Shown: positions 1-64,000 of the stretch, piece by piece
How the letters are laid out: the number at the start of each line of letters is the position of its first letter
How positions within the stretch are numbered: the stretch's first letter is position 1
DNA from: Chryseobacterium paludis
GTDB lineage: Bacteria; Bacteroidota; Bacteroidia; Flavobacteriales; Weeksellaceae
NCBI RefSeq assembly: GCF_025403485.1
Contig: NZ_CP099966.1
Coordinates: 3,137,001 to 3,201,000 of the forward strand
DNA: 64,000 bases
Reading direction: 5' to 3'
Program-made: the position numbers and the translations under genes
The notes under the pieces: generated by a model
Told to the model about the DNA's origin: nothing
Database searches by the model: none
What the model saw: only the letters and a program-made list of their open reading frames with translations

Positions 1-362
1 CTTGCAATATCAATAGCTTCAACGACTGCCTGAGAAACACTATCATTGCCATATAAGATCCCAACTTCATTATGATCAAGAAAATCTTCATCTACCAGAG
101 CCTGTTTTAATGCATCAACTGTAGCCAGGTAAGCATATTCGCTTTCTTCTCCCATGCTTACACGCTGTCTCCTATTGAGAAGACCCTTCAATTCAGGCTT
201 TGGCACACGCCCTGTTAATCCAGACCTGTATCCAAAATCTTTTCTTTCCTGCTCAAGGACAATACCGGATTTTCCTTGATATAGGGATTCCTTCACCTCT
301 TCCAAAGAAGTTCCGATGCAAGAATAAATTCCCATTCCGGTAATCACAACCCTATTTTCCAT
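1..362 (-). CDS. Beta-ketoacyl-ACP synthase, 5' part only (flexirubin/aryl-polyene locus)
   Basis: This gene runs off the left edge; only about the first 120 codons are visible. The reading frame opens MENRVVITGMGIYSCIG, the characteristic N-terminus of FabF/KAS-I/II condensing enzymes, and continues with a run typical of the thiolase fold. Its start lies 17 nt after the stop of the ketoreductase gene on the same strand, so the two are probably co-transcribed with the ammonia-lyase gene further upstream. Condensing enzymes of this class extend the polyene chain in flexirubin and aryl-polyene pathways by decarboxylative Claisen condensation; that specific role is inferred from the neighbours. 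The catalytic Cys-His-His residues lie outside the window, so an inactive chain-length-factor homologue cannot be excluded. Confidence 0.85.
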   Translation of the reverse strand, partial: MENRVVITGMGIYSCIGTSLEEVKESLYQGKSGIVLEQERKDFGYRSGLTGRVPKPELKGLLNRRQRVSMGEESEYAYLATVDALKQALVDEDFLDHNEVGILYGNDSVSQAVVEAIDIA

Positions 363-379
363 CTTACTTATAATATTGA

Positions 380-1111
380 TTATGAGTAAATACCTCCATT
401 AATATTAATCACTTCTCCTGTAATGTAGGAGGATTTTCTAGAAGCTAAAAATGCAACCAGATCAGCAACCTCTTCTGCTTCTCCAAATCTGTTGGCAGGA
501 ATCATTGCTTTCAATTCATCTTCATTAAAATCCTGTGTCATATCTGTTCTGATAAATCCAGGGGCAACCGCGTTTACTGTGATATTTCTTTTAGCCACTT
601 CTTGCGCAAGTGCTTTCGTAGCTCCTACCAAGGCTCCTTTTGCTGCAGAATAATTGGTTTGTCCCGCTGTTCCTTTAACTCCGGAAACGGAAACCATATT
701 AATAATTCTGCCATATTTATTACGCAACAATTTTTGAATAAAAAAATTCGTCACGTTGAAAAAGCCATTTAAACTTGTATTGATCACACTATTCCAATCT
801 TCATGTTTCATCCACATAAATAAACCATCTCTTGTAATACCAGCGTTATTTACAATAACCTCAACCAACGCGTCAACATTATTTTCCTGCCACTCTCCTA
901 ACACTTTAAGGGTTTCTTCTGCATTCCCAACATCAAACTTAAGTATTTCTCCTGTAGCACCAAGCTCTTCAACTTTAGCCAGTGTTTCTTTGGCTGCCAC
1001 TTCATTTGAAGTGTAGTTGATCAGTATATGATAGTTTTTTTCTTCAGCCAGTTTTATACAAATAGCTCTTCCAATACCTCTTGAGCCACCTGTTACAATT
1101 GCACATTTCAT
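380..1111 (-). CDS. 3-oxoacyl-ACP reductase, SDR family (FabG-like)
   Basis: Short-chain dehydrogenase of 243 residues from the chosen start. The NADP-binding TGGSRGIG lies at residues 7-14, NNAG at about 88-91, and the catalytic YxxxK is Y154/K158 with a serine in SVSG at 141-144. FabG enzymes reduce the 3-keto group of an acyl carrier protein-bound chain. The open frame extends 13 codons further upstream, but the internal Met at 1111 places the Rossmann motif at the usual distance from the N-terminus and was preferred. It sits between a tyrosine ammonia-lyase-like gene and a ketosynthase, all on the minus strand, which suggests a role in polyene chain reduction for pigment synthesis rather than primary fatty acid synthesis. 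That assignment is inference. Confidence 0.88.
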   Translation of the reverse strand: MKCAIVTGGSRGIGRAICIKLAEEKNYHILINYTSNEVAAKETLAKVEELGATGEILKFDVGNAEETLKVLGEWQENNVDALVEVIVNNAGITRDGLFMWMKHEDWNSVINTSLNGFFNVTNFFIQKLLRNKYGRIINMVSVSGVKGTAGQTNYSAAKGALVGATKALAQEVAKRNITVNAVAPGFIRTDMTQDFNEDELKAMIPANRFGEAEEVADLVAFLASRKSSYITGEVININGGIYS

Positions 1112-1167
1112 GTGTTTAGTTTTTAATATTTCCCCCTTAGTAATAGACAATTTATTATAGCCGATGG

Positions 1168-2688
1168 TTACATTGTCTTTAAATATTTTCTTACTTCCTC
1201 AAGATAAGGATACATTACCATATCATCCGAGAAAGCTGGTATAATTTTTCTTATATCATCATACAAGTTCTTTGTAGCAGATGAAACCTTATCCTGAAAA
1301 CCTAAATATTCAATAGCCTGAACGATGGTAATCGCTTCTATGCTCAATACTTCAAAAGCATTTTCAATCACTTTCCTGCAAACAACAGCCGCATTGGTTC
1401 CCATACTTACAATATCCTGATTATCATTATTATTAGGGATACTGTGAACATACATAGAGTTGGACAACATCTGGCTTTCAGCGGTAGTTGAAGTTGCCGT
1501 AAACTGCACTCCCTGCATTCCAAAATTAAATCCTAATTTACCCAAATTTACAAAAGGAGGTAAAATTTCATTGATCTTTGAATTCAAAAGATAATTCAAT
1601 TGTCTTTCTGCAAGCATCGTTAATTTTGTAACCACCAATTTCAGCTTATCCATCTCCAAAGAGATATAGTCTCCATGAAAGTTTCCACCATGATAAACAT
1701 GTTTGTCTTCAACATTGATGATCGGGTTATCATTAGCCGAATTGATCTCATTTTCAAGAACCTTTTCTGTATACTCTAAAGTATCCAATACTGGACCTAG
1801 GATCTGAGGAACACATCTTAATGAATAATATTCCTGAACTTTTTCTTTAAATACCTTCTCCTGTTCTTCAAAGTGAGTATATAAATGATCTTCTCTTTTT
1901 CTGATCAACTTGCTGTCAGATAAATGAGCACGCATTTTTTCGGCAATCTTCTGCTGACCATAATGCCTTTTTGTCCCATTTAATACTTCTGAGAAATGAT
2001 CATCATAAGCCTGAACAATTTCATTAATAGCACAGGAAAGTTTTATAGATATGTCTGTAAGCTGATTCGCTTTATATGCATTAACAGTTCCGATACCGGA
2101 CATTACTGAAGTTCCATTCATCAAGGCAAGGCCTTCACGAATTTCAACTTTTATCGGTTCTAGTCCTTCAGTTTCAAAAACTGTTTTAGTTAATTTTCTT
2201 TCTCCTTTATAAAACACCTCACCCTCACCAATTAGCACTAATGCCAAATGAGCCAATTGAACTAAATCCCCACTTGCTCCTACTCCTCCATGCTCAAAGA
2301 TCAACGGTGTAATATCTCTGTTTATTAACTCTTTAAGTAAATAAATTACAGAACTATGAACACCAGAATTTCCTAAAGACAAAGTATTAAGTCTTGCTAA
2401 CATGCAAGCTTTAACTTCCTGCTCAGGCAACGGATTTCCTATTCCTGAAGAGTGACTTCTTATTAAATTATATTGAAGTTGGTGGGTGTCTTCATCACTG
2501 ATTTTAAATTGAGCCATTGGCCCAAAACCAGTATTTACACCATATATTACCTTATTTTTTGAAAATTCTTTTAAAAACTGAAAGCTTTCTTCCACTCTTG
2601 TTAAAAGTGAATCATCCAGTTCTATTTTTTCATTTTCAATAATAATTTTTTGAAAATCCCTCAGTTCTAAAAAGTTGTCTATTTTCAT
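1168..2688 (-). CDS. Aromatic amino acid ammonia-lyase, probable tyrosine ammonia-lyase
   Basis: Member of the HAL/PAL/TAL family, 506 residues. The MIO prosthetic-group triad Ala138-Ser139-Gly140 is present in GGVGASGDLVQL, and the downstream MNGTSVM and NSANDNP blocks are typical. From memory the sequence closely resembles the well-studied Flavobacterium johnsoniae tyrosine ammonia-lyase, which has the same length. It would convert L-tyrosine to 4-coumarate and ammonia; in flexirubin-type pathways coumarate is the aryl starter. The selectivity region reads IRSHSSG (H79), resembling the Ser-His of histidine lyases rather than the His-Leu of the Rhodobacter tyrosine lyase, so sequence alone does not settle the substrate. 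It is first in a minus-strand operon with the ketoreductase and ketosynthase. Confidence 0.88.
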   Translation of the reverse strand: MKIDNFLELRDFQKIIIENEKIELDDSLLTRVEESFQFLKEFSKNKVIYGVNTGFGPMAQFKISDEDTHQLQYNLIRSHSSGIGNPLPEQEVKACMLARLNTLSLGNSGVHSSVIYLLKELINRDITPLIFEHGGVGASGDLVQLAHLALVLIGEGEVFYKGERKLTKTVFETEGLEPIKVEIREGLALMNGTSVMSGIGTVNAYKANQLTDISIKLSCAINEIVQAYDDHFSEVLNGTKRHYGQQKIAEKMRAHLSDSKLIRKREDHLYTHFEEQEKVFKEKVQEYYSLRCVPQILGPVLDTLEYTEKVLENEINSANDNPIINVEDKHVYHGGNFHGDYISLEMDKLKLVVTKLTMLAERQLNYLLNSKINEILPPFVNLGKLGFNFGMQGVQFTATSTTAESQMLSNSMYVHSIPNNNDNQDIVSMGTNAAVVCRKVIENAFEVLSIEAITIVQAIEYLGFQDKVSSATKNLYDDIRKIIPAFSDDMVMYPYLEEVRKYLKTM

Positions 2689-2738
2689 TAATCAGAAGTA
2701 ATAGTAGATAATTTTATAAAATATTAATTAATTGTCAC

Positions 2739-2746
2739 TAATTTTG
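2739..2746 (+). promoter_or_regulatory. Promoter -7 element for the halogenase-like gene
   Basis: TAATTTTG matches the Bacteroidota -7 consensus TAnnTTTG and lies 40 bases before the start codon at 2787, inside the 98-base divergent spacer shared with the ammonia-lyase gene. A clear -33 TTG is not visible. Confidence 0.55.
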
Positions 2747-2786
2747 CGGCAAAGATAGAAGTTATTATTAAAATAAAAAATCAAAG

Positions 2787-4028
2787 ATGGGTAAAGAATT
2801 TGTTGACGTTCTTGTAATCGGCGCCGGACCTTCCGGATGCGTATCTTCCTCATACTTAAAGAAGAACGGTATCAACGTAAAAGTTGTTGAAAAAACAAAA
2901 TTCCCAAGATTAGTTGTAGGTGAAAGCCTAATTCCCAGGGTAATGGATCATTTTGAAGAAGCCGGGCTTTTTCCTGCTTTGGATAAAATGGGTTTTGAAA
3001 AAAAACTGGGAGCCCGTTTCTTAAGAGGTGATGAAGTCTGCCTATTTGATTTCAGTGATAAATTCGGTGAAGGATGGGACTGGACCTGGCAGGTACCAAG
3101 AGCTGATTTTGACAATACTTTAGCTAATGAAGTCATTAACAAAGGAATTGATCTTGAATTCGAAACAGAAGTAATTAACATCAAATTTGAGGGAACAGAT
3201 TCTATCACTACCGTAAAAAACAAGAATGGAGAAACGAAAGAAATCCATGCAAAGTTTGTTATTGACTCCAGTGGATACGGTAGAGTTTTACCTCGCTTAT
3301 TAGATCTTGAGAAACCTTCAAAACTATCTCCCCATTCTGCTATTTTCTCTCATGTCATAGATACAAACAGGGAGGAAGGTACAGAAGGTACGTTGATTTC
3401 TTTCGACATTATTGAAACTGAAGTATGGCTATGGGTAATTCCCTTTTCAAATGGAAATACAAGTGTTGGAATTGTAGGTCCTACAGATTATATTGAGAAA
3501 CTAGCAGAGAGCGGAGATACAACAGAAGCTCTAAGAAAGGCAATTTCCTTATCCGACTATTACGTAAAACGTTTTGGAAATGTGGACTTTATATTTGAAC
3601 CTAAAAAACTAGTTGATTATTCATGTTCTGTTAAAAAACTATATGGCGATGGATTTGCACTCACCGGAAATGCTTCCGAATTCTTAGATCCTGTTTTTTC
3701 TTCAGGAATGGCCTTTGCTACAGAATCGGGAATGCTGGCTGCAAAATTGGCCATCAGACAGTTAAATGGTGATACTATAGACTGGCAAAAAGAATACTCG
3801 GATTATATATTATATGGAGTAGACGTTTTCACAACTTATGTAAAGGAATGGTATACCGGAAACCTTCAGGAATTATTCTTCCACAGACCGGAAAACGAAG
3901 ATGTAAAAAGAAAGATATGTGCGGTTCTTGCAGGTTATGTCTGGAATAAAGACAATCCTTTTGTAAAAAAACATGATACTGTCATAAAAAATCTCGCTAA
4001 TCTTATTAAAACAGAGAAACAACAATAA
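2787..4028 (+). CDS. FAD-dependent oxidoreductase of the flavin halogenase type
   Basis: A 413-residue flavoprotein. GxGxxG (G12, G14, G17) starts a Rossmann FAD-binding fold, VGESLIP follows at 44-50, and WLWVIP at 214-219 fits the WxWxIP fingerprint of flavin-dependent halogenases. A KKLGARF segment around K72/K73 lies where halogenases carry the lysine that handles hypohalous acid. Such enzymes occur in flexirubin and xanthomonadin clusters, where they may chlorinate the aryl ring or act as oxidoreductases. The gene diverges from the ammonia-lyase operon and ends in a shared terminator. I infer a pigment-tailoring role. Halogenation itself is not proved, because geranylgeranyl-reductase-like relatives share much of this fold. 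Confidence 0.8.
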   Translation: MGKEFVDVLVIGAGPSGCVSSSYLKKNGINVKVVEKTKFPRLVVGESLIPRVMDHFEEAGLFPALDKMGFEKKLGARFLRGDEVCLFDFSDKFGEGWDWTWQVPRADFDNTLANEVINKGIDLEFETEVINIKFEGTDSITTVKNKNGETKEIHAKFVIDSSGYGRVLPRLLDLEKPSKLSPHSAIFSHVIDTNREEGTEGTLISFDIIETEVWLWVIPFSNGNTSVGIVGPTDYIEKLAESGDTTEALRKAISLSDYYVKRFGNVDFIFEPKKLVDYSCSVKKLYGDGFALTGNASEFLDPVFSSGMAFATESGMLAAKLAIRQLNGDTIDWQKEYSDYILYGVDVFTTYVKEWYTGNLQELFFHRPENEDVKRKICAVLAGYVWNKDNPFVKKHDTVIKNLANLIKTEKQQ

Positions 4029-4034
4029 AAAAAG

Positions 4035-4062
4035 CGGTCTGAAATTCAGACCGCTTTTTTTA
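4035..4062. terminator. Bidirectional intrinsic terminator
   Basis: A GC-rich stem, GCGGTCTGAA paired with TTCAGACCGC, is flanked by A-rich sequence on the left and T7 on the right. It separates convergent genes and can end transcription from both sides. Confidence 0.85.
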
Positions 4063-4659
4063 TTTTATAACTTTTTTTATTTCTTTTCCTATCACTTTTC
4101 CAGTAGCTTCATATGCCCCGGCAATTCTTCCATACTCCATTACAAAAGCTTTATTTTGTGGTTTCCCTAGAACTTTATCACCTTTCAGCTCCATTACAAT
4201 TTTTGAAGGATTATCTGTTTCTACAAATTTCATATCAGAAGATAATTTTGCTTCCTGTCCAATTATTCCACCATGCCATCCTGCATAAATCCACTTAGCA
4301 TCAATAATCAAAGTATATTTTGCCTTAACATCATTTTTAAAAGTAACTTTCTTTGATTTACCATTTATTCCTTTAAAAAAATACTGTATGTACTCTGATG
4401 ATTTATATTTCTCCCATTCTTCATTCCATTTCTGCCAATCCTGCTCTGTCTTTTTAGCCAGCACCTCTTTTTTTCTTCTCTCAAGATATTGAGCTTCAGT
4501 AAAATTTTCTACCTGATAAAGAGCGTTATCAAATTTCAATTCTACATTAACTTCTGTTTGATCTTTTAAAAAATCAAAATTTCCAGAAACAATTTTTAAC
4601 TCTTGAGAAAAAGCTGTCGTAAAAATTGCTACAAATAGCACTACTAATAATTTCTTCAT
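4060..4659 (-). CDS. Exported protein of unknown function
   Basis: I do not recognise this 199-residue protein. It opens with a signal peptide (MKKLLVVLFVAIFTTAFSQ, cleavage probably after Ser18). A central stretch at about 55-90 is rich in Lys, Glu and Trp and is probably helical, followed by beta-rich segments and a basic C-terminus. No cysteine or catalytic motif stands out, and there is no lipobox, so it is likely a soluble periplasmic protein. It lies between pigment genes, convergent with the halogenase-like gene, but nothing in the sequence links it to pigment synthesis. Confidence 0.7.
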   Translation of the reverse strand: MKKLLVVLFVAIFTTAFSQELKIVSGNFDFLKDQTEVNVELKFDNALYQVENFTEAQYLERRKKEVLAKKTEQDWQKWNEEWEKYKSSEYIQYFFKGINGKSKKVTFKNDVKAKYTLIIDAKWIYAGWHGGIIGQEAKLSSDMKFVETDNPSKIVMELKGDKVLGKPQNKAFVMEYGRIAGAYEATGKVIGKEIKKVIK

Positions 4660-4773
4660 AGTTTACATTTATTTTCTTAAATAATTTCGCAAATATATGC
4701 AAAAAGAAAGACCAGCTGCATGGGCCAGTCTTATTTCTTATTAATAATATTTTAGCAGACTATCGTATTTAAT

Positions 4774-6066
4774 CTATCGTAGATCAACAAAAGTTATGGG
4801 TTTTCTGCTGTTAGGATTGTGAACAACTTTAGACAGAATATCAAATTCTACGATTTCTATTTTAGGGCTTACTCTTAACTTTGCGCGGAAATGATCCCGT
4901 ACTTCATTTACGAAGTTTTCAGGCTCCTCGTCTGTACTTACTTTAATAATAATTTCATCCAATCCAATTTCATTAGACTGAATAATAATCTGATAGCATA
5001 GTAGATTATTAAAGTCATTCAGGATATCATTCATTGCAGGTGGATACAGAGTAGTCCCTTTATATTTGATCATTTGCTGTTTCCTTCCGACAACAGGCCC
5101 TAATCGCATTGTGTTTCTTCCACATTGACACGGTTCGTCATGTGCTTTTACAAGATCTCCTGTTTTAAATCTAAGTAACGGAATAGCTTCTACTCCTAAA
5201 GTGGTAATCGTCAGCTCCCCGCTTTCACCTTTTTGCACAGGATTTTCATTATCATCAAGAATTTCAGTAATAATTAATTCCGGATGATGATGCCCCCCGA
5301 TCTGGAATTCACATTCTGTAAATGCGGTACTCATTTCTGTAGAAGCATATGTTGAGAATAATTTAATATTCCATTTTTCTTTAATTTTTTGAGAAAGAAT
5401 ATTATCCGTAAAATCCTGATTTTTTATACTCTCTCCAATACAAACTGCGCCATACACGCTGGAATTTTTATAATCTATTCCATGCTTTTCAGCATAGTCT
5501 ATCATTTTAAGTAAGAAGGAAGGTACTGTGATCAGGTATTTCGGCTTGTATCTGAAAATAGAATCCCATTGCAATTCTGGAATTCCAGGGCCCATTCTTA
5601 CCACACTTGCGCCCATTTTTCTTAACCCTAAAAAATAGGCTAAGCCAGCCATAAATCTTTTATCAATCGTAGTGATCATCTGCACAACATCTCCTTTTTG
5701 TATTCCGGCACAGGCAAAAGAAACAGCCTCATTATAAGCTAATCTTTCAAGATCATTATCTGACAATCCAAAAGTTACAGGATCTCCTAAGGTTCCGGAA
5801 GTAGTGCTGTAATCCACAATTTCAGTAGGTGGAATACAAAAAAAATCATGATTATACTGTTGTAAATCATTTTTGGTTGTCGTTGGAATCTTTTGCAAAT
5901 CTTCTAAAGATCGAATATCATGAATGCTGATATTATTTTCTTTAAATAATTTCTTATAAAATGGCGATTTGCTTTCAAGGTAGGCTAAAAGCTCTTGAAG
6001 TTTTTCCTCCTGGAATGCTTTAATTTCCTGAAGATCTGATTTCTCAATTGACGGATAAAATTCCAA
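4774..6066 (-). CDS. PaaK-family AMP-dependent acid ligase
   Basis: Acyl-adenylating enzyme of 430 residues, the usual length for phenylacetate-CoA ligases. The phosphate-binding signature STTSGTLGDP is at about 87-96, a tyrosine-rich acceptor region with YASTEMSTAF follows, and the C-terminal domain contains a CQCGR cysteine pair, a RLGPVVGR stretch and FKTGD. Family members activate aryl acids as acyl-AMP and transfer them to CoA or a carrier protein. No phenylacetate catabolic genes are nearby, whereas coumarate-forming and polyene genes are, so activation of the aryl starter for flexirubin is a reasonable inference. Phenylacetate-CoA ligase remains the alternative. Confidence 0.85.
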   Translation of the reverse strand: MEFYPSIEKSDLQEIKAFQEEKLQELLAYLESKSPFYKKLFKENNISIHDIRSLEDLQKIPTTTKNDLQQYNHDFFCIPPTEIVDYSTTSGTLGDPVTFGLSDNDLERLAYNEAVSFACAGIQKGDVVQMITTIDKRFMAGLAYFLGLRKMGASVVRMGPGIPELQWDSIFRYKPKYLITVPSFLLKMIDYAEKHGIDYKNSSVYGAVCIGESIKNQDFTDNILSQKIKEKWNIKLFSTYASTEMSTAFTECEFQIGGHHHPELIITEILDDNENPVQKGESGELTITTLGVEAIPLLRFKTGDLVKAHDEPCQCGRNTMRLGPVVGRKQQMIKYKGTTLYPPAMNDILNDFNNLLCYQIIIQSNEIGLDEIIIKVSTDEEPENFVNEVRDHFRAKLRVSPKIEIVEFDILSKVVHNPNSRKPITFVDLR

Positions 6067-6138
6067 TGATTTTAATTTTAAGCAACAAATTTATTTAATT
6101 AAAATTAAAAAGATTAAAAAATAAAAATTCCAATATTT

Positions 6139-7818
6139 TCACCTCTGAAATGTAAAAGTTTGAGTATTTATATTTCCTGCTGTGTTTATTGTTGTTACTT
6201 TTAAAGTGTGTAAACCAGAACCTTTGGGACAATTCTCATCAAAAATATATACGAAATCATCTTTTACACGAGCGAACCGAAGCCATTTCTCATCCAATTC
6301 TGCACGGAATGATTCAATATCACCAATCTCAGTTGTTCCTTTTAACCGTAATGAATTACTTCCAACAAGCGAACCTTCTTTCCAACCTGAAGAAACAGAG
6401 GGCAAACTATTATCCAAAAGTAATCTGGCAATACCCAATCTGTTAAACTGACCTTCCATCCAATCGCCCTTCCACTTTCCTTTGATCACATCTTTATCAC
6501 TGCCGTAATTGAACTCCATAACTATTTTATCCCTTTCTTCACCATTTAATTTTCTATTAGGCTTTATCTTCAAAGAATAATTATCATGAACCGGAATGGA
6601 AGAATCATTTAATATAACAGCATTTGAAATAGCCTCTGAATCAGATCTTTCATACATATTAAAATTTACGGCATCATAAAAAGCACTTTTACTAAAATTA
6701 ATTTCTGCATTCTCTGTTTTAATAATTTTTCCTTCATTAGGATTTACCGTTTTATTGCTAGAAAAGACTTTATCTGAACTTTTGATAAACTGAACTTTTG
6801 TTGTTAATCGGCTTGTATTTCCATTAACATCTTTTAAAACAATTTCAATATTGTGAATCTCTTCGTCCTGAAAATTAATAATCCCATTTGAATCAAAACT
6901 ATAATCTGGCAGTTTCACTCCCGGTAAAGCAGACAATTGTTGAATACTCATTTTATCACGAATAAATTTCGGATAATCAATACAGCCATTACTATAACGG
7001 GTATCATCATAACTGATCTTATCAATTTCAAAACGGTAAATTAATTTATTATCCATCCGCAATTCAGCATCATAAATTCCTAGATTAAAACCTTGATTGG
7101 CTTTATCCACCGCTTTTATAGCTAAACTGATTGACGGTGAATTCACCTGAATTATACCCGAGGCGTACAAATTTCCCGCTTTTTTAACTGCAACAGAATT
7201 TGCTCCGGGTTCATAAGAGCTGAACCTTCTGTCGTACCAATACAAACCGCTGATAATCGGTGAAACACGATCCGGAATATTAAACCCAAAAAGTAATGGA
7301 TTGAGACAGTCTTCGGTTTTTGTATCTCTTATTTCAAAATGCAAATGTGGGCCAGCAGAACCTCCTGTATTTCCACTTAGCGCAACCAGCTGCCCTTTTG
7401 TTACAGGAAACTGCTGAGGCGAAAAAGTGATATCCTGTTCCCATTTTTCATCTTTATATTGCTTTTCTTTTACATATTTATCCAGCTGATCAAAATATGC
7501 ATTCAAATGGGCATAAACTGTCGTATATCCATTAGGGTGTGTAATGTAGACCGCATTTCCAAAACCATAACGCTCAACTTTTATCCTGCTTACGTAACCA
7601 TCCGCTGCTGCAACAACAGGTAGATTTTCCTGACTATTAGTTCGTATATCCAGTCCCATATGAAAATGATTAGCACGGACAGCTCCAAAATTGGCAGCTA
7701 GCTGTATTGGAATATTTAAAGGATTTCTAAAATAATTCTGCGGATAATTGTTTTGAGCAAAGATTAAATTTCCACTCACAAAAAAAACAATAAGCAATAA
7801 TTTGGAAAAGATTTTCAT
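6139..7818 (-). CDS. M23-family metallopeptidase, exported
   Basis: A 559-residue protein with a signal peptide (cleavage near Ala21). The N-terminal third is an M23/LytM zinc peptidase domain: HMGLD supplies His53 and Asp57, H104 lies in YAHL, and HLH at 158-160 completes the zinc site. The remaining 370 residues are beta-rich and without a motif I recognise. M23 enzymes cut peptide crosslinks in peptidoglycan, and all metal ligands are intact here, so it is probably active rather than a degenerate activator. It acts in the periplasm. No operon partner is evident; upstream is a 543-base spacer before ileS on the other strand. Confidence 0.88.
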   Translation of the reverse strand: MKIFSKLLLIVFFVSGNLIFAQNNYPQNYFRNPLNIPIQLAANFGAVRANHFHMGLDIRTNSQENLPVVAAADGYVSRIKVERYGFGNAVYITHPNGYTTVYAHLNAYFDQLDKYVKEKQYKDEKWEQDITFSPQQFPVTKGQLVALSGNTGGSAGPHLHFEIRDTKTEDCLNPLLFGFNIPDRVSPIISGLYWYDRRFSSYEPGANSVAVKKAGNLYASGIIQVNSPSISLAIKAVDKANQGFNLGIYDAELRMDNKLIYRFEIDKISYDDTRYSNGCIDYPKFIRDKMSIQQLSALPGVKLPDYSFDSNGIINFQDEEIHNIEIVLKDVNGNTSRLTTKVQFIKSSDKVFSSNKTVNPNEGKIIKTENAEINFSKSAFYDAVNFNMYERSDSEAISNAVILNDSSIPVHDNYSLKIKPNRKLNGEERDKIVMEFNYGSDKDVIKGKWKGDWMEGQFNRLGIARLLLDNSLPSVSSGWKEGSLVGSNSLRLKGTTEIGDIESFRAELDEKWLRFARVKDDFVYIFDENCPKGSGLHTLKVTTINTAGNINTQTFTFQR

Positions 7819-8361
7819 TCGAATGGTCTTTAAGTATTATTTTAAATTTACAAAATTTTACTTAACCATTTGGAAAGATCTCTCTATTCTCAATGATTTC
7901 ACGGATGATTATTTTTTGTTTTAACGTAAAGATTTTATTCTTTTATTGTTTTAGTTTAAGAAGCAAAGGCTGATAAATCTGCTTCCCGAAGATTGAAAAC
8001 GCAGCTTCATCAGATCAAATTGATGATCACACTTTGCTTATTTTAAAGCTAATGATCATTAAATTAAAATTTTGCGTTTAAAATGACATGATATGTTAAA
8101 TGAGTAGCAGCAAACCAAAGCTTCTCATTCTGACCTCACTATTTCACATTTTAACAGGGTAAAATCAACTTTCATTTGTAGGAAAGTTCAACAAAAAATC
8201 TCCATTTTGCATTTCCCAATTCACAAATAATGAATGTCTTTATTTACATTTCTGAAATTGAACTTTTTAATAGATGATATCAAAATAAAACATATATTAT
8301 AAACCGACAAAAAATCACTAAATTTGCAAACTTAATTAATCAACGATATTGAGATAGTACA
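7819..8361. other. Long intergenic spacer with no gene seen
   Basis: This 543-base AT-rich spacer separates divergent genes. No ORF of credible composition, tRNA or classic riboswitch was found. The part from about 7900 to 8060 reminds me of intergenic text seen elsewhere in Chryseobacterium genomes and could be a degenerate dispersed repeat; this is a recollection, not a comparison. The ileS promoter occupies the right end. Confidence 0.4.
8319..8326 (+). promoter_or_regulatory. Promoter -7 element for ileS
   Basis: TAAATTTG matches TAnnTTTG and lies 35 bases before the ileS start codon. Confidence 0.6.
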
Positions 8362-11300
8362 ATGAGCCAATTTAAAGAATACAAAAACCTCAACCTTATT
8401 GATATAGCCGAGAACGTTTCGGAATTTTGGAAACAAAATAAAACTTTCAATAAAAGTGTTGAAATTCGTGAGGGTAGCCCTGAGTTTGTATTTTACGAAG
8501 GTCCGCCTTCTGCAAACGGTATGCCTGGAATTCACCATGTAATGGCAAGAGCGTTGAAGGATATTTTCTGTCGTTATCAGACCCAAAATGGAAAGCAGGT
8601 TTTCCGTAAAGCGGGTTGGGATACGCATGGACTTCCTGTAGAGCTGGGTGTTGAAAAGGAATTAGGAATTACTAAGGAGGATATTGGCAAAAAAATTTCT
8701 ATTGAAGATTATAATAAAGCATGTCGTGAAGCAGTAATGCGTTACACGGATGTTTGGAATGAGCTTACTGAGAAAATAGGATACTGGGTAGATCTTGATG
8801 ATCCATACATTACCTATAAGTCAAAATATATGGAAACCGTTTGGTGGTTGTTGAAACAATTATACAGCAAAGACTTGTTGTATAAAGGTTATACGATCCA
8901 ACCTTACTCTCCAAAAGCAGGAACAGGACTTTCTTCACATGAACTGAATCAGCCGGGAACATATCGTGATGTTTCAGACACGACCATAGTAGCCCAGTTT
9001 AGAGTTAAAAAAGAAACGAACGATCTGTTTAATGATATTGATGGTAATCTGGATATTTTAGCCTGGACGACTACTCCATGGACGTTACCTTCAAACACAG
9101 CACTTGCTGTGGGAAGAGATATAGAATACATTGTTGTTAAAACATTCAATCAATATACTTTCGAACCTGTTACAGTTGTATTGGCGAGAGTTCTTTTAGA
9201 AAAGAACTTCGGTAAAAAATATGCTGCAGGAACGGATGAAGATTTTACCAACTATACTTCAGAAAGCAAAGTAATACCTTATCAGATCCTTAAGGAATTC
9301 ACTGGAGATAAACTAGTGGGAACTCAGTATGAACAATTGATCCCTTGGTTCGTACCATCTGAAACTCCTGAAAAAGCATTCAGAGTAATTCTAGGAGATT
9401 TTGTAACCACTGAAGACGGTACGGGTATCGTTCATATCGCTCCAACTTTTGGTGCAGATGATGCAAGAGTAGCAAAAGACGCTGGCATACCTCCTATGTT
9501 GATAAAAGATGAAAATGACAATCTTGCTCCTTTAGTAGATTTACAGGGAAGATTCATCAAAGGGGAAAATGTACCTGAGGTTTTCTCAGGAACATATATT
9601 AAGAACGAGTATTATGATGATGGAACTGCACCTGAAAAATCTTGGGATGTAGAACTGGCGATTTTATTAAAGACGGAGAATAAAGCTTTTAAAGTAGAAA
9701 AATATGTTCACAGTTATCCACATTGTTGGAGAACTGACAAACCTGTATTATATTATCCTTTGGATTCCTGGTTTGTAAAAATGACGGCTGTAAAAGACCG
9801 TTTGGTAAACCTGAACAAAGAAATCAATTGGAAGCCAAAAGCTACCGGAGAGGGTCGTTTTGCCAACTGGCTGGAAAATGTAAATGACTGGAATTTATCC
9901 CGTTCACGTTATTGGGGAATTCCATTACCAATCTGGAGAACGGATGATCTAAAGGAGGAAGTAGTTATCGGTTCGGTAGAAGAATTATACAACGAGATCG
10001 AAAAATCTGTTGAAAAGGGCTTCATGAAAGAAAACCCTTTCAAAGGCTTTGAAATAGGAAATATGTCTGAAGTAAACTATTCTTTGGTTGATCTGCATAA
10101 AAATGTGGTTGACAAGATTGTTTTAGTTTCAGAATCAGGCAGAGCTATGAGTCGCGAGAGTGACCTGATCGATGTTTGGTTTGATTCAGGTTCTATGCCA
10201 TATGCACAATTGCATTATCCTTTTGAGAACAAGGAATTAATAGATAATAAAAAGGCTTTCCCTGCAGACTTTATTGCTGAAGGCGTTGACCAGACCCGTG
10301 GTTGGTTCTATACACTACATGCCATAGGAACAGCTGTCTTTGATTCAGTTGCTTACAAAAATGTGATGAGTAACGGACTTGTTTTGGATAAAAACGGTCA
10401 GAAAATGTCTAAGCGTTTAGGTAATGCAGTAGATCCATTTGAAACACTTTCTGTTTACGGACCGGATGCTACGCGTTGGTATATGATTTCCAATGCGAAC
10501 CCTTGGGAGAATTTGAAATTCGACATCGAAGGAATCGACGAGGTAAGAAGAAAGTTCTTCGGAACTCTTTACAATACTTATTCTTTCTTTGCATTATATG
10601 CGAATGTAGATGGATTTAATTATTCAGAAAAAGAGGTAGAGAACCGTCCTGAAATCGACCGATGGATCCTTTCTGAATTGAATCTTTTGATCAAAGAAGT
10701 AAAGGCATTCTACGAAGATTACGAACCGACAAGAGTGGCAAGAGCCATCAGTAATTTTGTAAATGACAACCTTAGTAACTGGTATGTAAGATTATGCAGA
10801 AGACGTTTCTGGAAAGGAGAATATTCTGATGATAAGATCTCTGCTTACCAGACTTTATATACCTGTCTTGAAGTTGTTGCTAAATTATCAGCTCCTATTG
10901 CTCCATTCTTTATGGATCAATTATATCAGGATCTTAATAAAGTAACGGGAAAAGAAAATTGTGAATCTATACACCTTACAGATTTCCCTGTAGCTGACGA
11001 AAGCCTGATCGATCAGGATCTGGTTGAAAAAACACATTTAGCTCAACAGATCACAAGTATGGTCTTTTCTTTAAGAAAGAAAGAGAACATAAAAGTACGT
11101 CAACCTTTGCAAAAGGTATTGGTTCCTGTATTAGATTCTAAAGCAGAAGAGCAGATTTTAGCTGTTGCAGAACTGATCAAACAGGAAGTGAATGTAAAAG
11201 AATTACAATTAATTAATGCAGAAGAAGCTTCTCATTTAATTGTAAAGCAAATTAAACCCAACTTTAAGGCTTTAGGTCCTAAACTTGGAAAAGATATGAA

Positions 11301-11751
11301 AGTGGTTGGAAATGAAATTGCTAATTTTTCGGCAGAACAAATTTCCAATTTAGAAAAAGAAGGAAAAATTGACATCCAGGGCTACGAAATAACAATGAAT
11401 GACGTAGAAATTTCAACAAAAGATATTCCGGGATGGACAGTAACTTCTGATGGGAAAACAACTGTGGCATTAGATTTGACGTTAACAGACGAGTTAAAAT
11501 CTGAGGGGATTGCAAGAGAATTCATTAATAGAATTCAAAACCTGAGAAAAGACAAAGACTTTGACTTAACCGACAGAATAAATATCTTCATAGAAGAAAA
11601 TTCACCGTTCCTTGATAATATCAAGAGAAATGAAGAATATATTTCTGCAGAGGTCTTGTCAAATAAAATAGAAATTGTATCTTCACTTTCAAATTTTAAC
11701 GAAATCGAGATAGATGAGGTTAATTTTAAGGTAAATGTTGAAAAAAATTAA
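8362..11751 (+). CDS. ileS: Isoleucyl-tRNA synthetase, type 2
   Basis: A class I aminoacyl-tRNA synthetase of 1129 residues that charges tRNA-Ile. KMSKR is at 681-685, the editing domain lies in the middle (about 200-430), and the anticodon-binding and C-terminal regions follow. The length and the form of the catalytic domain fit the eukaryote-like IleRS2 class. The first signature motif is altered: where HxGH is expected after NGMP, the sequence reads G56-I57-H58-H59, that is GxHH. This swap has been described in some IleRS2 enzymes and linked to very high mupirocin tolerance. The gene has its own promoter and a long untranslated spacer upstream; no T-box was seen. Confidence 0.97.
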   Translation: MSQFKEYKNLNLIDIAENVSEFWKQNKTFNKSVEIREGSPEFVFYEGPPSANGMPGIHHVMARALKDIFCRYQTQNGKQVFRKAGWDTHGLPVELGVEKELGITKEDIGKKISIEDYNKACREAVMRYTDVWNELTEKIGYWVDLDDPYITYKSKYMETVWWLLKQLYSKDLLYKGYTIQPYSPKAGTGLSSHELNQPGTYRDVSDTTIVAQFRVKKETNDLFNDIDGNLDILAWTTTPWTLPSNTALAVGRDIEYIVVKTFNQYTFEPVTVVLARVLLEKNFGKKYAAGTDEDFTNYTSESKVIPYQILKEFTGDKLVGTQYEQLIPWFVPSETPEKAFRVILGDFVTTEDGTGIVHIAPTFGADDARVAKDAGIPPMLIKDENDNLAPLVDLQGRFIKGENVPEVFSGTYIKNEYYDDGTAPEKSWDVELAILLKTENKAFKVEKYVHSYPHCWRTDKPVLYYPLDSWFVKMTAVKDRLVNLNKEINWKPKATGEGRFANWLENVNDWNLSRSRYWGIPLPIWRTDDLKEEVVIGSVEELYNEIEKSVEKGFMKENPFKGFEIGNMSEVNYSLVDLHKNVVDKIVLVSESGRAMSRESDLIDVWFDSGSMPYAQLHYPFENKELIDNKKAFPADFIAEGVDQTRGWFYTLHAIGTAVFDSVAYKNVMSNGLVLDKNGQKMSKRLGNAVDPFETLSVYGPDATRWYMISNANPWENLKFDIEGIDEVRRKFFGTLYNTYSFFALYANVDGFNYSEKEVENRPEIDRWILSELNLLIKEVKAFYEDYEPTRVARAISNFVNDNLSNWYVRLCRRRFWKGEYSDDKISAYQTLYTCLEVVAKLSAPIAPFFMDQLYQDLNKVTGKENCESIHLTDFPVADESLIDQDLVEKTHLAQQITSMVFSLRKKENIKVRQPLQKVLVPVLDSKAEEQILAVAELIKQEVNVKELQLINAEEASHLIVKQIKPNFKALGPKLGKDMKVVGNEIANFSAEQISNLEKEGKIDIQGYEITMNDVEISTKDIPGWTVTSDGKTTVALDLTLTDELKSEGIAREFINRIQNLRKDKDFDLTDRINIFIEENSPFLDNIKRNEEYISAEVLSNKIEIVSSLSNFNEIEIDEVNFKVNVEKN

Positions 11752-11810
11752 CATATAGTTATTGCATTTCAAATTCCATTTCATAATTTTATTAAAAAAG
11801 AGAAAAGAAT

Positions 11811-12191
11811 ATGTCAGACGAAAGAGTAAGATATAATGATTCTGATTTACAAGAGTTTAAAGCGATCATTAAAGAAAAAATAGAAAAAGCAGAAAAAGAT
11901 TTACAACTGATAAGAGAAAGTTTTATCAACGATCAGAATAACGGGACAGATGATACATCACCTACATTCAAGGCGTTTGAAGAGGGAGCTGAAACTCTTA
12001 GTAAAGAACAAAACTCGATCCTAGCCGGAAGACAGGAAAAGTTCGTTCGAGATCTTAAGAATGCATTAATCAGAATAGAAAATAAAACGTATGGTGTTTG
12101 CAGAGTGACTGGTAAACTGATTCCAAAAGAAAGACTATTGGCAGTTCCTCACGCTACGTTAAGCATCGAAGCGAAAAATATGCAGAAATAA
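11811..12191 (+). CDS. TraR/DksA-family protein lacking most zinc cysteines
   Basis: A 126-residue protein with a coiled-coil N-terminal two-thirds followed by the DksA/TraR C-terminal module (YGVCRVTGKLIPKERL...P). Family members bind the secondary channel of RNA polymerase and tune transcription in the stringent response. In canonical DksA four cysteines hold zinc; here only one (in GVCRV) is visible and the partner positions are Thr/Gly and others, so the domain probably folds without zinc. It follows ileS by 60 bases on the same strand and could be co-transcribed. Function as a polymerase-binding factor is inferred from family alone. Confidence 0.82.
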   Translation: MSDERVRYNDSDLQEFKAIIKEKIEKAEKDLQLIRESFINDQNNGTDDTSPTFKAFEEGAETLSKEQNSILAGRQEKFVRDLKNALIRIENKTYGVCRVTGKLIPKERLLAVPHATLSIEAKNMQK

Positions 12192-12271
12192 CCGTAAGGT
12201 TTGTAAAATAAATTTGGGTTTATATTGTATTAGCAGTAATACTTTATAAACCTAATTTTTAATTTATATCC

Positions 12272-12517
12272 ATGAGCGAATATTTAATTTTAGGCATCAT
12301 CCTTATTGCCGTTTTATGGTTTTTTAACAGAGACAGGATTAAGAATAAATTCTTTCCTCCTCGACATACCAACTATACGATGGATGACCAGTTTAATTCA
12401 GATAAACGCGAAAGGGAAAAAGAAATTGACAAACTTTTAGGTAAGATGGGCAAAAATGGCATCAATGATCTGTCTCCAAGAGACAGGAAAAGACTTGACG
12501 AATTATCTAAGAAGTAA
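12272..12517 (+). CDS. Small membrane-anchored protein, DUF6576-like
   Basis: An 81-residue protein. One transmembrane helix covers about residues 4-17 (YLILGIILIAVLWFF), followed by a charged cytosolic tail with a motif ending LSPRDRKRLDELSKK. That tail resembles the small helical domain found at the C-terminus of some Bacteroidota rhomboid-like proteins. No enzymatic residues are visible. It belongs to a run of same-strand genes (DksA-like, this gene, DUF2683-like, lspA). Confidence 0.7.
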   Translation: MSEYLILGIILIAVLWFFNRDRIKNKFFPPRHTNYTMDDQFNSDKREREKEIDKLLGKMGKNGINDLSPRDRKRLDELSKK

Positions 12518-12534
12518 AATGTAAATCAAGAACA

Positions 12535-12729
12535 ATGGAATCTATAATAGTACATCCTAAAAATCCTATGGAGCTCAGTGCACTGAAAAGTGTTCTGAAA
12601 GAAATGAACATTAAATTTGAAAAAGCTCATGTTAAAAGTTCATTTAATGGGCAGAAAGTGATCAAGAAAGCAAGTGATAATAAAGTTGTAAAACCGGCTG
12701 CAAAACCTTCAAAACCTAAAGGACAGTAA
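12535..12729 (+). CDS. Small DUF2683-like protein
   Basis: A 64-residue protein. The first half (MESIIVHPKNPMELSALKSV) resembles DUF2683 proteins, short bacterial proteins often seen near toxin-antitoxin genes but also alone. The C-terminal tail is Lys/Pro/Ala-rich and probably disordered. Its stop overlaps the lspA start by one base (TAATG), so the two are translationally coupled. No function can be assigned. Confidence 0.7.
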   Translation: MESIIVHPKNPMELSALKSVLKEMNIKFEKAHVKSSFNGQKVIKKASDNKVVKPAAKPSKPKGQ

Positions 12730-13367
12730 TGAAAAAGATATTAGCCGTAACCTTTCTTATTTTATTAATTGATCAGGCTTCAAAAATCTATATTAAAACC
12801 CACTTCAACCTTGATGATAGCATTTCTGTTCTTCCGGGTTTTAAACTTACTTTCGTAGAAAATCCAGGAATGGCTTATGGTCTTCATTTCGGTGGTGTGA
12901 TTGGCAAGTACTTTTTAGTCATTTTAAGAATTTTTCTAATTGGTGGAATGGTTTATATGTTCAAAAAGTGGCTTCAACAAGGGGCCTCTAACTATCTGAT
13001 CATTCCCATGGCAATTATTTTTGCCGGCGCAATCGGTAATCTTATTGACGGCATGTTTTATGGATTGATTTTCGATAGTGGGACAGTATACGATCCAAGT
13101 ATCGACCGATGGATCGGCTATGGTGGCATTTCAAAAATAGCTTCTGCCGGAGAAGGTTATTCTTCTTTTATGAGAGGCTGTGTAGTAGATATGCTTCACT
13201 TTCCAATAGTAGATTGGAATGTTCCTGAAAGCTATCCGTTAATTGGCGGAAAACATATTGAGTTCTTTAAATACATCTTTAACGTTGCAGACTCTGCAAT
13301 TACAGTAGGTGCCGTATTTTTATTAATTTTCAGAAAGAAAGCTTTTCCAAATGGTCTAGAATTCTAG
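12729..13367 (+). CDS. lspA: Lipoprotein signal peptidase (signal peptidase II)
   Basis: A polytopic inner-membrane aspartyl peptidase of 212 residues that removes signal peptides from prolipoproteins. The catalytic aspartates lie in GCVVDMLHFP and in FNVADSAITVG near the C-terminus, and ENPGMAYG matches the conserved first loop. It is about 40 residues longer than the E. coli enzyme because of an insertion after GNLIDG (residues about 105-150), usual in Bacteroidota. It overlaps the preceding small gene by one base and is followed after 11 bases by the SanA-like gene. Confidence 0.96.
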   Translation: MKKILAVTFLILLIDQASKIYIKTHFNLDDSISVLPGFKLTFVENPGMAYGLHFGGVIGKYFLVILRIFLIGGMVYMFKKWLQQGASNYLIIPMAIIFAGAIGNLIDGMFYGLIFDSGTVYDPSIDRWIGYGGISKIASAGEGYSSFMRGCVVDMLHFPIVDWNVPESYPLIGGKHIEFFKYIFNVADSAITVGAVFLLIFRKKAFPNGLEF

Positions 13368-13378
13368 AAAATATATAC

Positions 13379-14023
13379 ATGAAAAATTTGATTAAAAATA
13401 TATTTAAAATATTCCTGCTTCTTATGGTTGCAGGAATTATTTTTATTGCATTTGCCAATTATAATATCAAAAAGCAAAGTGCACCCTTTCTTTCGAATAC
13501 CATCCAAACTCTTCCTGATACTAAAACTGCAGTACTTCTGGGAACAGGCAAAACACTGAGTAACGGAATGCCGAATGCTTATTTCTATAATAGGATTCAG
13601 GCAGCTGTAGATCTCTATAAAAGTGGCAAAATAAAGTATGTTATTGTAAGTGGTGATAACAGCACAAAAGAGTATAATGAACCGGAAGATATGCAGCTTA
13701 CTTTAATGAAATATGGGATACCTAAAGATAAAATCATCCTTGACCATGCCGGATTCAGAACATTAGATTCTGTAGTACGAGCTAAAGAGATTTTCGGACA
13801 AATGAAGTTCATTATTATTTCACAGAAGTTCCATAATGAAAGAGCTGTATTTTTAGCCCGGAAAAATGGGATCGAAGCATATGGATACAATGCAAATGAT
13901 GTGAATAAATACGCAGGTTTAAAAACCAACCTTCGGGAATACCTTGCTAAGACTAAAGTCTATTGGGATCTTTTATTTGGAGTAGAACCGAAGTTTGGTG
14001 GAGAAAAGATTGTGATTCCTTAG
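13379..14023 (+). CDS. SanA/YdcF-like DUF218 membrane protein
   Basis: A 214-residue protein with a single N-terminal membrane anchor (about residues 10-26) and a DUF218 domain. Recognisable blocks are VLLGTGKTLSNG near residue 55, YFYNRIQAAVDLYKSGK, VSGDN and LDHAGFRTLDSVVRA. Members include SanA and ElyC, implicated in envelope barrier function and peptidoglycan precursor handling, but a reaction is not established. It follows lspA by 11 bases, suggesting one transcript of envelope genes. A microsatellite follows 77 bases after its stop. Confidence 0.85.
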   Translation: MKNLIKNIFKIFLLLMVAGIIFIAFANYNIKKQSAPFLSNTIQTLPDTKTAVLLGTGKTLSNGMPNAYFYNRIQAAVDLYKSGKIKYVIVSGDNSTKEYNEPEDMQLTLMKYGIPKDKIILDHAGFRTLDSVVRAKEIFGQMKFIIISQKFHNERAVFLARKNGIEAYGYNANDVNKYAGLKTNLREYLAKTKVYWDLLFGVEPKFGGEKIVIP

Positions 14024-14100
14024 ATTTGTGGAACGAGTATTTTTGATTTTTTGTAAAAAGTATTCATGTAAAATGTATTCATGAGGTTTACCAAAAAATC

Positions 14101-14227
14101 TTTTAATCTTTTAATCTTTTAATCTTTTAATCTTTTAATCTTTTAATCTTTTAATCTTTTAATCTTTTAATCTTTTAATCTTTTAATCTTTTAATCTTTT
14201 AATCTTTTAATCTTTTAATCTTTTAAT
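14101..14227 (+). repeat. Octanucleotide tandem repeat, 15 perfect copies of TTTTAATC
   Basis: Fifteen exact head-to-tail copies of TTTTAATC fill 14101-14220, and a seventh-base-complete partial copy follows to 14227. The array ends 15 bases before the trpS -7 element, so it occupies the -33 region and everything just upstream. It contains no ORF. Perfect arrays of this length are prone to slipped-strand copy changes. Confidence 0.97.
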
Positions 14228-14242
14228 TCCCATCAAACCTCG

Positions 14243-14250
14243 TAAATTTG
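14243..14250 (+). promoter_or_regulatory. Promoter -7 element for trpS
   Basis: TAAATTTG fits TAnnTTTG and lies 33 bases before the trpS start. The place of a -33 box coincides with the edge of the octanucleotide array. Confidence 0.6.
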
Positions 14251-14283
14251 TAATTCACTAATTTTTATAAATAATAAAACAAA

Positions 14284-15252
14284 ATGTCAAGAATTCTTAC
14301 CGGCATTCAAGCCACCGGAACCCCGCACCTTGGAAATTTATTAGGTGCTATTATTCCTGCTGTTGAACTATCAAAACAGGAAGGGAATGAATCATTTTTA
14401 TTCATTGCAAATCTGCATTCACTGACGCAGATAAAAGATGCAAAGGAATTAAAACAAAATACCTATGAGATCGCTGCGGCTTGGCTAGCTTGTGGGCTGG
14501 ATACTGAAAAAACATTCTTTTACAGACAAAGTGATATTCCTGAAACCTGTGAACTATCTTGGCATTTATCATGTTTTTTTCCTTACCAGAGATTGACTTT
14601 AGCACACTCGTTTAAAGATAAAGCAGACCGGCTTCAGGACGTCAATGCCGGGCTTTTTACCTATCCTATTTTAATGGCAGCAGATATTTTATTATATGAT
14701 GCAGAGATTGTCCCTGTAGGAAAAGATCAGCTTCAGCATTTAGAAATCGCCCGTGATGTAGCTTCAAGGTTCAATAATCAGATGGGAGAAGTTTTAGTTC
14801 TTCCACAGGCTGAACTTCAGGAAAATACGAAATATGTTCCTGGAACTGATGGTCGTAAGATGTCTAAATCGATGGGAAATATCATTAATATTTTCTTATC
14901 TGACAAGGAATTGAAAAAACAGGTCATGAGCATCGAAACAGATTCTAAATCTTTAGAAGAACCTAAAGACCCTGAAACGGATAAGGTTTTTGCGATTTAC
15001 CAATTGATTGCTACTCCCGAACAGACAGAAGAATTAAGAGCAAAATATTTAGCCGGAAATTTTGGCTATGGACATGCTAAAACTGAACTCTTAAACTTAA
15101 TTTTAACTCGCTTTAAAACAGAAAGAGAAACATTTACGTATTATATGACTCATCTTGACGAGCTGGAAGCAAAACTTCAGGAAGGCGCTGAAAAGACAAG
15201 GGTTATCGCAGTACAAACTATTAAACGGGTAAGAGAAAGTCTAGGAATCTAA
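14284..15252 (+). CDS. trpS: Tryptophanyl-tRNA synthetase
   Basis: A 322-residue class Ic synthetase of standard bacterial length that charges tRNA-Trp. The ATP-binding signature is TPHLGNLLGA (HxGN form) at about 13-22, and KMSKS lies at about 196-200 in DGRKMSKSMGN. The fold-specific DILLYDAEIVPVGKDQ is also present. The immediate upstream region is a long octanucleotide repeat, so its expression could vary with repeat number. It ends 15 bases before the convergent histidine kinase gene. Confidence 0.97.
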   Translation: MSRILTGIQATGTPHLGNLLGAIIPAVELSKQEGNESFLFIANLHSLTQIKDAKELKQNTYEIAAAWLACGLDTEKTFFYRQSDIPETCELSWHLSCFFPYQRLTLAHSFKDKADRLQDVNAGLFTYPILMAADILLYDAEIVPVGKDQLQHLEIARDVASRFNNQMGEVLVLPQAELQENTKYVPGTDGRKMSKSMGNIINIFLSDKELKKQVMSIETDSKSLEEPKDPETDKVFAIYQLIATPEQTEELRAKYLAGNFGYGHAKTELLNLILTRFKTERETFTYYMTHLDELEAKLQEGAEKTRVIAVQTIKRVRESLGI

Positions 15253-15267
15253 TAAAAAAACAGACTG

Positions 15268-16551
15268 CTACCTTTTGTTCTTAGAAAGAATAAAACGATG
15301 CATTTCATCTACAAACTCATAAACAATATCCCATCCGGGATATTGTTTTATTATGGTCTTAATAATAGAAAGCCCCAATCCTGTAGAGCTCTGATCTGAA
15401 CCCTGTTTATAAAAGCGGTTAAAGATCTGAAGGCTATCTAAAGGAATTTTTGAACCTGTGTTTTGGAAAATCACCCTATCTCTTTCCGTGATAATATTTA
15501 ATTTTCCATCTTGATGGTTATATTTAACCGAATTTTTAAGCAAATTAGAAATAAGAATGTTTGCTAAATCAGGATTAAAAACAGCTTCAAACACTTCTTT
15601 TTCCAGTACATTAACCTCAATCTTTTTATACCCTATAAAATCCTCATAACTATCAACAAGTTCTTTAATCAGCATGGTAAAATTGACATTTGCCAACGTA
15701 TTGAACTGATTGTTTTCAATTTTAGAAAGCATTAATAAAGATTTATTCAGCCCTGCCATTCTTTTTAAATCATTTTTAACTTCATTAAAGAAATTTATAT
15801 TCTTCCTATCCAGGTCATCATTCTGGATGACGAGATCAATTTTATTGATTACTATGGCCAATGGAGTCTGCAGCTCATGAGAAGCGTTTTCGATAAACTG
15901 TTTTTGCTGATCAAAAACGAGTTCATTACGACTGATCATTTCATTTATTTCCACATTTAATTCTTCAAATTCTCTAATGGAATAGCTTTGAGGCTCATGA
16001 GAAGAAGGAATTCCAAACTGATATTTTTTAAGTTTATCCAATATCAAATAGAAAGGCTTCATTGCTTTATGGAGAAGAAATCCATTGACTACAATGATAC
16101 TTGCTACAAGCAACAGATATAAAACAATGAGGGCTGTTGTAAGATCATATACCAATTCATCTTCTTCTACAGTAGAAGTTCTGATAGTAAGTTGCTGATG
16201 CTTTCCAAACTGATCTATAAAATCAGTTTTAAGAACCCTGTATGGTTGATCTTCGTCATCATATTCCATATAATACATTTTATTATACAGGCTGTTCTTA
16301 TCTTTATACTCAGATGCAGAAATGGCGTTGATCTTAAATTCATTAAACCCAAACTCATTATTCTTTAACAGATTTTCATCAAGATATACAGCTTTGATAA
16401 TTTGTATTTTTCTATTTTTTAAACCATCATCCACATTATCATATACTTCATCTAAAATATAAGCATAGAATAGTGCGGCCCAGACGGCAATAATCAATAA
16501 CAGAATTGTTATCAGGTATTTTATCGTATAATATTTCAGTGAAACTTTCAT
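15268..16551 (-). CDS. Sensor histidine kinase
   Basis: A 427-residue inner-membrane kinase. Transmembrane helices at about 10-30 and 140-165 enclose a roughly 110-residue periplasmic sensor region. The phosphoacceptor H-box is FIENASHELQTPLA, the N-box NLLKNSVKYN, and the G-box GLGLSIIK. Its start overlaps the response regulator stop by one base (TAATG), so the pair is translationally coupled. Two PepSY-like proteins lie upstream in the same direction, which hints that the signal is periplasmic. The stimulus is unknown. Confidence 0.93.
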   Translation of the reverse strand: MKVSLKYYTIKYLITILLLIIAVWAALFYAYILDEVYDNVDDGLKNRKIQIIKAVYLDENLLKNNEFGFNEFKINAISASEYKDKNSLYNKMYYMEYDDEDQPYRVLKTDFIDQFGKHQQLTIRTSTVEEDELVYDLTTALIVLYLLLVASIIVVNGFLLHKAMKPFYLILDKLKKYQFGIPSSHEPQSYSIREFEELNVEINEMISRNELVFDQQKQFIENASHELQTPLAIVINKIDLVIQNDDLDRKNINFFNEVKNDLKRMAGLNKSLLMLSKIENNQFNTLANVNFTMLIKELVDSYEDFIGYKKIEVNVLEKEVFEAVFNPDLANILISNLLKNSVKYNHQDGKLNIITERDRVIFQNTGSKIPLDSLQIFNRFYKQGSDQSSTGLGLSIIKTIIKQYPGWDIVYEFVDEMHRFILSKNKR

Positions 16552-17222
16552 TACACAAATTTATATCCAATTCCATAGACTGCCTGAAAGTCTGCATCTG
16601 CTCCAAGAGTCTTTAATTTTTTACGGAGATTTTTTATCTGGGAATAAATAAAATCCAGACTATCTGCCTGATCAATATAATCCCCCCAAATGGCTTCAGC
16701 AAGCATTGTTTTTTGCAGCGTTTTTTCTGGATGTATCACGAAGTAGTATAGCAGATCATATTCTTTACGATTTAGGATCAATTCCTCCTCTCCTATCTTT
16801 ACTTTTCTGCTTTCAGGATAGATGCAGATGTTTTTATAGCTGATCACATTCTCACCATCCTGGTTCTTTCTTCTGATCACAGATTTAATTCTCGCCATTA
16901 ATTCAGCAAGGTGAAAAGGTTTTGCCAGGTAATCATCGGCACCGATTTCAAGTCCATTTACTTTATCATCTACTGAATCCTTCGCCGATAAAATGATAAC
17001 CGGATCTTTTTTATGCATGCTTTTAATTTCCTTTAGGAGATCCATCCCATTACCATCAGGCAACATAATATCCAGAAGGATACAGTCATATTCATAAGAA
17101 ATGATCTTCTCAAGCCCGGAGCTGTAATCTGATGCATGTTCTACAATAAAATGTTCTCCTTCCAGAAAACTCTGCACAATGTTCCTTAATTCCGGTTCGT
17201 CTTCAATGATTAAAATTTTCAT
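16551..17222 (-). CDS. OmpR/PhoB-family response regulator
   Basis: A 223-residue regulator from the Met at 17222, chosen because MKILIIEDEPEL is the usual receiver start; the frame extends 24 further codons without homology. The receiver domain has acidic residues ED near position 8-9, the phosphoacceptor Asp in LLDIMLPDG and Lys in YLAKPF. A winged-helix DNA-binding domain follows, with a typical C-terminal YGIGYKF. It is followed by, and overlaps, the histidine kinase. It likely regulates envelope genes, possibly its own operon. Confidence 0.94.
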   Translation of the reverse strand: MKILIIEDEPELRNIVQSFLEGEHFIVEHASDYSSGLEKIISYEYDCILLDIMLPDGNGMDLLKEIKSMHKKDPVIILSAKDSVDDKVNGLEIGADDYLAKPFHLAELMARIKSVIRRKNQDGENVISYKNICIYPESRKVKIGEEELILNRKEYDLLYYFVIHPEKTLQKTMLAEAIWGDYIDQADSLDFIYSQIKNLRKKLKTLGADADFQAVYGIGYKFV

Positions 17223-17296
17223 AACTCTTAGCGGACTACTTATCAAATATATAAAATTATAACCTCCTGTTTCCGGGAGGCCATAATTTATCAAGA

Positions 17297-17482
17297 TTAA
17301 AAATTATTCTTAAAATAACTTCCATCTGCATGGAAGGTAAGACTTTCACCATTCAACAGATTTATTTTATATTGGGTTTCCATTTGTTCAATGGATTCCA
17401 CTACAACACATGGATGATTCCTAGTTAAAAAGGTAACAATTTCCCGTCTTATAGATTTGTTTAGTATATTCCAATTTACCAT
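17297..17482 (-). CDS. Small PepSY-like protein
   Basis: A 61-residue protein without a signal peptide. The pattern (alternating hydrophobic strands, NGESLTFHADGSYFKN at the end) resembles half of a PepSY-like/DUF2874 unit, as in the neighbouring larger protein. It lies 35 bases after that gene and 74 bases before the response regulator, all on the same strand. It could be a cytosolic accessory of the two-component system; function unknown. Confidence 0.65.
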   Translation of the reverse strand: MVNWNILNKSIRREIVTFLTRNHPCVVVESIEQMETQYKINLLNGESLTFHADGSYFKNNF

Positions 17483-17517
17483 ATCGTTACAATTTAAATA
17501 TTAAAAAATAATGTTTG

Positions 17518-17967
17518 TTAATCATCAATTCGGCTAAAATTTCCATTTTTGTCAAATTTCAGATCAACACCATTTGAAAGCTCGGTCTTATAAGACCATC
17601 TTTCTTTTTCAATTTTTACGATATAGGTATTTGGAAAGCTTTTGGCTACATAGTTTCTTATAGATACAGGAATGAATCCGTAAGGAAGCTTTTGATGTTC
17701 ACCATTTACTTCTTTCCAGTTTCCTTTACTATCAAATTCTATTTTTGTTCCGGTAGACAAATATACTTTATACTCATCCACACCATATATTTCACGGTCT
17801 TCAACAACCGAACCAACAGCAACTCCTTTAAAATTAGCAGCTAAAAAAGTCTTGGCTGTTTTCGGTAATTGGTTTTGGTTAATTGCCCGATCTTGTGCAA
17901 ACAAGAAGCTGGCTGCAAACAAGAAAATAAAAGTAATTACGCTGGTGATCTTTTTTAAATTTTTCAT
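17518..17967 (-). CDS. Exported PepSY-like protein
   Basis: A 149-residue protein with a signal peptide ending near SFLFAQ (residue about 24). Two PepSY-like repeats follow, each ending in a segment of the kind LKFDKNGNF or IEFDSKGNW. The start at 17967 gives a normal signal peptide; the open frame extends 11 codons further. PepSY-like proteins are periplasmic and often adjoin two-component systems in Bacteroidota. Here it heads the apparent operon PepSY, small PepSY, regulator, kinase, so it may act as a ligand-binding accessory or as the main output. That is inference. Confidence 0.82.
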   Translation of the reverse strand: MKNLKKITSVITFIFLFAASFLFAQDRAINQNQLPKTAKTFLAANFKGVAVGSVVEDREIYGVDEYKVYLSTGTKIEFDSKGNWKEVNGEHQKLPYGFIPVSIRNYVAKSFPNTYIVKIEKERWSYKTELSNGVDLKFDKNGNFSRIDD

Positions 17968-18051
17968 AATATAAAATTTTTGTTCATTATTATGAGACAA
18001 AATTCTATATTAATTTAGGAAAGAATTAGGAAAAAAATCCAAAAGCAGTTT

Positions 18052-18747
18052 TTATAGATATTCCTTAATCTGAAGAAGGTGTTTGATTGATTTCAATCCT
18101 TCTTCCTTTCTATTCTCATTCAGTGCATCAAAGAAAATAACATCTATTCCAAAATTTTGTGACCCAACTACATCTGCAATCCAGTCATCACCAATCAAAA
18201 CACTTTCCTCTTTATGAGCATTTGAAAGACCTAAAGAATATTCAAAAATTTTAGGATTAGGTTTTCTTACTCCTACAGCATCTGCACTGGTAATCGTTTT
18301 GAAGTAGCCATCAATTCCTGAAAGGATACATTTTCTTTCCGTTACTTCTTTAAAACCATTCGAAATGATGTGTAATGTATAATTTTTAGATTTCAGGTAA
18401 TCCAGAATATATATTACACCTTCTACCAATTCATTATGATTGAGGATATTATCCAAAAAGTGTTCTTCAAAATAATCGGACAACTCCTCATTCTCTATCC
18501 CAAAATGTTTAAAGGTATCATAAAAACGGTGTTTTCTAAGATATTCTTTATCAATAAGACCGTCTCTTATTTTCTCCCAAAGACTTTCGTTAATATTATG
18601 ATAAATCATATGGAATTCCTCAAAATCAATATTATAATTAAGAGTTATTTCCTGCTTATCAAAAAGGTCTTTAATGGTACGGTGAGCGTTCTTGCGATGA
18701 TCCCAGAGCGTATTGTCCAGGTCAAAAAAAATGTGCTGAATTTTCAT
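18052..18747 (-). CDS. HAD-family nucleotidase, YjjG-like
   Basis: A 231-residue HAD phosphatase. Motif I is FFDLDNTLWDH at about residues 6-16 with the nucleophile and acid Asp pair, motif II is HIISNG, and motif III/IV is GDDWIADVVG. The family includes the noncanonical pyrimidine nucleotidase YjjG, which hydrolyses nucleoside monophosphates. The start at 18747 is preferred over an in-frame Met at 18756 because a -7 element occupies 18754-18761, making the upstream Met part of the promoter and the mRNA practically leaderless. Confidence 0.85.
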   Translation of the reverse strand: MKIQHIFFDLDNTLWDHRKNAHRTIKDLFDKQEITLNYNIDFEEFHMIYHNINESLWEKIRDGLIDKEYLRKHRFYDTFKHFGIENEELSDYFEEHFLDNILNHNELVEGVIYILDYLKSKNYTLHIISNGFKEVTERKCILSGIDGYFKTITSADAVGVRKPNPKIFEYSLGLSNAHKEESVLIGDDWIADVVGSQNFGIDVIFFDALNENRKEEGLKSIKHLLQIKEYL

Positions 18748-18753
18748 ACAGCA

Positions 18754-18761
18754 CAAAATTA
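18754..18761 (-). promoter_or_regulatory. Promoter -7 element placed for a leaderless mRNA
   Basis: On the minus strand TAATTTTG ends only six bases before the ATG at 18747. Bacteroidota transcription starts about 4-7 bases after this element, so the transcript would begin at or beside the start codon. This also excludes the alternative upstream Met. Confidence 0.5.
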
Positions 18762-18767
18762 ATAATT

Positions 18768-18902
18768 TTAATTCTTGGAAATCGAATAATTCTTATTCTT
18801 AATCTTAGCTATTTCAAGATTTTTTGAAAAGCTGAGTAAAAAATCAACAGTTTGTTTTTTAGGTTTCAAAGTTTTCACTTTTAAGGAATCATTTTTTTTC
18901 AT
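18768..18902 (-). CDS. 44-residue basic protein downstream of the sigma factor
   Basis: An intact small ORF of 44 codons, opening MKKNDSLKVKTLKPKKQTVD and ending SISKN. It is Lys/Ser/Asn-rich with a short hydrophobic patch DFLLSFSKN in the middle. It starts 44 bases after the sigma factor stop on the same strand and ends just before the promoter of the YjjG-like gene, neatly filling the gap. Codon use looks like that of its neighbours. I do not recognise it; a partner of the sigma factor is possible but unsupported. Confidence 0.6.
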   Translation of the reverse strand: MKKNDSLKVKTLKPKKQTVDFLLSFSKNLEIAKIKNKNYSISKN

Positions 18903-18946
18903 AGGCGAAACATGTTTATCCTTAAAACGGGAATTTTTAATAATTA

Positions 18947-19537
18947 TTATCTTGTTAGGATAATATTATTCTCTTCCATGATTTTTCTTAAGTTGATCAA
19001 AGCATACCGTACACGTCCCAGCGTAGTGTTAATGCTCATATCCGTGTGATCAGCAATTTCTTTAAAACTTAAGCCATCAAAAAACCTGAGTTTAATCACC
19101 TCTTGTTGATTTTGTGGTAGGAATTGAAGCATTCTCAATAAATCTTCCTGAATTTGATTAGTCACTAATTGGTCTTCAATATTTTCTGAAGGCTCCCTGA
19201 TCAGATCGAAAATAGAGTATTCATCGGTTTCAAAAGTAGTTTCTGAAACTTTGATATTTTTCGATTTTAATCTAAAGTGGTCGATAATAAGATTGTAAGC
19301 AATCCTTTTTGCCCAAAGAATAAATTTTCCTTCTTCGTTATAACGTCCTTCTTTCAACATCACAATAATTTTCATGAATGTATCCTGGAAAACATCATTT
19401 GCAAGGTCTTCATCATTAATTTTGTAAAAAATGAATGTAAACAGTTCTCTCTGATGACGATGAATAAGAGTTGATAAAGCTCCTTCGTCTCCTTTTTGGT
19501 AAAGGGAAATTAATACGCAATCCGATTTTGATTTCAT
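18947..19537 (-). CDS. ECF-type RNA polymerase sigma factor
   Basis: A 196-residue sigma-70 family protein with region 2 (DLANDVFQDTFMKI, about 43-56) and region 4 (LPQNQQEVIKLRFFDGLSFKEIA, a helix-turn-helix). No membrane anti-sigma factor with a classic zinc motif is adjacent; the following ORF is a small basic protein. Bacteroidota carry many such factors, so its regulon cannot be read from context. The start gives a standard N-terminus, MKSKSDCVLISLYQKGDEGA. Confidence 0.92.
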   Translation of the reverse strand: MKSKSDCVLISLYQKGDEGALSTLIHRHQRELFTFIFYKINDEDLANDVFQDTFMKIIVMLKEGRYNEEGKFILWAKRIAYNLIIDHFRLKSKNIKVSETTFETDEYSIFDLIREPSENIEDQLVTNQIQEDLLRMLQFLPQNQQEVIKLRFFDGLSFKEIADHTDMSINTTLGRVRYALINLRKIMEENNIILTR

Positions 19538-19734
19538 GACTTTCTTCTCAATATATATATTTGCCGACAGTTCTTCTTCCAGATATTTTATCTGGTAATA
19601 GCTGTAAATACAAAACAGTTTTTAAGAGTAAAGTCCAATCAATAAGCGGTACGTTTATTTATGGATGTAAATATAATAAATTTTTAATAACTGTTAACCT
19701 ATTATTAATATTTAGAAATATTTTTTAAAAAAAA

Positions 19735-20223
19735 CTACTTAAACATATCATGAATGAAGACAGTGGGGATATTTAATGTAAAGTTGACATTCACTCCTTT
19801 TAGCTGTTTTCCATTCAGTTCAGCGTCTCCAATAGGGAAAGCATAGCCCGCCGTTAAATCTAACAGCCCAAAAAGAGTAACTCCAACTTTCGGCGCTATA
19901 TATTTATTTGTCCCTTCAACACCGGCTAAAAAATAATAAGAGTGGTAAAAATCTACATTTTTCTCAAAATTTAGTAATACATCAGCCTGAAGTTTGGGCA
20001 TGATAGCAAATTTAGAGTCCGCTGAACCCATTAATGCAGAACCACCAATTCTGTAAATAACATCATCATTCTTCAGAAACAGTAATTTTCCACCTACTTC
20101 TCCAAAGCTTTGATTCTGGTACACGTATCCTACATTAATCATCTTATGCATGGTATATTGAGCATTTGCGTAAGTTGACAGAAAGAATATAGATATAACA
20201 CTTATTACCAATCGAAAGTTCAT
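19735..20223 (-). CDS. Exported outer-membrane-like protein of unknown function
   Basis: A 162-residue protein with a signal peptide ending TYANAQ (near residue 21). The rest alternates polar and hydrophobic residues with several glycine-aromatic strands, such as INVGYVYQNQSFGEVGG and LDLTAGYAFPIG, as in small beta-barrels. The C-terminal residue is not the classic aromatic but FK. I do not recognise the family. It stands alone between the sigma factor and metK, about 200 bases upstream of the former on the same strand. Confidence 0.65.
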   Translation of the reverse strand: MNFRLVISVISIFFLSTYANAQYTMHKMINVGYVYQNQSFGEVGGKLLFLKNDDVIYRIGGSALMGSADSKFAIMPKLQADVLLNFEKNVDFYHSYYFLAGVEGTNKYIAPKVGVTLFGLLDLTAGYAFPIGDAELNGKQLKGVNVNFTLNIPTVFIHDMFK

Positions 20224-20310
20224 CATTTCTTATTTATTTAAGGTGTAAAATTAAAAAAAACTGCTTTATCTAATGGAAGATAAAGCAGTATAAATATCTT
20301 AAAGAAAAAA

Positions 20311-21591
20311 TTAAATGCCAAATGCTGTTTTAATCTCTTCTACTTTGTCTAATTTCTCCCAGGTGAAGAATTCCAGGTCTTTTAACGTAAGCTCGTTTTT
20401 ATGCCCCTTATTGAAGGTTTTATCAGCAATATAATGTTCCTTACCCATATGTCCGTAAGAAGCTGTTTCCTGATAAATAGGATTTCTTAATTTTAAGTTT
20501 TCCTCAATAGCGTAAGGTCTCAGGTCAAAGATCTTAGAAACTTTTTTGGCCACATCTCCATCATGAAGATCAACTTTTGAAGTTCCGTATGTATTGATAT
20601 ACAATCCACAAGGTTCTGCAACACCGATAGCATAAGAAACCTGCACTAATACCTCATCAGCAACGCCAGCAGCCACAAGGTTTTTAGCAATATGTCTTGT
20701 TGCATATGCAGCACTTCTATCTACTTTTGAAGGATCTTTTCCAGAGAATGCACCACCACCGTGAGCTCCTTTTCCGCCGTAAGTATCTACAATGATCTTT
20801 CTTCCTGTAAGTCCTGTATCTCCGTGAGGCCCACCAATCACAAATTTACCTGTCGGATTGATATGATATTTGATCTGATCATTAAATAAAGCTTTAATTT
20901 CATCAGTTTGTTGAGCAACCACTCTTGGAATCAAAATACTTTTGATATCCTCACGAATTTTGTTCAACATTTCTTCTTCAGATCCAAAATCATCATGCTG
21001 CGTAGAAACAACAATAGAATCAATTCTTACCGGCTTATGATCATCAGAATATTCAATGGTAACCTGGCTTTTCGCATCAGGACGTAAATAAGTAATTTCA
21101 GTATTCTCTCTTCTTACCGCAGAAAGTTCTTTCAGGATCGTATGTGCCAAGTCTAATGCTAAAGGCATATAATTAGCCGTTTCATTGGTTGCATACCCAA
21201 ACATCATCCCCTGGTCTCCTGCACCTTGTGCATTGGCTTTACTTTCGAAAGTTTCATCCGCAACTTTTCTGTCAACACCCTGATTAATATCTGGTGACTG
21301 CTCATGAATTGCAGAGATCACTCCACAAGAATCTCCGTTGAACATATATTCACCTTTTGTATAACCAATACCATTGATAACCTCTCTGGCAATAGTCTGA
21401 ACATCAAGATAAGCATCTGACTTAACTTCTCCTGCCAATACTACCTGCCCAGTTGTAACAAGGGTTTCACAAGCTACTTTTGAATTTTTATCGTATGCTA
21501 AAAAATGATCAATTAAAGCGTCAGAAATCTGATCAGCAATTTTATCAGGATGTCCTTCTGAAACTGATTCAGATGTAAATAAATAAGACAT
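20311..21591 (-). CDS. metK: S-adenosylmethionine synthetase
   Basis: A 426-residue enzyme that makes SAM from methionine and ATP. It begins [21 protein letters not shown], the hallmark N-terminus with the catalytic His in GHPDK, contains [12 protein letters not shown], and has [13 protein letters not shown] and [16 protein letters not shown] for substrate and phosphate binding. It is cytosolic and tetrameric in known members. It is a single-gene unit: a SAM-II riboswitch and a well-formed promoter lie directly upstream, indicating feedback control by its own product. Confidence 0.98.
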
Positions 21592-21664
21592 ATTATTCTT
21601 TGTTTTATTAGATTAAAATTTGAGGAATAATGAGAATAATTGCCTTGAAAGCTCAAAAAGGAAT

Positions 21665-21717
21665 ACTGTTTTAGCTTTTTTTTATAGAGGTTGCAATCAG
21701 GTCAAATTTTTCCTCGT
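21665..21717 (-). ncRNA. SAM-II riboswitch upstream of metK
   Basis: Minus-strand leader with the SAM-II pseudoknot pattern. P1 is GAGG (21715-21712) with CCTC (21690-21687). Its loop reads ATTTGACCTGATTGCAA, then an A-rich linker, then GCTAAAACAG, which pairs back with CTGATTGC as in known SAM-II RNAs. From memory the conserved pieces match the alpha-proteobacterial metX example: AUUU-ACC, AUUGCAA and GCUAAA, while the outer pairs differ in a compensating way. It ends about 75 bases before the metK start. Confidence 0.85.
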
Positions 21718-21730
21718 TCGTAAACGTCTG

Positions 21731-21760
21731 CAAAGTTAAGTACTATTTTTTAATACTCAA
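21731..21760 (-). promoter_or_regulatory. metK promoter with both -33 and -7 elements
   Basis: Minus strand TTTTG (TTG at 21760-21758), a 19-base spacer and TAACTTTG (21738-21731) match the Bacteroidota consensus. The predicted start of transcription, near 21725, is just before the SAM-II element. Confidence 0.75.
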
Positions 21761-21823
21761 AACTTTTAAGAAATAATTATAATTTTCTTGAAATTAGGAA
21801 TTTATCCCGCTCAGAATTAAAAA

Positions 21824-22774
21824 CTATTGTGGTTTTATGCTTACGAAATCTTTTGGATTTTCATTGTAATTTAGCCTTTCTTTCAAAGAAGTCTGTATTG
21901 AAGAAGATAATTCGTCAATAATTTTCTGTTTGAAGGTTGGCTTATAATAGATAATACTTATTTCTCTGTAAGGGAAGGGTTTTTTAAATCTGAAAACTTT
22001 ACTTTTCTGTTCGTCAGAAAGCTGACTTAAAGCCAGTTCTGGTAAGATACTGATTCCTCCAACCTTATCAACCATATGAACTAAAGTTTGAATATTCGAA
22101 GCTAAGAAGTCTAAATTCTTAGGTTTCAATGTATTCTCTTTTAAATGACAAATATTTTCAAATTGATTTCTCAAACAGTTTCCTTCTTCTAAAAGCCATA
22201 CTTTTTCAACATTCAACTCTTCAGGAATGATATAAGAATTCTTTTTGTTAGCCTGTGTATCTGAACTGTAGATCATCAATTCTTCGTTGAATAAGAAATC
22301 CTGATAAAATTCGTCCGCTGTATCATATGGCGTTGAAATAATTCCAGCATCTAGCTCACCAGCTTTTAAAGCCTTGATAATACTATCTGTTGTCATTTCT
22401 TTTACATTCATCTGAATTTTTGGATTTTCATCCAAGAATTTGAAGATCTCACTTGGTAAAATAAAAGAAGAAACGGTAGGGATAATTCCAAGATTAATGG
22501 TACCTCCTAAAATGTTATTTAAAAGGTTAGCCTTATTCCTCAGCTCATTGACAGATTCTATAATTACCTTCGCCTGATCAATGATTTGAAGTCCCACATC
22601 TGTTGTACGGATCGGGTGTGTAGTTCTATCAAACACCTTTACATCCAGTTCATCCTCAAATTTCTGTATCATCGCACTTAGTGTAGGTTGCGTAATGAAG
22701 CATGCTTGAGCTGCTTTTCCAAAATGTTTGTACTTATCTACAGCGATAAGATACTCCAATTGCTGAATGTTCAT
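21824..22774 (-). CDS. oxyR: LysR-family peroxide sensor
   Basis: A 316-residue LysR regulator with an N-terminal winged helix-turn-helix (MNIQQLEYLIAVDKYKHFGK, QPTLSAMIQKFE) and a substrate-binding-like domain. The redox pair is intact: Cys200 and Cys209 in EEGNCLRNQFENIC, with the same nine-residue spacing as Cys199/Cys208 of E. coli OxyR. It diverges from the catalase gene with a 120-base shared spacer. Oxidation by hydrogen peroxide would form the disulfide and switch on katA. The next gene on the same strand, metK, has its own promoter. Confidence 0.95.
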   Translation of the reverse strand: MNIQQLEYLIAVDKYKHFGKAAQACFITQPTLSAMIQKFEDELDVKVFDRTTHPIRTTDVGLQIIDQAKVIIESVNELRNKANLLNNILGGTINLGIIPTVSSFILPSEIFKFLDENPKIQMNVKEMTTDSIIKALKAGELDAGIISTPYDTADEFYQDFLFNEELMIYSSDTQANKKNSYIIPEELNVEKVWLLEEGNCLRNQFENICHLKENTLKPKNLDFLASNIQTLVHMVDKVGGISILPELALSQLSDEQKSKVFRFKKPFPYREISIIYYKPTFKQKIIDELSSSIQTSLKERLNYNENPKDFVSIKPQ

Positions 22775-22788
22775 CTGATTAATATTAT

Positions 22789-22803
22789 CTATTACAAAGA
22801 TAT
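22789..22803. promoter_or_regulatory. Possible partial OxyR site between oxyR and katA
   Basis: CTAT, seven bases, ATAT resembles the middle half of the OxyR pattern of ATAG/CTAT boxes spaced eleven bases apart. The outer boxes are poor, so this is a weak call that rests on its location. Confidence 0.25.
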
Positions 22804-22836
22804 GATGTTTTTGCTATAAGCAATTAAAAATTCAAG

Positions 22837-22844
22837 TAAATTTG
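22837..22844 (+). promoter_or_regulatory. Promoter -7 element for katA
   Basis: TAAATTTG fits TAnnTTTG, 50 bases before the start codon. A TTG lies at 22811-22813, a spacing of 23 bases that is longer than usual, which would suit an activator-dependent promoter. Confidence 0.55.
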
Positions 22845-22894
22845 ATAATTATTACACCCAAAACGACACAATAAATAAATCAAATCTTAACTAT

Positions 22895-24382
22895 ATGGAT
22901 TCAAAAAAATTAACATTAAGCAGTGGTGCGCCATATTTTGAGCATCAGGATTCTCAGACTGTAGGTCCAAGAGGTCCGGTTTTATTGCAGGATTTTATAC
23001 TTCAGGAAAATTTAGCACATTTTGTAAGAGAAAGAATCCCTGAAAGAATTGTTCATGCCAAAGGAAGTGGCGCCTATGGAACTCTTACTGTAACACATGA
23101 CATTAGTAAATATACCAAAGCTAAATTGTTTTCAAAAGTGGGAAATTCTTGCAGGATGTTTGCAAGATTCTCGACGGTAGGTGGTGAAAAAGGAAGTGCA
23201 GATACAGCAAGAGACCCAAGAGGTTTTGCTCTAAAATTCTATACTGAAGATGGGAATTGGGATCTGGTAGGTAATAATACTCCCGTATTTTTTATTAAGG
23301 ATGCAAAAAAATTTCCAGACTTCATTCACACTCAAAAAAGAGTTCCAAAAACCAATTTGAAAAGCGCAACGATGATGTGGGATTTCTGGAGTCTGAATCC
23401 TGAATCACTTCACCAGGTTCTTATTTTAATGTCTGATAGAGGAACTCCTCATGGTTATAGACATATGCATGGTTTTGGTTCTCACACTTTTTCGATGATC
23501 AATGAGAACAATGAAAGAGTATGGGTGAAATTTCATTTTAAAACAAAGCAGGGAATCAAAAACTTCAATAATGAAGAAGCGGTTAAGCTTTCGGGCGAAA
23601 ATCCTGATTTCGCGCAGGAAGATCTTTGTAATGCTATTGAAAATGGAGATTTCCCAAAATGGACCATGTATATTCAGGTGATGACTGAAGAACAGGCTAA
23701 AGATTTCCGATGGAATCCTTTTGATGTCACTAAAGTCTGGTTCCAGGGAGACTTTCCGTTAATTGAAGTAGGAGAAATGGAATTAAATGAAGTTCCTGTT
23801 AACTATTTTGCCCATGTAGAGCAATCTACTTTTTCTCCAAGCAACCTGATCAATGGAATCAGTTTTTCTCCGGATAAAATGTTGCAAGGAAGACTGTTCT
23901 CTTATCCTGATGCACACCGATACAGAGTGGGAGTAAATGCCCATCAGCTGGAAGTGAACCGATGTCCTTTTGCTACTCATAATTACCAAAGAGATGGTTA
24001 CATGGCAGATTCTAAAGATTATGGAGATAAGCCTAACTATCACCCTAACAGTTTTGATGATATTAAACCAGATGCAGCCTATAAAAATTATGAATATGAA
24101 TTAGACAGTGCACATGTTGCCAGTTATAATAGAAATGAAAATGATGATGATCATTATACCCAACCGGGGCTTCTTTATACAAAAGCCATGAACAATGAAG
24201 ACAGAGAACATCTTATTCATAATATCGTTGGAAGCATGAAAGGAATAGATGGACCAAAGAAAGATGAGATTATAAATCGTCAATTATGTCATTTTTTTAG
24301 AGCTAATATAGAACTTGGCATGAAAGTAGCATCACAACTAAATATCAATATTGATAGCAATATGATGAATCATATTAAATAG
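22895..24382 (+). CDS. katA: Monofunctional haem catalase
   Basis: A 495-residue small-subunit (clade 3 type) catalase, which dismutates hydrogen peroxide. The catalytic His is in RIVHAKGSGAYG (about residue 55), the haem-ligand Tyr in RLFSYPDAHRYR (about 340), and the NADPH-region residues follow. No N-terminal export signal is visible, so it is cytosolic. It is transcribed divergently from oxyR and followed by a terminator, a single-gene unit under probable OxyR control. Confidence 0.97.
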   Translation: MDSKKLTLSSGAPYFEHQDSQTVGPRGPVLLQDFILQENLAHFVRERIPERIVHAKGSGAYGTLTVTHDISKYTKAKLFSKVGNSCRMFARFSTVGGEKGSADTARDPRGFALKFYTEDGNWDLVGNNTPVFFIKDAKKFPDFIHTQKRVPKTNLKSATMMWDFWSLNPESLHQVLILMSDRGTPHGYRHMHGFGSHTFSMINENNERVWVKFHFKTKQGIKNFNNEEAVKLSGENPDFAQEDLCNAIENGDFPKWTMYIQVMTEEQAKDFRWNPFDVTKVWFQGDFPLIEVGEMELNEVPVNYFAHVEQSTFSPSNLINGISFSPDKMLQGRLFSYPDAHRYRVGVNAHQLEVNRCPFATHNYQRDGYMADSKDYGDKPNYHPNSFDDIKPDAAYKNYEYELDSAHVASYNRNENDDDHYTQPGLLYTKAMNNEDREHLIHNIVGSMKGIDGPKKDEIINRQLCHFFRANIELGMKVASQLNINIDSNMMNHIK

Positions 24383-24406
24383 TCATACTAAACAATATTT
24401 CAACAT

Positions 24407-24442
24407 AAAAGGAAAAAATATCAATTTTTTTTCCTTTTTTTT
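24407..24442 (+). terminator. Intrinsic terminator of katA
   Basis: An A/G-rich left arm AAAAGGAAAAAA pairs with the T-rich right arm TTTTTTTTCCTTTT. It lies 25 bases after the katA stop. The stem is mostly A-T, so moderate strength is likely. Confidence 0.55.
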
Positions 24443-24488
24443 GTAAAAAAATTATAATTTGCAGGCGATACTATTTTAAAGTGGAAAA

Positions 24489-25256
24489 ATGAGTTACGAG
24501 AATATTTTATTAAAAAAAGAAGATAAATTAGCTATTATTACAATAAACAGACCTGAAAGTCTTAATGCCTTAAATGCTAAAACAATTCAAGAAATAAGTA
24601 CAGCTTTAGACGAACTAGATTCGGACAATTCTTGTAGGGTAGTTATTCTTACAGGAAGTGGAGAAAAATCTTTTGTTGCTGGAGCTGACATAAAAGAATT
24701 CAGCGATTTTGGACAGGAAAGAGCTGAAGAATTAGCTAAAAATGGTCAGAATTCTCTTTTTAACAAAATAGAAAACTTATCTAAACCTGTAATTGCAGCC
24801 GTAAATGGTTTTGCTTTAGGCGGTGGTTTAGAGCTTGCTATGGCGTGCCATATCAGATATGCATCGGAAAATGCCAGATTGGGGCTTCCAGAAGTAACGT
24901 TGGGATTAATTCCAGGTTACGGGGGCACACAAAGACTTCCAAAGCTTGTCGGAAAAGGCCTTGCCAATGAAATTATCTTCTCTGCTAAAATGATTCCTGC
25001 TCAACGAGCAAAGGAAATTGGATTAGTAAATGAAGTATATCCTATTGAAGATTTATTAACAAAAACAAAAGAATTAGCTAACATTATTGCCTTTAATTCA
25101 CCAATGGCAATATCGAAAGCTATTCATGCTGTAAATCTATCGGATACTGATAAAGGTTTTGAAACCGAAATTAAATATTTTGGCGAGCTTTTTGAACTAG
25201 CTGATAAACAAGAAGGTGTTGCTGCTTTTATGGAAAAAAGAAAGCCCAACTTCTAA
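24489..25256 (+). CDS. Enoyl-CoA hydratase/isomerase (crotonase family)
   Basis: A 255-residue crotonase, normal length. The oxyanion-hole segments are AGADIKEFSD and AVNGFALGGGLELA, and the catalytic glutamates lie in ALGGGLELAMAC and LPEVTLGLIPGYGGTQRL. It would hydrate trans-2-enoyl-CoA in beta-oxidation or related routes. No other fatty acid genes adjoin it, so the acyl chain preference is open. It heads a same-strand series with the dCMP deaminase (46-base gap), xerD and the Nudix gene. Confidence 0.92.
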   Translation: MSYENILLKKEDKLAIITINRPESLNALNAKTIQEISTALDELDSDNSCRVVILTGSGEKSFVAGADIKEFSDFGQERAEELAKNGQNSLFNKIENLSKPVIAAVNGFALGGGLELAMACHIRYASENARLGLPEVTLGLIPGYGGTQRLPKLVGKGLANEIIFSAKMIPAQRAKEIGLVNEVYPIEDLLTKTKELANIIAFNSPMAISKAIHAVNLSDTDKGFETEIKYFGELFELADKQEGVAAFMEKRKPNF

Positions 25257-25302
25257 AAAAAATTATTACTACAAATTATTTCGAAAAAACCAATGCAGCG
25301 GT

Positions 25303-25725
25303 ATGAATAAGTTTGATAAAGCTTATCTAAAAATGGCTCAGGAATGGGCGAAACTTTCCTACTGTGAGAGAAAACAGGTAGGAGCTCTTATCGTAAAAGA
25401 TAGGATGATTATTTCAGATGGTTACAACGGAACTCCTTCGGGATTCGAAAATTGCTGTGAAGATGCGGATGGAAAAACACACTGGTATGTATTGCATGCA
25501 GAAGCTAACGCTATATTAAAATTAGCAGCTTCTACTCAATCTGCAAAAGGAGCAACGTTATATTTAACGCTTTCTCCATGTAAGGAATGCAGTAAATTAA
25601 TTTTACAGGCAGGAATTACAAGACTAGTGTATATTAATGAATATTCGGATGACGACGGGATATCATTCTTGAGAAACCATAATATTGAAATAGAACAAAT
25701 TTCTGATTGTGAACTAAAAAAATAA
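25303..25725 (+). CDS. Deoxycytidylate (dCMP) deaminase
   Basis: A 140-residue zinc deaminase that converts dCMP to dUMP for thymidylate synthesis. The active-site His-Ala-Glu is in VLHAEANAI and the cysteine pair in SPCKECSKLI; an additional CC/H site, NCCEDADGKTHW, is typical. The start at 25303 (MNKFDKAYLKMA) was chosen because the longer frame would overlap the upstream hydratase gene and has no family-like sequence. Six bases separate it from xerD. Confidence 0.93.
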   Translation: MNKFDKAYLKMAQEWAKLSYCERKQVGALIVKDRMIISDGYNGTPSGFENCCEDADGKTHWYVLHAEANAILKLAASTQSAKGATLYLTLSPCKECSKLILQAGITRLVYINEYSDDDGISFLRNHNIEIEQISDCELKK

Positions 25726-25730
25726 CACAA

Positions 25731-26645
25731 ATGACTTGGGATGAAAAAATTAAGGATTTTGAGATCTTTCTTCGTTTCGAAAGAAATTTTTCAGAAAACA
25801 CTCTCGACGCTTACGTTAGAGACATTAAAAAACTAAAAGAATACGCAGAAGAAGACCTTGGGAACATTGCACCCGATGTTATCGGATACGACAATCTGCA
25901 AGAGTACATCTTTAACCTTTCTAAACAAAAGTTCAGCGAACGATCACAAGCGAGATGGATTTCTTCCATCAAAGCCTTCTTCAAGTTTCTGCTTGAGGAT
26001 GAAGCCCGTGAAGATAATCCTGCTGCATTGCTTGAAGGCCCCAAATTAGGATTGTATCTCCCTGATACACTAAGCTTGGTAGATATCAATAAGATTATTG
26101 GTGCTATTGAAGTTTCATCTGATCTGGGACGAAGAAACCAGTGTATTGTTGAAGTATTGTATGGCTGTGGCCTTCGTGTATCAGAGCTTATAGATCTAAA
26201 GATTTCAAATATTAATTTCAATGAAAATTATATTAAGGTAAATGGAAAGGGAAATAAAACCCGTTTCGTTCCTTTAGCTGACTATACAGCAGATTTACTA
26301 GGGAATTACATAAAGGAGATTCGTGCTAAAAATAAGATCAATAAAAAGTATGAAGACTCTTTATTTCTTAACAGTAGAGGAACTTCCATGTCCCGGGTTA
26401 TTGTATTTCTGATCATTAAGGAACTCACTGATAAAGCTGGAGTTAGCAAAAAAATATCTCCACATACCTTTAGACATTCTTTTGCAACTCATTTGTTACA
26501 AAACGGGGCTGATCTACGTTATATTCAAGAAATGCTGGGACATTCCAGTATTACAACAACAGAAATATACACTCATTTAAAAACTGAAGAACTACGGGAC
26601 GTAATTTTAAATTATCATCCGAGAAACATTAATATTACTCAGTAA
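25731..26645 (+). CDS. xerD: Tyrosine recombinase XerD-like
   Basis: A 304-residue integrase of Xer length. An N-terminal SAM-like core-binding domain (LRFERNFSENTLDAYVRDI) precedes the catalytic domain, which carries Arg in YGCGLRVSEL, HTFRHSFATHLL (His and Arg), GHSSITTTEIYTH and the nucleophile Tyr. Xer proteins resolve chromosome dimers at dif. The gene lies in a housekeeping context with a Met start six bases after the dCMP deaminase gene, which favours XerD over a mobile-element integrase. Confidence 0.92.
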   Translation: MTWDEKIKDFEIFLRFERNFSENTLDAYVRDIKKLKEYAEEDLGNIAPDVIGYDNLQEYIFNLSKQKFSERSQARWISSIKAFFKFLLEDEAREDNPAALLEGPKLGLYLPDTLSLVDINKIIGAIEVSSDLGRRNQCIVEVLYGCGLRVSELIDLKISNINFNENYIKVNGKGNKTRFVPLADYTADLLGNYIKEIRAKNKINKKYEDSLFLNSRGTSMSRVIVFLIIKELTDKAGVSKKISPHTFRHSFATHLLQNGADLRYIQEMLGHSSITTTEIYTHLKTEELRDVILNYHPRNINITQ

Positions 26646-26687
26646 AAACGAAGTTGCATCTGACACTTAAAAAATAATTATAAACAG

Positions 26688-27203
26688 ATGAAGACATTGA
26701 AATATTGCCCAAATTGTGGCAAAGAATCTCTAAACTGGGACGGCGAAAAAAAATGGAGCTGCAATCATTGCGATTTCAGGCTATATAATAATGTTGCCGG
26801 TGCGGTAGCTGTCGTTATCAGACATGGAGATCAAATCTATCTGACAAGGAGAAATCAGGATCCTAAAAAAGGAAAATTAGATTTGGCTGGTGGTTTTGTT
26901 GATCCTAGAGAAAGTGCTGAAGAAGCTTGCAAAAGAGAGCTTTTTGAAGAACTGCAGTTAGATATTGATATTTCAAGCTTAAAGTATATTACAAGTCTTC
27001 CAAACATCTACCAGTATAAAGAAATTGATTATAATACAATCGATTTATTTTATGAGTATCGTGTTTCAGAAAAATTTGAAGTTAATCTTGCATTATCTGA
27101 GATATCAGAAACGCAATGGATACCACTGAAAAATATTAATCTTGATGATATCGCTTTCGACTCTCAAAAAATATTTTTTGAGCAGTATCTAAAGAATTTA
27201 TAG
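26688..27203 (+). CDS. Nudix hydrolase with N-terminal zinc ribbon
   Basis: A 171-residue protein. An N-terminal zinc ribbon has two pairs of cysteines (YCPNCGKE and WSCNHCDFR, residues about 7-28). The Nudix box is GGFVDPRESAEEACKRELFEELQ, with all canonical residues. This arrangement resembles NudC-type NADH pyrophosphatases in miniature, and similar short proteins hydrolyse nucleotide derivatives; the true substrate is unknown. It begins 42 bases after xerD and ends before a hairpin. Confidence 0.88.
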   Translation: MKTLKYCPNCGKESLNWDGEKKWSCNHCDFRLYNNVAGAVAVVIRHGDQIYLTRRNQDPKKGKLDLAGGFVDPRESAEEACKRELFEELQLDIDISSLKYITSLPNIYQYKEIDYNTIDLFYEYRVSEKFEVNLALSEISETQWIPLKNINLDDIAFDSQKIFFEQYLKNL

Positions 27204-27226
27204 ATTACACACCTATTTAAAAATAT

Positions 27227-27254
27227 TAATAGCAGAGCCCAGGCTCTGCTATTA
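27227..27254. terminator. Perfect hairpin between convergent genes
   Basis: TAATAGCAGAGCC pairs exactly with GGCTCTGCTATTA around a CA centre. It lies 24 bases after the Nudix stop and 64 before the end of the opposing gene. Flanking T-tracts are weak (TTATT), so termination is likely but not certain. Confidence 0.6.
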
Positions 27255-27317
27255 TTGTATAGAAACTATTTTATCCACAAACTCAAATCCTTTTTAGGAT
27301 CAAGAGACTATATTGAT

Positions 27318-27776
27318 CTAATAAGATTTTGATTTCAACATTTCCTCAAAGTAATTGGTCAATAACTTTCTTTCGGCATCAGATAAATTTGCTTCTTTAT
27401 GATAAACAATGTATCCTGGCATTGGCATAGTCTTAGCTTGAAGTGTTGGAAGAATACCGGTAAGCATGCTGGCTTTCAGATCCGAGTTGTAAGTCTGCCA
27501 TATTGAAAAATTAAGATGTTCCCGCCCTTCATTGACATGGCTTTTTATAGACCATGATATCGGTGCTATATAAGAATATTTTGGATATACTGTCTCATTT
27601 GAATGACAGTCATAGCAAGCTCCTTTTATCAGAGTTCTGATCTTTTCAGGAGTTTTCTTTGCATCAACAAAATTCACTTTATGATCAATAGGTTTGTTAG
27701 CTCTATCAATAGGAACAAACTGGATCAGTGCAAAAACAACTAAGCTCCAGAATACGATCTTCTTTACCATTTTCAT
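27318..27776 (-). CDS. Haem-binding domain protein, membrane-anchored
   Basis: A 152-residue protein. An N-terminal hydrophobic segment (residues about 4-20) anchors it in the membrane. One CxxCH motif, ACYDCHSNETVYP, binds haem c, and the family-typical WSIKSHVNEGREHLNFSIW follows. This is the short haem-binding domain family of Bacteroidota; the proteins are periplasmic and their redox partners are mostly unknown. It follows the Ig-like lipoprotein gene by six bases. Confidence 0.85.
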   Translation of the reverse strand: MKMVKKIVFWSLVVFALIQFVPIDRANKPIDHKVNFVDAKKTPEKIRTLIKGACYDCHSNETVYPKYSYIAPISWSIKSHVNEGREHLNFSIWQTYNSDLKASMLTGILPTLQAKTMPMPGYIVYHKEANLSDAERKLLTNYFEEMLKSKSY

Positions 27777-27781
27777 TATTT

Positions 27782-29512
27782 CTATCTCAAAGGCTGTAAT
27801 GCTGTATTGCCCGATTTTAGCGTACGATCATCCTTCTTCTCAGGAGGTTTATTATTTTCCGGTTTAGGAATATTCAGCGTTTTAGTATCTAATACCCTTG
27901 TATCTTTCAGATCCCAGTCTTCATTACTGTCCCATAAAGGTCTTACGACAGCTACTTTATAGAAAATATAAGAATCTTCAGCAAAAATATCCTTTTGAAA
28001 GTCGGCTTCATCCCAATATTTATTATCATTATTATCAACCAATATTCTGACAATATACTCGCCAGGTTTCAGTATATCGAATTTGAGCTGGTCTCCTTTC
28101 GTATATTTCTGATACACTACCTTTTCTGATGTATCCAGTAGCTGAAGCCAATAATTTGATGTTGGTGCATTTTGAAGTTTAAATGTCAGACTGCCATAGT
28201 TTTCCACTTTATCCGTTTCAAAATCAAAACGTTTTGATGCAGGATTCTTATCATAGAAAGACAATACGGTCGTTTTAGGAACTATTAACTGATATTTCTT
28301 GCCTTCAATAAAATCCGATTGTATTAAGATCTGATATGGATTGGTTTCGGAAATCTTTGCCGTAAAATTCTGAGTTGTTAAACTATCACTTTTCAGCACC
28401 CATTTATCAGTATTGATCTTATCAATTACATAATTTGAAGTAATTTTAAAATCAGTTTTAGGAGGTAAAAGCGATCCATCATTATTATCAAGGCTCATTG
28501 CATTTTTGGCATTGTACTTATAAAACACAGAAACCGTATCCTTTTTATTATCAGCATCATAACTGAATTTTAAATTCTCAGTTACTGTTTGCCCTATATT
28601 ATTTTTCACTGCATCAAACCAGATCTTTACAGTATCTGATTTAGGACGATGGGTTACTTTTATATCTTGTAATTTTTCATTAATGGAAAGAACTTTCACA
28701 TTATCGGGACGCCCTTCAAACATCATTGTAATTCCTCCCGGTGTTTCTTTCATTTCCCCATATTTCAATGGCTTTTTAGATGGATAAATCTTTAAATTCA
28801 ATCCAGAAATGGACTTTTCAATCTCTACAGGTTCTTTTTGAAAACCCACTTTTTCTTTACCTGGATCATACATAGAATTACCATTCTCATCTTCAAAGGC
28901 AATGATCTTATATTTCCCAGGCGATAAATAATTAAGCTCATAATATCCATCATCATCAACCTTTGTAATGTAGTAAGGTTTTTGCTTGTAATTCATAGTG
29001 TCCTGTACCTTGTACAACCCCACAACTAATTTATTATCTGAGCTCGTTTCTTTTTTTATGGATACTGCGTCACGGACATCACCACTTATATACAGATCAT
29101 CAAGCTTATCGCCTGTGGAAAATGCAAAATTGAAGTATCGTAAAACATTTGCTTCATTATTATCTACAATCGAATTTCCAAAATTAAAATTATAAGTCGT
29201 ATTGGCCTGTAACGTATCTTCCCACTGAATTAAAAGATATTTGTTGGCAATATTTGATGGTAAAATTCTTTTGATCTTTTTGATCGGCGGAGAAATAATT
29301 AAATTCTTATTGATATCCTTTAAAGTCACATATTCATCAAAATCAATACGCAGTTCCTTAATATCTCTTCGCACATTTATTCTGGTGGTATCAATATTTG
29401 AACTTAAAAATTTTGGAGCCAATGTGTCCTTGGGACCTCCAACCGGAGAACCCACTCTCGCACAAGATTGCACAAGAAAACCGATAATAAATAGTAAAAG
29501 AAGTCTTTTCAT
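27782..29512 (-). CDS. Ig-like domain lipoprotein
   Basis: A 576-residue protein starting MKRLLLLFIIGFLVQSC; the lipobox VQSC makes it a lipoprotein with the acylated Cys at 17. The start at 29512 was chosen over an in-frame Met 15 codons earlier because it places the lipobox correctly. The N-terminal domain after Cys resembles bacterial Ig-like/SbsA domains (LAPKFLSSNIDTTRINVRR, LRIDFDEYVTLKDINK). The C-terminal third is rich in beta strands and has a charged, proline-rich tail. Widespread in Bacteroidota, function unknown. Operon with the haem-binding gene. Confidence 0.82.
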   Translation of the reverse strand: MKRLLLLFIIGFLVQSCARVGSPVGGPKDTLAPKFLSSNIDTTRINVRRDIKELRIDFDEYVTLKDINKNLIISPPIKKIKRILPSNIANKYLLIQWEDTLQANTTYNFNFGNSIVDNNEANVLRYFNFAFSTGDKLDDLYISGDVRDAVSIKKETSSDNKLVVGLYKVQDTMNYKQKPYYITKVDDDGYYELNYLSPGKYKIIAFEDENGNSMYDPGKEKVGFQKEPVEIEKSISGLNLKIYPSKKPLKYGEMKETPGGITMMFEGRPDNVKVLSINEKLQDIKVTHRPKSDTVKIWFDAVKNNIGQTVTENLKFSYDADNKKDTVSVFYKYNAKNAMSLDNNDGSLLPPKTDFKITSNYVIDKINTDKWVLKSDSLTTQNFTAKISETNPYQILIQSDFIEGKKYQLIVPKTTVLSFYDKNPASKRFDFETDKVENYGSLTFKLQNAPTSNYWLQLLDTSEKVVYQKYTKGDQLKFDILKPGEYIVRILVDNNDNKYWDEADFQKDIFAEDSYIFYKVAVVRPLWDSNEDWDLKDTRVLDTKTLNIPKPENNKPPEKKDDRTLKSGNTALQPLR

Positions 29513-29537
29513 GAATATGTTTAAGCAAAAGTAAACA

Positions 29538-30800
29538 TTATTCTCCAAAAACTTCATGTCCGTTTTTTAAAGAATCCTGATTATCATTCATTACACTGTG
29601 GAGCTTGTCTTTCTGTACCGGAAAATCCTCGAATAATCCCGATAAAGCCAGTGCAGTATATACTCTGTTTGAATATTTGTTTCCGATTGCTACAATCGTT
29701 ACTTTAGAGTTAAGCAAATGAGCAAAAACAGAATTTGTACCATGCCACCATCCATTATGGTAGGTCAGCTTTTCTCCATTATCAAAAATCTTCATTCTGA
29801 AACCTAGGCCATAATTATTCATTCCAGCTTTTTCATTGCTGTAAGGTGTGAAAACCATCTGCATCAATTCAGGTTTTAAAAAGTCTTTTGAATACATCGC
29901 TTTCGAAAAATTAAAAAGATCTCTAGGTGTGGTATATACATTTTTATCTCCATAAATGAGATCAAGTCTGTCTAGAGGATACAATTTGTTTCGTCCGTAA
30001 TAAAAAGACTGTGCGGCAGTAGGAATATCCTCCTCCTGAAAAATATATGTATTTTTCATTTTTAGTGGTGAAAAAACCATTTCTTTCATCGCCTGGGGGA
30101 AAGGAGTTTTGGTAACCTGTTCTATAATTAGTGCCAGTAAAGCAAAATTGGTATTACAATACATAAACCCGGTATCGGTATCTCTTGCCAACTCAGGTTT
30201 ATATTTAATAATCATATTTAATACATCCTGATTGGTAATAAATGCTTTTGAAAGTTCTGCAGGTGCGGGTTGAATTTTAGTAATAAAATATTCGTACTTC
30301 GGAAGACCGCTTCTCTGTGACAATAAATTTTGAATGGTAACATTAGGATATGGAAACCCTGGAAAATATTGAATCAGATGATCTGTCAGTTTTACCTTCC
30401 CCGCTTCAATCAATTTCATCATTGCCATTGCGGTCATAGTTTTCGAAACTGAAGCTACGTGTAAAGGTGTATTTTTATCAATAGGCATCTGATTTCCTTC
30501 TCTCCCGAAACCTCTGTAATTTTCATATAAGATATCATCTCCTTTTGCAACCAGTATTCCGCCACTTAAGTCACCTGCATCCCATACTTTTTTGTAATAT
30601 TGATCAATATATTGAACTAAAGAGGTCTTATCAGAAAGTTGATCATCCGCTTTTGTAAAAACTTTATTAAGATCTACATTCCCATAGTTAGGAAGGTTAG
30701 TCGTGTTTTCAGTTACAGATTCTTTACTTTCGGATTTATTTTTACAAGAAAATAGAAATGCAAAAACAGTTAAAATAAGGACAAAATTATGCTTCTTCAT
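29538..30800 (-). CDS. Serine beta-lactamase-like hydrolase, lipoprotein
   Basis: A 420-residue protein. It starts MKKHNFVLILTVFAFLFSC, so Cys19 is likely acylated. The penicillin-binding fold is shown by SVSKTMTA (SxxK), YCNTN (YxN) and HNGWWHG (HxG), together the class C beta-lactamase/D-aminopeptidase signature. Family members hydrolyse diverse esters or peptides, and many have no beta-lactamase activity. The Met at 30809 is less likely because it would precede the signal peptide by three codons. Confidence 0.87.
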   Translation of the reverse strand: MKKHNFVLILTVFAFLFSCKNKSESKESVTENTTNLPNYGNVDLNKVFTKADDQLSDKTSLVQYIDQYYKKVWDAGDLSGGILVAKGDDILYENYRGFGREGNQMPIDKNTPLHVASVSKTMTAMAMMKLIEAGKVKLTDHLIQYFPGFPYPNVTIQNLLSQRSGLPKYEYFITKIQPAPAELSKAFITNQDVLNMIIKYKPELARDTDTGFMYCNTNFALLALIIEQVTKTPFPQAMKEMVFSPLKMKNTYIFQEEDIPTAAQSFYYGRNKLYPLDRLDLIYGDKNVYTTPRDLFNFSKAMYSKDFLKPELMQMVFTPYSNEKAGMNNYGLGFRMKIFDNGEKLTYHNGWWHGTNSVFAHLLNSKVTIVAIGNKYSNRVYTALALSGLFEDFPVQKDKLHSVMNDNQDSLKNGHEVFGE

Positions 30801-31029
30801 GAGTATCAAAAATGAGCGGCAATTTAATAAAACAAAAAATTAATAATGAACAGAGAAGATAAATTATGAATTATTTAACACAAAAAACGGGATTCACAAA
30901 AAAAGTAAAATTTTGAAATCTCAGAATTATCAATTGTAGAAACAAACAACAGCTTAGAAAATGTTGAATTAGATTATCGGCTCTAAAACATTAATAGAGC
31001 GAATCATCAGCAATAGATAGTGATTTAAC

Positions 31030-31959
31030 CTAAAAAGAACCTATGATTTTATCAACAATAACCTGAGCCAGCTTTTCTTTGCTCTGATGAGTCCAACCTG
31101 CGATATGAGGCGTTACAATTACTTTTTCGGAGTGTAAAAGATATTGTAGATCTTCATTTTCTCCAATTTCTAGATTTTCAAAAGAAGACTTCTCATATTC
31201 CAAAACATCCAGGCAAGCGCCTTTTACTTTTCCAGCCTTTAAAGCTTCTACTAAACTTTTAGTTTCTATGTTTTTCCCTCTCGCTGTATTTACGAAATAG
31301 AAGTCATTTTTCATATCGGAAATAAATGGGCCGTCGATCAGATAGTAAGATTCATCAGTTAATGGAATATGTAAACTTAGAACCTCAGCCTGTTCTTTTA
31401 GTTCCTTTAAAGAAACCTGTGTTCCATATTCATCAGAAAGGTTAGGTAAAATATCATGGAAAATTACTTTACAGCCAAATCCCGAAAGTCTTTGTGCAGT
31501 GGCTTTTCCCATATTTCCATAGCCAATAAGTCCAACTGTTTTCCCCAACAACTCATCTCCTCTGTTTTCTTCACGCAACCAGATCCCATTCTTCACTTCC
31601 TGAGAAGCAATGAAAAGTCTATTCATCAAGATCAATAACATCCCGACAACATGTTCTGCCACGGAATCTCTATTTCCTTCTGGAGAATTGATAAGTTGAA
31701 TTCCTAATTTTTCGGCAACAGGGATATCGATGTTTTCCATTCCAGCCCCTACTCTGGCAATAAATTTCAGGTTTTTTCCTTTTTCAAGAAAGTTTTTATC
31801 TAAGGGAATTCTACTCCTTATAATAACGCCATCGTACTGATCAATCTTATTACAAACCTCATCATAGGAAGAAGTAAAATCCTCTTCTAAAACAAATTTT
31901 TTCGCTAAAAGCTGTTCAGTGATAAGGGGGTGATTTTTATCTAAAAGGAGGATTCTCAT
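31030..31959 (-). CDS. D-2-hydroxyacid dehydrogenase family protein
   Basis: A 309-residue NAD-dependent dehydrogenase of the D-isomer-specific family, which includes phosphoglycerate dehydrogenase. The dinucleotide motif is GLIGYGNMGKATA (about 141-153), the catalytic Arg is in VNTARGK, the Glu in CLDVLEYE and the His in TPHIAGWT. There is no ACT domain, so it differs from allosteric SerA. The 5' flanking 220 bases up to the previous gene show nothing recognisable. Confidence 0.88.
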   Translation of the reverse strand: MRILLLDKNHPLITEQLLAKKFVLEEDFTSSYDEVCNKIDQYDGVIIRSRIPLDKNFLEKGKNLKFIARVGAGMENIDIPVAEKLGIQLINSPEGNRDSVAEHVVGMLLILMNRLFIASQEVKNGIWLREENRGDELLGKTVGLIGYGNMGKATAQRLSGFGCKVIFHDILPNLSDEYGTQVSLKELKEQAEVLSLHIPLTDESYYLIDGPFISDMKNDFYFVNTARGKNIETKSLVEALKAGKVKGACLDVLEYEKSSFENLEIGENEDLQYLLHSEKVIVTPHIAGWTHQSKEKLAQVIVDKIIGSF

Positions 31960-32150
31960 GATATAAGTATTGAAAGCTTAAAATTAACCTTAATCTATGA
32001 TGACACTATAACTGAGCATTTGATCATTTTTAAAGAATTTCAACAAAAAGATAATAGATAGATGTTTAGATTCCTACGAAATGACAAGAACTCTGTATTA
32101 TTCTATAATTAATTATATACAAGTATTTGGTTATATACAAAGCCCTGATA

Positions 32151-32693
32151 CTATTTATCTTTTTTTCCTTTCTCTGGCTCCTGGAATAATTTCTTCAGCT
32201 CTACAGATTCCAAAGGCTTCATTCTTCCAGAAAGGATCAATGAAAGTTCTTTTCTACGGAAAGCGGCAGCAAACCTCTCTTTTTCTTCTTCCGTTTCAGG
32301 CATCATTTCAGGGATCGGGATCGGACGGTTAAACTCATCTACAGCAACGAAAGTATAAATTCCTTCATTGGTATGAATCTTCTTCTGATTAATAGGATCA
32401 TCCAACCAAACATCAACATACACCTCCATAGAAGTAGAAAATGCTCTAGAAACTTTAGATTCTAAAATCACAATCCCTCCTTCAGGAATTGGATGATTAA
32501 AAGAAACATGATTTACAGAAGCTGTCACTACTCTTCTTTCACAATGTCTTGCTGCAGAAATAGATGCACAACGATCCATTTTTGCTAAAAGTTCACCTCC
32601 AAAAAGATTTCTTAAGGAATTTGTTTCATTGGGAAGAACAATGTTAGTCATAATCGTCAGTGAATCTGACGCTTTTTTTATTTTTTTTGCCAT
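32151..32693 (-). CDS. Hotdog-fold acyl-CoA thioesterase
   Basis: A 180-residue protein of the acyl-CoA thioesterase family (YciA/ACOT-like). Typical features are NLFGGELLAKMD at about 28-39 (Asp is the catalytic acid) and VNHVSFNHPIPEGG. The C-terminal tail is Glu/Lys-rich and probably disordered. The start overlaps the end of the HU-CCDC81 gene by 16 bases, so the two are probably co-transcribed. It would hydrolyse acyl-CoAs in the cytosol. Confidence 0.87.
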   Translation of the reverse strand: MAKKIKKASDSLTIMTNIVLPNETNSLRNLFGGELLAKMDRCASISAARHCERRVVTASVNHVSFNHPIPEGGIVILESKVSRAFSTSMEVYVDVWLDDPINQKKIHTNEGIYTFVAVDEFNRPIPIPEMMPETEEEKERFAAAFRRKELSLILSGRMKPLESVELKKLFQEPEKGKKDK

Positions 32694-33430
32694 GTTGCCT
32701 TAGTGTTGTTTTGAGTGGTTTTGAGGTTGCCTCCTTTTTGAGCTGGTTGTATTAAGGAATCTTTTTTTAAAGAATCCAAAACCTTCATCTGTGTAGAATC
32801 TCTTTTAACTTTTACTGTATCCTTTTCTATCCTTCTTGTTTTAGTCTGTACAGAAACACTATCAAAAGATTTTTTACCAAATAAAAGTTCTTGTTGTGTA
32901 AATGCCAGATAAAGTATACCTAAAACAGGAATTATAAAAAGAAAAATCCAGAGAATAGATTTATTGAACTTGTAATCTTTATCTGTATTTTCAGAAACTG
33001 ATGACTTCTCTGTACTACTTATATCAGAAAGCTTGATCTCTTCCAAACCATAATAATCCGGATGATTAGATTCTAATCTATTCCCTTTGAAGTGTGTCAC
33101 TCCATCTTCGATGAAAATCGACCCCAAATTCTGAATTTCTAAAGTCTGGTCTGCCTGAAGTTTCTTTTTCCAAAAATCAGTCTGAATCTGTAATTCACTT
33201 TGAGCAGATTCCTGTGAAATTTGTTTTTGATTACTTATAAAAGATATCAATTCATCAGATTCCACCTCATAATCTGATGCAAATGCAATCTGACTGGAGG
33301 GAGGAAGTATACTTCCATTTTCTGAATTAATAATCGCTTTAGAGTTTTCCAAAGAAAACACACCAAAAGCCGGAACTGTAACAGTACCAAATTGTTTCAG
33401 ATATTCTAGAATGTAAGCAGAAATATTCAT
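32678..33430 (-). CDS. HU-CCDC81-like protein with a membrane helix
   Basis: A 250-residue protein. The N-terminal segment MNISAYILEYLKQFGTVTVP is the bacterial HU-CCDC81 domain 1, and a second related domain lies at about 75-130. One transmembrane helix follows at about 156-176 (ILWIFLFIIPVLGILYLAF), then a Lys/Ser/Thr-rich extracytoplasmic tail. Relatives often end with a peptidoglycan-binding SPOR domain, which appears to be missing here. The protein probably links a cytosolic HU-like module to the envelope. Confidence 0.8.
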   Translation of the reverse strand: MNISAYILEYLKQFGTVTVPAFGVFSLENSKAIINSENGSILPPSSQIAFASDYEVESDELISFISNQKQISQESAQSELQIQTDFWKKKLQADQTLEIQNLGSIFIEDGVTHFKGNRLESNHPDYYGLEEIKLSDISSTEKSSVSENTDKDYKFNKSILWIFLFIIPVLGILYLAFTQQELLFGKKSFDSVSVQTKTRRIEKDTVKVKRDSTQMKVLDSLKKDSLIQPAQKGGNLKTTQNNTKATWQKK

Positions 33431-33480
33431 TTGGCAGCAAATTTATAACTTTTTCAGGACTTTTTATGACATTTATTTGC

Positions 33481-33507
33481 ATAAAAAAAGACTGCCATAA
33501 CAGTCTT
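33481..33507 (-). terminator. Terminator of the TPP-controlled receptor gene
   Basis: On the minus strand AAGACTG, a six-base loop and CAGTCTT are followed by a T-run. It lies about 75 bases after the receptor stop. Confidence 0.75.
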
Positions 33508-33581
33508 AAAATGTATAATTTCAGGTTTAAATTCGTTTTTTAAACATTTGGAAATAAATACCTCTTATTTTTGTAATATCG

Positions 33582-35693
33582 TTATTGAATTTTCCAACTT
33601 ATTCCAAACATAAAATTAGTTCCTGCCTGTGAAAAATAGTAAGGCTCTCCACCATACACAGCTCCATTGTTTACGTATTTCTTATTAAAAATATTATTCA
33701 CCAGTAGCTTTAAAGCAATATCGTTATTGGCAATTTTGAATTCATACTGTGCATTAAAGTCAGTAAGAAGATAGTCTTTAAGCTGCAAATTTTTATCTTC
33801 TGTATTATCAAGATACTGTTTCCCTACATATTGATTCATCAAAGAAAACTGGAAATTTTTATTAGGATTAAATTTCAATCCTAAGTTGGCAACAATGTCC
33901 GGTGAGAATGAAATCTGTGTATTTCCCAACTCCTTAACCAACGTTTCATTTTCTATTTTAAAATCCTGATTTCTATTTTGGCTCACACTCACATTACCTG
34001 AAACTTCCCATTGTTTTGAAAGTTTTGCTACTGCCCCCACTTCAATTCCTCTTCTATAACTTTCACCAGAATTTGTTCTTATAAATGCACCAACGTTATT
34101 AAGCTCACCATTTAGAACCAACTGATTTACATAATACATATAATACAAGTTAGCAGTCAACGAAACAATTCCTAACTGCTTTTCAAATCCTGCCTCAAAA
34201 TCATGAAGCTTTTCTGCTTTTACATCATTATTAGCGATAAGATCATCCCTATTCGGTTCACGTTGAGCATGGGCATATGATAAGAATATTTTCCCATTTC
34301 CAATTCTATAATTTACACCGGCTTTTGGATTAAAGAACAACCAATTCTTCTTTAGATTAGCACCTTCATTATCACCAGCCAATATAATTTTTGTGTCATA
34401 GTCTATATTTCTAAGCTGTAGATCTCCGAAAAACTCAAAGTCATTTATTTTATACAAAGCCTTAGCAAATCCAGCCACTTCATTTTTTACAGATCGTCCC
34501 CTGTAGTATTCGTGTTCATTAATAGGATAAAAAACTCCGGTTACATTACCATAATGTCTTCCATAATATTGATTTCCAACTACTCCAAAATTAAGATCAA
34601 GGTTTTCATACTTTCCGTAAAGCGTTGAAACAATTCCGTAAAAGTCATTATTCAGCCATTTTTTCCTGATAAAGTCAGAATCTTTTATTAGCTCTCCTTC
34701 ATCAAGGATATCCGGCAAGTTATATGTTGAAAAAGGATCCCCCTGTTTGTAGTTTTCATAATACCCTTTTCCTTTCGTATAATGTAAAGTAGTTTCTAAA
34801 TTCCAGTGATCATTAAACCTTTGTTCCCAAAGTAATTGATAATGATTCTGTCTGTAATTATCTGTTTCATTATTATAAAAACCGGTGATATTCCCATCTG
34901 TTCCGTAGATTGCTCCTGAATAATTGAATTTAGGATCTGTTTCCCAGGTCTTTCTGTCTATTCCGTTCCAGGCCTGATAGGTTTTTTCTTTCCCACCAAA
35001 AGCCATTAAACGAATTCTTGTTTTACCTTCCTCAAATAAAGCAGTGAAATTATAGGAATCCAATCTAGATGAAGCTCTATCAATATATCCATCAGAACTA
35101 ATGTGCGTGTATCTTCCCATTAGAGAAAGACGGTTGTTCCAGAATTTTCCAGAACCAACTTCCGCTGAATATTTATAAGTACTGAATGATCCATAGCTAT
35201 CATCAGTTTTTACATAGAACTTATCATCCGGATCTTTAGAGATCACATTAATACTTGCTCCAAAGGCTGAAACTCCATTGTTTGATGTCCCTACTCCTCT
35301 TTGAATAATGATCTGTGAAGCAGAACTCGTTAAATCAGGAACATTCACAAAAAAGGTCCCCTGACTTTCGGAGTCATTGAAAGGAACTCCATTCATCATC
35401 ACATTGATTCCTCTACCAGCAACCCCACGAATTCTAAATCCGGTATATCCAACTCCATTTCCAGCATCTGAAGTAGATATAACAGAAGTCTGATTTTTTA
35501 AAAGTATAGGTAGATCCTGACCTAGATTTCGACTATCAAGATCTTTCTGAACATTAATAATTTCTTTAGCAACAGGAAGTCTTTTGGTGAAGTTGACAGC
35601 CTCAATTTCCTTAATTTTTATGGTGTCTGTTTTTTGGGCTTGTACAAAACCCAACGAGCTTGCAGTAAGCCCTAAAAAAAGTAATCCTTTCAT
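33582..35693 (-). CDS. TonB-dependent receptor, probable thiamine receptor
   Basis: A 703-residue outer-membrane receptor from the Met at 35693, chosen because it gives a standard signal peptide (MKGLLFLGLTASSLGFVQAQ); the frame extends 21 codons further upstream into the leader. The plug domain includes GFRIRGVAGRGINVMMNGVPFN at about 84-105, and the C-terminus ends in an aromatic-rich strand before Q. Such receptors import scarce nutrients with energy from TonB. A TPP riboswitch in its leader strongly suggests that the cargo is thiamine or a thiamine precursor; the same arrangement is known in other Bacteroidota. Confidence 0.88.
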   Translation of the reverse strand: MKGLLFLGLTASSLGFVQAQKTDTIKIKEIEAVNFTKRLPVAKEIINVQKDLDSRNLGQDLPILLKNQTSVISTSDAGNGVGYTGFRIRGVAGRGINVMMNGVPFNDSESQGTFFVNVPDLTSSASQIIIQRGVGTSNNGVSAFGASINVISKDPDDKFYVKTDDSYGSFSTYKYSAEVGSGKFWNNRLSLMGRYTHISSDGYIDRASSRLDSYNFTALFEEGKTRIRLMAFGGKEKTYQAWNGIDRKTWETDPKFNYSGAIYGTDGNITGFYNNETDNYRQNHYQLLWEQRFNDHWNLETTLHYTKGKGYYENYKQGDPFSTYNLPDILDEGELIKDSDFIRKKWLNNDFYGIVSTLYGKYENLDLNFGVVGNQYYGRHYGNVTGVFYPINEHEYYRGRSVKNEVAGFAKALYKINDFEFFGDLQLRNIDYDTKIILAGDNEGANLKKNWLFFNPKAGVNYRIGNGKIFLSYAHAQREPNRDDLIANNDVKAEKLHDFEAGFEKQLGIVSLTANLYYMYYVNQLVLNGELNNVGAFIRTNSGESYRRGIEVGAVAKLSKQWEVSGNVSVSQNRNQDFKIENETLVKELGNTQISFSPDIVANLGLKFNPNKNFQFSLMNQYVGKQYLDNTEDKNLQLKDYLLTDFNAQYEFKIANNDIALKLLVNNIFNKKYVNNGAVYGGEPYYFSQAGTNFMFGISWKIQ

Positions 35694-35768
35694 TCTATAA
35701 ATTTTAAAATTTAATGAATAAAAGGGGATCAATAAGATATTATACATTTCCGACATTTAGTCGAAGCG

Positions 35769-35838
35769 TCCCTAAACAGCATTACCTGTTCCAGGTTCAT
35801 TGGGTATAATCTCAGCCTGTAAAAGCACCCCTTTATTT
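35769..35838 (-). ncRNA. TPP riboswitch of the TonB receptor
   Basis: The minus-strand leader contains the THI box: GGGGTGC, then CTGAGA within GGCTGAGATTATACCC, GAACCTG and CAGGTAATGC. The closing stem pairs TAAA with TTTA. It ends 75 bases before the receptor start. Binding of thiamine pyrophosphate should lower expression of the receptor when thiamine is plentiful. Confidence 0.9.
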
Positions 35839-35844
35839 CAGCCG

Positions 35845-35852
35845 CAAAATTA
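35845..35852 (-). promoter_or_regulatory. Promoter -7 element upstream of the TPP riboswitch
   Basis: Minus strand TAATTTTG matches TAnnTTTG and would start the transcript a few bases before the riboswitch. Confidence 0.6.
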
Positions 35853-36031
35853 CAAAAAATATATGAGACGAGAAACGGGGTTCTAGATTCAGCTAACTGG
35901 CTCCATTTGCGAGATTCAGGAGCAGGGCTTCGAGTTAAGAATAGTCAACATTTACGAATAATTCACGTTTTTGAAATATTCTTTTCCCAGATCGAATAAC
36001 AGGCACAAATATTTTACACCTCGCCCCTTAT

Positions 36032-36802
36032 CTAATATGCTTTGTTCTTTGAATCAATATAATAGTAGTTGATTCCATCTTTGGTTACTTCAAACATTTT
36101 CCCCAATTTCCAACTGAAGTTTCGCTTGATATTAGAATACTCAAAAGGAATGACCACTTTATTATGAACATCGATCACTCCAAATCTGTCATTATGAGAT
36201 GCTACGATCATAGGGTCTGAAACATCATCCCCTTCCATGATATGAAGATATTCATACTGAGGATAGATCTGATAATCTCTATAATCGGCTGCGTTTACGA
36301 ATTTTGAAGGTTCAATAATTCCATAGAAGCCATTCAAAATATAAGCCTGATATTGCTGTTGTTTAAATTCAGTTTTACATTTTCCCAAATCTGGATTTTT
36401 GTATTGGTAAACTCTTTTACCGGACTGATCTATTCTGTAGGAAATCAGATCTTTTTCAACAGTAGCATAATCTTTTGTTCCAAACTTTCTGATTTTTTCA
36501 TTAGGAGAGTACAAAAGATTGCAGTCTTCAGCAAAAAATACGGCAATATGATATTCAGGTTGAATAATAAATTTTCCTTTTTGATTAATATATCCGAATT
36601 TTCCATCCTTCTTTTGAGGAATCAGGACAGGAATATCTTCATTAATAAATACCAGATCAGGATTAATTTTAGGTTGAGCTACTTTTTTCTGAACCGTTTT
36701 TGAAGTTTTTTTAACCTGATATTTTTTCACAGATTTTGTTTGGGAAAAAACAAAAACCGAAATAAAGAGGGATAGAAGACTTATTGTGTTTTTCACTTTC
36801 AT
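36032..36802 (-). CDS. Exported WG-repeat protein
   Basis: A 256-residue protein with a signal peptide (LLSLFISVFVFSQ) and a basic, Lys/Thr/Val-rich stretch at about 20-45. The WG-type repeat segment is KFGYINQKGKFIIQPEY near residue 68-84, and RFGVIDVHNKVVIPFEYSNI near 205-225 is a second. WG repeats form small beta modules of unknown ligand. The start at 36802 is the second of two adjacent Met codons. No operon partner is visible. Confidence 0.82.
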   Translation of the reverse strand: MKVKNTISLLSLFISVFVFSQTKSVKKYQVKKTSKTVQKKVAQPKINPDLVFINEDIPVLIPQKKDGKFGYINQKGKFIIQPEYHIAVFFAEDCNLLYSPNEKIRKFGTKDYATVEKDLISYRIDQSGKRVYQYKNPDLGKCKTEFKQQQYQAYILNGFYGIIEPSKFVNAADYRDYQIYPQYEYLHIMEGDDVSDPMIVASHNDRFGVIDVHNKVVIPFEYSNIKRNFSWKLGKMFEVTKDGINYYYIDSKNKAY

Positions 36803-36952
36803 CATTTTTTTGCAAAAGTACAGCCAAAATAGAAAATATAAAAATCATATTTATAAAGAATCTAAATAATTACACCCTGATAAAATATTAAAAATTCGTA
36901 ATTTTGGGAACATTTTTAATTGTTTGATAATTTTAAAACGTATTGAGATCGA

Positions 36953-37240
36953 ACTTTTGACACTAACATGATCAAAAAAGTATCCGAACGTTACCCGGAA
37001 AGAGTTTTTTGCGGCAAGAAAGATTACAGGTAAGCTACTTACACTTTTCAGACAAGGCCCTTTTATAATCACTTTTGGGACGGAATTATTATCTCACATT
37101 TTTAAAAGAGGTATAGATTATGCTGATTTTACTTCAGTCCATCTTGCATATCAAGATTCGACAGCTCAAATGGTATTATTGTAGTTTATACAGACTGGCA
37201 AAAAATGTGGCAGTACTACGAACTGCGTTATAAATTTACC
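36953..37240 (+). pseudogene. Decayed 5' fragment of an aconitase gene
   Basis: This stretch reads like the first about 100 codons of the intact aconitase at 40374, but broken. From 36968 it gives MIKKVSERYPERV, against [13 protein letters not shown] in the intact copy. After a frameshift come AARKIT and LLTL, then in another frame YNHFWDG (intact: YTHLWEG), then YQDSTAQMVLL, a stop replacing Gln, and FIQTGK (intact: FMQAGK). Over the first 54 bases identity by eye is about three quarters, with many third-position changes. The normal start codon is also lost. The tail runs into the spurious N-terminal extension of acnB. Confidence 0.88.
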
Positions 37241-37267
37241 TTTAACATTGAAAAAGAGACTTCTATT

Positions 37268-40048
37268 ATGAATATTTATAAGGATTACATCAAAGAGATT
37301 GAAGAAAGAAAAAACCAGGGGCTTAATCCAAAGCCAATTGATGGTGCTGAATTACTAAGTGAAATTATCACACAAATTAAAGATTCAGGTAATGCAGATC
37401 GATCGGAGTCTCTTAAATTTTTCATTTATAACACCTTACCCGGAACGACAAGTGCAGCGGGAGTGAAAGCTAAATTTTTAAAAGAAATTATTCTGGGTGA
37501 ATCTCTAATAGATGAGATCTCACCAGCTTATGCTTTTGAGTTGTTATCTCATATGAAAGGTGGCCCTTCAATTGAAGTGTTGCTGGATCTGGCTTTGGGT
37601 AATGATATATCTATTGCCAAAGAAGCGGCAAACGTTCTTAAAACACAGGTTTTCCTTTATGATGCTGATACAAATCGTTTAAAGGAAGCATTCAATTGCG
37701 GTAATGAAATCGCAAAAGAAATTATTGAAAGCTATGCACAAGCAGAGTTTTTCACTAAACTACCGGAAGTTGCTGAAGAGATTAAAGTAGTGACATTTAT
37801 TGCTGGTGAAGGGGATATTTCAACTGACTTACTTTCTCCGGGTAATCAGGCTCACTCAAGATCAGACCGTGAACTTCACGGTAAATGTATGATTACTCCT
37901 CAAGCGCAGGATGAAATTAAAGCATTACAGGCACAACATCCTGACAAAAGTGTGATGTTGATTGCAGAGAGAGGAACAATGGGTGTAGGCTCATCAAGAA
38001 TGTCAGGGGTAAACAACGTAGCTTTATGGACTGGTAAACAAGCAAGCCCATATATCCCATTCGTAAACATAGCTCCAATTGTAGGAGGAACAAACGGTAT
38101 TTCTCCAATTTTCCTTACAACTGTTGATGTTACAGGAGGTATTGGTATTGACCTTAAAAACTGGGTAAAAAAACTGGATGCAGATGGCAACCCGATCCGT
38201 AATGAAAATGGAGAACCCATCCTTGAGGAAACTTATTCTGTAGCTACAGGAACTGTTCTTACCATTAATACAAAGACAAAAAAACTTTATAATGGTGATC
38301 AAGAGCTGATTGACATTTCTAAGGCATTCACTCCACAGAAAGTTGAATTTATAAAAGCTGGTGGATCATACGCTATCGTATTTGGTAAAAAACTTCAGAC
38401 ATTTGCAGCAAAACTTCTAGGAATAGAAACACCCCTTGTTTTTGCTTCGTCAAAAGAAATTTCTCATGAGGGACAGGGTCTTACAGCAGTAGAAAAAATA
38501 TTCAACAGAAATGCAGTAGGTACAACACCAGGAAAAGTGTTACACGCAGGTTCAGATGTTCGTGTAGAAGTTAATATCGTTGGTTCACAGGACACAACTG
38601 GTCTTATGACTTCTCAGGAATTGGAATCAATGGCGGCTACAGTAATTTCCCCAATTGTTGATGGTGCATACCAATCAGGTTGTCACACCGCTTCAGTATG
38701 GGACAAAAAAGCTCAGGCCAACATTCCAAAATTAATGAAATTCATGAACGATTTCGGTTTGATCACAGCTCGTGACCCGAAAGGTGAATATCACGCTATG
38801 ACTGACGTGATTCACAAAGTTCTTAATGATATAACAATCGATGAGTGGGCAATCATTATTGGTGGTGACTCACACACAAGAATGTCCAAAGGTGTTGCTT
38901 TTGGAGCAGATTCAGGAACAGTTGCTCTTGCACTCGCTACAGGTGAGGCTTCTATGCCAATTCCCGAATCTGTTAAGGTAACATTCAAAGGAAACATGAA
39001 GGAGCATATGGATTTCCGTGATGTGGTTCATGCAACACAAGCTCAAATGCTTAAACAGTTTGGAGGAGAGAATGTATTCCAGGGAAGAATCATCGAGGTT
39101 CACATTGGAACGCTTCCTGCTGACCAGGCATTCACATTTACAGACTGGACTGCCGAAATGAAGGCAAAAGCTTCTATCAATATTTCTGAAGATAGCACCC
39201 TAATTGAATCATTGGAAATTGCAAAAGGCAGAATCCAGATCATGATTGACAAAGGCATGGATAATCATAATCAGGTTCTTCAGGGATTAATTAACAAAGC
39301 TGACAAGAGAATCGCTGAAATCAGATCAGGTGAAAAACCGGCTCTAACTCCAGATGCAAATGCTAAGTATTATGCTGAAGTGGTTGTTGATCTTGATGTG
39401 ATTATAGAACCAATGATTGCCGATCCTGATGTAAACAATGATGATGTTTCTAAACGATACACCCATGATACGATCAGAGCGCTTTCTTTTTATGGAGGAG
39501 AGAAAAAAGTAGATCTTGGTTTTGTTGGATCTTGTATGGTTCACAAAGGAGATTTGAAAATTGTTTCTCAAATGCTTAAAAATATTGAAAGACAGCAAGG
39601 CAAAGTTGAGTTTAATGCTCCACTTGTTGTAGCTGCACCAACATACAACATCATCGATGAATTAAAAGCAGAAGGAGACTGGGAGTTTTTAGAAAAATAC
39701 TCTGGCTTCGAATTTGATGATAATACTCCTAAAGGCGAGGCTCGTGTTGAATATAAAAACATGATGTATCTTGAACGCCCCGGATGTAACCTTTGTATGG
39801 GTAATCAGGAAAAAGCGGCTAAAGGAGATACTGTATTAGCGACTTCTACCCGTCTTTTCCAAGGAAGAGTAGTTGAAGATTCTGAGCGTAAAAAAGGAGA
39901 ATCTCTACTTGCATCAACTCCGGTTGTTGTTCTATCTGCTATCATTGGAAGAATTCCTAACATAGACGAATATAAAGCTGCAGTTGAGGGCATTGACCTG
40001 ACTAAGTTTGTACCCCCTATTAAAGAACTGGTTCAGGTTGGTCATTAA
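37268..40048 (+). CDS. acnB: Aconitate hydratase B (bifunctional aconitase/2-methylisocitrate dehydratase)
   Basis: A 926-residue AcnB-type aconitase, which isomerises citrate to isocitrate in the TCA cycle. The N-terminal HEAT-like domain characteristic of AcnB (residues about 1-160) is present. The iron-sulfur cluster cysteines are in VGSCMVHKGD and in RPGCNLCMGN near the C-terminus, and GGDSHTRMSKG and CHTASVWD are family blocks. The start at 37268 is preferred: the longer frame from 37205 is built from the decayed aconitase fragment. Unusually, it sits next to a second, mitochondrial-type aconitase on the same strand. Confidence 0.96.
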   Translation: MNIYKDYIKEIEERKNQGLNPKPIDGAELLSEIITQIKDSGNADRSESLKFFIYNTLPGTTSAAGVKAKFLKEIILGESLIDEISPAYAFELLSHMKGGPSIEVLLDLALGNDISIAKEAANVLKTQVFLYDADTNRLKEAFNCGNEIAKEIIESYAQAEFFTKLPEVAEEIKVVTFIAGEGDISTDLLSPGNQAHSRSDRELHGKCMITPQAQDEIKALQAQHPDKSVMLIAERGTMGVGSSRMSGVNNVALWTGKQASPYIPFVNIAPIVGGTNGISPIFLTTVDVTGGIGIDLKNWVKKLDADGNPIRNENGEPILEETYSVATGTVLTINTKTKKLYNGDQELIDISKAFTPQKVEFIKAGGSYAIVFGKKLQTFAAKLLGIETPLVFASSKEISHEGQGLTAVEKIFNRNAVGTTPGKVLHAGSDVRVEVNIVGSQDTTGLMTSQELESMAATVISPIVDGAYQSGCHTASVWDKKAQANIPKLMKFMNDFGLITARDPKGEYHAMTDVIHKVLNDITIDEWAIIIGGDSHTRMSKGVAFGADSGTVALALATGEASMPIPESVKVTFKGNMKEHMDFRDVVHATQAQMLKQFGGENVFQGRIIEVHIGTLPADQAFTFTDWTAEMKAKASINISEDSTLIESLEIAKGRIQIMIDKGMDNHNQVLQGLINKADKRIAEIRSGEKPALTPDANAKYYAEVVVDLDVIIEPMIADPDVNNDDVSKRYTHDTIRALSFYGGEKKVDLGFVGSCMVHKGDLKIVSQMLKNIERQQGKVEFNAPLVVAAPTYNIIDELKAEGDWEFLEKYSGFEFDDNTPKGEARVEYKNMMYLERPGCNLCMGNQEKAAKGDTVLATSTRLFQGRVVEDSERKKGESLLASTPVVVLSAIIGRIPNIDEYKAAVEGIDLTKFVPPIKELVQVGH

Positions 40049-40090
40049 CAGCATTAAATGACAAGTCAAAAGACTGTTTTACATTATATA

Positions 40091-40131
40091 AGAAAGATTT
40101 TAATCCATTGGATTTGAAATCTTTCTTTTTT
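40091..40131 (+). terminator. Intrinsic terminator of acnB
   Basis: AGAAAGATTT pairs with AAATCTTTCT around a 16-base loop that can itself fold (AATCC/GGATT), followed by a T-run. It lies 42 bases after the acnB stop. The remaining spacer to the next gene holds an inverted repeat and a promoter. Confidence 0.75.
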
Positions 40132-40250
40132 TATTTAGAACCTTTCCATTTAAGAGTCAGTAGAATTATTTTAACCTATGTCAACGGCTCAAAAATTATT
40201 TTTTCCTTAACTTGATAGGTATTAAAAATATTAATGATTCATCTTATTTA

Positions 40251-40268
40251 TACCATTTTTAAATGGTA
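40251..40268. promoter_or_regulatory. Inverted repeat, operator-like
   Basis: TACCATTT and AAATGGTA form 8-base arms around TT. It is centred about 28 bases upstream of the aconitase -7 element, where it would overlap the -33 region, a position suited to a repressor. Confidence 0.45.
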
Positions 40269-40286
40269 GGAATAGAATTTGATGAG

Positions 40287-40294
40287 TACATTTG
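40287..40294 (+). promoter_or_regulatory. Promoter -7 element for the second aconitase
   Basis: TACATTTG fits TAnnTTTG, 79 bases before the start codon. An operator-like inverted repeat lies directly upstream. Confidence 0.5.
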
Positions 40295-40373
40295 AGGAAT
40301 TTCTGCTCCTAATTTTAAATTTTTTAAATTAAAGTCCGGAAAAAATTATTGAAAAAGAAAAATTAAAATAGAT

Positions 40374-42641
40374 ATGACTTTCGACATTGATATGATTAAA
40401 AAGGTGTACGAGCGCTACCCCGAGAGAATTGCTGCGGCAAGACAAATCGTGGCAAAACCTCTTACGCTATCTGAAAAAATATTATACACCCACCTTTGGG
40501 AAGGAAATGCAACACAAGCACATGAAAGGGGAAATTCTTATGTAGATTTCGCTCCAGACAGAGTAGCCATGCAGGATGCAACAGCGCAGATGGCACTTTT
40601 ACAATTCATGCAGGCTGGAAAAGCTAAAGTGGCTGTTCCTTCAACTGCTCATGCCGATCACCTGATCCAGGCAAGAGTAGGTGCAGAATCAGATTTACAG
40701 GAAGGTATCAACAAAAACTCTGAAGTTTTCAATTTCCTGAGTTCTGTTTGTGATAAATATGGAATTGGCTTCTGGAAGCCGGGAGCTGGTATCATTCACC
40801 AGGTTGTATTGGAGAACTATGCTTTCCCTGGAGGTATGATGATCGGTACGGACTCTCATACGGTAAATGCAGGAGGCCTTGGTATGGTAGCCATCGGAGT
40901 AGGTGGTGCTGATGCGGTAGATGTAATGGCAGGAATGGCTTGGGAACTTAAAATGCCTAAATTGATCGGTATCAAATTAACCGGTAAAATGAGTGGCTGG
41001 ACTTCTGCAAAAGATGTGATCTTAAAAGTGGCAGGAATCCTTACCGTAAAAGGGGGAACAGGATGTATCGTAGAATATTTCGGAGAAGGAGCAGAATCTC
41101 TTTCAGCAACAGGTAAAGGAACCATCTGTAACATGGGTGCTGAAATCGGAGCGACTACTTCTACTTTCGGATATGATGATTCAATGAGAAGATACTTGGC
41201 AGCAACAGGAAGACAAGATGTAGTAGATGCGGCTGACAAAATTGCAGAACACCTAACTGGTGATGCTGAAGTATATGCAAACCCTGAACAATATTTTGAC
41301 CAAGTAATCGAAATTAACCTTTCAGAACTGGCACCTCACTTAAACGGACCTTTTACTCCAGATTTAGCAACTCCTGTTTCTGAATTCAGAGCTAAAGCTG
41401 AAGCTAACGGATGGCCATTAGAAGTTGAATGGGCTCTTATCGGTTCTTGTACCAACTCTTCTTACGAAGATTTATCAAGAGCTGCTTCTATCGTTGAAGA
41501 TGCGGTAGCAAAAGGAGTAAAACCAAAAGCAATCTTAGGAATCAACCCTGGATCCGAGCAAGTGAAATTCACAGCAGAAAGAGATGGTTTCTTAGATTCT
41601 TTCAGAAAATTTGAAAACACGAGAATCTTTACGAACGCTTGTGGGCCTTGTATCGGACAATGGGACAGAGAAGGTGCTGATAAAGGAGAGAAAAACTCAA
41701 TCATCCACTCTTTCAACAGAAACTTTGCAAAGAGAGCAGATGGTAATCCAAATACTCATGCTTTCGTAGCTTCTCCAGAAATGGTAGCAGCAGTAGCAAT
41801 TTCAGGAAGATTAGACTTTAACCCTATTACAGATACATTAACTGCAGAAAACGGTGATCAGGTAAGACTTGACGAGCCAAAAGGATCTGAATTACCGGCT
41901 AAAGGATTTGCTGTAGATGACAACGGTTACCAGGCTCCATCTGAAGATGGTTCGTCCGTAGTAGTAAAGGTAAGCCCTACATCTGATAGACTTCAATTGC
42001 TGGAAGAATTCCCAGCTTGGGATGGTAAAAACATTACCGGAGCTAAAATTCTAATTAAAGCTTTCGGAAAATGTACAACCGACCATATTTCTATGGCTGG
42101 GCCATGGTTGAAATATAGAGGTCACCTTGATAACATTTCAAATAACATGTTGATTGGAGCTGTCAATGCTTACAACATGGAAACGAATCATGTTAAAAAT
42201 GAATTAACAGGTGAATTTGGTGAAGTTCCTGCTGTACAGAGAGCTTATAAAGCTGCTGGAATTCCTACGATTGTAGTAGGAGATCAAAATTATGGTGAAG
42301 GTTCATCAAGAGAGCATGCCGCAATGGAACCAAGACATCTTGGTGTAAAAGCAGTATTGGTAAAATCATTTGCACGAATCCACGAAACGAATCTTAAAAA
42401 ACAAGGTATGTTAGGGTTAACATTTGCTAATGAAGCTGATTATGATAAAATCTTAGAAGATGATACTGTTAACTTCTTAGATCTTGATCAGTTTGCCCCA
42501 GAAAAACAGCTTACACTAGAATTTGTACATGCTGATGGAACAAAAGACATTATTATGGCAAACCATACGTACAATGCTCAACAAATTGACTGGTTCAAAG
42601 CAGGTTCTGCGCTAAACCTTATCAAGAAACAGGAAAACTAA
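40374..42641 (+). CDS. Aconitate hydratase, mitochondrial type
   Basis: A 755-residue aconitase of the mitochondrial/AcnA-like class. The [4Fe-4S] ligands are Cys in IGSCTNSS and the pair in [12 protein letters not shown], and substrate residues lie in [15 protein letters not shown]. It catalyses the same step as AcnB, and the pair may differ in oxidative stability or in timing. A broken copy of its 5' end lies on the other side of acnB. It ends at a strong terminator. The start follows the typical [16 protein letters not shown]. Confidence 0.96.
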
Positions 42642-42665
42642 ATAAATTTTAGTTCTATATAATTA

Positions 42666-42690
42666 AAGCCTCGCAAATGCGAGGCTTTTT
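42666..42690 (+). terminator. Intrinsic terminator of the second aconitase
   Basis: AAGCCTCGCA pairs with TGCGAGGCTT and is followed by T5. It is GC-rich and lies 24 bases after the stop codon. It can also serve the opposing receptor gene. Confidence 0.85.
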
Positions 42691-42713
42691 CTTTTCCAGT
42701 TTGGATTATATTA

Positions 42714-45458
42714 TTAAAATTTAAATTCAACTCTTGCGAATAAAAATCTCCCACCAATACCATATTGGGAAACCTGTCTCGAATAAACAAACTGATTATC
42801 TGCAGTTAAAGAATTGATAAGAGGATTTTTAGAAGGCATAACATTGAATATATTATTACTTCCTATTGTTGCTGAAACATTTTTATTAAAATCATATCCA
42901 ACAGAAAGATCGGTTACAAAGCGATTATTCAATACAAAATGTTCCTGTTTACCTACAACTCCATCAAAGTTAGCATCCAAAACATCAGCATCTGTTACCT
43001 TACCAAAGAAAGAATTTCTTACCAGAACATTAAAGGCAGAAAATTTTAGAGCATTCGAAAGAGTAGCTTTTACACGAGGAACTGCTTCTTCAAAATACAC
43101 TCTGTTAGGCTCTGAAAAATAACTATCAATTTGACTTACTAACTTGGGAGACGCATGGATCTCACCAATCCTTTTGGTCTGATTAAGATTGAAACCAAAA
43201 TAGTTTTCCAGGCTAATTCCAGAACCTAATCTCGTGGTCTGTGAAATAGTAAGATCAAGTCCTTTTGTTTGCGAATCAACTGCATTAGCAAAGAAATTAG
43301 CAGCGCTCGCCCTGGCAAGATCAAAAGCATTTTGAAGAACAGCTTGGTCAGATCCCGGAGCGAAAGTTCCATCCGGTCGCGAAAACAAGTCAGTTAATAC
43401 CACTCTGTCTTTAATTTTAATATAATAGACATCTGCTGTAACGACCAAATTCAGTTTCGGAACTTTCCAAGTAAGCCCAGTACTATAAGATTGGGAAGTT
43501 TCCTGTTTCAATTTTGGAATTCCCAAAGCCTGTGCCGCTTCAGAATTATTTCTAAAGGTTCCCACCTGTGTAGTCTGTCCCTGCTGAATCAACGTAGATG
43601 TTGAACTATAATAAATCTGAGCCAATGATGGTGCTCTAAAACCTGTAGATACAGCGCCTCTCCAATTGAAATTATCAACCAATCTTACATTGGTCGCAAA
43701 TTTATAATTGAATGTTGATCCAAAATCTGAATAATTCTCATATCGTAATGCTCCTTCTACCAACCACCAATCAGTTGGCTCCAGTTCAACATCCAAATAT
43801 CCCGCAACACTATTTCTATTACCAGAAACTGCATTATCAGGGCTGAAACCCGGAAATACCTGTGAACCGGCAGGTCTGGTATTTCCAAAAAAATCGGTTA
43901 CCAACTCATTTTTAGGAGTATTGACTGTTACTACATTTCCAAAAATATCATAAGAAGCATAAGAGTTTTCTTTACCCGCATTCACTTTATAATTTTCGTA
44001 ACGGTACTCTCCTCCAAAAGCTATGTTTAGCCCATGTAGTACATCATATTTTTTTGAGAAATCAAGATTAAGTGTGTTCTGTAAAAACTCTAAACCTCCG
44101 GCATCAAAACTTCTTGGAGAGTTACTAACCAGGGAAGAATTAAAAGTATTTACTACTCCGAAATTGAATATGTTTTTACCAAAAGTATTGCTTAGGTCTA
44201 CATTCCAGCCATTCCATTTTCCTTTAATTCCAGCTGCATAAGAATAGTCATTAATGGTTGCTTCAATCTGTGGTAAATATCCGTTAGGGGTAATAAAATT
44301 GATATTCCTTTCCGTATTTGGTAAACGGAAAAAACCACCCGCATTTCCTAACCTGTAGCTATAACCACCAAAAGAATAAACTTTCCAGTCATCATTAATA
44401 GGAACTTCTGAATTATAGTACACCTGTGCCGACTGCAGTTTCGATTGTCCAGCTCTGATACTGAAATCTTTTCGTTCTAATCCTCTGTAAGCAAGTTCAT
44501 CATTAGTAACGTCTCCACCCAGTAATCCCTGTAATGTTGAAATACTATTTGCATTTGAAATTTGCGACTGTAAATCAGATGAAAAGTAATTTACTTTTGT
44601 TGCATATTGCTTGATCGCATTGATAATCTGTTGGTTATTAGGTGTATTACCAATATTTTTATACAATCCATCAATGTCCACTCCATCTTGTGCTGCTCTA
44701 TAGTTAATGGCATTATAGGCATTGTAAATATCACCATTTCTCACCCCTGCTCTTGAATAAGGATCCCGATATTGCGTTGATGTGGTAATATTAAAAAAAC
44801 CTTGTTTCCCCAATTTAAAACCATAATTAAGATCTAAGGAAATGGTTTCTCCATCCAAGCCTCCCGAAAAATTATTGGTAACAGGTGAAGCATATCCACC
44901 CAAAAATAGTTGACCAGAAAAACCTAATCTCTTTTTAAGACCTAAATTGACAACTCCGGCAATCGCATCGGAACCATATTGTGCAGAAGCACCGTCTCTT
45001 AATACTTCGATTTTATCCAATGCAAAAGCAGGAATAGCATTAAGGTCTGTTCCTACAGAACCTCTTCCAGGTGTAAGGGTAACGTTAATCAGTGAAGATT
45101 GGTGTCTTCTTTTTCCATTAAATAAGACTAAAACCTGATCCGGTCCTAACCCTCTTAGTTGTGCCGGATCGACAAAATCGGTTCCATCATTCACAGTATG
45201 TGATGTAGAAGAAAAAGAAGGGACTATATAGTTTAAGGCCTGACTTATATTATTAACCGGACTTTGTTTCAATATTTTTGAAATATTAATAACATCTACC
45301 GGAACGGGTGTATCTGTTAGTGATCTACCAGATCCTCTGGATCCAAGTAGAACCACCTCGTCTATTTTCTTAGATTTTATAGTATCTGATTGTGCGTAGT
45401 AAAATGTCGAAATAAGGGTGGCTGAAGTGATGATACTTCTGTGTTTAAAATTGCGCAT
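42714..45458 (-). CDS. TonB-dependent receptor with sulfur-type leader
   Basis: A 914-residue outer-membrane receptor from the Met at 45458 (MRNFKHRSIITSATLIS). The plug domain contains AQLRGLGPDQVLVLFNGKRRH and EVLRDGASAQYGSDAIAGVVN; a 22-stranded barrel follows, and the C-terminus ends FLFARVEFKF, as expected for barrel assembly. The substrate is not obvious from the sequence. Its leader of over 400 bases contains an S-box-like RNA and a Cys/Met-rich small ORF, suggesting that expression responds to sulfur amino acids. I infer import of a sulfur compound or a methionine/cysteine-related nutrient. Confidence 0.88.
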   Translation of the reverse strand: MRNFKHRSIITSATLISTFYYAQSDTIKSKKIDEVVLLGSRGSGRSLTDTPVPVDVINISKILKQSPVNNISQALNYIVPSFSSTSHTVNDGTDFVDPAQLRGLGPDQVLVLFNGKRRHQSSLINVTLTPGRGSVGTDLNAIPAFALDKIEVLRDGASAQYGSDAIAGVVNLGLKKRLGFSGQLFLGGYASPVTNNFSGGLDGETISLDLNYGFKLGKQGFFNITTSTQYRDPYSRAGVRNGDIYNAYNAINYRAAQDGVDIDGLYKNIGNTPNNQQIINAIKQYATKVNYFSSDLQSQISNANSISTLQGLLGGDVTNDELAYRGLERKDFSIRAGQSKLQSAQVYYNSEVPINDDWKVYSFGGYSYRLGNAGGFFRLPNTERNINFITPNGYLPQIEATINDYSYAAGIKGKWNGWNVDLSNTFGKNIFNFGVVNTFNSSLVSNSPRSFDAGGLEFLQNTLNLDFSKKYDVLHGLNIAFGGEYRYENYKVNAGKENSYASYDIFGNVVTVNTPKNELVTDFFGNTRPAGSQVFPGFSPDNAVSGNRNSVAGYLDVELEPTDWWLVEGALRYENYSDFGSTFNYKFATNVRLVDNFNWRGAVSTGFRAPSLAQIYYSSTSTLIQQGQTTQVGTFRNNSEAAQALGIPKLKQETSQSYSTGLTWKVPKLNLVVTADVYYIKIKDRVVLTDLFSRPDGTFAPGSDQAVLQNAFDLARASAANFFANAVDSQTKGLDLTISQTTRLGSGISLENYFGFNLNQTKRIGEIHASPKLVSQIDSYFSEPNRVYFEEAVPRVKATLSNALKFSAFNVLVRNSFFGKVTDADVLDANFDGVVGKQEHFVLNNRFVTDLSVGYDFNKNVSATIGSNNIFNVMPSKNPLINSLTADNQFVYSRQVSQYGIGGRFLFARVEFKF

Positions 45459-45590
45459 GTGTTTTATCTTTTTTGTATTAATGATTGTCTGCTTAAAGCT
45501 TTTAAGCAATAGAAATTCCTAACCCTGCAAGTACAAGGCTAAAAAAGGAAATGATAAACGGTTTTATTAGTTAATAGAAACTAAAGGAAG

Positions 45591-45719
45591 CTAAGAACAG
45601 CAACACATACACATCGAATAATGATATGCATATTGATAGAAATAATGAAGCTTCGCTTCAGTATTCAAAAGACAAAAAGTCAAATTTGTTGTGGTGTCAT
45701 TTCCCGTGTTCTTAAACAT
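45591..45719 (-). CDS. Cys/Met-rich small leader ORF, 42 residues
   Basis: An intact ORF of 42 codons ending HYSMCMCCCS, so five of the last seven residues before the final serine are Cys or Met runs. It lies in the 5' leader of the receptor gene: its stop is 132 bases before the receptor start and its start is about 70 bases after the S-box-like element. Its N-terminal half (MFKNTGNDTTTNLTFC) is unremarkable. Cys-rich leader peptides are known as translation-coupled sensors of cysteine in other bacteria. I infer such a role here; no canonical terminator or antiterminator was found by eye. Confidence 0.6.
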   Translation of the reverse strand: MFKNTGNDTTTNLTFCLLNTEAKLHYFYQYAYHYSMCMCCCS

Positions 45720-45789
45720 TGATTTATACTTTAAAACAAAAATTATAAGATGGGAAGAATAGAGTAAACATTTTTTCCGAAACTGAGTC

Positions 45790-45858
45790 GGCTTATCTAT
45801 TTCAGCACCTTGCTTGTTTTGCAGGTTGCTATCCCATCTATGAGATTCTTGATAATTA
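45790..45858 (-). ncRNA. Compact S-box (SAM-I)-like RNA element
   Basis: The minus-strand leader reads TTATCAAGA, then a hairpin ATCTC/GGGAT, then AGCAACC, a hairpin TGC/GCA, GGTGCTGAAAT and AGATAAG. TTATC and GATAA form the closing stem. The blocks AAGA, AGCAACC, GGTGCT and the closing stem agree with S-box RNAs, but the long P2 with its kink-turn and the P4 stem are missing. It begins right at the predicted transcription start. It may be a reduced SAM-I relative or a separate motif such as an already catalogued Bacteroidota leader. Confidence 0.5.
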
Positions 45859-45863
45859 TGGGG

Positions 45864-45871
45864 CAAAGATA
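45864..45871 (-). promoter_or_regulatory. Promoter -7 element of the sulfur-leader receptor
   Basis: Minus strand TATCTTTG fits TAnnTTTG, placing the transcript start near 45858, exactly at the 5' edge of the S-box-like element. Confidence 0.55.
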
Positions 45872-45982
45872 TAACTATTTTGCAAATAAAAAAATAATTC
45901 ACGGAAAAATTACATTAATCGCAAAATCAATCCAAGTCCTTAGAGTCTATAATTTAATGTATTCTTGGCACATTTAGGGAAA

Positions 45983-45994
45983 TATCATATGATA
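45983..45994. promoter_or_regulatory. Twelve-base perfect palindrome
   Basis: TATCATATGATA lies 66 bases before the start of the following receptor gene. It could be a regulator site, but AT-rich palindromes of this size also arise by chance. Confidence 0.25.
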
Positions 45995-46060
45995 CAAGAA
46001 AAGAATCTTGTAACAAAATTTACTTTTACGCGTCTAACCAAGTAGTAGTAAAAAAACATT

Positions 46061-48283
46061 ATGAAAAAAATTATACTCGTTTTATCTTTTCTAGGTATTA
46101 CAGTTATACATGCACAGGAAAAGACCAATAATCAGGTAAAGGAAAAGCAAATTGAAGAGGTTGTAATGACCAAAACTAAAAAAGCCGTTGAACAGAAAGC
46201 AGACCGAACAATTTTCGATTTCTCTGAGCAACCTCAGCTTAATAACGGGAATGTATTAGAAGGAATCAAAAAACTTCCAGGGCTTGTTTCAACAGATATT
46301 GCAGGAATGATGTATCAGGGAAAAATACTTGATGTCTATCTTAATGGGCGTCCCTTGAATATTACGTCCAATGAACTTAATTCTTTTCTGGAAGGAATGC
46401 CAGCTAATTCGGTAGACAGGATTGAAGTCATTACACAACCTGGAGCTGAATTTCCAGCAACTTCAGGGGGTGCAATCATGAATATCATTACGAATAAAAA
46501 CGCTAATAAGTACCTAACAGCAACCTATTCAGGAAACTATTCTTTTAGCAATTATGGTAAATTCAGAAATAGAACCACTAATTCTTTAAATTTAAATGCC
46601 AGAAATAAATATTTCGGATGGCAATTGAATTTTGGTCAGAATTATCGTGAAAGTATGCTAAACTCGAATCAAAATGACTTATTACTAAGTAATACGGATA
46701 GGGTTGGTCGTGGCTATTTTGCAAAGTCAGGATTAACCTTCGATCTTGGTCAGGATAGATTGCTATTAAACTATGATATCTATCACAACAAAAACAGCAA
46801 TTATACTGATAGTAATGGCTTTGCTGATCTCCCTTACATTCCTATAAAAGACAGTATAAGAGAAGGTTATTTTCATGCATTTGATGCTGCTTACACGAAC
46901 AACTTAAGACAAGAAGCTGTTGTTACCTATCAGAAACGCTTTAGCGATAAATCCCAAAAATTAGATTTTCAATTTGGATATACTAAATCTACCAGTAAGT
47001 TTGATCAGAATAATATTTTTAGAGACATCAATTATATTAATCCTGATAAAACTATCCCAAGGTTTTCAGACGGAGTACTGCTAAACAATGAATCTGATAT
47101 GAGAATAGCCAATTTCAAAGTGGACTATTCTCAGCCAATTAAAATTCTTGATGGTGGAAAGGTAAGTTTTGGAGGATTATATGAAAAACAAAACTTCGAT
47201 ACACAAAGCAGAGGTCTGACCAATCTGGATTACCAGAGACAGACAGCATCTACTTACTTAGAGTTTCAGGCAAAATTGAAAAAATTCGATTTTACGTTAG
47301 GATCACGTGCTGAGAACTATGACATTTCCGGAATAACGAGAGTCATTGATAGCAAAGGGGCAGTTGTTCAGAAAGACTTACTTCCTTTTAATAAGTTTAA
47401 ATTGTTTCCAAACGCCAGTGTACAATATAGCCTGATGAATCAGGTTTCTATTTCGGCTAACTACAATAAGAAGATAAGCTTACCAAGTATTTCTGCGCTT
47501 AACCCAAACAACACAACATTCCAAGGGCCAAACACTCAGGTTACAGGTAACCCTAATCTACAGCCAACAATTTTTGATAACTATGAAGTAAAGCTTTCTG
47601 CTTTTGATTATGCATTTATTGGATATAGTGTAAGTTCAGCAAAGAATCAGGTGGCTCAGATTATCAGAAAAGATGGTAAGAATCTCTTCAACGAACAGGT
47701 GAATATCTCCAGTATGAGGATTCATAATTTCAATATAGGCCTTCCTGTACCATTTATGATTTTCAGTAAGCCTATGAGTGAGATCATGAAGTTTGATTTT
47801 AACCCTGATAAGATTAACTTTATGTATATCTACGCCGGATACCAAAAACATGAAATTGATAATTTAAACAATAGAGGATTTTGGATTTTCAATGTGATGA
47901 CTCAGTTAATTTTACCTAAGCAAATAAAGCTGACGGCTAATTATAGTTATCTGACTCCAAAAGCAGGCTATTTCTACTTTACTGCAGAGAAACCATTCAG
48001 CAACACGGTTGATATTACCTTAACTAAAAAGTTTTTGGATAATCGCCTTACAGTCTCTGTTTTTGCCAATGATATCTTCAATGGGCAGGTAATGCAGGTA
48101 CGTTCTAATCCACCAAATGGCGAAGCTGTTACGCTAAGAACGAAATATGATACAAGAAACTTCGGGATCTCTATTAATTATAAAATTCCAACTAAGAATA
48201 AATTAGCTAAGGAAGACCCTAATATCTTAAACAGTACTAAAAAAGAGGACAACGGCGGAGTAATGCAACAGGACAATAAATAA
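46061..48283 (+). CDS. TonB-dependent-receptor-like outer-membrane beta-barrel protein
   Basis: A 740-residue protein with a signal peptide (MKKIILVLSFLGITVIHAQ). It has a plug-like region, LPGLVSTDIAGMMYQGKILDVYLNGRPLN, and PGAEFPATSGGAIMNIITNK, and a large barrel of the OMP_b-brl_3 family. It lacks a carboxypeptidase-like N-terminal domain. The substrate is unknown. It diverges from the other receptor gene, separated by 602 bases that contain that gene's leader. Confidence 0.83.
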   Translation: MKKIILVLSFLGITVIHAQEKTNNQVKEKQIEEVVMTKTKKAVEQKADRTIFDFSEQPQLNNGNVLEGIKKLPGLVSTDIAGMMYQGKILDVYLNGRPLNITSNELNSFLEGMPANSVDRIEVITQPGAEFPATSGGAIMNIITNKNANKYLTATYSGNYSFSNYGKFRNRTTNSLNLNARNKYFGWQLNFGQNYRESMLNSNQNDLLLSNTDRVGRGYFAKSGLTFDLGQDRLLLNYDIYHNKNSNYTDSNGFADLPYIPIKDSIREGYFHAFDAAYTNNLRQEAVVTYQKRFSDKSQKLDFQFGYTKSTSKFDQNNIFRDINYINPDKTIPRFSDGVLLNNESDMRIANFKVDYSQPIKILDGGKVSFGGLYEKQNFDTQSRGLTNLDYQRQTASTYLEFQAKLKKFDFTLGSRAENYDISGITRVIDSKGAVVQKDLLPFNKFKLFPNASVQYSLMNQVSISANYNKKISLPSISALNPNNTTFQGPNTQVTGNPNLQPTIFDNYEVKLSAFDYAFIGYSVSSAKNQVAQIIRKDGKNLFNEQVNISSMRIHNFNIGLPVPFMIFSKPMSEIMKFDFNPDKINFMYIYAGYQKHEIDNLNNRGFWIFNVMTQLILPKQIKLTANYSYLTPKAGYFYFTAEKPFSNTVDITLTKKFLDNRLTVSVFANDIFNGQVMQVRSNPPNGEAVTLRTKYDTRNFGISINYKIPTKNKLAKEDPNILNSTKKEDNGGVMQQDNK

Positions 48284-48385
48284 AACTTCGTGAAATTGCA
48301 AAATCGTTGATTTGTTAATTTGTACACTCGTGCTCAATGTTGTCTGTCATTTCAACAAAGGAGAAATCTATACTAAGTATTAAAA

Positions 48386-48421
48386 TAAAAAAGGAGGCAG
48401 TAAGAATATTCTTACTGCCTC
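48386..48421 (-). terminator. Terminator of the thiamine operon
   Basis: GAGGCAGTAAGAA pairs with TTCTTACTGCCTC, a perfect 13-base stem. On the minus strand it is followed by CTTTTTTATTTT, so it ends the thiamine operon just after thiF. Confidence 0.88.
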
Positions 48422-48442
48422 TCTTATTTAAAACAATATAAT

Positions 48443-49153
48443 TTAAAAATTAATGGTTTGAAATCGCCATTCTAAAGTATCGATAAGAGTTAGTTGATTT
48501 AGATTTAAAGGTAAATCTGTTATTATTTTTAAAGTCAGATGCGCCATCATACTTCCCACAATTCCGGGTAATGAACCCAGGACACCAAGGCTGTCACAAT
48601 CATTAAGGTCTTCATCAAAAGGAGGTTCAGGAAAAAGATCTCTTAAATTTTTGCTCTCTTTATAATTAAATATTGCAACCTGGCCAGAAAACCCAAGTAT
48701 ACTTCCATATACCAAAGATTTTTCTAATGTTACACAGGTATCATTAATTAAATATCGAGTGGCAAAGTTATCTGATCCATCTACTACAAGATCATATTCA
48801 GAAATTATTTTTTCAATATTGGATTGATCTATTTTCTCTTCAATAGGAATGACATTTACATGATGATTGAGACTCTCAACAAACTCGACTGCGCTTTTTA
48901 CCTTTGACGTTCCTACACTGTTTTCACTATAAATAATCTGTCGGTTTAGATTATGTAATTCTACGACATCAAAATCTGCGATTCCCAATGTTCCAACCCC
49001 TGCAGCAGCCAAATACTGAATAACCGGACTTCCAAGTCCTCCAGCACCAACAACAAGTACTTTTGCATTGATTATTTTTCGCTGGCCTGCAACACCTATT
49101 TCATTAATAAATATTTGCCGGCTATATCTTGAAAACATCTCTTCACTATTCAT
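48443..49153 (-). CDS. thiF: Sulfur-carrier adenylyltransferase (ThiF/MoeB/HesA)
   Basis: A 236-residue E1-like enzyme which adenylates the C-terminus of ThiS. The nucleotide-binding GAGGLGSPVIQYLAAAGVG (about 35-53) and DFDVVELHNLNRQ are intact. The catalytic-type Cys lies in CDSLGVLGSLPG; the two CxxC zinc pairs of long MoeB proteins are absent, as in short ThiF. It is the last gene of the operon, 11 bases after thiH. An alternative Met two codons earlier (49159) is possible. Operon position favours ThiF over MoeB. Confidence 0.9.
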   Translation of the reverse strand: MNSEEMFSRYSRQIFINEIGVAGQRKIINAKVLVVGAGGLGSPVIQYLAAAGVGTLGIADFDVVELHNLNRQIIYSENSVGTSKVKSAVEFVESLNHHVNVIPIEEKIDQSNIEKIISEYDLVVDGSDNFATRYLINDTCVTLEKSLVYGSILGFSGQVAIFNYKESKNLRDLFPEPPFDEDLNDCDSLGVLGSLPGIVGSMMAHLTLKIITDLPLNLNQLTLIDTLEWRFQTINF

Positions 49154-49164
49154 GATCATCTTTT

Positions 49165-50283
49165 TTAAAAACCACTGTATACGGAGTCCCAATCTTTCAT
49201 TACCGGATCATATCCCGCTCCTTTAATCATATTCTTAATCACGTGCATACTTCTTTCATCACTGGTTTCAAATTGTTCCAGAGACTGTTTATCGACCGCA
49301 TAACCACCTGGATTTGTTTTTGAACCGGCACTCATTGCTGTAGCACCTAATGAGACAATATGATTTCTAAAACTCTCATTCTCCCTGGTAGAAATAGATA
49401 TTTCAATATCTTCATTCCAAATCCTATATGCACAGATAAGCTGTAACAGATCTTTATCCTCCATGATAAAATTGGGTTCTATGATTCCTTCTGCGGGTCT
49501 TAGTCTTGGAAAAGACACTGAGAGTTTACTTTTCCAATATTGTTTTTGCAGATAGTCAATGTGCATTGCATTAAACAAACTATCTACCCGCCAGTCTTCC
49601 AATCCAAGTAAAACTCCTAAGCCCATCTTATGAATTCCAGCTCTTCCAATTCTGTCAGGGGTATCCAAACGAAAATGAAAATTAGATTTTTTTCCTTTGG
49701 GATGGTATTGTTTATAAACTTCCTGATGATAAGTTTCCTGATATACCAAGACAGAATGAACCCCTTCCTTATGTAATAATCTATACTCCTCTTCTGATAG
49801 CGGCTGTACTTCAATTGAAATATTAGCAAAATGAGTCTTTAATAAACGGACTGCATTAATAAAATAGGAAATACCTACTGTCTTATTTGCCTCACCACTT
49901 ACGAGTAACACATGATTTACCCCCATTGTTTTTAAGACCATCGCTTCCATCATAAGCTCAGTATCATTGAGCGTTTTTCTTTTCAGCTTATTATCTAAGC
50001 TAAAACCGCAATAGGTGCAAATGTTCTGACATTCATTACTAAGATATAAAGGAGCATACAGCTGTATAACTTTCCCAAATCTTTTCTGAGTAATAGCCCG
50101 CGTCATAGCAGCCATTATTTCCAGTTTTGGGGCAGCAGCTTTTGAAATCAGATTGAGAAAATCATCTAATGTTTTTTGTTTTTTATGCAAACTGTATTCT
50201 ACGTCGGATAATGTGACGTTTTCCAATCTTTGTTTAACATCGTCCCATTCATAGCAGCTAAAAACTTCTTCAAAATTATTCAT
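49165..50283 (-). CDS. thiH: 2-iminoacetate synthase, radical SAM
   Basis: A 372-residue radical-SAM tyrosine lyase that produces the dehydroglycine used for the thiazole ring. The cluster motif CxxxCxxC is in NECQNICTYCGF, and the sequence ends with the expected MIKGAGYDPVMKDW. The Met at 50283 was chosen; the Met at 50304 would overlap thiG by eight bases. Choice of ThiH rather than the oxygen-using ThiO suits anaerobic or microaerobic growth. Confidence 0.95.
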   Translation of the reverse strand: MNNFEEVFSCYEWDDVKQRLENVTLSDVEYSLHKKQKTLDDFLNLISKAAAPKLEIMAAMTRAITQKRFGKVIQLYAPLYLSNECQNICTYCGFSLDNKLKRKTLNDTELMMEAMVLKTMGVNHVLLVSGEANKTVGISYFINAVRLLKTHFANISIEVQPLSEEEYRLLHKEGVHSVLVYQETYHQEVYKQYHPKGKKSNFHFRLDTPDRIGRAGIHKMGLGVLLGLEDWRVDSLFNAMHIDYLQKQYWKSKLSVSFPRLRPAEGIIEPNFIMEDKDLLQLICAYRIWNEDIEISISTRENESFRNHIVSLGATAMSAGSKTNPGGYAVDKQSLEQFETSDERSMHVIKNMIKGAGYDPVMKDWDSVYSGF

Positions 50284-50296
50284 TAGATGATCTTTA

Positions 50297-51070
50297 TTAT
50301 TCAAATAAAAATGAAGTCAGTGGACTCGATGCCTCGGCATGAGAACTTATTGATCCAAGTCCTGCTTCATAAGCTCTTCTTCCGGCAATTACCCCTTCTC
50401 TAAATGCCAGTGCCATATTGATGGGATCTCTGGCAACCGCAATTGCTGTATTTACTAAAACGGCATCTGCTCCAATTTCCATAGCCTTTGCAGCATCAGA
50501 TGGAGCGCCTATTCCGGCATCAACCACCACCGGAACCTTACTTTGGCTGATGATAATTTCTAAAAAATCCATCGTTCTAAGTCCTTTATTAGTTCCAATC
50601 GGAGCCCCCAGAGGCATCACCACAGCTGTTCCCACATCTTCAAGACGTTTACACAAAACAGGATCAGCGTGAATATAAGGCATTACAATAAAACCAAGTT
50701 TGGCAAGTTCTTCTGTCGCATATAATGTTTCAATAGGGTCAGGTAATAAATACTTGGGATCAGGATGTATCTCCAATTTTACCCAGTTCGTTTCGAGTGC
50801 TTCTCTTGCCAATTGCGCCGCTAAAACAGCTTCTTTAGCAGTTCGTGCTCCTGAAGTATTGGGTAAAAGATGAGTATTTGCAGGCTTTAAAGCGTTGAGA
50901 AGATCATCTTCCTGTGAATGGGCATCAATTCTTTTTAAAGCCATTGTCACCATATTACTTTCTGATGCAATGATAGATTGTGTCATTTCCGCCAGGTTTC
51001 CGAATTTACCTGTTCCAAGGAAAAGCCTTGATGTAAAATTTCTGTCTGCTATTGTTAGTATTTGATTCAT
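50297..51070 (-). CDS. thiG: Thiazole synthase
   Basis: A 257-residue ThiG, a TIM-barrel enzyme assembling the thiazole phosphate from DXP, ThiS-thiocarboxylate and dehydroglycine. The Schiff-base Lys lies in the conserved [21 protein letters not shown] region, and family blocks [20 protein letters not shown] and [16 protein letters not shown] are present. The start overlaps the end of thiE by four bases (ATGA). Confidence 0.96.
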
Positions 51071-51687
51071 TTGAAAGATTTTATAATGTCATTTGCAATG
51101 GATGGCTGATTTGTAATTTGTCCGGAAACTGCCACTCCATATATTCCGATCTGTTGTAATAATTCTATATCATCCAGTCTTACCCCTCCAATTGCGAATA
51201 TTTTAGGTAGATCAAAAGATCTTTCTTCTAAATATTGAATCAGATGCTGATATCCCTCAAAACCAAGTATTGGACTGAGTTTCTCTTTTGTGGAAGTAAA
51301 CCTTAATGGTCCCAAACCAATATAATTACATGGTTCTGACATTCTTTGAAGGACATCTTCCAATGTGTTTGCTGTTCCTCCAATTATTCTATCTGTTCCT
51401 AAAATATGTCTTGCTTCTAATATAGAACAGTCATTTAATCCTAAATGCACTCCATCTGCATTGATGTCTTTTGCCAGTTTTACATGATCATTAATAATGC
51501 ATATTGCCTTATAATCAGCACACAATAATTGGGCTTTTTCACAGAGTCCAATCAATTCCAGTTCAGAAGCATTTTTCCATCTTACCTGAATCCATTTTAC
51601 TCCCGCATCCAGGGCTTTATAAATATTTAATTCCTGTTCTTCTTTTGTACTTCCCTGTGAGATATATTGTAATTTTTCCATGACCAA
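51067..51687 (-). CDS. thiE: Thiamine-phosphate synthase
   Basis: A 206-residue TIM-barrel enzyme joining the pyrimidine and thiazole moieties to thiamine phosphate. Substrate-binding QVRWK ([13 protein letters not shown]) and GGTANT are visible, and GVHLGLND stands at the place of HxGQxD, with Leu for Gln. The Met two codons in (51681) is a possible start. It overlaps thiG by four bases and follows a paralogue, so one of the two probably has the tautomerase role. Confidence 0.93.
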
Positions 51688-51690
51688 TTT

Positions 51691-54104
<2,414 letters not shown>

Positions 54105-54116
54105 TTATTATGAATA

Positions 54117-54323
54117 TTAACCGCCCTGTGTGGCAGTGATAATTAAAATTGAATCTTGATCCTGCAGTAAAGTATTCTTCCAGGATGAAATGGGAATGAT
54201 ACTGTTATTTAATGCTACAGCAATTCCCTTCTTTCGGCCGGGAGCCTCCAAAGCCATCAATGCCTCCAGGTTTTCCGGGGGGATATTGAAAATTTTCCGT
54301 GTGTGATTGATTATAAGTTCCAT
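54117..54323 (-). CDS. thiS: Thiamine sulfur carrier protein
   Basis: A 68-residue ubiquitin-like carrier ending in Gly-Gly, the site that ThiF adenylates and that then accepts sulfur. The start at 54323 (MELIINHTRK) is chosen; the frame extends seven codons upstream without family resemblance. It is the first gene of the thiamine operon, 77 bases after the TPP riboswitch. Confidence 0.93.
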   Translation of the reverse strand: MELIINHTRKIFNIPPENLEALMALEAPGRKKGIAVALNNSIIPISSWKNTLLQDQDSILIITATQGG

Positions 54324-54400
54324 TCCAAGGTTTTTGTTAAACAAATCACTTTAGGAATGGCTATAATTGTACAATAGAATGTACAACAAAAAGTCATCTC

Positions 54401-54480
54401 ACTTTTCCCTACGCTGGTATGATCCAGATCAGGTTCAAAGGGTAAAGTCTCAGTCTGTTTGTAAGCAGACACCCCTAAAG
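54401..54480 (-). ncRNA. TPP riboswitch of the thiamine operon
   Basis: Classic THI box on the minus strand: TAGGGGTGTC, ACTGAGA, TACCCTTTGAACCTGATCTG and GGATCATACC, with a closing stem CTTT/AAAG. It lies directly upstream of thiS. A -7-like TATCTTCG is at 54495-54488. Confidence 0.95.
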
Positions 54481-54544
54481 TATGGAGCGAAGATAGTTAT
54501 TTTTTCAAAATGAGCAAAACTTCAGCTTTATTATTAAAGCAAAT

Positions 54545-54580
54545 AAAAAAGTCTGTCTTCAAAATGAAACAGACTTTTTT
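54545..54580. terminator. Terminator after the pseudouridine synthase region
   Basis: AAAAAAGTCTGT pairs with ACAGACTTTTTT around a 12-base loop. It lies between the RluA-like gene (stop 54616) and the thiamine operon leader. T-runs on both sides allow termination in either direction. Confidence 0.75.
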
Positions 54581-54615
54581 AATTCTTTTTAATCTTATAA
54601 AAAGATCGTATTGAT

Positions 54616-55296
54616 TTATATTTCTTCACAAGCTCTCCAGATGGCATCATTTTGTGGAACAGAAGCTACAATTTCAATCTCTTCTTTTGTGACAGGATGG
54701 ATAAATTTTAACATTCTTGCATGAAGATTAATACCTCCATCAGGATTAGATCGTGGTGCACCATATTTTAAATCTCCTTTGATGGGAATTCCAATTTTTG
54801 ATAATTGTGCACGGATCTGATGATGCCTTCCAGTTTCCAAATCAATTTGAAGCAACATATAATTTTCCAGACTTTTAATGACATTATAAGTTAAGATCGC
54901 TTCTTTAGCTCCTTCTGTCGCTTTTGGAAAAACAATTGCTTTATTATTTTTTTCGTTTTTCTTTAAATAATGAATCAGCTTTTGACTATGCGGAATCATT
55001 TCTTTAGGGACTACAGCCCAATACGTTTTTTCAATTTCCCTGTTCTTTACCATCTGAGTAAGACGGGTAAGAGCCTTTGACGTTTTTGCGTAGATAACCA
55101 AACCTGAAGTTGGTCGGTCTATACGATGAACCAAACCGAGAAAAACATTTCCCGGTTTAGCATCTCTTTTCTTTATAAAATTCTTGATTGATTCTAATAA
55201 CGATTCATCACCAGTCTTGTCACCCTGTACAAGCTGACCAACTTTTTTATTTACAACCAAAAGATGGTTGTCTTCATAAGCAATCTGCTCCTCCAT
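54616..55296 (-). CDS. RluA-family RNA pseudouridine synthase
   Basis: A 226-residue enzyme isomerising uridine in rRNA or tRNA. The catalytic Asp is in GLVHRIDRPTSG (about residue 59-63), and ETGRHHQIRAQL (conserved family block) and INLHARML follow. It has no S4 domain. The RNA target is not determined. It lies six bases after the small membrane protein gene in a same-strand series with panB. Confidence 0.92.
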   Translation of the reverse strand: MEEQIAYEDNHLLVVNKKVGQLVQGDKTGDESLLESIKNFIKKRDAKPGNVFLGLVHRIDRPTSGLVIYAKTSKALTRLTQMVKNREIEKTYWAVVPKEMIPHSQKLIHYLKKNEKNNKAIVFPKATEGAKEAILTYNVIKSLENYMLLQIDLETGRHHQIRAQLSKIGIPIKGDLKYGAPRSNPDGGINLHARMLKFIHPVTKEEIEIVASVPQNDAIWRACEEI

Positions 55297-55302
55297 TTTA
55301 AT

Positions 55303-55626
55303 TTAGTTAGTCTGTCTTCTATTGGATAAAGAAAGAATGATCCCTCCAAGAAGTCCAAGTGTTTTCATTCCTGCTAATCTTGATTCTAATGGCAAAAATG
55401 CCCCTACAATACAAAGACCTGCTGCTGCATACATTGGATAGACAAAATTTCTATTGGATAGAAAAGGTGCCTGAACAGCAAAACTTATTCCTATTAAAAT
55501 ATAAAATACCCTTCTTGAAAGAATATCATTAATTTCCGGTGAAAAGAATTTAAACCATCCTGTTGCCAGACAAATTAAAGCGATAACGGAAATAATTCCC
55601 TGTATAGCCTGTTGATTATTTCTCAT
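55303..55626 (-). CDS. Small integral membrane protein
   Basis: A 107-residue protein with about three hydrophobic helices (residues 10-26, 38-56 and 65-82) and a short polar C-terminus ending LSNRRQTN. No catalytic motif or known family is recognised. It is four bases after panB and seven bases before the pseudouridine synthase gene, so it is surely in the same operon. Confidence 0.7.
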   Translation of the reverse strand: MRNNQQAIQGIISVIALICLATGWFKFFSPEINDILSRRVFYILIGISFAVQAPFLSNRNFVYPMYAAAGLCIVGAFLPLESRLAGMKTLGLLGGIILSLSNRRQTN

Positions 55627-55629
55627 TAA

Positions 55630-56445
55630 TTAATAACTTTCTTTTTCGTTTGGAAATTCCACAGCTTTCACATCTTTTACATATTGTGCAACTGCACCTG
55701 TAATTTCAGTGTAAAGGTCAAGGTATCTCCTTAAAAACTTTGGACTAAATCCCTGATTCATTCCAACCATATCATGATAAACTAAAACCTGCCCATCACA
55801 ATCAGGACCTGCTCCAATTCCGATTGTCGGAATAGAAATACTTTCGGATACCTTTTTAGCTAAATCTGCCGGAATTTTTTCCAAAACAATAGAGAAACAG
55901 CCTAATTCTTCCAAAAGTTGTGCATCACTGATCAATTTTTCAGCTTCCGCCTCATCTTTTGCTCTTACTTTATAAGTTCCGAATTTGTAAATTGACTGTG
56001 GTGTTAATCCTAAATGTCCCATTACAGGAATTCCTGCATTAACAATTTTTTTGATAGATTTTGAAATCTCCTTACCACCTTCAATTTTCACAGCGTGAGC
56101 ACCTCCTTCTTTCATCATTCTAACTGCAGACTCTAATGCTTTTTCAGGATTACTCTGATAAGAGCCAAATGGCAAATCCGCAATGACAAGAGCTCTGTCT
56201 ACTCCACGAACAACACTTTGAGCATGATAGATCATCTGATCTAAAGTAATTGGTAACGTTGTTTCAAAACCTGCCATTACATTGGCAGCAGAATCTCCTA
56301 TCAAAATAGCATCAACTCCTCCGGCATCTACCATCTTCGCAGTAGTAAAATCATATGCAGTAAGCATTGTTATCTTTTCCTTGTCGAATTTCATCTTACG
56401 CAAGGTTTCAGTCGTAACTTTTTTTATTTCGGAATGAACAGACAT
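55630..56445 (-). CDS. panB: Ketopantoate hydroxymethyltransferase
   Basis: A 271-residue TIM-barrel enzyme of pantothenate/CoA synthesis, which adds a hydroxymethyl group to 2-oxoisovalerate. [25 protein letters not shown] carries substrate Asp and Lys contacts, and VKIEGG and [16 protein letters not shown] are family blocks. It heads a probable operon with the small membrane protein and the pseudouridine synthase genes. Confidence 0.96.
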
Positions 56446-56505
56446 AATGTATCTATTTTTTAAAAGTTAAAAAGTCGGCTTCCGCCGACTTAAATTTTGT
56501 ATGAT

Positions 56506-57219
56506 TTATAAAACTACGTGACCTAGTTTCATTAGTTTGTCGTGATTGAGGATCTTGATATTTCTACCATCAACTTCTATGAGATCATCCTGTTTAAATT
56601 CGGAGATCAAACGAATAGCACTCTCGGTAGCTGTACCTATGATATTAGCAATCTCTTCTCTTGTTAAAGAAATTTTAATAAATCCTTCCGGATCAACACC
56701 TAACTTCTGCTCAAGAAGTAATAAAATTTCAGCTAATCTTTCTCTAACCGTTTTTTGAGCAAGGAATGTAATGGTGTTTGAAGACTCACCCAGTTCATAA
56801 GCAATTTTCTGAAGCATTACGAATGATAATTGAGAATCTACTTCCAAAAGATACATAAATACATCAGCAGGTAGAAAAGTACATTCAATATCAGTCATTG
56901 CTTCAGCTTTAGCCTGAAAATTTTCTCCACAAAGTAAAGATCGGTAACCAATGATATCGCCTTCTTTAATAAATCTTAAAATCTGATCTTTTCCAAAAGC
57001 TCCGGATTTAGAAAGTTTAGCTGCACCATTTTCTAAAAAGTAAACTCCTTTTGGAGTTTCACCATCTTCAAAAATAGTGTCGTGTTTTTGAAAATTTAAT
57101 TTCTTTTTCGTGCTAATATATTTTTCAAAATCTGCGCTTGAAAGTCTTTCCTTAAAGGATTTATCATTAAAAACTCTGGCGAACCTCTCTTCAATTGCAA
57201 TCTGTTGTTCCTGCGACAT
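56506..57219 (-). CDS. Crp/Fnr-family transcription regulator
   Basis: A 237-residue regulator: cyclic-nucleotide-binding fold (residues about 30-140) and winged helix-turn-helix (ISLTREEIANIIGTATESAIRLI). The N-terminal cysteine cluster of oxygen-sensing Fnr is absent, so an iron-sulfur cluster is unlikely. The start at 57219 (MSQEQQIAIEER) is supported by a TTTG-N20-TATTTTTG promoter that ends at 57239. The gene is divergent from ccoI with an 84-base spacer, which suggests control of the oxidase cluster. Confidence 0.9.
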   Translation of the reverse strand: MSQEQQIAIEERFARVFNDKSFKERLSSADFEKYISTKKKLNFQKHDTIFEDGETPKGVYFLENGAAKLSKSGAFGKDQILRFIKEGDIIGYRSLLCGENFQAKAEAMTDIECTFLPADVFMYLLEVDSQLSFVMLQKIAYELGESSNTITFLAQKTVRERLAEILLLLEQKLGVDPEGFIKISLTREEIANIIGTATESAIRLISEFKQDDLIEVDGRNIKILNHDKLMKLGHVVL

Positions 57220-57238
57220 TTTAATATGACATTTATCA

Positions 57239-57269
57239 CAAAAATAGAACATTTTAACTCGATAAACAA
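57239..57269 (-). promoter_or_regulatory. Promoter of the Crp/Fnr gene
   Basis: Minus strand TTTG (TTG at 57269-57267), a 20-base spacer and TATTTTTG (57246-57239) match the Bacteroidota -33/-7 consensus. It supports the start at 57219. Confidence 0.65.
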
Positions 57270-57303
57270 AAAAATTTGTTATAATTTTGTACCTCAATAA
57301 TTT

Positions 57304-59688
57304 ATGGAGGTGAGCGAGAACTGTTTTCATTGTGGTCAAGGCATAGAAAAAGAAAGAATTCTTTTTGATGAACAAACTTTTTGTTGCAATGGTTGCAGAT
57401 CGGTCTACGAAATTCTGAATACCAACAATCTAAGTAATTTTTACGAATTGAATAAAAGAGCAGGAATTCGTCCCAGTGATGAAAATTCTTCTCAATTCGA
57501 TTATTTAGATACTCCTGAAATTTTTGAAAAGATAACTGACTTTTCGGAAGGGAGTACAAGTCTGGTAACATTCAAAGTTCCGGTGATACATTGTTCTTCT
57601 TGTATCTGGCTTTTAGAAAGTCTCCATACGCTAAATGACGGCATTAAATATTCTCAGGTTAATTTTACAAGAAAAACCTTACAGGTTTCATTTAATCATA
57701 ATGATTTAAAATTAAGCGAATTAGCTAAATTCCTAACTAATCTTGGATATAAACCAGTCATCAGCCTTGAAACAGCAGAGAAGAATGTTGATCATCTTGA
57801 CAAATCACTTCTAGTTAAATTGGCTATTGCTGGTTTTGCATTTGGTAACGGAATGTTCTTGGCCTTCCCTGAATATATTGGCGGCGAAGATTTCTGGATG
57901 CAGCACTATAAGGGTCTTTTCAGAACTTTAATGTTTTTACTTGCTATTCCGGTGGTCTTTTACTCAGCTTCAGATTATTACAAATCTGCCTGGTATGGAC
58001 TGAAAAACAAAATCGTTAATATTGATGTTCCAATTGTCTTAGGTATTTTCGTTCTTTTCGGAAGAAGCGTCTACGAAGTGACAACGAATTATGGGCCTGG
58101 CTATTTCGACACTTTATGTGGACTGCTATTCTTCATGCTTTTAGGGAAAACCTTCCAAAAAAGAACCTACAGTGCTCTTTCCTACGATCGCGACTATAAA
58201 TCATTTTATCCTATTGCTGTTACTAAAGTTGATTTTAATGGAAAACAAGATAACATCTTACTTTCTGAAGTCAAAGTGGGTGATAGAATTTTAGTTAGAA
58301 ATCAGGAAATCATTCCGGTAGATGCCATTTTAATTAATGGCGAAGGCAATATCGACAACAGCTTTATTACAGGAGAAAGTGAAAGCATAAGCAAGCAGCC
58401 TGGAGATAAAATTTTTGCAGGCGGAAAACAAATCGGCTCTTCTCTTGAACTTGAAGTGATAAAAAATGTGGATCAAAGTTATCTGACACAACTTTGGAAT
58501 AAAGAAGCATTCAAAAAATACGAAACCGGACTGGACACCCTTACCAACAACATAAGCAAATACTTCACTTTCATCATATTGGGCATTGCTTTAGCTTCAG
58601 GAATCTATTGGTCCTTCATTGATCTGGAAAAAATGTTCCAGGTTGTTTCTGCTATTTTAATTATTGCCTGCCCTTGTGCGCTTGCTCTTTCGGCACCATT
58701 TACTTTTGGACACATCATGCGGATTTTAGGTCGAAACAAGTTTTATGTAAAAGATACTTTAACAATAGAGAAAATTGCAAAAATTGACACCCTTGTATTT
58801 GACAAAACAGGAACAATTACACACAGAAAAAAGACCAATATCAAATATGATGGTTTAGAAATTTCAGATTTTGACCTATTGAATATCAAAACTTTGTTGA
58901 AAAATTCAAACCACCCTCTTTCAAAATCCCTATATGAATTCATTGATGTTAATGACGATTATTTCCCGGTTGACCAATTCGAGGAGATTTCTGGAAAAGG
59001 CTACAAAGCCAACGTACGAGGAAGCAGCTATAAAATAGGGTCTGCCAGATATAATAATCAGGAATCTAAAAATCTTGAAACAGCGGTTTATATAAGCAAA
59101 AACGATGAATTCCTTGGTAAATTCATTTTCAAGAATGAATACAGAGGGCAGCTTAAAAATCTGTTTAAAATCCTTACCAACTACAAGATCTTCATATTAA
59201 GCGGAGATAATTCTTCTGAGGAAAGCCAATTAAAAGAAATCATTCCTACTTGCCAAGCGATGGCTTTCAACCAAAGCCCCGAAGACAAACTTAATTACAT
59301 TAAAGAACTGCAGGACAAAAACCATAAAGTTGCAATGCTTGGAGACGGCTTAAATGACGCAGGAGCATTAAAACAAAGCAACGTGGGAATTGCAATTGCT
59401 GATGATACGAATACATTTACTCCATCATCAGATGTGATCATGAATGGCGACAAAGTCGTAACCCTTGACAGATATCTCAATGTTTGCAAAGGCTCTATTA
59501 CCATTGTGAAAATGACATTCATAATCAGTTTCCTGTATAATATCGTAGGTTTAAGTTACGCAGTTACAGGCCATATGCATCCGCTCTTCGCAGCGATAAT
59601 CATGCCAATAAGTTCTATTACCGTAGTTGCATTCACTACAATTTCAACCTGGATCCTGGGACGGAAATACTTTACCAAAGAGGCGTAG
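57304..59688 (+). CDS. ccoI: Heavy-metal P-type ATPase, CcoI/FixI-like
   Basis: A 794-residue copper-type transporter. An N-terminal cysteine-rich module (C7, C10, C27, C28, C31) precedes an HMA domain with C97-S-S-C100. The membrane CPC motif lies in IIACPCALALSAPF, the phosphorylated Asp in DKTGTITH, and ATP-hinge blocks at GDGLNDAGAL. CcoI supplies copper for cbb3 oxidase assembly. It is followed by ccoS, a promoter and ccoNO, and is divergent from the Crp/Fnr regulator. Confidence 0.93.
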   Translation: MEVSENCFHCGQGIEKERILFDEQTFCCNGCRSVYEILNTNNLSNFYELNKRAGIRPSDENSSQFDYLDTPEIFEKITDFSEGSTSLVTFKVPVIHCSSCIWLLESLHTLNDGIKYSQVNFTRKTLQVSFNHNDLKLSELAKFLTNLGYKPVISLETAEKNVDHLDKSLLVKLAIAGFAFGNGMFLAFPEYIGGEDFWMQHYKGLFRTLMFLLAIPVVFYSASDYYKSAWYGLKNKIVNIDVPIVLGIFVLFGRSVYEVTTNYGPGYFDTLCGLLFFMLLGKTFQKRTYSALSYDRDYKSFYPIAVTKVDFNGKQDNILLSEVKVGDRILVRNQEIIPVDAILINGEGNIDNSFITGESESISKQPGDKIFAGGKQIGSSLELEVIKNVDQSYLTQLWNKEAFKKYETGLDTLTNNISKYFTFIILGIALASGIYWSFIDLEKMFQVVSAILIIACPCALALSAPFTFGHIMRILGRNKFYVKDTLTIEKIAKIDTLVFDKTGTITHRKKTNIKYDGLEISDFDLLNIKTLLKNSNHPLSKSLYEFIDVNDDYFPVDQFEEISGKGYKANVRGSSYKIGSARYNNQESKNLETAVYISKNDEFLGKFIFKNEYRGQLKNLFKILTNYKIFILSGDNSSEESQLKEIIPTCQAMAFNQSPEDKLNYIKELQDKNHKVAMLGDGLNDAGALKQSNVGIAIADDTNTFTPSSDVIMNGDKVVTLDRYLNVCKGSITIVKMTFIISFLYNIVGLSYAVTGHMHPLFAAIIMPISSITVVAFTTISTWILGRKYFTKEA

Positions 59689-59758
59689 AAGCCCTTATTT
59701 AGACTGATTTTAAATTAGCAAGAATCGGTATTTCGTGATGAATGTCATTATTTTTCAC

Positions 59759-59790
59759 TAAATTTGAACCCCGAAAATAGGTTAATTTTG
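59759..59790 (+). promoter_or_regulatory. Two alternative promoter -7 elements before ccoS
   Basis: TAAATTTG (59759-59766) and TAATTTTG (59783-59790) both fit TAnnTTTG. The second ends seven bases before the ccoS start codon at 59798, so its transcript would be nearly leaderless. Confidence 0.5.
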
Positions 59791-59797
59791 TTGTCAA

Positions 59798-60022
59798 ATG
59801 GATATTCTATATTTAATGATCCTATGCAGTGTTTCTTTGGCTGCAATTTTCTTGGTCGTTTTTATAGTAAACGCCCGAAAAGGACAGTTTGAGGATGATG
59901 AGTCCCCTGCTGTGCGAATTCTTTATGACTCTGGTGAAATAAAGGAGAAAAAGGAAGACGGCAACAAAACAGACGAGAAAGAAAAAGGAGAAAATAATAA
60001 AATTGAAGAAAAAAGTGAATAG
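59798..60022 (+). CDS. ccoS: Cbb3 oxidase assembly protein CcoS
   Basis: A 74-residue protein with one transmembrane helix (residues about 4-24), then the family-typical ARKGQFEDDESPAVRIL and a charged Lys/Glu-rich tail. CcoS assists haem and copper insertion into the CcoN subunit. It ends six bases before ccoNO. Confidence 0.9.
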   Translation: MDILYLMILCSVSLAAIFLVVFIVNARKGQFEDDESPAVRILYDSGEIKEKKEDGNKTDEKEKGENNKIEEKSE

Positions 60023-60027
60023 TTGAT

Positions 60028-62289
60028 ATGGAGACACAAAAGTTTAGTTATGACAACAGTATTGTTCGGGCATTTCTTTATGCGACCATAGTTTTTGGGC
60101 TTATAGGGTTTACGTTCGGGCTTACCGCAGCCTTAATGCTTTTCTACCCAGAGCTTCCTGAATTTTTATTTGGTACTGATGATACTACCATTCAGAGTTT
60201 AAAGAGTGGTAATATTCAAGGGCTAATTAATACTCATGGTGCATTTGGTTTTGGTAGAATCAGAATGCTGCACACCAACACTGTAATCTGGGCGTTCGTA
60301 TGTAATATCGTTTATACCGGTATTTATTACTCTCTACAGAGATTATTGAAAGCAAGAATGTACAGTGATACGTTATCTTGGATACATTTCTGGACTTGGC
60401 AATTTATGATTGTTGCTACGTTCATCACATTCTTTATGGGTATTAATACCTCAAAAGAATACGCTGAACATGAATGGCCAATCGATATTTTAATTGCTTT
60501 CTCGTGGATCATTTTCGGTGCCAACATGTTCTTAACTATTGCTAAGAGAAGGGTAAGACACCTTTATGTAGCTATCTGGTTCTATATTGGTACTTGGATC
60601 GCAGTAGCAATGCTTCACATTTTTAACAACTTAGAAGTTCCATTATCTTTCACAGGATGGAAATCATATTCAGCATATGCTGGGGTAAAAGATGCTATCG
60701 TACAATGGTGGTATGGCCACAATGCGGTTGCATTCGTATTGACAACTCCGGTTTTAGGTTTGATGTATTACTTCTTACCAAAAGCTGCAGACAGACCAGT
60801 TTTTTCATATAAACTGTCTATTATTCACTTCTGGTCATTAATTTTCGTATATATCTGGGCTGGTCCTCACCACCTTCAGTATACTGCACTTCCTGCATGG
60901 GCTCAGGCAGTGGGAACAGGTTTCTCTATCATGCTTATCGCTCCATCTTGGGGAGGTATGCTAAATGGTCTTCTTACGTTAAGAGGGGCATGGGATAAAG
61001 TAAGAGAAAATCCTATTCTTAAGTTCTTCGTAGTCGCTGTTACATGTTATGGTATGGCCACTTTTGAAGGACCACTTTTAGCGACTAAAAACATTAACAA
61101 AATTGGACACTTTACTGACTGGGTTATTGGTCACGTACATTTAGGTGCACTTGGATGGAATGGCTTCATGGCATTCGGGGTAATCTATTATTTAGTACCG
61201 ATTTTGTGGAGAACAAAAATATGGTCTGTAAAATTAGCTAACTGGCATTTCTGGTTAGGTACTTTAGGAATTATCTTCTATGCAGTACCAATGTATATTT
61301 CAGGATTTACTCAAGGATTGATGTGGAAACAATTCAACCCGGATGGAACACTATTGTGGAAAAACTGGTTGGATACTGTAACTGCAATTATTCCTTACTT
61401 TAAAATGAGATTTGTAGGAGGATTATTCTATATCTCAGGAGCAATCTTAATGATTGTAAACGTTGTTGCAACGGTAAGAAAAGGATCTTTCCAAAAAGAG
61501 GTTCCGGCAGAAGCACCTGCTTTAGCTAATATCAGCAAAAACAGAAAAGAAGGAGAAGGAACTCACCTATGGCTGGAAAGAACTCCAATATTATTAGGTA
61601 TTTTATCTTTCTTAACGATTTCTATTGGTAGTTCAGTTGAAATTATCCCAACACTATCTCTTAAGAAAAGTGTACCGACTATTTCAGCAGTGAAACCTTA
61701 TTCACCATTAGAATTAGAAGGTAGAGATATTTATATCCGTGAAGGATGTAACGCTTGTCACTCTCAGATGGTAAGACCATTCAGAGACGAGATCGTAAGA
61801 TTCAACGGTAAAAACGGACAATACTCAAAAGCGGGAGAGTTCATCTATGACAGACCATTCTTATGGGGATCAAAAAGAACAGGACCGGATTTACATAGAG
61901 AAGGAGGTAAAAACCCAAGTTCTTGGCACTATAAGCATATGTATAACCCAAGATCAACATCTGCAGGTTCTATTATGCCTCGTTACCCTTGGTTAATTGC
62001 TACAAATTTAGACAGATCTAAAATGGTTGATAAAATGTTACTGATGAAAAATACTTTCGATGTGCCATATACAAAGCCTCAGATAGACTCTGCAAATAAA
62101 TGGGCAGACAACCAGGCTGCGAAAATCGTAAAAGATATCTTCTCTGAAGCGAATGACTTAAAAGTGGCTTATGCTAAGAGACCTAAAGGTGAATTGGAGA
62201 AAAAAGAGGTTGTAGCTCTTATCTCTTACTTACAAAGATTAGGTACTGATATCAAAACAACAGAAATAAAAACAGCAAGTAATAACTAA
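60028..62289 (+). CDS. ccoNO: Fused cbb3 cytochrome oxidase subunits I and II (CcoN-CcoO)
   Basis: A 753-residue fusion. The CcoN part (about 1-470) has twelve membrane helices and haem/copper histidines in WWYGHNAVAFVLT, GPHHLQYTALP and GHVHLGALGWNGF. The CcoO part follows a helix at about 520-540 and has a single haem c motif CNACH (Cys574, Cys577, His578) in REGCNACHSQMVRPFRDE. The fused form is usual in Bacteroidota. This is the catalytic core of a high-affinity terminal oxidase in the inner membrane. Confidence 0.96.
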   Translation: METQKFSYDNSIVRAFLYATIVFGLIGFTFGLTAALMLFYPELPEFLFGTDDTTIQSLKSGNIQGLINTHGAFGFGRIRMLHTNTVIWAFVCNIVYTGIYYSLQRLLKARMYSDTLSWIHFWTWQFMIVATFITFFMGINTSKEYAEHEWPIDILIAFSWIIFGANMFLTIAKRRVRHLYVAIWFYIGTWIAVAMLHIFNNLEVPLSFTGWKSYSAYAGVKDAIVQWWYGHNAVAFVLTTPVLGLMYYFLPKAADRPVFSYKLSIIHFWSLIFVYIWAGPHHLQYTALPAWAQAVGTGFSIMLIAPSWGGMLNGLLTLRGAWDKVRENPILKFFVVAVTCYGMATFEGPLLATKNINKIGHFTDWVIGHVHLGALGWNGFMAFGVIYYLVPILWRTKIWSVKLANWHFWLGTLGIIFYAVPMYISGFTQGLMWKQFNPDGTLLWKNWLDTVTAIIPYFKMRFVGGLFYISGAILMIVNVVATVRKGSFQKEVPAEAPALANISKNRKEGEGTHLWLERTPILLGILSFLTISIGSSVEIIPTLSLKKSVPTISAVKPYSPLELEGRDIYIREGCNACHSQMVRPFRDEIVRFNGKNGQYSKAGEFIYDRPFLWGSKRTGPDLHREGGKNPSSWHYKHMYNPRSTSAGSIMPRYPWLIATNLDRSKMVDKMLLMKNTFDVPYTKPQIDSANKWADNQAAKIVKDIFSEANDLKVAYAKRPKGELEKKEVVALISYLQRLGTDIKTTEIKTASNN

Positions 62290-62304
62290 AAACATTAAGG
62301 CTCA

Positions 62305-62502
62305 ATGATTCCTCAGAACTTTAAAGATATATTATCCAATACAGAAAACGCTGGTTTTTACCAGACGCTGGCTCTGATTTTCTTTATGCTGTTCTTCGTA
62401 GCTTTGGTAATTTATGTTTTTAGCAGGCCTAAAAAATATTACAAAGAAGAAGAAGAGGCTCCTCTGCAGGATGATGAAGACGACTTTAATTTAAAAAATT
62501 AA
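62305..62502 (+). CDS. ccoQ: CcoQ-like cbb3 oxidase small subunit
   Basis: A 65-residue protein with one transmembrane helix (about residues 19-38) ending in YVFSRPKKYYKEEEEAP and an acidic tail. The RPKKYY motif and position between ccoNO and ccoP identify it. CcoQ stabilises the complex. It begins 15 bases after ccoNO. Confidence 0.85.
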   Translation: MIPQNFKDILSNTENAGFYQTLALIFFMLFFVALVIYVFSRPKKYYKEEEEAPLQDDEDDFNLKN

Positions 62503-62511
62503 ATATTTATT

Positions 62512-63393
62512 ATGAAACAAAGAACACCGGTTGTTGTAAACATTTTAATAATAATTGGACTTTTAATAGTTTTTTATTATTTATTTGTACAAAGCTATTC
62601 GTTTTTAGCTTCACCATACTTCTGGGGAACTGTTGTGATAAGTGCTATCTTAGCTTATATTCATAGCTCTATTGGAGATTTAATTGAGAACAATAAGTTC
62701 AAGAAATTATCTCCAGAAGAAAAAGCTGTGTATTTAAATGAGAAAAAGATTCCTTTCTTAAGAAGAATGTATGACAGCGCATTCAAAAAGCAATCTGTTA
62801 CTGAAGAAAAAGATATCCTTATCGACCACGGTTTCGATGGTATTATGGAATTGGATAACCAGTTACCAAAATGGTGGGTAGGTTTGTTTTATTTTGGGAC
62901 TGCTTTTTGTATTGTTTATATATGTGCATACTCTTTCACAGATTTCGCTCATCCTTTAAGCGAGTATGAGAAAGAATATAAAGAGCAGATTGCGAGTATT
63001 GCAGAATATGAAAAAAGTCAACCTCCTGTAACTATAGAAACAGCAAAATATTCAGCTGATAATATTGCAGAAGGTAAGGAGCTTTTCAAAACAAACTGTG
63101 CATCTTGCCACGGTGAAGACGGAAGAGGAGGTATTGGTCCGAACTTAACGGATAATTACTGGATCAACCAGCCGGAGAAAACTTTATTTAAGAATGTTTT
63201 CCATATGGACTGGAATGGTTCTCCTACTAACCCTGCAATGAGACCATTTGGTAAGAACGGAGAAGTTTCCGGTGCAGAGATTGAAAAGATTGCAGCTTTT
63301 GTATATCACATCAATCAGGAACAACCTCCAATTACAACTGCTCAAGGTGGAGCTGCTCCTCAAGGGACAGAAGCTCATTGGGAAAAAGAATAA
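62512..63393 (+). CDS. ccoP: Cbb3 oxidase subunit III (CcoP)
   Basis: A 293-residue membrane-anchored cytochrome c. Two or three transmembrane helices (about 8-26, 35-50 and 120-142) precede a periplasmic domain with one haem motif CASCH (Cys196, Cys199, His200); proteobacterial CcoP has two haems. The C-terminus is Ala/Gly/Gln-rich and probably flexible. It passes electrons to CcoO. A strong hairpin follows. Confidence 0.93.
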   Translation: MKQRTPVVVNILIIIGLLIVFYYLFVQSYSFLASPYFWGTVVISAILAYIHSSIGDLIENNKFKKLSPEEKAVYLNEKKIPFLRRMYDSAFKKQSVTEEKDILIDHGFDGIMELDNQLPKWWVGLFYFGTAFCIVYICAYSFTDFAHPLSEYEKEYKEQIASIAEYEKSQPPVTIETAKYSADNIAEGKELFKTNCASCHGEDGRGGIGPNLTDNYWINQPEKTLFKNVFHMDWNGSPTNPAMRPFGKNGEVSGAEIEKIAAFVYHINQEQPPITTAQGGAAPQGTEAHWEKE

Positions 63394-63416
63394 TTTCAAA
63401 AAAAATTAAAACATAT

Positions 63417-63474
63417 GAAAAGCATAATTTGTTATTAGAAAAAAAATAGTAACTAATTATGCTTTTCTTTTTTT
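63417..63474 (+). terminator. Strong hairpin terminator between ccoP and ccoG
   Basis: GAAAAGCATAATT pairs with AATTATGCTTTTC, and inside it GTTATTA pairs with TAGTAAC around an A8 loop. A T-run follows. It would terminate or attenuate transcription into ccoG. Confidence 0.75.
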
Positions 63475-63488
63475 AAATATATTACAAA

Positions 63489-64000
63489 ATGTCAGACATA
63501 GAAGAAATAGAAGTACGCGGCGGACAGGGACAGGTTCTGGACCCTGAGACTTACAGAGATTCTATAGGGACTATGGAGCAATCCGGAAAGAGAAGATGGG
63601 TGTTCCCAAGAAAGCCGAAAGGTAAATACACAAACTATAGAAACATTGTAAGTTATACTTTATTACTGATCTATTTTGCCGTTCCTTTTTTAAAAATCAA
63701 TGGTAATCCTTTCTTTTTATTCAACGTTATTGATAGAGAGTTTTTCATCTTTGGACAACCCTTCTATCCACAAGACTTTTTTATCCTGACTCTGGGTGCT
63801 ATAGCATCTTTGATATTCATTATTATTTTTACGATTGCATTCGGAAGAATTTTCTGCGGGTGGATATGTCCTCAGACAATTTTTATGGAATCGATATTTC
63901 GTAAAATAGAATTTATAATTGAAGGTGACAGAAATAGACAAATGAAGTTGGACAGGCAACCTTGGAATACTGAGAAAATCTGGAAAAGGAGTTTAAAATG
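63489..64000 (+). CDS. ccoG: Cbb3 oxidase accessory protein CcoG, 5' part only
   Basis: The last gene, cut at the right edge after about 170 codons; its start at 63489 is MSDIEEIEVRGGQG. The visible part has membrane helices and the typical GRIFCGWICPQTIFMES, with cysteines of the first iron-sulfur site. CcoG/FixG is a membrane ferredoxin-like protein and has been shown to be a copper reductase for oxidase assembly in other bacteria. Further [4Fe-4S] motifs would lie outside the window. Confidence 0.9.
   Translation, partial: MSDIEEIEVRGGQGQVLDPETYRDSIGTMEQSGKRRWVFPRKPKGKYTNYRNIVSYTLLLIYFAVPFLKINGNPFFLFNVIDREFFIFGQPFYPQDFFILTLGAIASLIFIIIFTIAFGRIFCGWICPQTIFMESIFRKIEFIIEGDRNRQMKLDRQPWNTEKIWKRSLK

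Follow-up and report, generated by a model that had tools for sequence, protein, structure and literature searches.

The leader of a TonB-dependent receptor gene in Chryseobacterium paludis contains a full-length aptamer of the SAM-I/IV riboswitch class and a conserved short open reading frame (ORF) ending in a run of cysteine codons. Computed support was obtained for the class, structure and conservation of the aptamer, for the ORF and its coding constraint, and for a predicted switch. We judge it probable that the aptamer switches off with SAM and gates a leader peptide that senses cysteine, which would control a sulfur-related receptor. The ORF is probably the more interesting part of the leader; it lies between aptamer and receptor and was missed by the original prediction for this locus, which described a compact S-box-like RNA. 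Positions given here are those of the window, the whole 64-kb stretch of DNA that was analysed, and all features of the leader, as well as the receptor gene, lie on its minus strand.

Class and structure of the aptamer

Rfam cmscan assigned positions 45761-45860 (minus strand) to SAM-I/IV (RF01725) with 55.4 bits against a gathering cut-off of 41.1. The match, 14 bits above the family cut-off with E = 2.2e-6 over the 64-kb window, spans model positions 1-99 of 99, and by Rfam alignment RF01725, not SAM-I (RF00162), was the best match in the clan. It was one of three above-cut-off matches in a scan of the whole window, all of them riboswitches (TPP, SAM-II and SAM-I/IV). Judged by sequence, nothing sets the aptamer apart from other members of this known class of SAM sensors, and SAM binding is predicted. 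The class was published in 2010 (Weinberg et al., SAM-I-IV-variant; PMC2864571) and is described there as combining SAM-I and SAM-IV features with the P2 internal loop absent, which fits the undivided P2 found here.

The S-box landmarks named in the original prediction (AAGA, AGCAACC, GGTGCT and a TTATC/GATAA stem) were all present on the minus strand, and membership of the S-box/SAM clan was borne out by the RF01725 match. Its size estimate of about 70 bases fell short: the aptamer is about 100 nt, and the 69-nt interval ends before the aptamer's 3' third, thereby omitting P5 (45791-45777) and the 3' strand of the pseudoknot PK-2 (45770-45766). Absence of a kink-turn, PK-1 and P4 held on inspection, but the molecule does have a pseudoknot, PK-2. 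Given the full-length RF01725 match together with PK-2 and P5, a miniature SAM-I or a compact new S-box motif is ruled out in favor of a class known since 2010. The Rfam search thus yielded a clear match to a known element, although one related within the clan rather than unrelated.

We aligned 15 aptamers: that of the window, eight from other Chryseobacterium (L003, L006, L007, L058, L070, L071, L078 and L297) and six from other genera of the order (L261, L290, L292, L286, L284 and L285). Over the SAM-I/IV helices, 99.3% of 413 cells were paired, versus 25-41% when partners were slid by 1-3 columns. Two-sided changes occurred in 25 cells (matched by 0/500 shuffles) and affected six pairs (matched by 20/500 shuffles); a contrary measure, the number of further pair types, was 10, below the shuffle mean of 11.6. 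The covarying pairs were distributed as three in P2, two in P5 and one in PK-2. The P2 hairpin (45831-45846) has six continuous pairs without an internal loop, three of which changed on both sides, as did two of the four pairs of the P5 hairpin (45777-45791). PK-2 (45766-45819), formed by the P3 loop (45819-45815) and the 3' tail (45770-45766), was paired in each of the 15 sequences; the outer pair was A-U in nine, C-G in five and U-A in one. The P1 closing stem (45793-45855; five pairs, TTATC 45855-45851 with GATAA 45797-45793) and the P3 hairpin (45804-45830; eight pairs, core AGCAACC/AAGGTGCT) were invariant, so this sample is uninformative about them either way. Covariation among related leaders, proposed as a check on the original reading, was therefore seen in P2, P5 and PK-2 but not in P1 and P3.

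PK-2 and P5 are also common to SAM-I/IV RNAs. A PK-2 joining the P3 loop to the 3' tail, together with a P5 hairpin, has been described for SAM-IV (PMC6890682), from which the present RNA differs in lacking P2a/P2b and PK-1 and in having P2 as one helix with a short loop. Relative to SAM-I (S-box, RF00162), a member of the same clan found before related receptors of Epilithonimonas and of two Chryseobacterium MAGs, the element lacks by inspection the P2 internal loop and kink-turn, PK-1 and P4. With SAM-I/IV it shares the full-length match, undivided P2, P5 and PK-2. Unlike SAM-I/IV RNAs elsewhere, it precedes a TonB-dependent receptor and adjoins a cysteine-rich leader ORF. A P4 is ascribed to the SAM-I/IV crystal in PMC6890682; the gap between P3 and P1 here is only 6 nt, the Rfam consensus has no P4 there, and the naming of P4 may vary between sources.

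Promoter and receptor gene

A promoter box of the Bacteroidota TAnnTTTG type, TATCTTTG, lies at 45864-45871 and was present in all eight relatives compared. Since TAnnTTTG is reported at -12 to -5 in Flavobacterium psychrophilum (PMC9723704), the spacing of this box places the predicted transcript start near 45859, in agreement with the earlier placement of the aptamer directly at the start of transcription. The gene that the leader would regulate (42714-45458) encodes a 914-aa TonB-dependent receptor with plug and barrel domains (Pfam PF07715 and PF00593), and its ATG at 45458 is about 300 nt downstream of the aptamer. No NCBIfam model scored above cut-off for the receptor, and sequence comparison with solved structures gave only weak siderophore/B12 receptor matches, mostly to the N-terminal part.

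Aptamer and receptor are linked across Chryseobacterium, which supports the receptor as the aptamer's target. RF01725 was found in 9/59 genomes of a search of relatives (own genome included, all Chryseobacterium), in 43/148 Chryseobacterium genomes, in 32/296 genomes of the order and in 33/395 of the class. Within a 60-genome subset of the 148, the same 16 genomes had both the aptamer and an orthologous receptor of at least 78% identity (that of G450 matched in three pieces). Among 66 loci taken from named records, the AGCAACC core was upstream of 31/31 orthologues of at least 81% identity, RF01725 itself being confirmed in the three that were scanned (L189, L195 and L230), and RF01725 was found at 0/35 homologues of at most 57% identity. 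A second, weaker RF01725 copy (44.3 bits; L104 2361-2464, genome G511) sits just before an integrase-like gene.

A cysteine-rich leader ORF under coding constraint

The leader ORF (45719-45591, minus strand) has 42 codons, the translation MFKNTGNDTTTNLTFCLLNTEAKLHYFYQYAYHYSMCMCCCS and the tail MCMCCCS, i.e. Met-Cys-Met-Cys-Cys-Cys-Ser-stop. We examined 33 leaders, part of the 44 RF01725 matches among Chryseobacterium genomes, and 32 of them had, in the same place, an ORF of 41 or 42 codons that ended with CCC plus one residue. The usual tail in Chryseobacterium relatives reads ...RMCCCF, and the one exception (L072) ends in MGCCL. A cysteine-tailed ORF was also present in 4/4 further leaders (L288 and L295-L297). 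Shuffles of the 33 leaders gave an expectation of 0.01 CCC tails by chance, and among 985 ATG ORFs of 6-80 codons in the window, only the leader ORF was CCC-tailed.

Parsimony counting was performed on the 29 ORFs of 41 codons, leaving out three of 42 codons and L072. Synonymous changes numbered 68 in the ORF frame versus 46.1 expected, a value reached by 0/5000 simulations; the other two frames had 38 versus 51.6 and 37 versus 47.1 expected. Internal stops were found in 0 of 29 sequences in the ORF frame and in 27 and 29 in the others. The last 15 codons alone had 23 synonymous changes versus 18.1 expected, which was not significant (P = 0.07). Searches with the leader peptide returned no Pfam family match and no homologue in the protein database searched. 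A CCC-tailed short ORF was found upstream of 30/31 orthologues of at least 81% identity, a count that includes L230, where only a remnant exists that is out of frame apart from the tail; the remaining orthologue (L195) lacks the ORF and still has the aptamer. The ORF was absent upstream of all other 35 homologues among the same 66 loci. Of the properties expected of a cysteine leader peptide, a short ORF with cysteine codons, presence and coding constraint are those found here.

Between the ORF and the receptor, a stem-loop at 45521-45540 gave a weak terminator-like match in this genome; its T tail is not kept in relatives. The stem-loop appears in the consensus fold of the 28 insertion-free leaders and is the longest stem, with at least 7 pairs, in 25 of them; it is cut to 5 pairs in L007 and L009, and another stem is longer in L070. 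Five of the 33 leaders (L004, L060, L061, L066 and L071) have about 250 nt extra between an intact ORF and the receptor, and their longest stem differs from the usual one. As no consistent terminator was found among the leaders, control by an intrinsic terminator is not favored.

Predicted switch at the ORF start

An alternative, SAM-free helix (45737-45851) is predicted that excludes P2 and P1 by pairing their strands with sequences about 75-105 nt downstream. One arm pairs AGATGGGA (45839-45832, in P2) with TCCCATCT (45755-45748), and the other pairs CAAGAA (45851-45846, in P1 and the P1-P2 joint) with TTTTTG (45742-45737). In 16 leaders 98.2% of its cells were paired, with one two-sided change (in L058) that was reached by 25/500 shuffles. 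Free folding favored this helix, with a mean main-helix probability of 0.84 across the 32 leaders scored; the probability was low in L007, L009, L058 and L059, whose predicted free fold is mostly a different one.

When the aptamer forms, folding predicts a hairpin (45707-45739) that covers the leader ORF's start codon; its helix is kept in 95.6% of cells without covariation. With P1/P2 imposed, mean accessibility at the ORF start over 33 leaders was 0.29, versus 0.56 without; it dropped by more than 0.05 in 30 leaders and rose in none. In dinucleotide shuffles of the platform, conducted for seven of the 33 leaders, the natural drop was reached by 3/120 shuffles in L001 and by 0/120 in each of the other six. 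The free-energy cost of imposing the aptamer was unremarkable in four leaders, the proportion of shuffles with at least the natural value being 83/120 for L001, 50/120 for L080, 27/120 for L074 and 14/120 for L008. Because the folding model imposed P1/P2 without PK-2 or SAM, the switch, in which aptamer formation would hide the start of the leader ORF, is a prediction.

SAM riboswitches at related receptors and transporters

Six of the 35 more distant receptor homologues (52-55% identity) have a SAM-I aptamer upstream (65-77 bits). These loci (L215, L216, L217, L219, L220 and L223) belong to Epilithonimonas xixisoli, E. lactis, E. hominis, E. tenax and two Chryseobacterium MAGs, and their leaders contain no cysteine ORF. 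No SAM riboswitch was found upstream of the remaining 29, including L213, L214, L224 and L226 at 55-57% identity, nor at five Chryseobacterium homologues of 57-59% (L097-L101) or at two paralogues in the own genome. In a FastTree tree, SAM-I/IV receptors and SAM-I receptors formed separate clades (support 1.0 each), and the SAM-I clade grouped with riboswitch-free paralogues (support 0.99). The simple reading of this tree is that two aptamer classes were gained independently on the receptor family. Facing the receptor gene in convergent orientation at all six SAM-I loci is a gene that looks like a metal P-type ATPase gene (no family search).

In the own genome, a SAM-I riboswitch at G000:C1:3848076-3848172 (L310) lies before the genes of a SusC/RagA receptor (TIGR04056, 794.9 bits) and of a SusD-like protein, and its leader contains no cysteine ORF. 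The SusC/SusD pair looks like a second outer-membrane system under SAM control.

The aptamer of the window belongs to a subtype, GCAACCTGCA..GCAAGGTGCT, that in other genera of the order preceded a 433-459-aa ORF, at a distance of 49-68 nt, at 7/7 loci examined. Both of the two ORFs tested matched Na_H_antiporter (PF03553, NhaC-type), and none of the seven loci has a cysteine ORF. NhaC-type proteins are proposed methionine transporters (MetT). The suggested extension of SAM sensing to uptake stands insofar as the aptamer precedes a receptor, but it is not unique to this locus, as SAM-I precedes the SusC/SusD pair and the subtype precedes NhaC-type genes.

A plain SAM-I/IV OFF switch at the receptor, with the aptamer alone controlling the receptor message and the ORF being a passenger, is favored by the fact that the riboswitch class is known and sufficient, and by the direct position of the subtype before NhaC-type genes with no cysteine ORF. 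We regard this as unlikely because coding constraint acts on one frame of the ORF, because the 32 leaders that keep the cysteine tail include five with insertion-altered sequence after the ORF, and because the predicted switch acts by hiding the ORF start codon.

Class-wide, a different subtype, CCAACCG..CGGTGG, was present in 28/29 other SAM-I/IV loci examined, and 7/29 preceded a gene read as metK (no family search). Loci of that subtype (L254-L282) were often located before short unknown genes, with a MoxR-like ATPase in three, rather than before methionine genes. The difference between subtypes would be compatible with a ligand-shifted member of the class that binds, for example, SAH or another SAM relative. 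Such a shift appears very improbable, as the subtype sits on transport genes in the manner expected of SAM feedback and the core letters of the aptamer agree with a SAM-I style core.

Cysteine-rich ORFs at other SAM riboswitches

The codon pattern CMCCC had 139 matches in 395 genomes of the class versus 28 for the reversed pattern, an imperfect control. Thirty of these loci were opened, and seven had Met/Cys-rich short ORFs, with tails such as CCMCCCCCMC and CMCCCCMC, before genes read as metX/metY (no family search). A SAM-I riboswitch lay upstream in 7/7 of them, the only loci of this set that were scanned. Starting from 20 SAM-I loci, hand-picked in 11 genomes that each gave at least two SAM-I matches, we found a cysteine-rich ORF in 5/20 versus 1/20 antisense and 0.21 expected. 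Two of the five preceded a metY-like gene, two a SusC-like gene and one an ATP-grasp-like gene; the two metY-like loci (L170 and L172) had been picked in the knowledge that a CMCCC match lay beside them. The metX/metY-like and SusC-like cases come from families other than that of C. paludis. No cysteine-rich ORF was found at the 30 best-scoring SAM-I loci, 16 of which were read as metH, or at 30 cobalamin loci. The arrangement of SAM riboswitch plus cysteine ORF, as it emerges from these sequences, is thus recurrent but selective, and the picking of loci favors it.

Two broader generalizations were rejected. Carriage of cysteine ORFs by all SAM riboswitches of Bacteroidota is contradicted by their absence from the 30 best-scoring SAM-I loci, and cysteine-rich ORFs are not common leaders genome-wide, as only 1/10 MCCC-pattern matches in the own genome, that of the leader ORF, adjoins one of the SAM-I or SAM-I/IV aptamers found. 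Separately, G000:C1:2015459-2016834 contains four similar MCCCLIHV-type stretches spaced by about 340 or 680 bases, which are perhaps antisense to a repetitive protein.

Proposed mechanism and precedents

We propose that when SAM is scarce, the long-range helix would use the P2 and P1 strands and leave the start of the cysteine-rich ORF open. Upon SAM binding P1/P2 would form, and the freed downstream strand is predicted to close the hairpin over the ORF start codon. Because high SAM should stop uptake and the predicted effect of aptamer formation is a closed ORF start, translation of the ORF would have to aid receptor expression, which would depend upon it. Low charged Cys-tRNA would slow ribosomes at the terminal Met/Cys codons and might thereby keep the downstream message intact or open, with coupling achieved, for example, by a stalled ribosome that blocks Rho or an attenuator fold. 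The receptor would be made at low SAM, and probably also at low cysteine, and its substrate is probably related to methionine or sulfur. The sulfur link draws on SAM-I upstream of all six members found of a related receptor clade, on the NhaC-type transporters behind the same aptamer subtype, and on the cysteine-rich ORFs that follow SAM-I before metX/metY-like and SusC-like genes. More tentatively, the leader may be a strict two-input device, in which the aptamer gates the polycysteine ORF, the terminal codons read Cys-tRNA, and receptor synthesis requires that SAM and cysteine both be low. That fuller version, which is possible but on balance somewhat doubtful, would also hold that other Bacteroidota have related sets of SAM riboswitch plus cysteine leader before metX/metY and SusC-like genes, and that a compound bearing methionine or sulfur enters through the outer membrane by way of this receptor family.

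Elements of this scheme have precedents. The mycobacterial polycysteine ORFs of Canestrari et al. (2020) are reportedly leaderless and are not known to have a riboswitch, whereas here a riboswitch precedes the ORF. Both systems have a short ORF with consecutive cysteine codons, which in mycobacteria controls cysteine genes according to a paper citing that work (PMC13236596). The Mbox of Mycobacterium tuberculosis pe20 controls a conserved uORF at the level of translation, and Rho termination is involved (PMC12810186); it is a riboswitch and so resembles the riboswitch-uORF relationship predicted here, but it responds to magnesium, not SAM, and its uORF is not described in the abstract as a cysteine sensor. 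Leader-peptide attenuation has been reported before amino-acid operons in F. psychrophilum (PMC9723704).

A precedent at a receptor gene is CruR of Bordetella, a cysteine-containing uORF whose arrest controls Rho in response to copper before the TonB receptor gene bfrG/crtA (PMC9426467). By analogy, the nascent Cys/His/Met-rich tail of the present peptide might bind copper or another metal and control Rho termination, with the receptor importing metal. The shared position of a cysteine uORF before a TonB-dependent transporter, the His, Met and Cys content of the tail, the siderophore receptors that are nearest by sequence among solved structures, and the convergent metal P-type ATPase-like gene of the six SAM-I loci all accord with such a role. 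CruR, however, is described with DUF2946, CXXC and RAPP, and no riboswitch is mentioned in its abstract, whereas our peptide had no DUF2946 match in Pfam and lacks the RAPP arrest motif. The presence of two SAM riboswitch classes on the receptor family, and of cysteine-rich ORFs that follow SAM-I before metX/metY-like genes, points instead to sulfur amino acids, and we consider a metal-sensing leader quite improbable.

A literature search, with most subscription journals outside its reach, produced no account that we recognized of this arrangement. As a supported prediction, what is new is the coupling of an aptamer to a conserved cysteine-rich ORF, and to a receptor family with two classes of SAM riboswitch. 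In the usual view, a riboswitch works directly at a terminator or at the start of the gene it regulates. If the aptamer acts instead on a leader mini-gene that reads a second nutrient, the leader would integrate sulfur status as a logic element. The receptor family is also tied to SAM by two riboswitch classes on two clades, and its substrate is thereby testable with methionine, methionine derivatives and other sulfur compounds.

Other riboswitches in the window

The remaining two Rfam matches lie on the same strand. A SAM-II riboswitch (21661-21721, minus strand; 65.3 bits) is directly before a gene that reads as metK (20311-21591, minus strand), and a TPP riboswitch (54389-54486, minus strand; 78.6 bits) adjoins a series of genes that look like thiamine biosynthesis genes.
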